Shown here: in pieces, positions 1 through 35,078 of the stretch | Numbering within the stretch: the stretch's first letter is position 1 | How the letters are laid out: every line of letters starts with the position of its first letter | Assembly (NCBI GenBank): GCA_903932505.1 | Contig: CAIZGN010000659.1 | Coordinates: forward strand, 1-35,078 | Direction of reading: 5' to 3' | Length of the DNA: 35,078 bases | Source of the DNA: Candidatus Hydrogenedentota bacterium | GTDB lineage: Bacteria; Hydrogenedentota; Hydrogenedentia; Hydrogenedentales; CAIZGN01 | Translations under genes and position numbers: made by a program | Notes under the pieces: model-generated | The model's input: the letters and a program-made list of their open reading frames with translations, nothing else | Told to the model about the DNA's origin: nothing | Databases searched by the model: none

Positions 1-64
1 TCAACACCGCAATCCCCATGAAATAGTCATCCCACGAGATATAGTCGCTTCGCTTCTCGGTCAT
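1..64 (-). CDS. dCMP deaminase, N-terminal fragment cut by the window edge
   Basis: Only the first 21 codons are visible, reading MTEKRSDYISWDDYFMGIAV. The pattern K-R-x-x-Y-x-x-W-x-x-Y-F-M-x-x-A is the characteristic start of deoxycytidylate (dCMP) deaminases of the ComEB/DCTD family, which convert dCMP to dUMP for thymidylate synthesis. The zinc-binding HxE and CxxC motifs would lie outside the window. The ATG is preceded by AAAGGA eight bases upstream, which supports this start. The gene begins 30 bp after the stop of the Gfo/Idh/MocA gene on the same strand, so it may be the last visible member of that run. The call rests on one short motif and is likely but not certain. Confidence 0.75.
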   Translation of the reverse strand, partial: MTEKRSDYISWDDYFMGIAVL

Positions 65-94
65 AGGTCGATCCTTTCTCACGGGGCTACGGTT

Positions 95-1291
95 TTAGAT
101 CTTGGTGTCGGGCCCGTTTGCGGGAAGATCCAGCTTCAGGTCGAGACGCTCTTCCGTCTTCATCATCTCATCCCAGGTCACTTCCTTGCGTCCGTAGCTC
201 GCCATGCGCCCCAGCACACACGTCAGCGTACTGTTGGCGGCCTCTGCCGAGTTATTGATGGGCTTGCCAGAGGCAATGGCGGCCCGGAAATCCTTGATGT
301 TGTTGATCGCGCCTTCCTCATAGATGGTTGCGGTCTTACCGCCTTTCCAGCTGTCCTTTTTCCCGCTGATGGACACGTCGCCACCATAGTGCGAATCCAC
401 GGTGCCCAAGTCGCCATACAGGCGCGTGCAGAGGTCGTTGAAACCGTAAACAAACTGCGATGAGGCGAAATCAACGAGCACCCCGTTTGCGTAGGTGTAC
501 TTCACCATGAAATGATCCCAGCAATCTCCTACATCGGTACGCGCCTTTCGACCACCATCGCCCAGTGCCTTTTCAGGATGTCCCTGGAGATACCAGTTCA
601 TGACGTCGAGGACATGGATGTTCTGCTCGACGATAATGTCGCCCGAGAGGGCCTGATCAAAGGGCCAGTTGCGCAAGCGCGCCACACCTTCGCCAGCCGG
701 GCCGTGCAGCCCGAGTCGGCTTGTGTGATAGAACGTTTGCCCGCATACCGGGTTGCCGATCATGCCGGCGTGCACCCGTTCAGCCGCTTCCCGATAAAGC
801 GCGTTGTTCCGAGTTTGGAAATCGACGAGCAGGCAGAGTTTGTCGCCCGCTTTCTTGCCCGCTTCCACGATGCGGTTGCAACCCCACACATCCACCGCGA
901 CCGGCTTGGCGAGATAGACGTGCTTGCCCGCCTCGATGCCCGCCATGGTTTGATCCGGGTGAAAGCAGGGCGGGCTTTCCACCGCGATGGCGTCCACGGG
1001 CGTCTGGAGCAGTTCCTTGTAGCCGTCCAGCCCTACAAAGACCCGGTTGGCGGGGACGTTGAACATCTTGGCGGCGGCTTCCGCCTTGTCGCGGAAGTAA
1101 TCGTGCACCGCCACGATTTTCGTGTCGCCGTGCTCCTCGAAGAGACGCGCAAGCCAAAGTCCCCGGCCTCCGCAGCCGATGAGCCCCACGGCCAGTTTTC
1201 CGTTTGCCTCTGTTCCCCGCGCCAAGGCTGCAGGTATCACCGTAAGCCCCGCTGTAGCGGCGGCGGTCACCAAGAATTCGCGACGTTCCAT
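95..1291 (-). CDS. Gfo/Idh/MocA-family oxidoreductase with twin-arginine leader
   Basis: This 398-aa protein starts with a TAT-like leader (MERREFLVTAAATAG, Arg3-Arg4 then Phe6-Leu7), so folded export to the periplasm is expected. The mature part has a Rossmann NAD(P)-binding motif (GLIGCGGRG, about 36-44), the family Lys in an AKP motif (Lys129, usually EKP) and a His226-x-x-Asp229 pair at the expected catalytic position. Members oxidise or epimerise sugars and related polyols using tightly bound nicotinamide; the substrate cannot be told from sequence. The open frame extends 14 codons upstream, but the chosen ATG has GGAAGGAG about eight bases ahead, whereas the upstream codons give a poor leader. 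It lies 88 bp after the reductase fusion gene and may be co-transcribed with it. Confidence 0.88.
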   Translation of the reverse strand: MERREFLVTAAATAGLTVIPAALARGTEANGKLAVGLIGCGGRGLWLARLFEEHGDTKIVAVHDYFRDKAEAAAKMFNVPANRVFVGLDGYKELLQTPVDAIAVESPPCFHPDQTMAGIEAGKHVYLAKPVAVDVWGCNRIVEAGKKAGDKLCLLVDFQTRNNALYREAAERVHAGMIGNPVCGQTFYHTSRLGLHGPAGEGVARLRNWPFDQALSGDIIVEQNIHVLDVMNWYLQGHPEKALGDGGRKARTDVGDCWDHFMVKYTYANGVLVDFASSQFVYGFNDLCTRLYGDLGTVDSHYGGDVSISGKKDSWKGGKTATIYEEGAINNIKDFRAAIASGKPINNSAEAANSTLTCVLGRMASYGRKEVTWDEMMKTEERLDLKLDLPANGPDTKI

Positions 1292-1379
1292 ACCGGCGTC
1301 TCCTTCCGAGTTGTTAAACCGTACCCCAGACATTCAAAGTAACACGCAAGATGCGCGGAATCAAACAGGGCGGAACAGA

Positions 1380-4300
1380 CTACTTGCAGCAACGGGCCTC
1401 ACGGGTCAGCTTCCGGACGGAAATCGCGCCCACGGGACAAATGCGGATACAGTTTCCACAACGAATGCAATTGTCGCTGTTTATCCAAATGTAAGTACTT
1501 TTCTCGGGCTCGGATTTGTCTTCTTCCTTGCAGCCCGTGGGGAATCCGTAGTCATCCCGTTCGAGGGTGGAAATACGGCGTATGCAGTCGCGCGGTGACA
1601 CGCGAATGCACCAGTCGCAGTGAATGCACTTGTCTTGGTCGATTTCGAATTTGTGGCTGCACAGGTAACACCGCCACGCGTGTTCCTGGGTATGCGCATC
1701 ATCGAAACCCATTTCGACCTCCCGGTCGCAGTCCCGGTCGCAGGCCGGGACGCTGGGCATCACCGGGGGATAAATCAGGTCGTGGTCGCGGCTGCGGTCT
1801 GTGGGTTGGGCTGTTTCTATGGCCACCCCGTAAAGACGGCGCGGTTCGCCCATGAGCCAGGCGTCAATGGCATCCGCCGCCGCTTTTCCGCTCGCCACTG
1901 CGCCAATGACATTCCCGCTTCCCGAGGCGAAATCCCCGGCCACAAAGATCTTCGCGCGGTTGGTAGCGGCTTCGTCCTCGCACAGCTCAATGGCCCCGCC
2001 GAGGATGGCCTGTTCCCGGGTTTGTCCAATTGCCAGAATGAGCGTGTCGCAAGGAACCTCAAACGCACTGTCGTCTATTGGAATGAACCTGGGTTTTCCG
2101 CTGCCGTCCGGTGTGCCGAGCAGATTGCGCTGGAAACAAAGGGCTTGCAGGGTTTCCCCATCACAACGTCCGGAAATCGGGGTCACCAGCGTTTCAATAC
2201 GGATGTTTTCTTCATGCAATTCTCGGAACTCGTCCGCCGTTGCGGACATCTGTGCTTCACCGCGACGGTACATGATGGTCACTGTCGCCTCGGGATTCAG
2301 ACGGCGTGCAGCACGGGCGCAGTCGATGGCGGTGAATCCCCCGCCAATGATGACAATATGCCCGCCCACGGGGAAGGGTTTTCGATCGTTGAACCGTTTC
2401 ATGAAGTGCAGCCCCTCGCATACGGCACTCTCAGGAACGCCTTCAAGCGTGAGGGTGATGGGGCGATTCGCACCCACCGTCAGCAACACCGCATCGTAGT
2501 TCTTCTCGAACTCCTGCACACGGGCATAGTCCACATGTTCTCCGCTCCGGATATCCAGTCCCTGCCCGACAATGGCTACGATATCGGATTCGATGGCGGA
2601 TGCGGGCAAACGGAATCCCGGAATGGCGCGGATTTGTCCGCCCAGCGCCGACTCCCGCTCGAACAGCGTCACCGCATGGCCGTAGCGGCGCAGCTCGCGC
2701 GCTGCGGCAAGGCCCGAGGGCCCACCGCCCACAATCGCGACTTGTTTTCCGCTGGCGTCAAACCAGGCGGGCAGGGGCCTGCTGGCCACGCGATCGGCTG
2801 AGGAGCGTTTGAGATGGCAAATACCCACCGCGCCCCGGGTGCTCGTCCATTGATATCGACACTGTTCCTCGCAGGGTCGCGTGCAGACGCGACCGAGCAC
2901 ATTGGGGAACACATTGTCCTCCTGATTGACGCGGTGGGCCGCCTCGAAATCGCCCTGCGCAATATGCCGGATGTAGGTGGGCACACGTGTTTTCGCCGGG
3001 CAGGCCGTTTGGCAGGGGATATCGCGCGCAAGGGTCTTGCGGTCGAGTGGCTCCACGCCCCAGCCTTCGCTCACCGAAGTCTCCAGTGGATTCGGTGCCT
3101 GTTCGTAGTGTATACCCAGCGCCTCGATGGCTGCCCGGTATTTGCCCATTCCTTCCCGGCGCACCTGCGTGGCGAGGGCTTCGGTGGGTTTGTTTGCGAG
3201 GAAGGTGTCGAGAATGGCGCGGGTTGCCCGCAGCACATCGTCAAACTTCAAAAAGTCAGCCACCGGCTCGCCCAAGTGCGCTTCATCGCCACCCAAGGTG
3301 ATCCGGTACCCTTCGACCGATCCCTGAGCTTCTCGCACCCGCAGCCCCCGGAATCCGATATCCGCCACGTGGTACTGTCCGCAGGAATTGGGGCAACCGG
3401 AGATGTTGATAGTCGCCAGGGTGCGGATCGACTGATACCGGTCCTCATGGACGATTGACTGCAAGGCGTCGAAGAGGTCGTGTGTCCGTGTGACCGCCAG
3501 CGGGCAATACGTCGTGCCCACGCAGGACACCACATCGGTGAGCCCGGAGAAATCCTCCGTATCGAAGCCCAGCGCTTCAATTTCCTTCTTGAGTGCGGGT
3601 AGGCGGTCGGGCCGCACTCCGTGAATCTCAAGATTCTGTCGGTTGGTGCTGTACAGGTGTTTGTCGCCAAAAATCTCGGTGAGTTCCGCGATTCGCAGCA
3701 AGGCGGCCCCGCTCAATTCGCCTTTCTTGACCCTAATGCGCTGGATGGCCCCGCCATCCGTGCCCAAGGGGTTGATTTCCCGCAGCGGACGATCGGGCAC
3801 CGGGGTGCCGACTTCTTCAAAAGGCTCCGTGACGAATTGGCTGCGATCCACGCCTGCTTGGTCGAGAATTTCCTCCAGCAAGCGGCGGCATTCGGCAATG
3901 CCCTTGTGGTGCACCACAAACTTCAGCCGAGCGAACATCCGGACAAAGCGGTCGCCGTGGTCGCGAAAGAGAATGCCGATGGCATGGCACAGCGTCGCAA
4001 TGGAATCGGTCGGGACGAAGGTATACAGCGGTTGGGCGACAAAGGCCTGCCAACCCAAGCCGCCACCGATATTGACCTGAAAACCGGTGACTTCGCTGCC
4101 ATCGGCGAGGCGCCGACGAACGGCTATCACCCCCACGCAATTGATGTGCGGTTGTCCGCATCCACCCGGACATCCCGAAAAGGTGATTTTGTATTTGCGG
4201 GGGAGATTGTCCAAATCACGACTGGCCGTGAGTGCAGCCGCCACCTCCTGCGCATACGGCAGGACATCCAACCGACGATGCGGACAAATGGAGGCCCAGG

Positions 4301-4700
4301 GACAGGCTGCCACATTGCGGGTGACGTCGCCGCAGCCGTGGAAGGTGCTCATGCCCGCTGCCTGAATATCTCGAAGGAAGGGGGCGAGGTCCCCCAGCTT
4401 AAGGAAGTGGAATTGCGCTGCCTGACGGGTGGTAAAGGCGATAAGCCCCTGCGCGTACTCCTCGGAAATGCGGGCAAGCGTCCGCGCCTGCACCGAGGTG
4501 ATTTTCCCGCCGGGAATGACGACCCTCGCCATGTGGGTTCCGGGCTGGCGAGAACCGTAGATGCCGTACCACTTGGAAATGGCACCCTCTTCCCGGGTCA
4601 TACCACCTTTTCGGGCAATTTCGTCGTAGTCCAGAATGAGTCCAGACTCTTTAATAATTTCCTCGTCACTTCGCAATACTTTATCTAGACTACGCTGCAT
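1380..4700 (-). CDS. Sulfite/nitrite reductase - GltD-like flavoprotein - ferredoxin fusion
   Basis: This is a 1106-aa single-chain redox enzyme. Residues about 30-270 and 300-510 are the two ferredoxin-like/siroheme halves of a sulfite or nitrite reductase. The second half has the usual cluster-siroheme ligands (Cys393-x5-Cys399 and Cys436-x3-Cys440); unusually, the first half has the same set (Cys133-x5-Cys139, Cys177-x3-Cys181). Residues about 555-635 form the GltD N-terminal Fe-S region (Cys563, 567, 606, 610, 614). An FAD motif (VGGGPSGLAAARE, about 656-668) and an NADPH motif (IGGGFTAIDCARAARR, about 785-800) follow, with the closing FAD motif near 920-940. The C-terminus has two ferredoxin motifs (Cys1025-1028-1031 with Ser1035, and Cys1078-1081-1084-1088). 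Electrons probably run NAD(P)H to FAD to Fe-S to siroheme. No transmembrane segment is seen, so it is cytoplasmic. Sulfite versus nitrite is undecided. Confidence 0.85.
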   Translation of the reverse strand: MQRSLDKVLRSDEEIIKESGLILDYDEIARKGGMTREEGAISKWYGIYGSRQPGTHMARVVIPGGKITSVQARTLARISEEYAQGLIAFTTRQAAQFHFLKLGDLAPFLRDIQAAGMSTFHGCGDVTRNVAACPWASICPHRRLDVLPYAQEVAAALTASRDLDNLPRKYKITFSGCPGGCGQPHINCVGVIAVRRRLADGSEVTGFQVNIGGGLGWQAFVAQPLYTFVPTDSIATLCHAIGILFRDHGDRFVRMFARLKFVVHHKGIAECRRLLEEILDQAGVDRSQFVTEPFEEVGTPVPDRPLREINPLGTDGGAIQRIRVKKGELSGAALLRIAELTEIFGDKHLYSTNRQNLEIHGVRPDRLPALKKEIEALGFDTEDFSGLTDVVSCVGTTYCPLAVTRTHDLFDALQSIVHEDRYQSIRTLATINISGCPNSCGQYHVADIGFRGLRVREAQGSVEGYRITLGGDEAHLGEPVADFLKFDDVLRATRAILDTFLANKPTEALATQVRREGMGKYRAAIEALGIHYEQAPNPLETSVSEGWGVEPLDRKTLARDIPCQTACPAKTRVPTYIRHIAQGDFEAAHRVNQEDNVFPNVLGRVCTRPCEEQCRYQWTSTRGAVGICHLKRSSADRVASRPLPAWFDASGKQVAIVGGGPSGLAAARELRRYGHAVTLFERESALGGQIRAIPGFRLPASAIESDIVAIVGQGLDIRSGEHVDYARVQEFEKNYDAVLLTVGANRPITLTLEGVPESAVCEGLHFMKRFNDRKPFPVGGHIVIIGGGFTAIDCARAARRLNPEATVTIMYRRGEAQMSATADEFRELHEENIRIETLVTPISGRCDGETLQALCFQRNLLGTPDGSGKPRFIPIDDSAFEVPCDTLILAIGQTREQAILGGAIELCEDEAATNRAKIFVAGDFASGSGNVIGAVASGKAAADAIDAWLMGEPRRLYGVAIETAQPTDRSRDHDLIYPPVMPSVPACDRDCDREVEMGFDDAHTQEHAWRCYLCSHKFEIDQDKCIHCDWCIRVSPRDCIRRISTLERDDYGFPTGCKEEDKSEPEKSTYIWINSDNCIRCGNCIRICPVGAISVRKLTREARCCK

Positions 4701-4735
4701 TCACAGTACCTTGATTGTTGTGGCGAAGCCCGCGA

Positions 4736-7700
4736 TCAGGCTTTTTCTTCATCGTTGCTTAACATTTCATGAACCTTGGCGGCCATAGTGTTCATGGAGA
4801 AGGGCTTCTGAATAAAGTGGACGCCAGAATCCAAAACACCATGACGGGCGATCACGTCAGCCGTATACCCGGACATGAAAAGGCGCTTCATCATCGGGAA
4901 AAGGGAAAGCAGGTGCTTCGCCAGATCCCGCCCGTTCATCTCCGGAAGAATGACGTCCGTCATCAGCAGGTCAACGTTTCCGACACATTCCTCCGCCAGT
5001 TGGATAGCCTCCCGGGGTGTGGCGGCCGCGAGAACAGTGTAGCCCTGCGCCTCCAAAGACAACGCCGCAAGGCGGAGGATGGCGGGCTCGTCTTCCACCA
5101 GCAAGATGGTCTCCAAGCCACCCCGCGCGGGTTCTTCCGGGTTTTCTGCGGGGGCGTGCTCGAGCATCCCGATGTGTCGCGGCAAGTATATGGTAAAGGT
5201 AGTCCCTTGGTCTGGTTGACTGTCCACGTTCAGAAAACCGTTGTTCTGCTTTACTGCGCCATAGACCGTGGCCAGGCCAAGTCCTGTGCCCTTGCCCAGT
5301 CCCTTCGTCGTGAAGAAGGGCTCGAAAACATGAAGCAGGGTGTCCTTATTCATGCCGCATCCATTATCGCTCACGGAAATGTGTACATAATCCCCGGGAA
5401 CAGCCCCCCTGTGGCTGGCGCAATAGGTGCTGTCAAGCGTGCTATTGCGTGTTTCAATGGTGATCTTTCCCACACCGGCAATAGCGTCCCGCGCGTTTAC
5501 ACATAGGTTCGCCAGAATCTGATCGATCTGTGACGGGTCGACCCGTACCGGCCAGAGGTTTCGGCCCGGTAGCCAAGCAAAATCAATATTCTCGCCGATG
5601 AGACGCCGCAGCATGTTGAGCATGCCTTCCAGGGCCTCATTCAGATCCAGAACCTTTGGTGCGATGGTTTGCTTGCGCGCAAAGGCCAGTAGCTGACGGG
5701 TAATGTCGGCGGACCGTTCACCGGCCCGGATGATTTCCAAGAGGTCGGCGTGCAGGGGTTGCGCAGGTTCCACGCGGCTGAGGGCCGTTTCCGCATGCCC
5801 GAGAATTACCATGAGCATGTTGTTAAAGTCATGCGCGACCCCGCCCGCGAGTCGCCCCACGGACTCCATCTTCTGGGCATGCTGGAGCTGGGCCTCTAAA
5901 TGCGCCCGTTCCTCTTCTGCCCGGGCACGGGTGGTAATGTCTTGGGCAATCTCCACTACCTGGATGATGTGGCCATTGGGATCCAGGATGGGCGACGTTG
6001 TCACGATGACCGTTCGTCCGGGACCCGCCAAGGTGGTGACACCAATGCGCTCACTAGATACAACTTTCCCAGTATCAAAGGTGACTCTTGCCGGGCAGCC
6101 GGGACAGATTTCCGCTTTCCCTTCAAACACCTCGAAACAATTGCGGCCCTTGGTGCCTTCCAAAGGACCGAACCACTGCCCGTAAAGGTCGTTGTACCAG
6201 GCCACCGTGAAATCCGGGTTGATCAGGCACATGCCAATGCTGGAATTCTGGGCGATCGTGTTGAGGATATCCTTGATTTGCAGGGCGTCTTCAGCCTCTT
6301 TCTGGCGGGTGATGTCACTGAGAATACCGAGGGCACCGTTAAACGTCCCATCGGTCTCAAACAGGGGGGTGGTGGCAAGACGGGTCAGTATCTTGCGACC
6401 GTTCTTGTGGACGAAGAGAAACGTGTGCGATTCCTGAACACCGGTTTCACGCCGCTTTTCGAGTTCTTTGGCGCGGGCCACCCAGTCCGGATCGCCGAAT
6501 TCGTACCAACTTCGCCCAATCATTTCCTCGCGGGAATAGCCGAGCATGTCGGTGATGGCGGGATTTACATAGATCGTGTTGAAATCGCGATCGAGCAACC
6601 AGAACCCATCGGACGCGGACTCCACGAGTACCGAGTAGATTTCGCGCTCTCCGACTTTGAGCTTGAGGGCGCGAAGTTCCTCTTCGGCACGCTTGTGTTC
6701 CGTGATATCCAGCGCGGTGCTGGCTAGGTATTTCGGGATGCCGTTTTCATCCTGCACCAAATTACCGGTGGACATCATGGGGAAGGTATGGCCGTCCCGA
6801 TGGAGATGCCAGACCTCTTGGGGTCGCATGTATCCAGTACTCAATATTTGCTGAAGCAAACGCTCCACATGCGGGAATTGTTCTTCAGTGTGCAGGTTCT
6901 TGATCGATTTCCCGATGAGTTCCTCGGGCTTATACCCGTGTGCATTCGAAAAACAGGAATTTGCATAGGTGAGTCCACCGTCCAGCGTGGAAATCACGGC
7001 GCCAAAGCTCGCGGTGTCAAAGATGGTCTTGAATTGACGAAGCTCGTCTTCGGCCTTTTTGCGCAGGGTGATATCCGTGATCATCGCGAAGCCACCCTGG
7101 AACTGTCCCGTCTCGCTCATCAGCGGAGATGCCGAAGTGATCGTCCATACGGGCTGCCCATCCTTCTTCCTGTAACGGCGCTCGTAAACTTCGCTTTCCC
7201 CACGCATGCGCTGTTCAATTTGTTGGCTTTGGTGTTCAACGTCTTCATCGAACAAGAAAAAGGCAACCGGTTTTCCCAGCATCTCCTCCTGGGTATAGCC
7301 AAACATTTCGGTCAATCGCGTATTCACGAAAGTGGTGGCGAAGTTTTTGTCGGCGATCCAGATTCCCTCCTTGGATGTCTCGATCAACTGACTGTACTTT
7401 TCCTCGCTTTTTTTCAAGGCGTACTGCGCGACCTTGATGTCGGTTACATCGGTGTGCCAGACCAAGGCGCTGCCCTTCCTGCCCTGAAGGGGATGCGCAT
7501 GAAGGACGAACCAACTTTTTCTGCCGTCGGGAGCGTGGCAGGGATATTCCAGGCTGAAAAAGGGCAGCTCACCCCTTTGCACGGCGCGAATACCCTCAAA
7601 AGTTTCACGGGCCGACGTGGTGTCGCCCCAGCTGGGATCATACTCTACAAAGTAGTTGGCACCGACACCCCACGCATCCTCGGTTTCGGGTTTATGACCC

Positions 7701-9865
7701 TGGGCATAGGCACGCCACGCCATATTGACATCGAGTATGGTTCCGTCTTCATCAATGACCGCGAGGTGCGCGTCCGTGGAATTGAAGACCCGCTGATTGA
7801 AATCCGCCTGCGCGGTCAGCGTCTCGTGGGCCAACTTGCTCTCGGTGACGTCCACACAGCTGCCGATGTAGCCGATAAAGTTACTGGCACCGTCAAAACG
7901 CGGCACACCGTTGTCTCGAACCCAGCGATACTCTCCGTTCGCCCGGCGCAAGCGGTACTCCATGAGGAATTCCCGCCGCATATCGAAGTGGCTATTGTAG
8001 ACATCAACGCAGCACCGCAAATCGTCCGGATGTACACCCTCAGTCCAACCCGAGCCCATTTCCTGCAAGAGGGTTCTTCCTGTGAATTCAAGCCATACCC
8101 GGTTGAAGTAGGTGCAACCCCTATCGGTTCCGGACATCCAGATGAGTACGGGGACGGTATCCGCCAAGTGCCGAAACCGCCGCTCGCTTTCCCGAACGGC
8201 TTCTTCCGCTAGCTTCTGGTTCGTGATGTCGTGCATGCAGAGCAGGAGGCTGGGCGCATCCGGCATTTCTATGCGCGCTGTTGAGGCCAGAATCACCAGA
8301 TCCCGTGGTTCTCCGTCACGAATCCAGGTGGCTTGGTGCTCAATATTCTGATGCCGGGTTCCTGTTGCAAGGGAATCTTCGAGGGATAAACGCAGTCGGC
8401 AATCGCCGCAGTGTCTGCTGAATCCACAGCCCCGGGGATCCTCCATGGCATTGATGCAACCAAAAATGCCGCAGGCGCGACCACCCACGAACTCACCTTC
8501 CTCAATCCCGGTGAACTCCGTGAAAGCGGGGTTGGCATGCAGCACCGTGCGATCACCGGTCATGATGCACATCATCGTGGGGGTGCTGTCGTAGATGGCC
8601 TTGATTTCCGCGCTATTGCGGGCGAGGGCTTCCTCCGCCTCTTTACTTTGGGTGATGTCGCGGCAAATGACATAGGTCTTTGCGTGGTTGCCTTCATTAT
8701 CGTAGAGAAATTTCGCGAGATCCTCGCGCCAGATGTAATGCCCGGCTTTATGTTGAACACGGTAGGTATACTGCAGACCGGGTTGCTTGGTTTCGATGGC
8801 GGCAAAGATGGAACGGAACAGGGGCTCCCGGTCTTCCGGGTGAATCATCGCGTAGATGCTCTCGCTGTCCCTGTCCACCTCTTCCTCCAAGGAATAGCCC
8901 AGTTGCCGGGCATAGGAGGGGGAAGCGTATAGAATTTTGTAGTCCGATGATATAACCAGAATGCCGTCGGAGGTGTTCTCGGCGATGAGCCGGAATTTTT
9001 CCTCGCTCTCGCGCAATTCCTGGGTTCGAATGTCGAGTTGGTCCTGTACACGGAGCAGGGTGCGCTCGCTTCGCGCTCGGTCGCACAGCTCAAGCAGATA
9101 ATCAGGCTCAAAAGGTTTGCGCAGGTAGGCGGCCGCACCTCGTTTCATCCAGTCCAGAGCGAGTTCCGGCTGCGGATTACTTGTCGTCATAATGCATACA
9201 CAATCGGGCTGCACGGCGCGCAAGGTGTCCAGCAAGCCGTCGCCCTTGCCGTCGGGAAGGTCGTAGTCCAGCACCGCGATTTCGTAGGCGGCCTTGGAAA
9301 TGGCGGCCTCTCCATCGCGGATGGTCTCGACCGTTTCAACAGTGCAATGGTGATTTGCAAATGATCGGCGCAGGATGGCGGCCAGACTGGCGTCCGTCTC
9401 CGCGAGCAGCACTCGAAGGGGATGTTGAAGCTGTCGTCCTTCGATAATGGCCCGAACCTGCTCCACAAACTGCCGTCCATCCACCGGGGAGGGTATGAAG
9501 GCCTCCGCCCCGAGGTCGACCGCGATTCGGCCGGTCTCATCGCCCGCAAAAATGGCGGAAACCACCAGGATGGGGATCGCGTTCAGGGCTTCGTATTCCT
9601 GGGAGCGCAGCAAACGGCAGAAACGCCAACCATCGATCCCCGGCATGTAGAGGTCGGTGACTACCAGATCGGGCAAAGACCGGGTGGGGTCATCCCCTTG
9701 GCGAATAGCCGCGCCCATTTCGGCGAGAGCGGCCTCCGCGCTCGTGAAACCGTGTGCGGACAGCCCGGCTTTGTGCACCAACTTGCACAGAATTCCCAGC
9801 TGGACGGGGTCATCGTTGACCACTACAGCGAAAGTTTCACTCTGATGTAGGGGTACAACGTCCAT
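4736..9865 (-). CDS. Hybrid sensor histidine kinase, REC-REC-PAS(x8)-HisKA-HATPase-REC
   Basis: This 1709-aa soluble kinase has no membrane segment. REC1 spans about 10-143 with phosphoacceptor Asp71, but the conserved Lys before Pro is replaced (Ser126). REC2 spans about 150-265 with Asp200 and Lys250. Eight PAS domains follow, starting near 290, 415, 560, 690, 820, 940, 1075 and 1200. PAS2 contains five cysteines (465, 470, 480, 486, 489) and PAS8 a CPGCP motif (Cys1254, Cys1257). The H-box is GGVAHDFNN with His1345; the N-box has Asn1457; the G1 and G2 boxes are DNGCGM (from Asp1500) and GKGTGLGL (1524-1531). The C-terminal REC has Asp1637 and Lys1687. The domain set indicates an intracellular sensor feeding a phosphorelay; the output partner is not in the window. 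It begins 43 bp after the sugar-transferase stop and ends 35 bp before the reductase start. Confidence 0.93.
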   Translation of the reverse strand: MDVVPLHQSETFAVVVNDDPVQLGILCKLVHKAGLSAHGFTSAEAALAEMGAAIRQGDDPTRSLPDLVVTDLYMPGIDGWRFCRLLRSQEYEALNAIPILVVSAIFAGDETGRIAVDLGAEAFIPSPVDGRQFVEQVRAIIEGRQLQHPLRVLLAETDASLAAILRRSFANHHCTVETVETIRDGEAAISKAAYEIAVLDYDLPDGKGDGLLDTLRAVQPDCVCIMTTSNPQPELALDWMKRGAAAYLRKPFEPDYLLELCDRARSERTLLRVQDQLDIRTQELRESEEKFRLIAENTSDGILVISSDYKILYASPSYARQLGYSLEEEVDRDSESIYAMIHPEDREPLFRSIFAAIETKQPGLQYTYRVQHKAGHYIWREDLAKFLYDNEGNHAKTYVICRDITQSKEAEEALARNSAEIKAIYDSTPTMMCIMTGDRTVLHANPAFTEFTGIEEGEFVGGRACGIFGCINAMEDPRGCGFSRHCGDCRLRLSLEDSLATGTRHQNIEHQATWIRDGEPRDLVILASTARIEMPDAPSLLLCMHDITNQKLAEEAVRESERRFRHLADTVPVLIWMSGTDRGCTYFNRVWLEFTGRTLLQEMGSGWTEGVHPDDLRCCVDVYNSHFDMRREFLMEYRLRRANGEYRWVRDNGVPRFDGASNFIGYIGSCVDVTESKLAHETLTAQADFNQRVFNSTDAHLAVIDEDGTILDVNMAWRAYAQGHKPETEDAWGVGANYFVEYDPSWGDTTSARETFEGIRAVQRGELPFFSLEYPCHAPDGRKSWFVLHAHPLQGRKGSALVWHTDVTDIKVAQYALKKSEEKYSQLIETSKEGIWIADKNFATTFVNTRLTEMFGYTQEEMLGKPVAFFLFDEDVEHQSQQIEQRMRGESEVYERRYRKKDGQPVWTITSASPLMSETGQFQGGFAMITDITLRKKAEDELRQFKTIFDTASFGAVISTLDGGLTYANSCFSNAHGYKPEELIGKSIKNLHTEEQFPHVERLLQQILSTGYMRPQEVWHLHRDGHTFPMMSTGNLVQDENGIPKYLASTALDITEHKRAEEELRALKLKVGEREIYSVLVESASDGFWLLDRDFNTIYVNPAITDMLGYSREEMIGRSWYEFGDPDWVARAKELEKRRETGVQESHTFLFVHKNGRKILTRLATTPLFETDGTFNGALGILSDITRQKEAEDALQIKDILNTIAQNSSIGMCLINPDFTVAWYNDLYGQWFGPLEGTKGRNCFEVFEGKAEICPGCPARVTFDTGKVVSSERIGVTTLAGPGRTVIVTTSPILDPNGHIIQVVEIAQDITTRARAEEERAHLEAQLQHAQKMESVGRLAGGVAHDFNNMLMVILGHAETALSRVEPAQPLHADLLEIIRAGERSADITRQLLAFARKQTIAPKVLDLNEALEGMLNMLRRLIGENIDFAWLPGRNLWPVRVDPSQIDQILANLCVNARDAIAGVGKITIETRNSTLDSTYCASHRGAVPGDYVHISVSDNGCGMNKDTLLHVFEPFFTTKGLGKGTGLGLATVYGAVKQNNGFLNVDSQPDQGTTFTIYLPRHIGMLEHAPAENPEEPARGGLETILLVEDEPAILRLAALSLEAQGYTVLAAATPREAIQLAEECVGNVDLLMTDVILPEMNGRDLAKHLLSLFPMMKRLFMSGYTADVIARHGVLDSGVHFIQKPFSMNTMAAKVHEMLSNDEEKA

Positions 9866-9908
9866 ACTTTATTTCGTGGCCTTTTTGTTATCCTAAAATG
9901 AGCAAGGG

Positions 9909-12512
9909 CTATGCCGCACCCCGGCCGTAGAAGACTTCCTTGAAAGTCTTGAACAGTATAATGAAGTCCTGCGAGAGAGTCCAAGTATCAATGTACTGAA
10001 GATCCAGACCCACCCACTCCTCAAAGCCGACATCACTACGGCCACTGACCTGCCAGAGGCCCGTCATGCCGGGCCGGACACTCAGTCGCCGACGTTGTGC
10101 CCAGGTATACCGCACCACCTCCGAGTACACCGGTGGGCGGGGCCCCACGAGGCTCATCTGACCGGTCCAAACATTGATGAGCTGCGGGAATTCATCAAGA
10201 CTGTGCTTGCGCATGAATCCGCCAATGCGCGTCAGGCGGGGATCATTCCGAATTTTGAAAACCGGGCCGTCGGCCTCATTCAGTGCTTCCAATTCCTTTT
10301 TCAGCGCCTCTGCGTTCGGCACCATGGTGCGGAACTTGATCATCTTGAAGCGACGCTGGTTTTGGCCGATGCGCTCCTGGAGGAAGAACATGGGGCCTTT
10401 GGAGTCCAGTTTGATGAGGATGCCCACGGCGAAAAACACCGGAAGCAACGGAATTAGCAGCAGGGTGGACAAGGTGAGATCGACCATGCGCTTGATCGCC
10501 AGCCAGAACTGGGTCTCAGGAACCGCCGAAAGCGAAATAACAGGGAGATCGTCCACATACATGAGTTGATTGCTGGCCACCTTCAGTCGAAACAGATCCG
10601 CCGGGACGGCAAGCGAAATCCCGTGCTGCTCGCAGGTATGAACCATGCCCTGGATGGCCTCATAAAAGGAACGCAGCGGAAGACCCACGAAGACTTCGTG
10701 CAGCGACTCCCGGGTGATGCACGTTTGCAGCTGTTCGATGCCGCCCAACCGGGGGATGCCAAGCGCTTCAAACTGCGGACAGCGTTCCGCCTCGTCCTCG
10801 AGAATACCGACGATGGAATAAGCGTGTCGCCGCGAGTGCAGCAGCGTTTCCGCGAGCTGACGGGTGCGATCGTTGGCTCCCGCCAGAATCAGGCGTCGCT
10901 GGAAGTAGCCCCGACGTTGGAGCAGGGCGATTGCGCTGCGGAACAGCACACGTGCCCCAATAAGGGCCAACGGGGTGTACAGGCAGAACATGAGAAGGAA
11001 ATGTCGGTTGATGGGGGTCTGGGAAAACAAAGCCACAGTCACTGTGCCGTAGACCAGGGCACTTCCCACCGCTTTGGTTATTGCGAGCAAATAATCGTTC
11101 AGATTACCCGGTCGCCACACCCGGAAGACTCGCTGGTCGATAGCCGCTACATACCAAAGGGCCAAAAAGAGCAGGAGGTACGGTGCATGACGCCACAGAT
11201 GGGCCTCGTAGGTGCTGTTCCACGCAAGCGAGTCATACGCAGCCCAAACAAAGGTCAAGGATATGGCCAGTCCGTCCAGAAGTGCCATCAGGATGCGAAT
11301 TTTCGGGATATGGAAGCGTGATTGGGGTGCCTGCGACCCTTCTCCAGCCCCGGCAGGAGCGGGGATAGGCGTTTGCTCGTTTTGGGATCGCTTTCCCCAA
11401 GGAATCCAAGCCTCCAGGGCCTCAGGCAGCTCGTGCAGCGAATAGCGTCGAAGCACGGCCCCGAGCGGCGTGACCGGCGGGGGGGCTTTTTCATCACTTG
11501 CACCGTCCGCAGTCCCGTGTCCCGGGCAGAAGGCCCGCGTCCTAAAGCGCAGTCTGCCGCGAGTCTCCGCAGGCCATTCGCGCACAAACACCGGACCCGG
11601 TGATGTCAGTTTGACCAGCAGCGCCGTGAGCAGAAGAACGGGGGAGAGGAAGACCACCAACATGGTGGCGGCCAGCCACTCTGAAATTTTCTGCAGGTCG
11701 AAGTGTGCTTGAATGTTCCGCCGGGATAAGGTGAGCAGGGGAATGTCCTCGAGCCGGAACACTTCGCACCGGGAAGTCCCTGCGAGAAACAAGTCGCCAA
11801 CCAGACGCACCGAAACGCCAACGCCTTCGCATAGGTAAGCAATGTCTTGAACCTTCTCATACTGGGAACGCAGCGGCAGGGTGACGTAGACCACGTCCAC
11901 CACCTCGTCGGTAAGGAGCCGCTCCAGTTCCTGGATGGGGCCAAGATAGGGAACCCCGTAGCCCTGCAGTTCGTCCTGCCGCTCGGGCTCATCCTCAAGA
12001 ATGCCGGATATGTGGAATCCATACTGTTCATGGGACAGGATCACCCGAAGGAGGGCCTGCGTGCGCTCGTTGGCTCCCACGATCACGACTTGGCGGTAAT
12101 TGTAGCCGCGTCCCCGCAAACCCCAAAGACTTAAGCGAGCCGCCAGACGGAACAGCAAGAGGAATGCGATGGAAAAGAGGCCGAAGAGGCTCGCGAAAGC
12201 GCGATCAATGCCAGCAGGGCTCAGCAGCGCAAACATGAAGACCGAAAGCAAGACCGCTGTAAACGCGGCGCGCGCCACATCGGTCAACTGGGGAACCAGC
12301 GCGTCACTGCGTCGCGAAAGATAAAGGCGCTGGTCAACGGCATGCAGATACCAAGAGGCGAGGAGGATGATAAACCAAGAGAGGCGTCCAGACAACGGCT
12401 CATCCGGCAACGTCAACCAAGAGGCAAGCAGATAGGCGATCCCAATACACCCGGCTTCAATGATCACAGGCACCAATGCGAGAACGGCATTCTGCCGACG
12501 AGCGTACGGCAT
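9909..12512 (-). CDS. Polyprenyl-phosphate glycosylphosphotransferase, internally duplicated
   Basis: At 867 aa this is almost twice the usual 450-500 aa. Each half repeats the PHPT plan: several N-terminal membrane helices (about 10-130 and 405-530), a Rossmann-like domain (VVIVGANERTQ at 142 and LILAGANDRTR at 541), another helix, then the sugar-phosphate transferase module. The C-terminal module is intact: FKMIKFRTM (722-730), the catalytic pair Asp773-Glu774 in SLDEFPQL, SLVGPRP (787-793) and RPGMTGLWQVSGRSD (813-827). The N-terminal module is reduced: the equivalent of SLDE is SLHE (His360), and SLVGPRP and RPGMTGLWQ are missing. The working half should transfer a hexose-1-phosphate to undecaprenyl phosphate at the inner membrane, starting exopolysaccharide or glycan synthesis. 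The start has GGAG eight bases upstream and a sigma70-like promoter at 12614-12642. Confidence 0.9.
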   Translation of the reverse strand: MPYARRQNAVLALVPVIIEAGCIGIAYLLASWLTLPDEPLSGRLSWFIILLASWYLHAVDQRLYLSRRSDALVPQLTDVARAAFTAVLLSVFMFALLSPAGIDRAFASLFGLFSIAFLLLFRLAARLSLWGLRGRGYNYRQVVIVGANERTQALLRVILSHEQYGFHISGILEDEPERQDELQGYGVPYLGPIQELERLLTDEVVDVVYVTLPLRSQYEKVQDIAYLCEGVGVSVRLVGDLFLAGTSRCEVFRLEDIPLLTLSRRNIQAHFDLQKISEWLAATMLVVFLSPVLLLTALLVKLTSPGPVFVREWPAETRGRLRFRTRAFCPGHGTADGASDEKAPPPVTPLGAVLRRYSLHELPEALEAWIPWGKRSQNEQTPIPAPAGAGEGSQAPQSRFHIPKIRILMALLDGLAISLTFVWAAYDSLAWNSTYEAHLWRHAPYLLLFLALWYVAAIDQRVFRVWRPGNLNDYLLAITKAVGSALVYGTVTVALFSQTPINRHFLLMFCLYTPLALIGARVLFRSAIALLQRRGYFQRRLILAGANDRTRQLAETLLHSRRHAYSIVGILEDEAERCPQFEALGIPRLGGIEQLQTCITRESLHEVFVGLPLRSFYEAIQGMVHTCEQHGISLAVPADLFRLKVASNQLMYVDDLPVISLSAVPETQFWLAIKRMVDLTLSTLLLIPLLPVFFAVGILIKLDSKGPMFFLQERIGQNQRRFKMIKFRTMVPNAEALKKELEALNEADGPVFKIRNDPRLTRIGGFMRKHSLDEFPQLINVWTGQMSLVGPRPPVYSEVVRYTWAQRRRLSVRPGMTGLWQVSGRSDVGFEEWVGLDLQYIDTWTLSQDFIILFKTFKEVFYGRGAA

Positions 12513-12613
12513 GGTTTATCTCCAGTTCTAGGACGGATCAACTTTCAATAATCCGCCAAAATTTCCACATGCCGACGCCACCTTGCCGGCTCCCTGTCTC
12601 CACCAACCTATGT

Positions 12614-12642
12614 ACTTTACCGGTAATTAGCCCCGGTGTCAA
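12614..12642 (-). promoter_or_regulatory. Probable sigma70 promoter for the sugar-transferase run
   Basis: On the minus strand, TTGACA (12642-12637) is followed after exactly 17 bases by TAAAGT (12619-12614). The -35 hexamer is consensus and the -10 matches 4 of 6. A transcript would start near 12607 and have a leader of about 95 bases before the ATG at 12512. The site lies downstream of the hairpin at 12688-12724, so the transferase gene is probably transcribed independently of the two small peptide genes. Confidence 0.6.
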
Positions 12643-12687
12643 ATCTGGGAAAATCTGCATTGACCACGCGGAACCGCAACAATAGGC

Positions 12688-12724
12688 AGACCCCTCGAAG
12701 CCGGAAGACCGGCTCGAGGGGTCT
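12688..12724 (-). terminator. Strong hairpin behind the Gly-Thr peptide genes
   Basis: The arms GACCCCTCGA and GCCGG pair with CCGGC and TCGAGGGGTC, with a single bulged base and an AAGA/TCTT loop, giving about 15 base pairs. It lies about 22 bases past the stop of the second peptide gene and before the promoter of the next gene, which is where a terminator is expected. The run of U that would make it a classic intrinsic terminator is poor on the minus strand, so it could instead be an mRNA 3' stabiliser or an attenuator. Confidence 0.6.
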
Positions 12725-12745
12725 TGATAAAATCAATAAAAACTA

Positions 12746-12976
12746 TTAGGCGCCGGTGCCCGTGCCCGTTCCCGATCCCGTGCCCGTGTTGGTTCCGGTA
12801 CTGGTTCCCGAGCCTGAGTTGGAACCATCAAAGACTCCTGCTTTCCACGGGGACTGCCGCCCGGCAAGCAGGATGCGATCGATAATCATGGTGGTTGATT
12901 CCAACTTGATCTGAAAGTTGGAGGTGGCCTTCTGGGGACTGCGACTCACCGCGTATATATGCCGTTGGATCTTCAT
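12746..12976 (-). CDS. Small Gly-Thr-repeat peptide, second of a tandem pair
   Basis: This 76-aa product is not a family I recognise. It has a basic start (MKIQRHIYAVSRSPQK), a middle with a short hydrophobic stretch (TTMIIDRILLAG, about 28-39), then FDGSN, and ends in about 24 residues of alternating Gly with Thr or Ser, including GTSTGTN. The repeat codons vary at the third base (GGC, GGA; ACC, ACG), as expected if the peptide sequence is kept rather than the DNA being a simple slippage tract. AAGGA lies eight bases before the ATG. It begins 20 bp after the first peptide's stop. No signal peptide, Cys or known RiPP core is visible. The role is unknown; a Thr/Ser-rich tail beside a sugar-transferase gene could be a glycosylation target, but that is speculation. 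Confidence 0.65.
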   Translation of the reverse strand: MKIQRHIYAVSRSPQKATSNFQIKLESTTMIIDRILLAGRQSPWKAGVFDGSNSGSGTSTGTNTGTGSGTGTGTGA

Positions 12977-12996
12977 TCGTTTATTCCTTGTTTATG

Positions 12997-13203
12997 TCAA
13001 GAGGTCTTGCGGAAGACCCAAACAACCATTTGATCCGTAAGAGCGATCAGGAAGTTCTTCAGGTAGGCAAAGTTTGAACCACTGAAGGTACCACCGGAAC
13101 CCGAGTTGGTCCCCGTGCTCGTCCCTGTACCCGTGCCCGTGCCCGTACCGGTGCCCGACGAGGCCAACAAGGGTCTCCTGCTAATCAGCTGGTGATGTTT
13201 CAT
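12997..13203 (-). CDS. Small Gly-Thr-repeat peptide, first of a tandem pair
   Basis: This 68-aa product is of unknown family. It has a basic leader (MKHHQLISRRPLLASS), then about ten Gly-Thr/Ser dipeptides including GTSTGTN, then FSGSN, and a C-terminal hydrophobic segment ending LTDQMVVWVFRKTS. The elements match those of the next gene, but their order differs: here the repeat precedes the hydrophobic segment, there it follows. The frame is open for 27 more codons upstream, but the chosen ATG has AGAGGAG ten bases ahead (13214-13220), while the upstream ATG has no ribosome binding site. Repeat codons use GGC, GGT, GGG and ACC, ACG, ACA, so synonymous positions have diverged. A TTGACA-N17-TATGAA promoter lies about 140 bases upstream. 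Confidence 0.65.
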   Translation of the reverse strand: MKHHQLISRRPLLASSGTGTGTGTGTGTSTGTNSGSGGTFSGSNFAYLKNFLIALTDQMVVWVFRKTS

Positions 13204-13213
13204 GTACGCTTTT

Positions 13214-13220
13214 CTCCTCT
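13214..13220 (-). promoter_or_regulatory. Ribosome binding site fixing the start of the first peptide
   Basis: AGAGGAG on the minus strand lies ten bases before the ATG at 13203. It favours the 68-aa form over a 95-aa form starting at 13284, which has no Shine-Dalgarno match. Confidence 0.6.
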
Positions 13221-13340
13221 TTGCCAACCGTTTGCCGTGGCGTTCTGCCAGGCCCTCCATTGCGCGTGGCGCCATACTCACCATGCGGGCTCGCGCGCCA
13301 TTCCCGGAAACGCATCTTCCGTATACTCTACTATAGCCTG

Positions 13341-13369
13341 TTCATACCATGCAAGCGAAAATTTGTCAA
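13341..13369 (-). promoter_or_regulatory. Sigma70-like promoter for the peptide pair
   Basis: On the minus strand, TTGACA (13369-13364) and TATGAA (13346-13341) are separated by exactly 17 bases. The -35 is consensus and the -10 is 4 of 6. The site lies past the sugar-kinase stop at 13437 in an AT-rich stretch that differs from its surroundings. The predicted leader to the ATG at 13203 is about 130 bases, long enough for leader-level control, though I see no clear riboswitch. Confidence 0.65.
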
Positions 13370-13436
13370 GTATTTTCTTTCCGCTGTTTATTTTTTTTGC
13401 CCATTGGATAGGCCAAAGCTCCACACGATTCTAAGG

Positions 13437-14945
13437 CTAGGGCAAGGGTGGACGGAGGATACTGCGCAACTGCGGCCACAATGTCAAGTATCGGGCATAC
13501 CGCTCCCGATACAAGGCCACCCCATTTTCATTAGGCTCGAAGCGATCACCGGTCTGTACCGCGATTGCCGTGGCCTCTTCCACCGAGTGGTAGATACCGG
13601 TGGCCGCGCCCGCGAGCAGGGCCGCACCCAAAGCGCCACCCTCCGGCATGGCTGTCCGGACCAGCGTGCGGCCAAAGATGTCCGCGCAAATCTGGAGCCA
13701 TGCATCGGAGTGACTGCCGCCGCCCACCGCCCGGAATTCATCCACCCGGATGCCCGTCTCGGGGAGACGTTCCAAGCATGAGCGCAAATAATACACCGCC
13801 CCTTCCATCAGGGCGCGAAGAATCTCGCCGCGCAGCGTTTCAAGTCGAAGACCGAGAATCAGTCCGGACGAATCGGCAATAAACTCCGGCGGACCGGTTG
13901 GCGAGAAATGGGGGAGAACCAGCAGGTCTCCGGGACGGTCGGGGATTTCCTTCAGGAGCGTCTCATAAACATTTCGCCCTTCACGTTGTGCTACGCGATG
14001 TTCCTCGGACGCGAAGGTGTCCCGATACCACTTCAGCAGCGCACCGCCTTCATTGTAGATAAAGCACAGGTGACGTCCCGGTGCGGCGTGGTGCTCAGTA
14101 TTCAAGCCCTGCGGAATCATCAGGTGTGCGGCGGGACGGTGCGAAAACACCGGCGCCACGCAGAAAACGGTTCCCATGCCCAGCATTGCCTGCCCCTCGC
14201 TGATCGCGCCGCAACCCAGCGCGTTGACGCACTGGTCGTGCGCGCCGGAAACAAGCTGAACCCCCTTGGGCAGCCCCAGCGCATCCGCCATCGCATCGGA
14301 AACCGTCCCGGTAACGGTGCCCGGTGGAACCACCGCTGGGAGTTTTTCCAAATCCGCCCCGGCCCAGCACGCGAGTTCATCGGACCACGCGCCGCGTGTG
14401 AGGTCGAACAGCAGCGTGCGGTTGGCCAGGCAATAATCCACCAAGGGCTCGCCGCCCAAAAGAAAGGATACACAGGCACCCCAGTGAAAAAACTTGAAGG
14501 TTTCCCCGTACAACGCTGGCTGATGTTCCCGGGTCCATAAGAGCTTCGTGAGCGAATAATGATTGCCGAGCGTGTTGCCATTGATTTCATAAAGACGTCG
14601 GGCGTCTAGACCCTCCGACAAGGCGGGCAGGTAAGTCGCTCCGCGCGCATCGGCGTTGAGCAGAGATGGGCCCAGAATACGGCGGTCGGCTGACACCGGC
14701 ACCACCGCCTCGCCCAGCGACCCCACTGAAATCGCGCTTACCGGATCGGACGAGGTTCCAGAAACCGCCTCCCGGATCGCCGATTGCACGTCGCGCCATA
14801 CGCGGTGTGCGTCCAGTTCTGCCTGACCGGGAGCGGGACGGTCAATAGGGTACTCACGGTAGGCCTGCCCGAGCAGCTCGCCATCCGCCGAGAAAACAGC
14901 GGCCTTGCAACCGCTGGTTCCCACGTCGATCCCCATCAAGCTCAT
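13437..14945 (-). CDS. FGGY-family carbohydrate kinase (xylulokinase-like)
   Basis: This 502-aa protein has the normal FGGY length. The N-terminal actin-like fold begins GIDVGTSGCKAAVF (5-18, phosphate 1). The catalytic base is Asp237 in SGAHDQ. The second nucleotide-binding region is AVGGGSHSDAWLQICADIFG (406-425), followed by EGGALGAALLAG (435-446). It phosphorylates a ketose or polyol with ATP in the cytoplasm. The sugar is not certain: the N-terminal substrate loop reads SVGSLGEA rather than the GQMHG of typical xylulokinases. Its ATG overlaps the stop of the upstream aldolase by 4 bp, which implies translational coupling and a shared pathway in which the kinase supplies the sugar phosphate that the aldolase splits. 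Confidence 0.88.
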   Translation of the reverse strand: MSLMGIDVGTSGCKAAVFSADGELLGQAYREYPIDRPAPGQAELDAHRVWRDVQSAIREAVSGTSSDPVSAISVGSLGEAVVPVSADRRILGPSLLNADARGATYLPALSEGLDARRLYEINGNTLGNHYSLTKLLWTREHQPALYGETFKFFHWGACVSFLLGGEPLVDYCLANRTLLFDLTRGAWSDELACWAGADLEKLPAVVPPGTVTGTVSDAMADALGLPKGVQLVSGAHDQCVNALGCGAISEGQAMLGMGTVFCVAPVFSHRPAAHLMIPQGLNTEHHAAPGRHLCFIYNEGGALLKWYRDTFASEEHRVAQREGRNVYETLLKEIPDRPGDLLVLPHFSPTGPPEFIADSSGLILGLRLETLRGEILRALMEGAVYYLRSCLERLPETGIRVDEFRAVGGGSHSDAWLQICADIFGRTLVRTAMPEGGALGAALLAGAATGIYHSVEEATAIAVQTGDRFEPNENGVALYRERYARYLTLWPQLRSILRPPLP

Positions 14946-15853
14946 TCAGGTTCTCCCGCCAGAATCATCCGGGTGCCTTCAAGTTGCAGATTGTCCCGAA
15001 TGACGACGATGGTGCTTTCGTAAACTGCTCGCTGGGCTGCCTCAACGCTCCCCGTCTCGCGCAGTGTGACTTCATAGGGTTGCCGGATATCCGTGGCCAC
15101 ATTAATCTTCGCCATGCCCAGGCGGATGGCCTCCTGAATGTAGTGGGTGGGGATCCCCGAACCTCCGTGCAGCACCAAGGGTATTTCTAACGCTTCCCGG
15201 AGTTTTTCCAGATGCCCCAGATGCAGCCGGGCGGTCACTTTCTTCTCGTCCTTGCGCGCCCGTGAGATCGCGCCGTGCACATTGCCGATGGCGACCGAAA
15301 GCCAGTCACAGCCCGTCTCTCCCACAAAACGCCGGGCCTGCTCGATGTCGGTGAAGCCTTCACCCGACTCGAACAATTCCTCGTATGGCGGCACCGGCCC
15401 CTCTTCATGGCCCATCACCGCGCCCAATTCCGCCTCGCAGGGAACACCGGTCGCGTGCGCCATTTCCGTGATGCGGCTAACCGCCTCGATGTTCTCCGAC
15501 AGCGGCAGTCGCGATCCGTCCACCATTACCGAATCGTATCCCAGACGAACCGCTTCGCTGATTTCCTCAAAGTAGGGCACTAGCGCCAGATCCTCATCGA
15601 TCACGGGCACATGGTCTAGGTGCAGCAGCACATGGTCGGGCTGCACCCATTGATGAAATTCCCGGTGGATCGCTTCCATGCTTACCGCCTCGAATTTTTT
15701 CCACTCAAGCCGGGCGACGGCAATGAACGCCACGGAATCCAAGGTGGCCACCGCTTCGATCACCGGACGCACCATGGGCAGGTAGGGAATGTTGAAGGCG
15801 GGTATCGCCAGTTCGTTTTCGAAGGCCTTTTGGACGACTTGTGCGCTATTCAT
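14942..15853 (-). CDS. Class II fructose/tagatose-bisphosphate-type aldolase
   Basis: This 303-aa protein has the zinc-dependent class II aldolase signature. HLDH (78-81) carries the catalytic Asp80 and zinc ligand His81; EAELG (140-144) carries the conserved acidic residue; His193 (GNVHG) and His229 (VLHGGSG) complete the zinc site. NVATDIR (251-257) is the phosphate-binding segment. The enzyme should cleave a ketose 1-phosphate or 1,6-bisphosphate into dihydroxyacetone phosphate and an aldehyde. It overlaps the FGGY kinase gene downstream by 4 bp, which argues for a dedicated sugar catabolic pair rather than the glycolytic enzyme. It follows the PBP gene by 83 bp on the same strand and has AGAGAGGA upstream of its ATG. 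Confidence 0.88.
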   Translation of the reverse strand: MNSAQVVQKAFENELAIPAFNIPYLPMVRPVIEAVATLDSVAFIAVARLEWKKFEAVSMEAIHREFHQWVQPDHVLLHLDHVPVIDEDLALVPYFEEISEAVRLGYDSVMVDGSRLPLSENIEAVSRITEMAHATGVPCEAELGAVMGHEEGPVPPYEELFESGEGFTDIEQARRFVGETGCDWLSVAIGNVHGAISRARKDEKKVTARLHLGHLEKLREALEIPLVLHGGSGIPTHYIQEAIRLGMAKINVATDIRQPYEVTLRETGSVEAAQRAVYESTIVVIRDNLQLEGTRMILAGEPE

Positions 15854-15936
15854 CAGGGTAAGTCCTCTCTCGCTCGCCTGCGCTGCAATTCAATCGAAAG
15901 CGCCATTCATCGGCGCATACCAAATCTCTTCGGTGC

Positions 15937-18171
15937 TCAGAGGGCCGCACCGGGTGATGGTGAGGGTGCCGGTACGGAGGTCGTGGTGGTACCTGCCGGA
16001 GGCGCGACCGGGCCCGGCTCGATGGAACCCCGCAGGTTGCTGTCCAGATTTTCGGCGGAGTCCGGCTCCTTCGAGGCATAACCCGGCGGGGCTGTGCCTT
16101 TCACGTAGGCTTCCTTGTAATTGCCGCCCAAAATACCTGAGGAGCGTTCGATGTTGAAGAATTCGACGCCATCTGGAATGTCGAAATCCCGCACTGGCAG
16201 GCCTTCCTCGGCCAGCATCATGAAATTCACCCAGATGGGGCAGGCGAGACGGGCACCGGTAAACTCGGTGCCGCTGCCGAGGGAACGGCGGCTGTCGCCG
16301 TATCCCACCCAAACCACACAGGTGAAATCTGCCGTAAATCCGCAAAACCAGACATCCACGCTGTCGTTACTCGTGCCCGTCTTGCCACCGACCGGGCGCT
16401 TGAGGACGGCTGCCCGGGAGCCCGTTCCCCCAGAGCAAACGCCTTCCATCATGTGCAACGTCACATAGGCTACCTTCGGATCCATCACCTGCTCGCTGCG
16501 GGCATAATCAGCACCCCGGTAACGCACCACGCCATCGCGGTTCAGGATCTGGTCAATCATGATCGAATCGTGACGCACACCTCCATTGGGAAAACATGAA
16601 TACGCCGTGCAATGGTCGATCATGAGTACTTGCGGTGTGCCAAGGCCGATGGTGAGGCCTGCCGCCGGATCAAAGGGTGTCGATATACCGCAGCGCTGAA
16701 GCAGCGAAAGGATAAGTGGTGGGCGCAACTGATCGACGAGTTTCACCGACACAATATTGATGGAGCGTTCAAGGGCACATCGGAGCGGAACAGCCCCAGA
16801 GTACTTTCCGTCGAAATTCTTGGGCGACCACAGCTTATGCGCTCCATCCATGTACGATATCGGCTCATCAACCACAATGGTGGAGGGCGTCATGCCACTG
16901 GCCACCGCCGCCGCCCACACAAACGGCTTGATACTCGATCCGCACTGGCGCTTGGCTTGAATCGCGTTGTTGTATTTGTTCGTATTGAAATTGCGGCCCC
17001 CGACCATTGCCCGCACCCAGCCACGATACGGTTCGCGATTGTCCAAGCAAATCAGACCACCCGTCACCGGCGTAAATTCGTCCTCTTTTCCGGCCTTCTT
17101 GAGGCCCTCCAGCTTTTTCGCGTCAAACGCATCCAATTCCGTCAGCAGGGCCTTCTCGGCCGCCCGCTGCATCCGCATGTCTAGCGTGGTTCGAACCTCG
17201 AGCCCCTCCTGGAAAACCTGATCTTTGCCGTATTGATCCACGATGAAGCTGCGGATTTCTTCCACGAAATACGGTGCCTGTACTGCGCTGCGTGCTCCGG
17301 AAACCTTGCCCTCTGCCGCCAGCTTCGCCCGCTCATCCGGCGTTACCACCGATGCCGCCAAATCCTCCGCCACCGCCGCATCATGCTCCTTCTGGCTCAC
17401 GAACCCGTTTTCCAGCATCTGATCCAGCACGATATTGCGACGGGCCAGCGCGTTGCTGAAGTGGCCGACCGGCTCGTTGATGTTCGGGGAACGGGCCAGT
17501 CCGGCCAGCATCGCCGCCTCGCCCAGCGTGACATCCCGGCAGCTCTTGTTGAAGAATTGTTGCGCGGCGGATTCCACGCCCCACGCGCTCACCCCCTCGC
17601 CCCGGCTCTTGCCCAGAAAAATCTGATTGAGATAGAGTTCCAGAATCTCGTCTTTGGTGAATTCACGCTCGACCTGAAGCGCGACAATGGCCTCCCGCAG
17701 CTTGCGGCGCAGAGAAATGTCCCGGCGATCCACGTTGAGCGTGTCCACATTGCCGACCACCTGCTGGGTGATGGTGCTCGCCCCGCGAAGTCGGCCCGTC
17801 TTTACGATCGAGGCCGCCGCGTTCAGGATCGCCAGAGGATTCACCCCCCGATGTTCGTAAAAGCTGTCGTCTTCGGTCGCGACAAAAGCCTTTTGCAGGT
17901 GCAGGGGGATTTCGCTCAGCGGCACCGCCTGCCGCTGCTCAATGGCAAATTCACCCAGAAGTTCCCCGTCGGAAGAATAGATTTTGCTCCCCACCTTGGG
18001 GCGAAAATCCTCAAGCGCCTCAATGGTGGTCTTGGAATCGTCAAGGATCCACACAAACACGCCAAGACCCGATCCCCACAGCGAACCAATCGCCAGCATG
18101 AGCAGGAAGAAAATGATGCCGCAACCGCGGTTGCGACGCTCGGCCTTGCTCTCGGAAACTTCACGCTGCAT
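15937..18171 (-). CDS. Class A penicillin-binding protein (transglycosylase-transpeptidase)
   Basis: This 744-aa bifunctional PBP polymerises and cross-links peptidoglycan in the periplasm. One membrane anchor lies at about 18-43. The GT51 domain has ATEDDSFYEHRG (catalytic Glu100), RGASTITQQ (129-137), EREFTKDEILELYLNQIFLG (168-187) and AAMLAGLARSPN (219-230). The transpeptidase domain has Ser412-x-x-Lys415 (SSIK), Ser470-x-Asn472 (SIN) and Lys597-Thr-Gly (KTGTS). The last 40 residues are a low-complexity Pro/Ser/Thr tail. All catalytic motifs are intact. An AAGG lies just upstream of the ATG. The gene is divergent from cinA across 160 bp and heads the aldolase-kinase run, though nothing suggests a functional link to those sugar enzymes. 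Confidence 0.95.
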   Translation of the reverse strand: MQREVSESKAERRNRGCGIIFFLLMLAIGSLWGSGLGVFVWILDDSKTTIEALEDFRPKVGSKIYSSDGELLGEFAIEQRQAVPLSEIPLHLQKAFVATEDDSFYEHRGVNPLAILNAAASIVKTGRLRGASTITQQVVGNVDTLNVDRRDISLRRKLREAIVALQVEREFTKDEILELYLNQIFLGKSRGEGVSAWGVESAAQQFFNKSCRDVTLGEAAMLAGLARSPNINEPVGHFSNALARRNIVLDQMLENGFVSQKEHDAAVAEDLAASVVTPDERAKLAAEGKVSGARSAVQAPYFVEEIRSFIVDQYGKDQVFQEGLEVRTTLDMRMQRAAEKALLTELDAFDAKKLEGLKKAGKEDEFTPVTGGLICLDNREPYRGWVRAMVGGRNFNTNKYNNAIQAKRQCGSSIKPFVWAAAVASGMTPSTIVVDEPISYMDGAHKLWSPKNFDGKYSGAVPLRCALERSINIVSVKLVDQLRPPLILSLLQRCGISTPFDPAAGLTIGLGTPQVLMIDHCTAYSCFPNGGVRHDSIMIDQILNRDGVVRYRGADYARSEQVMDPKVAYVTLHMMEGVCSGGTGSRAAVLKRPVGGKTGTSNDSVDVWFCGFTADFTCVVWVGYGDSRRSLGSGTEFTGARLACPIWVNFMMLAEEGLPVRDFDIPDGVEFFNIERSSGILGGNYKEAYVKGTAPPGYASKEPDSAENLDSNLRGSIEPGPVAPPAGTTTTSVPAPSPSPGAAL

Positions 18172-18281
18172 AGGTGCCTTGGAGCCTTATTCATCGAAAT
18201 TCGTCAATAACATCAGCGATTCGGGGCACGACACAAGCATCGACGCATTCCCCTCAACCGTGGGAATGACCGCGCTCTGGG

Positions 18282-18311
18282 TTGCCGACAAAACCCCGCT
18301 TAGCTTATCAT
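18282..18311 (+). promoter_or_regulatory. Possible promoter for cinA
   Basis: TTGCCG (18282-18287) and TATCAT (18306-18311) are 18 bases apart, matching consensus at 4 of 6 and 5 of 6. A start near 18318 would leave a very short leader before the GAGGGA ribosome binding site and ATG at 18332. The spacing fits, but the evidence is modest. Confidence 0.35.
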
Positions 18312-18331
18312 GCTTCTCCGAGGGAACCAAA

Positions 18332-19510
18332 ATGGACGTCGAACTGCTTATGATTGGAACCGAGCTCCTGCTCGGACAGATTCAGGATACCAATGCCGCC
18401 TTTATGGCGAAACTCCTCGCCGAACACGGCATTAACCTTCGCCAGAAGGTTACCGTCGGCGACAACCCCGAAAGAATCAAGACGGCGCTCGATGCCGCGC
18501 TCACCCGAAGTGGCGTGGTTCTTTGCAGCGGCGGACTCGGGCCAACCGAGGATGACATCACCCGCGAGTGCATCGCCGAGTTGATGGATTGCCCCCTCGT
18601 CTACGATCCCGCGCTCTTTGAAATCATCCGGCAGCGCTTTGTGCAGCGGCATATTACGATCACCGAGAACAACAAAAAACAGGCCATGGTTCCGCGTGGC
18701 GGGCGGGTGATTCCCAATCCCAACGGCACCGCACCCGGACTAATTATAGACACGGATCGCGGAATTATTATTTGCATGCCCGGAGTGCCCCATGAACTCG
18801 AGGCCATGATGCGGGATAGCGTGCTGCCTTTCCTTCGGGAACGCGCCGGATTGCCGGGTGTCGTGCATAGCCGCGTACTCAAAGTCTGCGGTATGGGTGA
18901 GTCGCGTGTTGACAGCATGATCGGCGACCTCATGCGTGTCGGCGGCAATCCAACCATCGGTTTGTTAGCCTCCATAGACGTCACCCGCATCCGCATCACC
19001 GCCCGCGCTGAGACGATTGATGCCGCCAACGCTCTCATTGATCCGATTGATGCCGCTGTCCGAAGCCGCATCCCGGACGGGGTCATGGGTACGGATGAGG
19101 ACACGCTCGAAGGGGTGGTGGACCGCCTGCTCCTTGAACGCGGCTGGACGCTTGCCTTGGCCGAAGTACACACCGGAGGCGTGCTGGCCCACCGCCTGAC
19201 CGCAGCCGAGACTACCTCCTTCCGAGGTGCGCGCGTCTTTGCCTCCCTCGAGGGCGGGGGAGACGTTCGGGAAAAAGCACTTGACATGGCCCGCCGGGTG
19301 TTGCTAGAATGTCAATCAAGCTGCGGACTGGCCATGGTTCCGGATCACGAAGGCCAGCGCACCCTAGCCGCTTTGGTCACTCCGGAAGGCGACACGGTTT
19401 GCGAGCTTGGTCTCTATGGGGCCGGTGCTCGGAGCCAGTTGCGTATGGCCATCGCAAGTCTTGAACAGTTGCGGCGCTTCCTACTTACGCCGCACGGGTT
19501 TACGAATTGA
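18332..19510 (+). CDS. cinA: CinA-family protein with degenerate C-terminal domain
   Basis: This is a 392-aa protein. The N-terminal MoaB/MogA-like CinA domain is well conserved: IGTELLLGQIQDTN (8-21), SGGLGPTEDDIT (66-77), NGTAPG (131-136) and PGVPHELEAM (150-159). In studied relatives this domain has pyrophosphatase activity on ADP-ribose-like substrates. The C-terminal PncC (NMN deamidase) domain is shortened and altered. The family A-E-S-x-T-G-G is A-E-V-H-T-G-G here (Val279 in place of the nucleophilic Ser), and the VxTGIAGP loop is MVPDHEG, so deamidase activity has probably been lost. The frame stays open far upstream, but the ATG at 18332 has GAGGGA and begins at the family start. Confidence 0.9.
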   Translation: MDVELLMIGTELLLGQIQDTNAAFMAKLLAEHGINLRQKVTVGDNPERIKTALDAALTRSGVVLCSGGLGPTEDDITRECIAELMDCPLVYDPALFEIIRQRFVQRHITITENNKKQAMVPRGGRVIPNPNGTAPGLIIDTDRGIIICMPGVPHELEAMMRDSVLPFLRERAGLPGVVHSRVLKVCGMGESRVDSMIGDLMRVGGNPTIGLLASIDVTRIRITARAETIDAANALIDPIDAAVRSRIPDGVMGTDEDTLEGVVDRLLLERGWTLALAEVHTGGVLAHRLTAAETTSFRGARVFASLEGGGDVREKALDMARRVLLECQSSCGLAMVPDHEGQRTLAALVTPEGDTVCELGLYGAGARSQLRMAIASLEQLRRFLLTPHGFTN

Positions 19511-19803
19511 ATGGTTTGATTGTGTGGTTGGGAAGCCGGTACTTGGGCCGGCCCGAACCGCTTGGCAGCCGTTCCGCCACCACACCAGCCGGGAAACCCC
19601 TTCTCCCCTGAGCCCTAATAGGCTACCGTATTGCCTTTTTTGGGCGCAGGACTGTTTCTGAACGGGTTTTCGGCCGATGGCGGACATTATCCAGCGTTAT
19701 CACTACCAGTGGAGGATGTAGAACTGTTTTCGGAGATCGCATAGACATGGCATTTCCGGGATGAGTTCCTCCTAGGCACATACGCTGCGGGAAAGGACGG
19801 CAA
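19511..19803 (+). other. Intergenic stretch with no recognised element
   Basis: These 293 bases separate cinA from the RlpA-like gene. I see no convincing reading frame, no strong hairpin with a U-run and no good promoter pair. A short GCCGG/CCGGC inverted repeat near 19542-19556 is too small to call. Confidence 0.4.
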
Positions 19804-20160
19804 ATGTTTGAGATCGTTGCTTTGATGCTTCTTACGCATCAGCCCATGCAGCCCACTATGGAAGGACATGCGTCCTTCTACGCTTCCAGCAGGCAACTTC
19901 AGGTGACCGCCTCCGGCGAGCGCCTCAAGGACGATGAGTTCACCTGCGCCATGCGCGACGGTGTTTTCGGCGAATACTACCTCGTAGTCGCTGAGAACGG
20001 GAAGTCAGTTGTTTGTAAGCTCAATGACCGAGGGCCCTATGCCCCAGGACGAGTCATTGATCTCTCCAAGTCCGCCATGCGCGCCTTGGAAATCAACGGT
20101 GACGTCATCACCGTGAAAGTCTACCGACTCGGGGATAAACCGCCCCGCTCCCCCTCATAA
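19804..20160 (+). CDS. Short RlpA-like double-psi beta-barrel protein
   Basis: This 118-aa protein is essentially one RlpA/expansin-like barrel. The family pattern G-x-A-S-F-Y (21-26), TASGERL (35-41), TCA (47-49), NDRGPY (74-79) and GRVIDLS (82-88) is all present. Glu39 and Asp75 are the equivalents of the acidic residues needed for lytic transglycosylase activity on denuded glycan in Pseudomonas RlpA. There is no SPOR domain and no lipobox. The N-terminus (MFEIVALMLL) is only a short hydrophobic start, so export is uncertain. AGGA lies about six bases before the ATG and no better in-frame start is seen upstream. A cell-wall role is likely from the family. Confidence 0.85.
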   Translation: MFEIVALMLLTHQPMQPTMEGHASFYASSRQLQVTASGERLKDDEFTCAMRDGVFGEYYLVVAENGKSVVCKLNDRGPYAPGRVIDLSKSAMRALEINGDVITVKVYRLGDKPPRSPS

Positions 20161-20277
20161 GCGGGTAGGCCCATTCACATGCGCGCCACCGGATTCCGTG
20201 TTCTCGGCTAGAAGGGCGGGGCTTTACTTGTACCCATCGTCCGCGATAAGCTAAGGCATGCTTGATAGACACGGACA

Positions 20278-21261
20278 ATGCCTATGGTCGCAATGATTCT
20301 CACATCGATTCTCCTGTTGGGGTTCTTCGGTTGGGGGGTGTACACCCTCAACCGTCGCCTCAGGTATCGGGACGAGTTTTCCCTGACCACCGAACTCATC
20401 ACGCTGAGTGCCGTCCTTATCTTTTACGTCCTCGAAATCGACCAGCTCCGGGACATCCTTCGAGGAAGCCTCTTGTTACAGATGTTCGGTGCGGTGACCT
20501 TGTTCGTCTCGGGTATAGCCCTATACGGCCATATGATCATTTCGTTTGGAACCCGTCTGCTGGTGGAGACTGTCTCACAAGGCGAAGACTTTGCGCCCGA
20601 TCAGCCCCGATTCGGTCCAGCCGAGACGCTCGAGCGCCAGCATGATTATGCGGGTGCGCTGCAGCAGTATCTCGTCCTTGCACGCATTTTCCCCTCTCAC
20701 GCCGCCGTCTCGCTCCGGGTTGCCCAATGTCACATCCGGCTCGAGCATCCCACCGACAGTGTGCCTTGGTTTCAGCGTGCCTTGCGTTTTTCGCAGGACC
20801 AGCAGGAACGCGTGCTGGTACTCAACCAGTTCTGTGAGGCACTAGAAGCGAAACTCGACGACCGGCAAACCGCCAGACACGTGATTCTTGCCCACTTGGA
20901 GCAATACCCGAATTGTCCCTCTGCGGCTTCGCTTCACCGGCGGGTGGAGCGCCTCTCTGCCGAGAAGGAGACCCTTCCTGACCGCCTCGAACTGACCCGC
21001 CTGGATGAAGCACCGCTGGAAGTGGCGTCGGACGAAGGAGGTGCGGCTCCGCACCGCTTGATTCACGAGGCGATATCCTTGGAGGCTGCAGGAACCCCAC
21101 TGGGACTGTTGGAAGACGATGAACCGGATGAGGCGGGCGAATCAGGCAACAAACCTTCTTCCCTTGCCCTTGAGGCCATCGAAACGCCCTTCAGCGCTCC
21201 TGAGGAAGACGAAGACTCCAGGCGAAACGGAAACCCCTCGATAGGGCTCGACGCGCTCTAA
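20278..21261 (+). CDS. Membrane protein with TPR-like region, function unknown
   Basis: This 327-aa protein has three probable membrane helices at about 4-23, 38-55 and 64-92. A helical-repeat part at about 112-215 looks like two or three TPR units (for example HDYAGALQQYLVLARIFPSH and the helices after it). An acidic, low-complexity cytosolic tail runs from about 230 to the end. I do not recognise a family. TPR parts usually mediate protein contacts, so a scaffold role is possible but unproven. The ATG used has only a GGA close by; an ATG two codons later is equally possible. The gene follows the RlpA-like gene by 117 bp and converges on ispA with 33 bp between stops. Confidence 0.75.
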   Translation: MPMVAMILTSILLLGFFGWGVYTLNRRLRYRDEFSLTTELITLSAVLIFYVLEIDQLRDILRGSLLLQMFGAVTLFVSGIALYGHMIISFGTRLLVETVSQGEDFAPDQPRFGPAETLERQHDYAGALQQYLVLARIFPSHAAVSLRVAQCHIRLEHPTDSVPWFQRALRFSQDQQERVLVLNQFCEALEAKLDDRQTARHVILAHLEQYPNCPSAASLHRRVERLSAEKETLPDRLELTRLDEAPLEVASDEGGAAPHRLIHEAISLEAAGTPLGLLEDDEPDEAGESGNKPSSLALEAIETPFSAPEEDEDSRRNGNPSIGLDAL

Positions 21262-21294
21262 GGAATCCGTAGTTTCCCCATCGCACGCACCCCC

Positions 21295-22158
21295 TCAGCA
21301 GTCACGCTCAACCACAAATCGGGCCAAGGCTCTGAAGGTGTCGGCTTCGCAGCCAAAATCATCCAGCGCGTCAATGGCTGCCTGCATCGCCTCCCGGGCG
21401 AGTGTCTTCGATTGTGCCATGCCGACAATTGCGGGGTAGGTCGCTTTTCCGCGTGCGGCATCGCTACCCACCGGCTTCCCCAACCGGGCCGCATCCCCCT
21501 CAACATCCAGAATATCATCGGCAATCTGAAAAGCCAGTCCCAGTTGTTCACCATAGACGGTGAGGCGGTCGATCTGTGTGGATTGGGCACCCGCCAGCAT
21601 CGCGCCCGCCCGAACGGAGACCCGAATGAGGGCACCGGTCTTACCGGCATGCACACGGCGCAGCTCGTCGAGGGTGGGGGTTGTCTGCTCTGCTGCCATG
21701 TCGAGCAACTGCCCGCCCACCATGCCCGCCGCACCAGCGGCTTGGGCAACCTCGCGGATGACTGTTGCGTTTCCAGCTTCCCCAAGCGCATCAAAGGCCA
21801 TCGTGAGCAAGGCATCCCCTGCAAGAATGGCGACCGCTTCCCCGTGCGCACGGTGCAAGGTCGGGCGACCCCGTCGAAAATCATCGTTGTCCATGGCCGG
21901 TAGGTCGTCGTGAATTAGGGAATAGGTGTGGATCATTTCGAGGGCGCACGCGGCAGGGAGGGCGGGGGTGTCACATTCACCAATAATTTCAGCCGTCCCC
22001 AGCACCAAGGCAGGCCGGAATCGCTTGCCGCCCGCAAAGAGACTGTAGCGCACCGCCTCCACCAGCAGTGCCGGTGCACCCGCCCACGAGGCGAGGCAGC
22101 GATCCAATGCCTCATCAGTCCGTTGCGCCTTGGCACCGAGAAACGAGGAAACATCCAT
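21295..22158 (-). CDS. ispA: Farnesyl/geranyl diphosphate synthase (polyprenyl synthetase)
   Basis: This 287-aa trans-prenyltransferase condenses isopentenyl diphosphate with allylic diphosphates to make C15 or C20 prenyl chains for quinones and undecaprenyl phosphate. The first Asp-rich motif is DDLPAMDND (Asp84, Asp85, Asp90), followed by RRGRPT (95-100). The second is DDILD (Asp214, Asp215, Asp218). GGKRFRP (43-49) binds the homoallylic diphosphate. The DDxxxxD spacing is the bacterial FPP/GGPP type; product length cannot be fixed by eye. It follows the unknown gene by 14 bp at the end of the xseA-xseB run, where ispA is normally found. No good Shine-Dalgarno is seen, which fits translation coupled to the gene before it. 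Confidence 0.93.
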   Translation of the reverse strand: MDVSSFLGAKAQRTDEALDRCLASWAGAPALLVEAVRYSLFAGGKRFRPALVLGTAEIIGECDTPALPAACALEMIHTYSLIHDDLPAMDNDDFRRGRPTLHRAHGEAVAILAGDALLTMAFDALGEAGNATVIREVAQAAGAAGMVGGQLLDMAAEQTTPTLDELRRVHAGKTGALIRVSVRAGAMLAGAQSTQIDRLTVYGEQLGLAFQIADDILDVEGDAARLGKPVGSDAARGKATYPAIVGMAQSKTLAREAMQAAIDALDDFGCEADTFRALARFVVERDC

Positions 22159-22172
22159 GAGGCGGGGACTTT

Positions 22173-22937
22173 CTAGCGCCGCTTACCCCTCCGGGGATGG
22201 GCGGATGACGCGATAAATTGCTTGATATTGCTCTTGGTGATGCGCTGTTGCCCGTCTAGAACGCGCTCCCGCAACGGTACCACCCGCTCCCCCTGCATTT
22301 TGGGGTTGCGCTGTGCATCGAAGTACATGTTTTGCATTCGGGTGAAGCACGCCTGCCCCCACCCCACCGTCTCTTGGATGAACTGCTCTCGCTCGGATGC
22401 GGTGTTGGATAGAATCAGGCTCACATCGGCCTCAATGATTTGCCGGAATAGAACCACCGTTTCGGCGACGAGGGGCTTCTTGTAAACGAGGTTCTCGGTG
22501 ACGGGCAGGTTGCTGCGAATGATCCCGAGGGTTTCGCGTATGGTCGAGATGCTCTGATTCTGTTCGAGGGCGAGCTCAAGTGTGTCCACCGGTTTCAGTA
22601 TGAGCGCGGTTTCGAGAATCTTTGGAGGAAACTCCAGAATGGGGCTCTCAGCGGCTACACTTTCGTAATCCCGGATGCGAAGGCGACCGCAGTGCGCGAC
22701 GCGCTCCCATTGAACCCGGGCAAAACGTCGCTGCAGTTCCTCAAGGGAACGGCGCTCCATGCGGTCGAAAATTCGGTTGAGGGACAGCTGCGCAATTCCG
22801 AGTTTCTTCCCCGATTCCTCAAGACGCTTGAATGCGGAACGACCCTCGGAGTCGGGAGCGCTCGGGCTGGAAGGGAAAGCCGTGGGCGTTGAAGTCCCGC
22901 CCGGCAGTCGCTCTATATTCCGACCTCTGTCCAGCAT
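22173..22937 (-). CDS. Hypothetical protein between xseB and ispA
   Basis: I do not recognise this 254-aa protein. It is predicted mostly helical, with a disordered Pro/Ser/Thr-rich start (about 13-33), a charged helical part with basic clusters (RRSLEELQRRFARVQWER near 62-79), and a very basic C-terminus (HPRRGKRR). There is no signal peptide, membrane segment, Cys pair or nucleotide-binding motif. AGGA lies ten bases before the ATG. The frame fits the gap closely (64 bp after xseB, 14 bp before ispA) and its codon use resembles that of its neighbours, so it is a real gene and probably co-transcribed. The basic tail could bind nucleic acid, but that is only a guess. Confidence 0.7.
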   Translation of the reverse strand: MLDRGRNIERLPGGTSTPTAFPSSPSAPDSEGRSAFKRLEESGKKLGIAQLSLNRIFDRMERRSLEELQRRFARVQWERVAHCGRLRIRDYESVAAESPILEFPPKILETALILKPVDTLELALEQNQSISTIRETLGIIRSNLPVTENLVYKKPLVAETVVLFRQIIEADVSLILSNTASEREQFIQETVGWGQACFTRMQNMYFDAQRNPKMQGERVVPLRERVLDGQQRITKSNIKQFIASSAHPRRGKRR

Positions 22938-23001
22938 GACTACGGATTCCTATTCGTGCAAAAAAAGCCTTGAAAATCGGATTTGATCTCCAATCTTCAC
23001 C

Positions 23002-23358
23002 TTAGAACAGCAATTCATCTGTATCCTCGCCGTTTTCCGGTTCGAGGGGGATATCGTCATCGTCGGCGATGGGGGCGGAACGTTTCGTGGCCGGCCTCGG
23101 AGTCGTACCCGATGTTTCCTCTTCCTCGAAGGGTTTGGTCACCAGTTCCCCCGAGGCATTCTTCGTCAGAATTTCGATCTTCTTTTCCGCTTCCTGCAGG
23201 GCCTTTTCGCAACGCAAGGCGAGCCGACTCCCCTCCTCAAAACGCTTCAGAGAATCGTCGAGCGACAGACCACCCTCTTCCAAATCAGTGACAATCTGCT
23301 CGAGCGCGTCCATATCCTTTTCGAAGCTTGGTTCCGCTTCTTTCGCCACTTTAGGCAT
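23002..23358 (-). CDS. xseB: Exodeoxyribonuclease VII small subunit
   Basis: This 118-aa protein has the XseB helical-hairpin domain at about 11-65 (FEKDMDALEQIVTDLEEGGL, then DSLKRFEEG and a long second helix). Several copies bind one XseA to form the enzyme that degrades single-stranded DNA to oligonucleotides. The protein is longer than the usual 70-80 aa because of an acidic, probably disordered C-terminal tail (about 75-118). Its ATG overlaps the end of xseA by 8 bp, the standard arrangement, which implies coupled translation and matched subunit supply. Confidence 0.92.
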   Translation of the reverse strand: MPKVAKEAEPSFEKDMDALEQIVTDLEEGGLSLDDSLKRFEEGSRLALRCEKALQEAEKKIEILTKNASGELVTKPFEEEETSGTTPRPATKRSAPIADDDDIPLEPENGEDTDELLF

Positions 23359-24706
23359 GTTCCTCTCCCACTATTGATGTTACCATAACCCGGGCACCAC
23401 CGCGCCCGAAACGTAATTCCAAATCATTGCCTGCCGCCAAATCCGCACCGTCGCGAACCAGCGTGTGGGCAGGCTCTTTCCAGGCCAGGGCATAACCTCG
23501 CGACAAAATGGCTAGAGGGCTTAGCGCGTTTAATTGCGCCATCAGCGGCATCAGGTGGCCCCGTTCCCGCTGCACGACCATATTTCCGGCGCGCACCCAC
23601 CGCATCTGGAGTGTCCGCAACCGCTCAGCCTCGCGTCCTACCCGCGCCGACGGGGAAAGCAATCCCAAGGCGCGCTGCGCGCGCTCCAGCCGGATCCGGC
23701 TGTCATGGAGAACCCCATCGATGGCGTCCGCCATTCGCATACCCATCTCATCGCAGCGCTGGCGTTTCTGTCGCACAAGTTCCTCGGGACGCCGAAAAAC
23801 GGGGCTCTGCTGCGCCACCTTAAGTCGATGCCGGGCGCGTTCCGTATGCCGAAGCAAGGCAGCCGCCAGTCGCTTCCTTCGGGCCTGGATGCGCTCTAAC
23901 AACGCCTCCCGCTCCTGAACCACCAACTCTGCCGCAGCCGAAGGGGTCGGTGCGCGCAGGTCAGCCGCAAAATCAGTCAGTGTGAAATCGACCTCATGCC
24001 CTACTGCAGAAATGACCGGCGTTCGCGCCGCGTACACAGCGCGAACCACGATTTCCTCGTTGAACGGCCAGAGATCCTCCAAAGATCCGCCACCACGTCC
24101 GACGATAATAACATCCACCCCGTAATCATCCAGGGCGCGAATGCCTTCCACGATCTCCGGGGCGGCTTGCTTGCCTTGCACCCGGGCGGGATAGACCAAG
24201 ACATGCGCGTTGGCAAAACGACGCCCGAGTATGTTCAGCATGTCACGAATGGCGGCACCAGTCGGGGAGGTCACAATCCCGATGCGCCGGGGGAAGAGGG
24301 GGAGGGGCTGCTTGTGCCCTGCATCGAAAAGCCCCTCGGCAGACAACTTTGCCTTCAGTTTTTCAAAAGCAAGTTGAAGCGCCCCCAAGCCCTTGGGTTG
24401 CATGTCGTCCAGCACGATTTGGTAATTGCCACGACGCTCATACACCGTGATCCGGCCATGGGCGAGTATTTCGAGGCCGTTTTCCGGCTCAAACCGGATT
24501 TTTCCGAGTGAGCCCCGGAACATGACCGCATCTATCTGGCTGTTTTCGTCTTTTAGCGTGAAATACGCATGCCCAGACGCAGCGGACTTCCAATTAGAAA
24601 TTTCGCCAGAAACCCACACCGCACCGAGGGTCTCCTCGAGGAGTCCCTTTACCCGGCGGGTGAGCTGGCTCACCGTCCAAACTGCGCTATCAGTGGCTTT
24701 TTCCAT
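23351..24706 (-). CDS. xseA: Exodeoxyribonuclease VII large subunit
   Basis: This 451-aa catalytic subunit has an N-terminal OB fold (about 8-105, with WVSGEISNWKSAASGHAYF at 31-49) and a nuclease core with GRGGGSLEDLWPFNEE (203-218) and GHEVDFTLTDFAADLRAPTP (236-255). A long coiled-coil region follows (about 260-390), where XseB binds, and then a short C-terminal beta domain. The open frame runs 93 codons further upstream into the larE region, but the family start and the divergent larE gene favour the ATG at 24706. The sequence before that ATG has only a weak GGGG. The enzyme acts on single-stranded DNA in mismatch and crosslink repair. Confidence 0.93.
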   Translation of the reverse strand: MEKATDSAVWTVSQLTRRVKGLLEETLGAVWVSGEISNWKSAASGHAYFTLKDENSQIDAVMFRGSLGKIRFEPENGLEILAHGRITVYERRGNYQIVLDDMQPKGLGALQLAFEKLKAKLSAEGLFDAGHKQPLPLFPRRIGIVTSPTGAAIRDMLNILGRRFANAHVLVYPARVQGKQAAPEIVEGIRALDDYGVDVIIVGRGGGSLEDLWPFNEEIVVRAVYAARTPVISAVGHEVDFTLTDFAADLRAPTPSAAAELVVQEREALLERIQARRKRLAAALLRHTERARHRLKVAQQSPVFRRPEELVRQKRQRCDEMGMRMADAIDGVLHDSRIRLERAQRALGLLSPSARVGREAERLRTLQMRWVRAGNMVVQRERGHLMPLMAQLNALSPLAILSRGYALAWKEPAHTLVRDGADLAAGNDLELRFGRGGARVMVTSIVGEEHA

Positions 24707-24826
24707 CCCCGATAGTGTATATGAAACGTCCGCCCTGTGGAAAGCTTGCCACGTTGAGGAATTACCCTTCCGTCTGGCTTGTTGACTCAATACGGGGCGA
24801 TGCAAATATAGAGAAGGGAATGCGAC

Positions 24827-25657
24827 ATGGAAGAAGGTTCTCCCGGGAACGAGCTTCTGGCCAAGGAGCATCGGCTCAAAGAAATCCTCGTGAAATATCA
24901 TTCGTTGATGGTAGCCTACTCCGGCGGGGTGGACTCCTCCTATCTGGCCGATGTGGCCAACGAAGTGCTGGGCGAAGGCGTGCACATGGTGTTGCTTGAT
25001 TCACCTAACCTGCCGCAGAAAGACCGCGACGCCGCGCTGCAACTCGCGCAGGATCGCAATTGGTCAGTCTCCGTAGTGCCCACCTCTGAATTTGAGACGG
25101 AAGCATTTCTCAACAACGACCTGCAGCGTTGTCTCTACTGCAAGCGGGAAAAATACCGCATGCTGGTGCTGCACGCCAGGGAAAACGGCTATGGCGCGGT
25201 GGCCTGCGGCGAGCATGTCGAAGACCGCACGGACAAACTGCGCGTACCCCTCAATCCTCTGACAGGCAACGATATGGTCGCGCCCTTGGTGGTTGCCGGC
25301 CTCACCAAAGAGGAAGTCCGGGTGCTGGCGAGGCATCGCGGCCTTCCCAACTGGAGCAAACCCAGCAATCCATGTCTGGTCAGCCGCTTCGCTGCGGGCG
25401 AACGTCTTACCCGCGCTGCCATCGAAAAAGTGCGGGACGCGGAGGGAAGAATTCGTGCACTTGGCTTTGAAAGCGTCCGCGTACATCCCTACGGAAGCCT
25501 CTGCCTGATTGAGCTCACCGCTGCGGAATTCCGCATGCTGCTCGACGAAGAGCGCCGCTCGGAACTGGTAAAGGCGGCCCGTGCGGCCGGATACCGGCAG
25601 GTCACGGTGGATCTGGACGCCTTCAGTGTGGTGTGTTCCGAGGTGCTATACGCCTGA
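24827..25657 (+). CDS. larE: ATP-dependent sacrificial sulfur transferase LarE
   Basis: This 276-aa PP-loop ATPase adenylates and sulfurates the pyridinium dicarboxylate precursor of the nickel-pincer nucleotide used by LarA-type racemases. The PP-loop is YSGGVDSS (31-38). The sacrificial-sulfur cysteine matches Cys183 in NPCLVSRF. A second pair, Cys102 and Cys105 (RCLYCKREKY), is also typical of the family. No larA, larB or larC lies in the window, so the pathway, if present, is encoded elsewhere. AAGGGA lies six bases before the ATG. The gene is divergent from xseA across 120 bp and its 3' end faces the terminator at 25686-25731. Confidence 0.9.
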   Translation: MEEGSPGNELLAKEHRLKEILVKYHSLMVAYSGGVDSSYLADVANEVLGEGVHMVLLDSPNLPQKDRDAALQLAQDRNWSVSVVPTSEFETEAFLNNDLQRCLYCKREKYRMLVLHARENGYGAVACGEHVEDRTDKLRVPLNPLTGNDMVAPLVVAGLTKEEVRVLARHRGLPNWSKPSNPCLVSRFAAGERLTRAAIEKVRDAEGRIRALGFESVRVHPYGSLCLIELTAAEFRMLLDEERRSELVKAARAAGYRQVTVDLDAFSVVCSEVLYA

Positions 25658-25685
25658 GACGGCCCGGCGAACGCGATTGCTGCCA

Positions 25686-25731
25686 CAAAAAAAAACGGCT
25701 TGCGGGGATGCAAACCATCCACGCAAGCCGT
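25686..25731 (-). terminator. Intrinsic terminator between larE and the isomerase-like gene
   Basis: A perfect 10-bp stem (ACGGCTTGCG with CGCAAGCCGT, 25695-25704 and 25722-25731) encloses an inner GGATG/CATCC stem. On the minus strand it is followed by nine U. It lies 18 bp past the stop of the minus-strand gene, the textbook position. The A-run ahead of the hairpin on the plus strand could let it also act weakly for larE. Confidence 0.9.
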
Positions 25732-25749
25732 ATGTGCATGAGTGAGCGT

Positions 25750-26637
25750 TTACGCCTTCGGGAAACAGGCCAGCGTGGCCTTCAGCGTGTCTTCGTAATT
25801 CTTGTTCGTGTGTCCGCATTCCAGCGCGACAAGACCGTCGTAGCCCGTGTCGAGAATCGCCTTGAAGATGTTGGTGTAGTTCAATTCCCCACTACCGGGC
25901 TCTTTCCGGCCGGGATTGTCCGCCACGTGGAAATGGCCGATGCGCTTGATGCCCGAGCGAATGTTGCGAATCACATTGCCCTCGGTGATCTGCTGGTGAT
26001 AGATGTCGAACAGCATCTTCACGTGCTTGCTGTCCACCGCGTCGAGAATTTCCATGGCGTGATCCGTGCGGCAAACAAAGTAGCCCTTGTGATCCACGAG
26101 CGAGTTTAGCGCTTCAAGGACAATCGTTACATCGTTTTCTTCGGCGATGGGTGCGAGACGCTTCAGACAGGTGATGACATTCTTCGTCTGCTCCGCGCGC
26201 GGGATGTCCTGACGCTCGTTGCCACTCAGCCCCACCAGGCGCTTGCAGTTCAAACGCTTGGCCAGCGCGGCACGCTCCTTGAATTGCGCCACGATTTTGT
26301 CGTGGTCATCGGTGTTTACCATCCCGCCCGGCGCGATCGCGCCCGCGCCGACAATGCAGCTCAATACGGTGCCACAGCTGTCGGCTGTCTTGCGCATCCC
26401 GTCAAAATCCCCTTCCGGCCCCAGCCACTCATAGGCGGGCAATCCCCACGAGGCCGCCTGCTCAATGCGTGCCATCGGTGTGTCGCCGGGAAACCAATCC
26501 AGCGGCGCGGACATCTTTAGCGGCAGTTTCGAGAAGGGCTTGTCGGCCGGGGCTGCCGCCAGCACGGGCACACTCTTGACAAAGGCAGCGCCCACAGTGG
26601 CCGCCGCGCAAGTGCTAAGAAAGGAACGTCGAATCAT
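25750..26637 (-). CDS. Exported sugar phosphate isomerase/epimerase-like TIM barrel (hydroxypyruvate isomerase-like)
   Basis: This 295-aa AP-endonuclease-2-like TIM barrel carries a twin-arginine type leader (MIRRSFLSTCAAATVGAAF). Likely metal and substrate residues at the barrel mouth are Glu175 (VLEALN), Asp211 (FDIYHQQ), His237 (HFHVAD) and Glu273 (ALECG), the set found in hydroxypyruvate isomerase and ketose 3-epimerases. It probably isomerises a small sugar or keto acid, and the leader places it in the periplasm; the exact substrate is unknown. A strong GGAGG lies seven bases before the ATG. It may pair with TAT-exported Gfo/Idh/MocA proteins, which often occur with such isomerases, though the one in this window is 25 kb away. 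Confidence 0.88.
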   Translation of the reverse strand: MIRRSFLSTCAAATVGAAFVKSVPVLAAAPADKPFSKLPLKMSAPLDWFPGDTPMARIEQAASWGLPAYEWLGPEGDFDGMRKTADSCGTVLSCIVGAGAIAPGGMVNTDDHDKIVAQFKERAALAKRLNCKRLVGLSGNERQDIPRAEQTKNVITCLKRLAPIAEENDVTIVLEALNSLVDHKGYFVCRTDHAMEILDAVDSKHVKMLFDIYHQQITEGNVIRNIRSGIKRIGHFHVADNPGRKEPGSGELNYTNIFKAILDTGYDGLVALECGHTNKNYEDTLKATLACFPKA

Positions 26638-26644
26638 GGATAAA

Positions 26645-26649
26645 CCTCC
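26645..26649 (-). promoter_or_regulatory. Strong ribosome binding site of the isomerase-like gene
   Basis: GGAGG lies seven bases before the ATG at 26637 and confirms a start that includes the twin-arginine leader. Confidence 0.7.
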
Positions 26650-26746
26650 GTTGTTGCGCTTCCGGCAAATCGAAAGACACCCTAGTCTATCCGCAATCCG
26701 GGGGCGCTTTCCACCTCATGACCGAGCCGCAGAAGATGCTCCAAGA

Positions 26747-29700
26747 CTACCGCACGCTGGCCTTTTCCGTCGACAACGGAAGTGTGCCTATGGAGAATTC
26801 CGTGTCCAGCAGCGTGTTGTCGCGTGTGATGGAGGTGGCACGAATGCCGGTTACTGCGCGCCCAATATCCGTCTCGTTCCCGGCTGGGAACGAATAGGGT
26901 AGCGTCAGGAGGCGGCCGGTGGGGAGCCCCAAAGCACCGGAGTCCAGTACCACGAGAAAGCGACCACCGCGAAGCGCACGACCCTGCACGCGAAGAGACG
27001 GGGTATGCGCGGGCGTCTCGGCGTCCCCCCACAGAAATCCGCCGGGGGGGGCTGCCTCAATGAGAATTGATATTTGTCGGACTTGTACTTCAGGCGGCAA
27101 GGTCACATCCACGCCCAATCGCCCCTTGCATTGCCCCTGCTGCACAACCGGTGTTTCGACGGGAACCAGACGCAATGCGGCGCGGCTGCGCGGGAGATAT
27201 AGGAAACCCTGTGGCAACGTGGCCTCGGCGTGGTTTGTGGCAGCCTCTGCGCGGATGTCGACCGCCCGTCCCGCTTCCGTGGTCGTTTGAGGCAGGCGCA
27301 CCACCACCGACGAGGGATCCAGCCACTGCAGCACCTTTGCAGCTTGTCCGCCAACCCAGAATCGCGTGTCGGGGGAGAAATTACGGCCCAAAATCGTAAT
27401 GGGGCGTCCACCCTCAGCGGGCGCTTGCGGTGGCACCGCCGCTGCAAGATAAAGCTGTCCATGCGAGGGGCAGGGCGTCGGGTCGGCACCGTCGAAAACG
27501 CCATCGCCATCGGAATCCGGATTGCGCGGGTCGGTCTCCGCGTCATCGACAATGCCGTTCAAATTGGCGTCCTCGACCCCGTCCGGCAGACCGTCTCCAT
27601 CGCTGTCCGGGCGCAGGTAGTCCGTTTCGCCGGGATCCACCTGCCCGTTGTTGTTGCGATCCTCGATGCCATCCGGCAGACGGTCGCTGTCGAGATCCGC
27701 ATATTCGCTACGCGCTCGCGACAACCAAGAGAAGAGCGTAGACGCAAACGCCCGGTTGGATTCCGAGGCCAATCGCGCATTCTCCAGCGGTGTGGCGGCG
27801 GACAACAGCGCCACCCGCCCGTAACCGTGGCTGGTCGCTGCAAAGACCCCTTCCTTGGGCTCTTCCCCTCGCGCCACCAATATGCTCTCCGTCGGCCCCA
27901 CAATAAGGCCGCCGTTTTCCACGTTGAAATCCTTCCATGATTCGGTGAGGGGGGATGGGCTGGACGGGGAAAACACCCCCGAAACTCGGGTGTGCATGTC
28001 GAGCCGGATTTGCAGGGGTGCCAGCCAGGCGCGCAGGGCTTCATCCTCGACGGTGCCAAGATTCTTGCCTATAAACAGCAGTGCCCCGCCGCTGGACACG
28101 TAATCGAGAACCGCACGGCGGGTTACCCACCCCCGGGCGGCCGCTTCCGCATCCACAACCACGATCGTGTAAGGCGTCAGGCTCGACTGAAACGGGCCGT
28201 TGCACTCCTCATGCGCGAAAAAGAAGGGTGGCCCGGCCAGCATCGCGGCGAGGGTACGGAATCCTGCCGCTTCGCCATCGGCGCGCAGAGAATTCGCCGC
28301 TTCCCCGCTGCGTAACCATAGCAGCCGTCGTACAGGGTCGGACGAAGAAATCACCCGGACAGGCACTTCCACAGACAAGGGCGGTGTGCCTGGCGCGCGC
28401 TCGCGAACCATATGGACATGCCCTTGCAGGGGTTCTCTAGGTGCCCCATAGACGGCTTTTACGAAGAAATAGAACGCGCTGCGGCGTCCGGCACGCTGTT
28501 CGCGTATCACCTCAAGCCAAGGCATCTCCGCAGGGTCAAATTCCGCGCGAAACGACTCTGGGTCGCTGCCTTCGGGGATGGGCCATCCGCGAATCTCTCG
28601 CCCGGCGGCTTCTGCGTGGAAAATCAGCGGCGCGGGCCACGCGGCCTCTGCTTTCGTGGTCGCAAGATTCGTTCCTGGCGGTAGCCCCGCAAGAGCGGCT
28701 ATAAAACCCTGTTGGATTTGCAGCGATTGCAGTATTTTTCCCGAGGCGGCGTCAAGCCGGTGGATTTGCCCCGCCTCCCCCACAAAAAGGCCCTCGCTAT
28801 TCCAAAACAGCGCGCCAACGGGGTTGGCGAGGGATGTCCGGATTCCCCCTCGCACCCCAGCGGACCAAATCTCAAGGTTGCGTTCCACCGCGATGGCCAA
28901 TCCGATACCGTTGGGCTCCGCAACCCAGTGCACGGGGCCGCTGCCCTGCACCGCATATTGCGCGGTGATTTCCAGGCAGCCCTCGGTTGTCAAAGATTGG
29001 ACCTGAATGCCCGAGAACTGGATGAGGTCAGGTTCAGGTAATTGCGTGGCAATCCAGCAGCGACCGTCTCCACCAAGAAACAAGGGAGTACCGCTAGTCA
29101 CCGGACTGCCGCGAAGGGCCAGCGCGGGTGCAGTGGCCTGCAAGGTCTCCGGATCAAGCAAATGCAGCCAGGTGACCGCGTCGCCGCTTGAGCTTTCCCA
29201 GTCGAAACCCGTTGTCAGCACGAACAATCGCTTATTTTTGGGATCCACCGCAAGGGCCGCCGGAGTGCCATGAAGGCCTTCTGCTTCGTTTGACAACTGC
29301 AGCTCTTGTGGGCGGGGTGCATCTTCGGAGACGTCTCCAAAAAACAGACAACTGCCATCGCTGACCGTGCTGCGGCACAATACCGCCAGGCGCGGACCCG
29401 CATCAGCTTGGCTGGGCAAAGGGCACGCCGCAACGGGTGTTCCAGAAAGTCGCCAGCGAATTCGCCCGGCGGATGACGCCCCCCCGGCTTGCGCCCAAGG
29501 AATTGCCTCCATGACGCCGCCCGACTCTCCCCCTTCGTATGATTCCCGCAGTAAAGCGGTCATCGTGTGTCCCATTGGGACGGACAGCAGGCAGCCTGCC
29601 CAGCCGCGCCAAGCGGGTGGAGTCGCGACCGACGAAATAGGTGGAGAGTCCGGGTCTTGGAGGTCGAATTCGGACAGATAGCTTTGTACGCCGGAAGGCG

Positions 29701-30010
29701 GCAGTCCAGCCATTTTTCCCGATGTCTGTGTGCTCAACACCGCGCCTAACGCATCGTCCCGCAAAAGCAGCGGACTGTTCGCCTCAGCCCCGGGCAGGGC
29801 GTAGATGGAAGAAACGCTTCCACCATCGTCAAAATCGACACACACCAGATAGACGCGTGCGGCTTCCCGTGCCGAGGAAATCCCGGTGGCCACCGCCAGA
29901 AGGGATTGAGACTCCGCCAGCGCACAGGCAAGGCACAACACGACCGACATAAGCACAGCCCCTGCCCAGCGGGGGGGACGGACGACCTGATGGCGGGAGA
30001 AGAGGTTCAT
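26747..30010 (-). CDS. Large exported protein with calcium-binding repeats and a TIG-like domain
   Basis: From the ATG at 30010 the product is 1087 aa with a signal peptide (hydrophobic core AGAVLMSVVLCLACALA, about 16-32). Residues about 40-460 look like an irregular beta-propeller. About 560-770 resembles a class I glutamine-amidotransferase-like fold (VVVDAEAAARGW, SSGGALLFIG, GYGRVALLS). About 770-845 has two or three thrombospondin-type-3/EF-loop calcium repeats (DSDGDGLPDG, DSDGDGVFDG). About 865-940 is TIG/IPT-like (ITILGRNFSPDTRFWVGG), followed by a beta-rich end that may be cohesin-like. It is probably a cell-surface or secreted protein; its function is unknown. The frame is open to 30058, but the 30010 start gives the best leader. 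It lies downstream of the GntR gene on the same strand. Confidence 0.78.
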   Translation of the reverse strand: MNLFSRHQVVRPPRWAGAVLMSVVLCLACALAESQSLLAVATGISSAREAARVYLVCVDFDDGGSVSSIYALPGAEANSPLLLRDDALGAVLSTQTSGKMAGLPPSGVQSYLSEFDLQDPDSPPISSVATPPAWRGWAGCLLSVPMGHTMTALLRESYEGGESGGVMEAIPWAQAGGASSAGRIRWRLSGTPVAACPLPSQADAGPRLAVLCRSTVSDGSCLFFGDVSEDAPRPQELQLSNEAEGLHGTPAALAVDPKNKRLFVLTTGFDWESSSGDAVTWLHLLDPETLQATAPALALRGSPVTSGTPLFLGGDGRCWIATQLPEPDLIQFSGIQVQSLTTEGCLEITAQYAVQGSGPVHWVAEPNGIGLAIAVERNLEIWSAGVRGGIRTSLANPVGALFWNSEGLFVGEAGQIHRLDAASGKILQSLQIQQGFIAALAGLPPGTNLATTKAEAAWPAPLIFHAEAAGREIRGWPIPEGSDPESFRAEFDPAEMPWLEVIREQRAGRRSAFYFFVKAVYGAPREPLQGHVHMVRERAPGTPPLSVEVPVRVISSSDPVRRLLWLRSGEAANSLRADGEAAGFRTLAAMLAGPPFFFAHEECNGPFQSSLTPYTIVVVDAEAAARGWVTRRAVLDYVSSGGALLFIGKNLGTVEDEALRAWLAPLQIRLDMHTRVSGVFSPSSPSPLTESWKDFNVENGGLIVGPTESILVARGEEPKEGVFAATSHGYGRVALLSAATPLENARLASESNRAFASTLFSWLSRARSEYADLDSDRLPDGIEDRNNNGQVDPGETDYLRPDSDGDGLPDGVEDANLNGIVDDAETDPRNPDSDGDGVFDGADPTPCPSHGQLYLAAAVPPQAPAEGGRPITILGRNFSPDTRFWVGGQAAKVLQWLDPSSVVVRLPQTTTEAGRAVDIRAEAATNHAEATLPQGFLYLPRSRAALRLVPVETPVVQQGQCKGRLGVDVTLPPEVQVRQISILIEAAPPGGFLWGDAETPAHTPSLRVQGRALRGGRFLVVLDSGALGLPTGRLLTLPYSFPAGNETDIGRAVTGIRATSITRDNTLLDTEFSIGTLPLSTEKASVR

Positions 30011-30145
30011 GAGCCCACCCGTTCGATGCCCGGGAATCATCTCGCACCACGGTTGCAAAAAGGAACGTCCACCGTCCGTTCAGCGGGTACACCCGGAGAA
30101 CAAGCGATGGACATGTTCTTGCCTAATAAAAGTGCACGACCCATG

Positions 30146-30586
30146 TCAGGCCTTGGGCTTGAACTTCTTTGCAATTTCCAGCATCTGCTTTGGCGTTTCA
30201 CCATATGGGGTGGTGTCAACCCCCAGACTCACGTTCACAAGATCCTTGATTTCCTTCGGGCCGAAACCTGCGGCTTTGGCTTCGGAAACCACTTCGTGAA
30301 TACGCGACACCACCCGGCGCAGGCACTCCTCGCGGCAGCGAGCAGTCGCGCCCTTCGCCACAAACACGCCCATGCCCTGACGGGTGTACACCAGACCCAT
30401 GACCTCGAGATCGCGGTAGGACTTTGCCACGGTGTTTGGATTCACCTTCACTCGCTCCGAAAGTTCGCGAACGGAGGGAAGGCGATCGTCTGTCTTCAAC
30501 CGGCCGGATGCAATGCCAAATTGCACCTCGTTCTCAATCTGAATATAAACGGGTACGCTGCTGTCGATGTCAATGCTATCGAGCAT
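30146..30586 (-). CDS. GntR-family regulator, YtrA type
   Basis: This 146-aa protein has an N-terminal winged helix (about 12-76) with the GntR pattern PVYIQIENEVQFGIASGRL, then LPSVRELSERVKVNPNTV and YRDLEVMGLVYTRQGMGVFV. It ends in a short helical C-terminal part (about 80-146), the size typical of the YtrA subfamily, which lacks a large ligand-binding domain. YtrA regulators usually sit with ABC transporter genes; none is here. The frame is open 19 codons upstream, but AAGGAG lies six bases before the chosen ATG. A perfect inverted repeat over its own probable promoter suggests autorepression. The next gene on the strand is the large exported protein, 135 bp away, a possible target. Confidence 0.88.
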   Translation of the reverse strand: MLDSIDIDSSVPVYIQIENEVQFGIASGRLKTDDRLPSVRELSERVKVNPNTVAKSYRDLEVMGLVYTRQGMGVFVAKGATARCREECLRRVVSRIHEVVSEAKAAGFGPKEIKDLVNVSLGVDTTPYGETPKQMLEIAKKFKPKA

Positions 30587-30592
30587 GATGTT

Positions 30593-30598
30593 CTCCTT
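30593..30598 (-). promoter_or_regulatory. Ribosome binding site deciding the GntR start
   Basis: AAGGAG lies six bases before the ATG at 30586, favouring the 146-aa form over the longer open frame that begins at 30643. Confidence 0.7.
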
Positions 30599-30701
30599 GC
30601 TGCTGTTTACGCGCTGGTATTCAACGGGTGCATCGGACGCCAATCGTCATGATGGGGCGAAAAGCGGTATTAAACGCGGCTACGCACGGGAATATGCACT
30701 G

Positions 30702-30717
30702 AACCGCAGTTGCGGTT
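30702..30717. repeat. Short palindrome AACCGCA-GT-TGCGGTT
   Basis: Perfect 7-bp arms separated by 2 bases lie in the predicted leader of the GntR gene, 115 bp before its ATG. It could be a second regulator site or a small RNA hairpin. It is short enough that chance cannot be excluded. Confidence 0.4.
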
Positions 30718-30750
30718 AAACGGAACGCTACCACGGCAATAACTATAGAT

Positions 30751-30779
30751 AGCATAGGGTATTGATGCCCCAAAATCAA
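30751..30779 (-). promoter_or_regulatory. Probable promoter of the GntR gene
   Basis: On the minus strand TTGATT (30779-30774) and TATGCT (30756-30751) are exactly 17 bases apart, each matching consensus at 4 of 6. The predicted transcript has a leader of about 160 bases. The inverted repeat at 30758-30783 overlaps the -35 hexamer and fills the spacer, a position where a bound repressor would block RNA polymerase. Confidence 0.5.
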
Positions 30780-30783
30780 TACC
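30758..30783. promoter_or_regulatory. Perfect inverted repeat, likely GntR operator
   Basis: GGTATTGAT and ATCAATACC are perfect 9-bp arms around an 8-base spacer, in the intergenic region between the GntR gene and pcrA. GntR operators are commonly palindromes that begin with GT and end with AC, as here. Overlap with the probable GntR promoter suggests autoregulation. Assigning it to this GntR protein is an inference. Confidence 0.6.
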
Positions 30784-30881
30784 TTGGCGGGCCTGCGTTT
30801 GATTTCTACGCGCAGGAAAAGTAGTGTATTGCAAGACAGTCAAATCTGTGCTCTGAAATCCCGCTTTGCATAAGGATCCCT

Positions 30882-33002
30882 ATGATATCGCTCAATGAAG
30901 CGCAACAGTCCGCCGTCACCGCCGCAGACGGCCCTGCCCTGGTACTCGCAGGCGCAGGTGCCGGAAAAACCCGTGTCATCGTCGAACGTCTTGTATGGCT
31001 GGTCGAAGAACAAGGGGTTGATCCAAGGCACCTGCTGGCACTCACCTTCACGAACAAAGCCGCCGCCGAAATGCGCCTGCGTTTCGCCGAACGCCTCGGC
31101 GTGGAGCGGGTACCCTCGTGGCTTGGCACCTTTCACTCCTTCGGGCTCTTTCTCCTGCGCCGCGACATGGCCGCCCTGGGGCGCGCCACCACCTTCACGA
31201 TCTTTGATGATTCCGATCAAGTATCCCTCATGAAACGCCTCATCAAAGAACTGCCCGACCGCTATGAAAGGGTATCCCCCCGGGATGCCCTGACGTGGAT
31301 CAGCCTATTCAAGCAACGCTGCGCAAAGCCCGAGGATGAACCGCAGGATTCCGTCGAGGAAGCCTTTCGATTCCTCTGGGATCAGTACCACAACACGTTG
31401 CTGAAAATTGCTGCGGTCGATTTTGATGACCTGTTGACCCTCCCCGTTCAGCTTTTTCAGCAGCACCCCGAAGTCCTCGCCAAGTACCAGCGACGCTATC
31501 GGTATGTGCTGGTCGATGAATACCAGGACACCAATCGCGCCCAATACCTCATTGCCCGTTCCTTGAGCCAAGAGCACGGCAATCTCTTTGTGGTGGGCGA
31601 CGAGGATCAGAGCATCTATTCGTGGCGTGGCGCGGACATTAACAACATCCTCGATTTTTCAAAGGATTTTCCCACAGCGGGGGTCTATCGTCTCGAGCGC
31701 AATTACCGACGCACGAAACAGATACTGGATGCGGCCAATGCGGTCGTCGCCCACAACCTTAATCGGCTCGGGAAAAATTTGCACACGCCCGAGCAGGGTG
31801 ATCGGGTGCGTCTGCACGTCTCCGAATCCGGTGAAGATGAAGCCACCTTCGTGACCAAGGATCTCCTCGCCCGAAACCTTCCCCCCGGCAGTGTGGCTGT
31901 TCTCTATCGTACCAACGCGCAGTCGCGCGAGATGGAAACGGCCTTGCGCGATCAGGGGCTGCCCTACACCATCGTGGGCGGCATCAAATTCTACTCCCGC
32001 AAGGAGGTCAAGGATATCCTCGCGTATTTGCGCCTCATCGTCAACGGGGCCGACGACGAATCCGTGCGGCGGGTGCTCAATGTTCCCCCGCGCGGTGTCG
32101 GTGGGAAGACTCTGGAAGTAATCGAGGAAAACGCGGCGCGCCGGGGAGATTCTCTGTTGCAGGTGTTGCGCGATGCTGAACACGACATGATGCTCTCGGC
32201 GAGGGCGCGGGAATCGGCGGCGGAATTCGCCCACCTCATCGATGACCTCGCCGTGGAGTCCCGGCAATCCGCCGTGGCACCCTTGGTCGAGAAAGTACTG
32301 GAACGGGTGGGGTATCGCGAGCACGTCACCAAGAGCGACGAAAAAGACTCCCGTTCCCGACTCGAGATCGTGGACGAATTCATCGTGGGCTGTCGACAGT
32401 ACGACAAACGCGAAGGCAAGGATCTGCTTTCCTACCTGCAGGATCTCTCGCTGGAAACCGATGCCGACGACTGGGATCCCGAGGCACCCGCAGTCACCCT
32501 CATGACCTGCCATAACGCCAAGGGCCTTGAGTTCACCCATGTCTACCTGATAGGGTTAGAGGAGGGTTTGCTGCCGTTTTTTCGTGATCTTTCCGGAGAA
32601 GGGGAAGATATCGAGGAAGAGCGCCGCTTGTGTTATGTCGCCATGACCCGGGCGCGTGCGACGCTTACCCTGACGGCCGCGCAGTCGCGTATGTTGTATG
32701 GACGCACCCGGGACGACCGGCAGTTGTCCCGTTTCGTTCTCGAAGCCGGCATGGATCGGCTGGAGCGGGTCGGTATGCCCGGTCGGCGGAACCTCAAGGC
32801 GCCGCCGGAAAAATTGCAGCCGGTCAGCGGTTCAAAGTTCAAAACCGGCACGCGTGTGCATCACGCGCGTTTCGGTGTTGGTCTCGTAATGTACACCCAA
32901 GGCGAGGGCGGGCGCTTGAAGGCCCATATCCGATTCAACACGGGAAAAACCGCCACCCTCATGGTGGAGCAGGCTCCCTTAAGGATTTTGGAGGAGAAAT
33001 AG
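30882..33002 (+). CDS. pcrA: UvrD/PcrA-type ATP-dependent DNA helicase
   Basis: This 706-aa superfamily 1A 3'-5' helicase has the family length. The Q-motif is LNEAQQSAV (4-12), Walker A is GAGAGKT (24-30), motif Ia is LTFTNKAAAEMR (54-65), motif II is VDEYQDTN (211-218), and motif III is VVGDEDQSIYSWRGAD. YRRTKQIL (motif IV), LMTCHNAKGLEFTHVYLIGLEEG (motif V region) and EEERRLCYVAMTRARATL (motif VI) follow. The C-terminal tail GTRVHHARFGVGLV is the RNA-polymerase-contacting Tudor-like segment typical of PcrA. It works in excision repair and in removing blocked replication and transcription complexes. AAGGA lies ahead of the ATG. Its stop is one base before the pheA start. Confidence 0.95.
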   Translation: MISLNEAQQSAVTAADGPALVLAGAGAGKTRVIVERLVWLVEEQGVDPRHLLALTFTNKAAAEMRLRFAERLGVERVPSWLGTFHSFGLFLLRRDMAALGRATTFTIFDDSDQVSLMKRLIKELPDRYERVSPRDALTWISLFKQRCAKPEDEPQDSVEEAFRFLWDQYHNTLLKIAAVDFDDLLTLPVQLFQQHPEVLAKYQRRYRYVLVDEYQDTNRAQYLIARSLSQEHGNLFVVGDEDQSIYSWRGADINNILDFSKDFPTAGVYRLERNYRRTKQILDAANAVVAHNLNRLGKNLHTPEQGDRVRLHVSESGEDEATFVTKDLLARNLPPGSVAVLYRTNAQSREMETALRDQGLPYTIVGGIKFYSRKEVKDILAYLRLIVNGADDESVRRVLNVPPRGVGGKTLEVIEENAARRGDSLLQVLRDAEHDMMLSARARESAAEFAHLIDDLAVESRQSAVAPLVEKVLERVGYREHVTKSDEKDSRSRLEIVDEFIVGCRQYDKREGKDLLSYLQDLSLETDADDWDPEAPAVTLMTCHNAKGLEFTHVYLIGLEEGLLPFFRDLSGEGEDIEEERRLCYVAMTRARATLTLTAAQSRMLYGRTRDDRQLSRFVLEAGMDRLERVGMPGRRNLKAPPEKLQPVSGSKFKTGTRVHHARFGVGLVMYTQGEGGRLKAHIRFNTGKTATLMVEQAPLRILEEK
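32990..32996 (+). promoter_or_regulatory. Ribosome binding site deciding the TTG start of pheA
   Basis: GGAGGAG ends seven bases before TTG at 33004. It lies inside the last codons of pcrA. No in-frame ATG precedes the chorismate mutase domain, so this site fixes an uncommon TTG start. Confidence 0.8.
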
Positions 33003-33003
33003 C

Positions 33004-34074
33004 TTGACGCTGGATGAACTTAGACAGAATATTGATGAGTTGGACGGGCAGATCGTCCAGTTGCTCAACGACCGCGCACGTTGCGCGCAGCGGATTGGTG
33101 AACTTAAGCGACATACGGACAGTCCCATCTATGTCCCGGAACGCGAACAGGCCGTCTTCCAGCGGGTCGTGGCGAGAAACGAAGGCCCGCTAGAGGACTC
33201 CGCCATCGAGAGCATCTACCGGGAAGTCATCAGTGCCATCCGCACCCTTGAAAAAGCGGTGACGGTGGCCTTTCTCGGCCCCAAGGACACCTTCAGCCAT
33301 ATGGCCGCGCTTAAGGTCTTCGGTTCCTCAGCCGAGTATCATCCGCTCGCCTCCTTTGCCGATGTCTTCTCCGAAGTCGAGCACGGGCGCATTGATTACG
33401 GCGTGGTGCCTGTGGAAAGCTCCATGGGCGGCTCCGTCAGCGATACGCTCGATCATTTCATCGTGTCCAATCTGCAGATTGTGAACGAGGTAGAGCTGCA
33501 CATCACCCAGAACCTCATGGCGAACTGTTCCCTGGATGACGTCAAGCGGGTTTACTCAAAAGACAACGCCTTGATGCAGTGCAGGAACTGGCTGCGCTCA
33601 AATCTGCCGCGCGCCGAGCTCATTGAGGTATCCAGCACCGCCGAGGCCGCCCGCCGGGCGAGTTCGGAAGAGGGTGCCTCCGCCATCGCCAGCCGTTTGG
33701 CAGCGCAGACCTACAATCTTGAGATTCTCGCCGAGCGGGTCGAGGATGCGCCCCACAATTTCACGCGTTTCTTCGTGCTGGGCCGACAGCATGTGCGCCC
33801 CACCGGAAACGACAAAACCGCCCTCATCATTTCGGTGCAGGACAAGCCCGGCGCACTGTACAACCTGCTGTTGCCCTTTGCCAGCGAGGGGATTAATCTG
33901 TCCCGCATCGAGTCCCGCCCCTCAAAACTCCGCGCTTGGGAGTACGTTTTCTTTATCGACCTGCTCGGGCACGTCGAGGACGAAAAGGTCAAGCTGGTGC
34001 TGGAGCAGGTGGCCGCGCACGCCAAACAGGTCAAGATTCTCGGCTCGTTCCCGAGGGCGAAACGTCCCGACTGA
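33004..34074 (+). CDS. pheA: Bifunctional chorismate mutase/prephenate dehydratase (P-protein)
   Basis: This 356-aa enzyme turns chorismate into prephenate and then phenylpyruvate for phenylalanine synthesis. The AroQ chorismate mutase domain covers about 1-85 (LDELRQNIDELDGQIVQLLN, VPEREQ). The dehydratase domain covers about 86-262 and includes FLGPKDTFSH (90-99), VPVESSMGGSV (135-145; the family usually has ENS, here Ser139) and the catalytic FTRFFVLG (Thr254). The ACT domain, about 272-350, has GALYNLL (284-290) and ESRP (303-306), which bind phenylalanine, so feedback control is expected. The start is TTG with a strong ribosome binding site, one base after the pcrA stop. The gene converges on the decarboxylase gene with 2 bp between stops. 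Confidence 0.95.
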   Translation: MTLDELRQNIDELDGQIVQLLNDRARCAQRIGELKRHTDSPIYVPEREQAVFQRVVARNEGPLEDSAIESIYREVISAIRTLEKAVTVAFLGPKDTFSHMAALKVFGSSAEYHPLASFADVFSEVEHGRIDYGVVPVESSMGGSVSDTLDHFIVSNLQIVNEVELHITQNLMANCSLDDVKRVYSKDNALMQCRNWLRSNLPRAELIEVSSTAEAARRASSEEGASAIASRLAAQTYNLEILAERVEDAPHNFTRFFVLGRQHVRPTGNDKTALIISVQDKPGALYNLLLPFASEGINLSRIESRPSKLRAWEYVFFIDLLGHVEDEKVKLVLEQVAAHAKQVKILGSFPRAKRPD

Positions 34075-34076
34075 GG

Positions 34077-35078
34077 CTACGCGCCAGACCCCATGACCCG
34101 CTGCCCGGCCACACGAATCGCGGTCAACAGTGCCACGAGATGCGTCTCGTTGGTGAACGGATTGATCAGCGTGACCCGGAGGTGAAGTCCGGTCTTGAGT
34201 TGCGTTTGCACGATGTAGAATCGCCCGTCTTCGATAAGCACCCGCCGTATTGCGGACTGGAAGGCGTCCATATCCGCAGGGGCATTGTCGGGCCGGTAAC
34301 GGAAACACACCACATTGCTCTCGGGCCGCACCGGCACTTCAAAATCATCCGCCGCATCCAGCATCTCCGCGAAGCGTCGCGCAATCGTGTAGCGGGACGT
34401 TACATGCTCTCCAAAGAGACGCGTCCCGTGGCAGCGGAGTGTCGCGTAGACCTTGAGCGCCAACATTGGCTTTGTGCATTCCAACGTGCGATGTCCCAGG
34501 TTGAACGCTTCCTGTTTTCCCTTGCGCGCGAATAAATATGAGGCCTCTTCCTCAAACGCCGCATAGGCATGCGCCCCGTCCCGAAACAACACCGCGCTCA
34601 CCAGTCCGGGGATCATCATCATCTTGTGCGCGTCCCAGGTCACCGAGTCCGCACGCTCAATCCCGGACAGAAAATGCCGGTACGGCTTGCTCAGCAGCGC
34701 GCTGCCCCCGTGGGCCGCGTCCACATGCATCCACAGCCCGTGACGCTCGCTGAAGTCTGCCACCGCGTTGAGATTGTCATAGGCACCGCACGCCGTGCTG
34801 CACGCGCTTGCCACCACGCCGATCACACAACGCCCCCGGGCCTCGGCGGCGGAAAAACGCTCATCCAGCAAATCTGTCCGCAGATGATAGGCTTCATCAG
34901 TCGGAACGATTTCCGCGCCTTCGTTGCCCCAACCCATCGCGCACACCGACCGCAGTACGGAATAGTGCGCTTGGTTCGAAACGAGGAGCGCGGGCGGTCG
35001 TCCAGCGCACCGTGCGGTCTGCACCTGACGCGCAGCAAGCAGCGCGGTCAGGTTAGCCAAGGACCCGCCGGACGTCAA
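34077..35078 (-). CDS. Group II PLP-dependent amino acid decarboxylase, 5' end beyond the window
   Basis: About 333 C-terminal residues are visible; the frame is open at the window edge and the N-terminal part is missing. Numbering from the edge, TSGGSLANL (2-10) binds the PLP phosphate, HVDAAHGG (118-125) holds the Asp that contacts the PLP ring nitrogen, and TWDAHKMM (147-154) holds the Schiff-base Lys152. These fit the aspartate/glutamate/tyrosine/2,4-diaminobutyrate decarboxylase family (Pfam Pyridoxal_deC). The substrate cannot be told from this part. Position next to pheA suggests an aromatic amino acid as one option, but the genes are convergent, so this is weak. Confidence 0.88.
   Translation of the reverse strand: MTSGGSLANLTALLAARQVQTARCAGRPPALLVSNQAHYSVLRSVCAMGWGNEGAEIVPTDEAYHLRTDLLDERFSAAEARGRCVIGVVASACSTACGAYDNLNAVADFSERHGLWMHVDAAHGGSALLSKPYRHFLSGIERADSVTWDAHKMMMIPGLVSAVLFRDGAHAYAAFEEEASYLFARKGKQEAFNLGHRTLECTKPMLALKVYATLRCHGTRLFGEHVTSRYTIARRFAEMLDAADDFEVPVRPESNVVCFRYRPDNAPADMDAFQSAIRRVLIEDGRFYIVQTQLKTGLHLRVTLINPFTNETHLVALLTAIRVAGQRVMGSGA

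Follow-up and report, generated by a model that had tools for sequence, protein, structure and literature searches.

The window (the whole 35,078-nt stretch of contig CAIZGN010000659.1 from a Candidatus Hydrogenedentota bacterium) is part of a 5.86-Mb draft genome and carries two small ORFs, orfA and orfB, arranged in tandem on the minus strand with 20 bp between the orfA stop and the orfB start. Two adjacent ORFs of 68 and 76 codons with this spacing had been reported in a preliminary description of the same DNA, and their positions were borne out. The features of the locus, in the direction of transcription, are as follows.

13341–13369, minus strand: promoter of the pair, TTGACA (13369–13364), a 17-nt spacer ending in CATGG, and TATGAA (13346–13341)
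13214–13218, minus strand: AGGAG, orfA ribosome binding site, seen in the sequence; similar purine-rich sites stand before the orfA of relatives
12997–13203, minus strand: orfA, 68 aa, ATG at 13203; matched by profile A2 in its own genome with E 5.2e-16
13159–13203, minus strand: orfA residues 1–15, basic N-terminal tag MKHHQLISRRPLLAS (tag profile A7)
13078–13158, minus strand: orfA residues 16–42, Gly-Thr-rich hinge insertion, missing from relatives
13003–13074, minus strand: orfA residues 44–67, predicted single helix NFAYLKNFLIALTDQMVVWVFRKT (AlphaFold2 and conserved column pattern)
12985–12989, minus strand: AAGGA, orfB ribosome binding site, seen in the sequence; a purine-rich site lies in the short gap of relatives
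12746–12976, minus strand: orfB, 76 aa; matched by profile A1 in its own genome with E 9.4e-28
12923–12976, minus strand: orfB residues 1–18, N-terminal tag MKIQRHIYAVSRSPQKAT, from profile alignment with the orfA tag
12842–12922, minus strand: orfB residues 19–45, conserved core SNFQIKLESTTMIIDRILLAGRQSPWK (column conservation in 41 loci)
12749–12841, minus strand: orfB residues 46–76, Gly-Thr/Ser tail, variable and predicted to be disordered (block pLDDT 42–51)
12688–12724, minus strand: hairpin 3' of orfB, probable transcription terminator (fold z-score −5.2)

Judged from the sequence, orfA and orfB are transcribed together, as a single unit, from a housekeeping-type promoter of their own. 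The TTGACA-N17 promoter claimed earlier was confirmed about 140 bp upstream of orfA, and a site with no more than two mismatches to TTGACA-N16-18-TATAAT precedes orfA in 33/41 loci as against 2.8 % of dinucleotide-preserving shuffles, the conserved form being TTGACA-N17-TATNAA; in most cases TGG or something similar precedes the second hexamer. The ribosome binding sites claimed for both genes are also present. The hairpin said to lie behind the pair stands as a strong fold (−36.9 kcal/mol for an 86-nt stretch), but a clean, canonical U-tract was not found in it and a terminator scan made no call there.

Relatives carry the same pair. The orfA profile matched 59/68 Candidatus Hydrogenedentota genomes and the orfB profile 54/68, and at all 40 of the relatives' loci inspected an intact orfA is followed by an intact orfB after a short gap (typically 17–20 bp, range about 11–40 bp). 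It had been proposed, from the variation of the repeat codons at the third base, that the peptides are maintained; this variation is present in the Gly-Thr tracts, and pooled pN/pS values within close pairs (0.148, 0.137 and 0.305 for orfA, the orfB core and the orfB tail, respectively) indicate strong purifying selection, with every part constrained as protein and the tail under the loosest constraint. When 84,980 species, each represented by one genome, were scanned with only the orfB core as query, taken from the closer subset of the alignment, 13 relatives were found, all labelled Hydrogenedentota, Hydrogenedentes, Hydrogenedens or 'uncultured bacterium'. A viral origin was set aside as no relative was confirmed in IMG/VR, and a plasmid origin as tblastn of orfB against plasmid records gave no match. 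As far as these sequence searches reach, the superfamily to which the two proteins belong is specific to the uncultured phylum Hydrogenedentota, and orfA and orfB, a real and conserved pair, belong to a family of tiny proteins that had no name before. That such small proteins are kept, with a conserved promoter, across nearly the whole phylum points to a likely basic role in this lineage.

The preliminary description knew of no family with this layout, and database searches agree. orfB had no match in Pfam, where orfA gave only a sub-threshold match to a holin (15.1 bits, where the cut-off is 30), neither protein matched NCBIfam, and in the PDB orfB had no match and orfA only one with an E value of about 0.8. 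There were 0 Rfam covariance-model matches in the window at the gathering score. The family thus matches nothing in the libraries searched (Pfam, NCBIfam, Rfam and PDB); nor was a description of such proteins found in open-access papers, the part of the literature covered.

The Gly-Thr tracts, which tandem-repeat tools resolve into imperfect 6, 12 and 18-nt arrays, had been taken as a feature common to the pair, and this did not survive comparison with relatives. The orfA tract is an insertion in a hinge, between residue 15 and SNF, and the orfB tract is a variable C-terminal tail that follows PWK; hence the two are not homologous. The usual length of orfA in relatives is about 42 aa (for example MKHHKCITRKPQLSQVSNFQAWKDFLVALTDQIIEFIFIKTR), with 41–50 aa at 39/40 loci; hinge inserts elsewhere are only 0–8 aa, and a single divergent orfA, 75 aa long, is extended by a C-terminal tail in place of a hinge insert. 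Every relative has an orfB tail, and its make-up varies (TGTDTGT, GEGEGE, GGTGG and DDDDNN are examples; mean length 28 aa, with T at 28 %, G at 23 % and D at 10 %). An F-(S/D)-G-S-N element, also thought to be shared, proved to be coincidental: the alignment with relatives rules out its homology, and pairs the SNF of orfA (residues 43–45) with the SNF of orfB (residues 19–21). Gly-Thr linkers are not peculiar to the two proteins either, because the one other tract of such length in the window's genome is in an unrelated 844-aa protein. On these alignments, the Gly-Thr repeats are a variable spacer rather than a defining feature, and a case in which a striking low-complexity repeat can distract from the conserved part. 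The 844-aa protein (locus L235, G000:C104) combines a zinc-protease-like motif, HETGHLLGLDH, with a long Gly-Gly-Thr/Gly-Thr linker.

The homologous part of orfA and orfB is the tag, (K/R)H-x3-I/V-S/T-R/K-x-P-xx-A-Q, together with SNFQxK, and a profile–profile comparison over these segments identified the two proteins as paralogues (probability 97.6, E 2.7e-12). Across 41 loci, M1, K2, H3 and P11 of orfA are conserved at 98–100 %, and in orfB W44 of the core and H6 of the tag are invariant, with K24, R40, Q41 and K45 at 93–98 %. Weaker matches to the orfA profile are further tiny ORFs, often in tandem, in which MKHLRxISRxPxxAQ is followed by differing hydrophobic segments. A profile of the tag, 17 positions long, matched 66/68 genomes, with several candidates per genome and up to 12 matches each at a threshold of E ≤ 1, figures from which the number of tagged genes can be taken only approximately because the weak matches of so short a profile include chance ones. 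Among those listed, nearly all strong matches fall in open frames of 42–165 aa, and this placement serves as a control because chance matches would also land in long frames. Each member has a basic N-terminal tag of about 15–18 residues and a polar tail that is likewise short, and most also have a short hydrophobic segment, predicted to be helical in orfA and orfB; orfA and orfB are both short ORFs that carry the tag. We regard the existence of a family of tagged tiny proteins as all but certain.

Tagged ORFs form tandem arrays of up to six. The window's genome has at least seven members, namely orfA, orfB, one at G000:C641 and four at G000:C208, and a simple DNA pattern for the tag marks only three places in that genome, one of them probably by chance. 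The four lie in an array at positions 3246–4029 of locus L195, and the single ORF occupies positions 2184–2348 of locus L146. The latter is of a tagged type ending in KFYQKTP or similar (also L145 and L148), which adjoins genes that by eye we take to encode proteins like type II secretion/type IV pilus membrane proteins and parvulins. Another type, of 39 aa (MKHIKPIT.RADAFTNF.NAVWRAWQDFRYEKKNE), is very well conserved and is the last ORF of arrays before GNAT genes (L197, L202, L212, L217 and similar loci).

AlphaFold2 predicts a single helix in orfA (residues 44–67, block pLDDT 77–93; 67 as the mean of the model), with the tag and the Gly-Thr insert extended. The orfB model (mean pLDDT 58) has a helix of modest confidence (residues 19–37), a short helix in the tag and a disordered tail. 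On average, the orfA tag carries a charge of +3.6 and the orfB tail one of −3.6. The hydrophobic moments of the orfA and orfB helices were not significant against shuffles (median p 0.13 and 0.36, respectively), and the claim of an amphipathic helix was dropped for both. By eye, no signal peptide is apparent in either protein.

Two kinds of locus recur. At the first, orfAB often lies between a gene for an ABC-F ATPase (a cluster of 18 ORFs in 17 loci) and a convergent gene for a Ser/Thr kinase. At the second, arrays of tagged ORFs stand upstream of two genes for GNAT acetyltransferases; in the window's genome, a GNAT gene follows the array of four at a distance of about 0.9 kb. GNAT genes thus accompany one type of array, and none was recognised beside orfAB. 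The array-linked GNAT has a PF13302 domain, and the PDB entries that it matches are diamine/spermidine acetyltransferases and a protein of the RimJ/RimL family; RimJ/RimL-type and spermidine N-acetyltransferases are its nearest relatives, at a weak level of similarity (E 1e-9 to 1e-3). The larger GNAT was found in 57/68 genomes. Five genomes, all from family f3 (G011, G017, G023, G028 and G032), have no match to orfA or orfB and tag matches at chance level only, and the GNAT tested is missing from all five; in a sister genome, G002, a tagged ORF and the GNAT are both present. The probability that all five would fall by chance among the 11 genomes that lack the GNAT is about 4e-5 (C(11,5)/C(68,5)), a value that assumes independent genomes where the five are one lineage. 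The Ser/Thr kinase, used as a control, is kept in four of the five, so that these genomes are not simply incomplete.

The best explanation that we can offer, and a tentative one, is that the tag-sharing single-helix peptides are handled by one common pathway, our reserve being due mostly to the functional half, which we infer. The tag would be a recognition handle for one cytoplasmic partner, for which the GNAT pair beside one array type would be the best candidate, and this partner would find all tagged peptides and modify or deliver them, after which the helices, as the working part, may act at a membrane, against one another or within an assembly. The Gly-Thr tracts would be hydrophilic spacers without fixed structure that slippage has probably lengthened while the frame was preserved, and in the species of the window the orfA spacer would have grown inside the hinge. 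The tag and the co-absence of GNAT and peptides turn the observation of an orphan gene pair into a testable pathway. Several points weigh against this explanation. The co-absence is a lead and not proof, because it concerns essentially one lineage and because the GNAT gene lies inside one of the array loci and could vanish with a deletion of that locus. The orfAB pair itself is without a recognised GNAT neighbour, and the start of the orfB tag three residues after the Met speaks against a simple acetylation of the N terminus. The orfA and orfB helices show no significant amphipathicity, so that binding to a membrane surface stays conjectural, the orfB model is of low confidence, and part of the weak tag matches are due to chance. 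More ambitiously, the peptides may constitute a phylum-specific system, with several tagged single-helix peptides per genome at separate loci that would be recognised by the tag and acylated by the dedicated GNAT pair, hence conserved ribosomal (lipo)peptides of a new class that would serve the envelope or membranes of the cell itself and not warfare; we consider this possible but doubtful.

Improbable to a similar degree is the alternative that the tagged ORFs encode precursors of ribosomal modified peptides or bacteriocins, in which the tag would be cleaved off as a leader from a core made up of the helix and tail, and the product would be released by an exporter. The conserved N-terminal segment, the divergent C-terminal parts and the tandem small ORFs would suit such precursors, as would the GNAT genes beside one array type, given that ribosomal peptides acylated by GNAT enzymes, the selidamides, are known (PMC9505594). 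However, the orfA and orfB cores are highly conserved and not hypervariable, and the sampled neighbours included no recognisable lanthionine synthetase or enzyme of that sort. The Peptidase_C39 transporter domain is present in 27/68 genomes of the phylum and was not found in the remaining 41, which include that of the window (0 matches); with none found there, export by a C39 transporter is unlikely. The selidamides of proteusin type resemble the present system in that a conserved N-terminal segment recurs in several small genes and GNAT acyltransferases stand beside one array type, though none was recognised beside orfAB. They differ in having a long nitrile-hydratase-like leader (PMC9505594) where the tag has only about 15–18 residues, and here neither a lanthionine synthetase nor a peptide arginase nor a C39 transporter was recognised and the cores are conserved across a phylum. 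In the precursors of double-glycine-leader bacteriocins, which go with C39 peptidase transporters, a hydrophobic peptide is likewise preceded by a short basic stretch at the N terminus and the small genes are in tandem, but the boundary of the tag here has no Gly-Gly site and, as noted, the window's genome yielded no Peptidase_C39.

An unlikely possibility is that the peptides are substrates of the convergent Ser/Thr kinase, which would phosphorylate the Thr-rich tail. A gene with a Pkinase domain adjoins or lies near orfB in 16/41 loci, and the tails are 28 % Thr. Nevertheless, the retention of the kinase in four of the five genomes without peptides shows that it is not a dedicated partner, some tails (GEGEGE) have no Thr, and the window's genome has the kinase gene on a separate contig (C56). 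The recurrent order is ABC-F ATPase, orfA, orfB, convergent Ser/Thr kinase, RsfS, gatB and gatA (L062, L070, L072, L076 and others), where the names gatB and gatA are our presumptive assignments by eye; with RsfS and gatB/gatA as neighbours, the position of the kinase is plausibly ancestral synteny.

We give slightly less credit still to membrane-active toxins, whether like those of type I toxin–antitoxin systems or like phenol-soluble modulins. The short hydrophobic helices, the tandem arrays and the strong promoter speak for them, the core-genome distribution under purifying selection speaks against them, and there is no signal of amphipathicity in orfA or orfB; an antisense RNA, looked for through Rfam alone, had no match in the window. 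Phenol-soluble modulins and leaderless bacteriocins are, in general character rather than by a sequence match, also very short proteins with a hydrophobic helix, tandem genes and no evident signal peptide, from which the present proteins differ in their shared tag, in the orfA and orfB helices without significant amphipathicity and in their phylum-wide conservation.

It was suggested in the preliminary description that the Thr/Ser tract is glycosylated, with the adjacent sugar-transferase gene as the link, and the corresponding view, that these are exported or surface peptides glycosylated via the neighbouring pathway, is very unlikely to be correct. The tracts are rich in Thr and a polyprenyl glycosylphosphotransferase gene begins 234 bp downstream of orfB in the window, where a gene for an FGGY sugar kinase lies upstream of the pair. 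This glycosylphosphotransferase is common in Hydrogenedentota genomes, yet it is not among the three nearest genes on either side in the 40 related loci, and hence accompanies orfAB at one locus of 41; as a neighbour that is not conserved, it was rejected as a partner. Polyprenyl glycosylphosphotransferases make lipid-linked sugars and are not known to glycosylate proteins, the orfA tract is missing in relatives, and, with no signal peptide apparent by eye, nothing speaks positively for glycosylation of an exported Thr tract. Least credible of all, in spite of the small size of the ORFs and their position upstream of other genes, is that they are regulatory leader ORFs or a structured RNA and not functional proteins, since pN/pS of 0.14–0.15 indicates coding constraint, the genes downstream vary between genomes, the pair has its own hairpin behind it and no Rfam family was matched.

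The sugar transferase of the window (867 aa, 9909–12512, minus strand) resembles two polyprenyl glycosylphosphotransferase units joined within a single ORF; several relatives encode the two halves in separate genes that adjoin each other, while others have the fused form. Two further long ORFs lie on the minus strand of the window. By eye, we take the one at 4736–9865 (1709 aa) to be a multi-sensor hybrid histidine kinase flanked at either end by receiver domains, and the one at 1380–4700 (1106 aa) is presumably a sulfite/nitrite-reductase-like protein joined to a GltD-like flavoprotein, with ferredoxin-type cysteine motifs.
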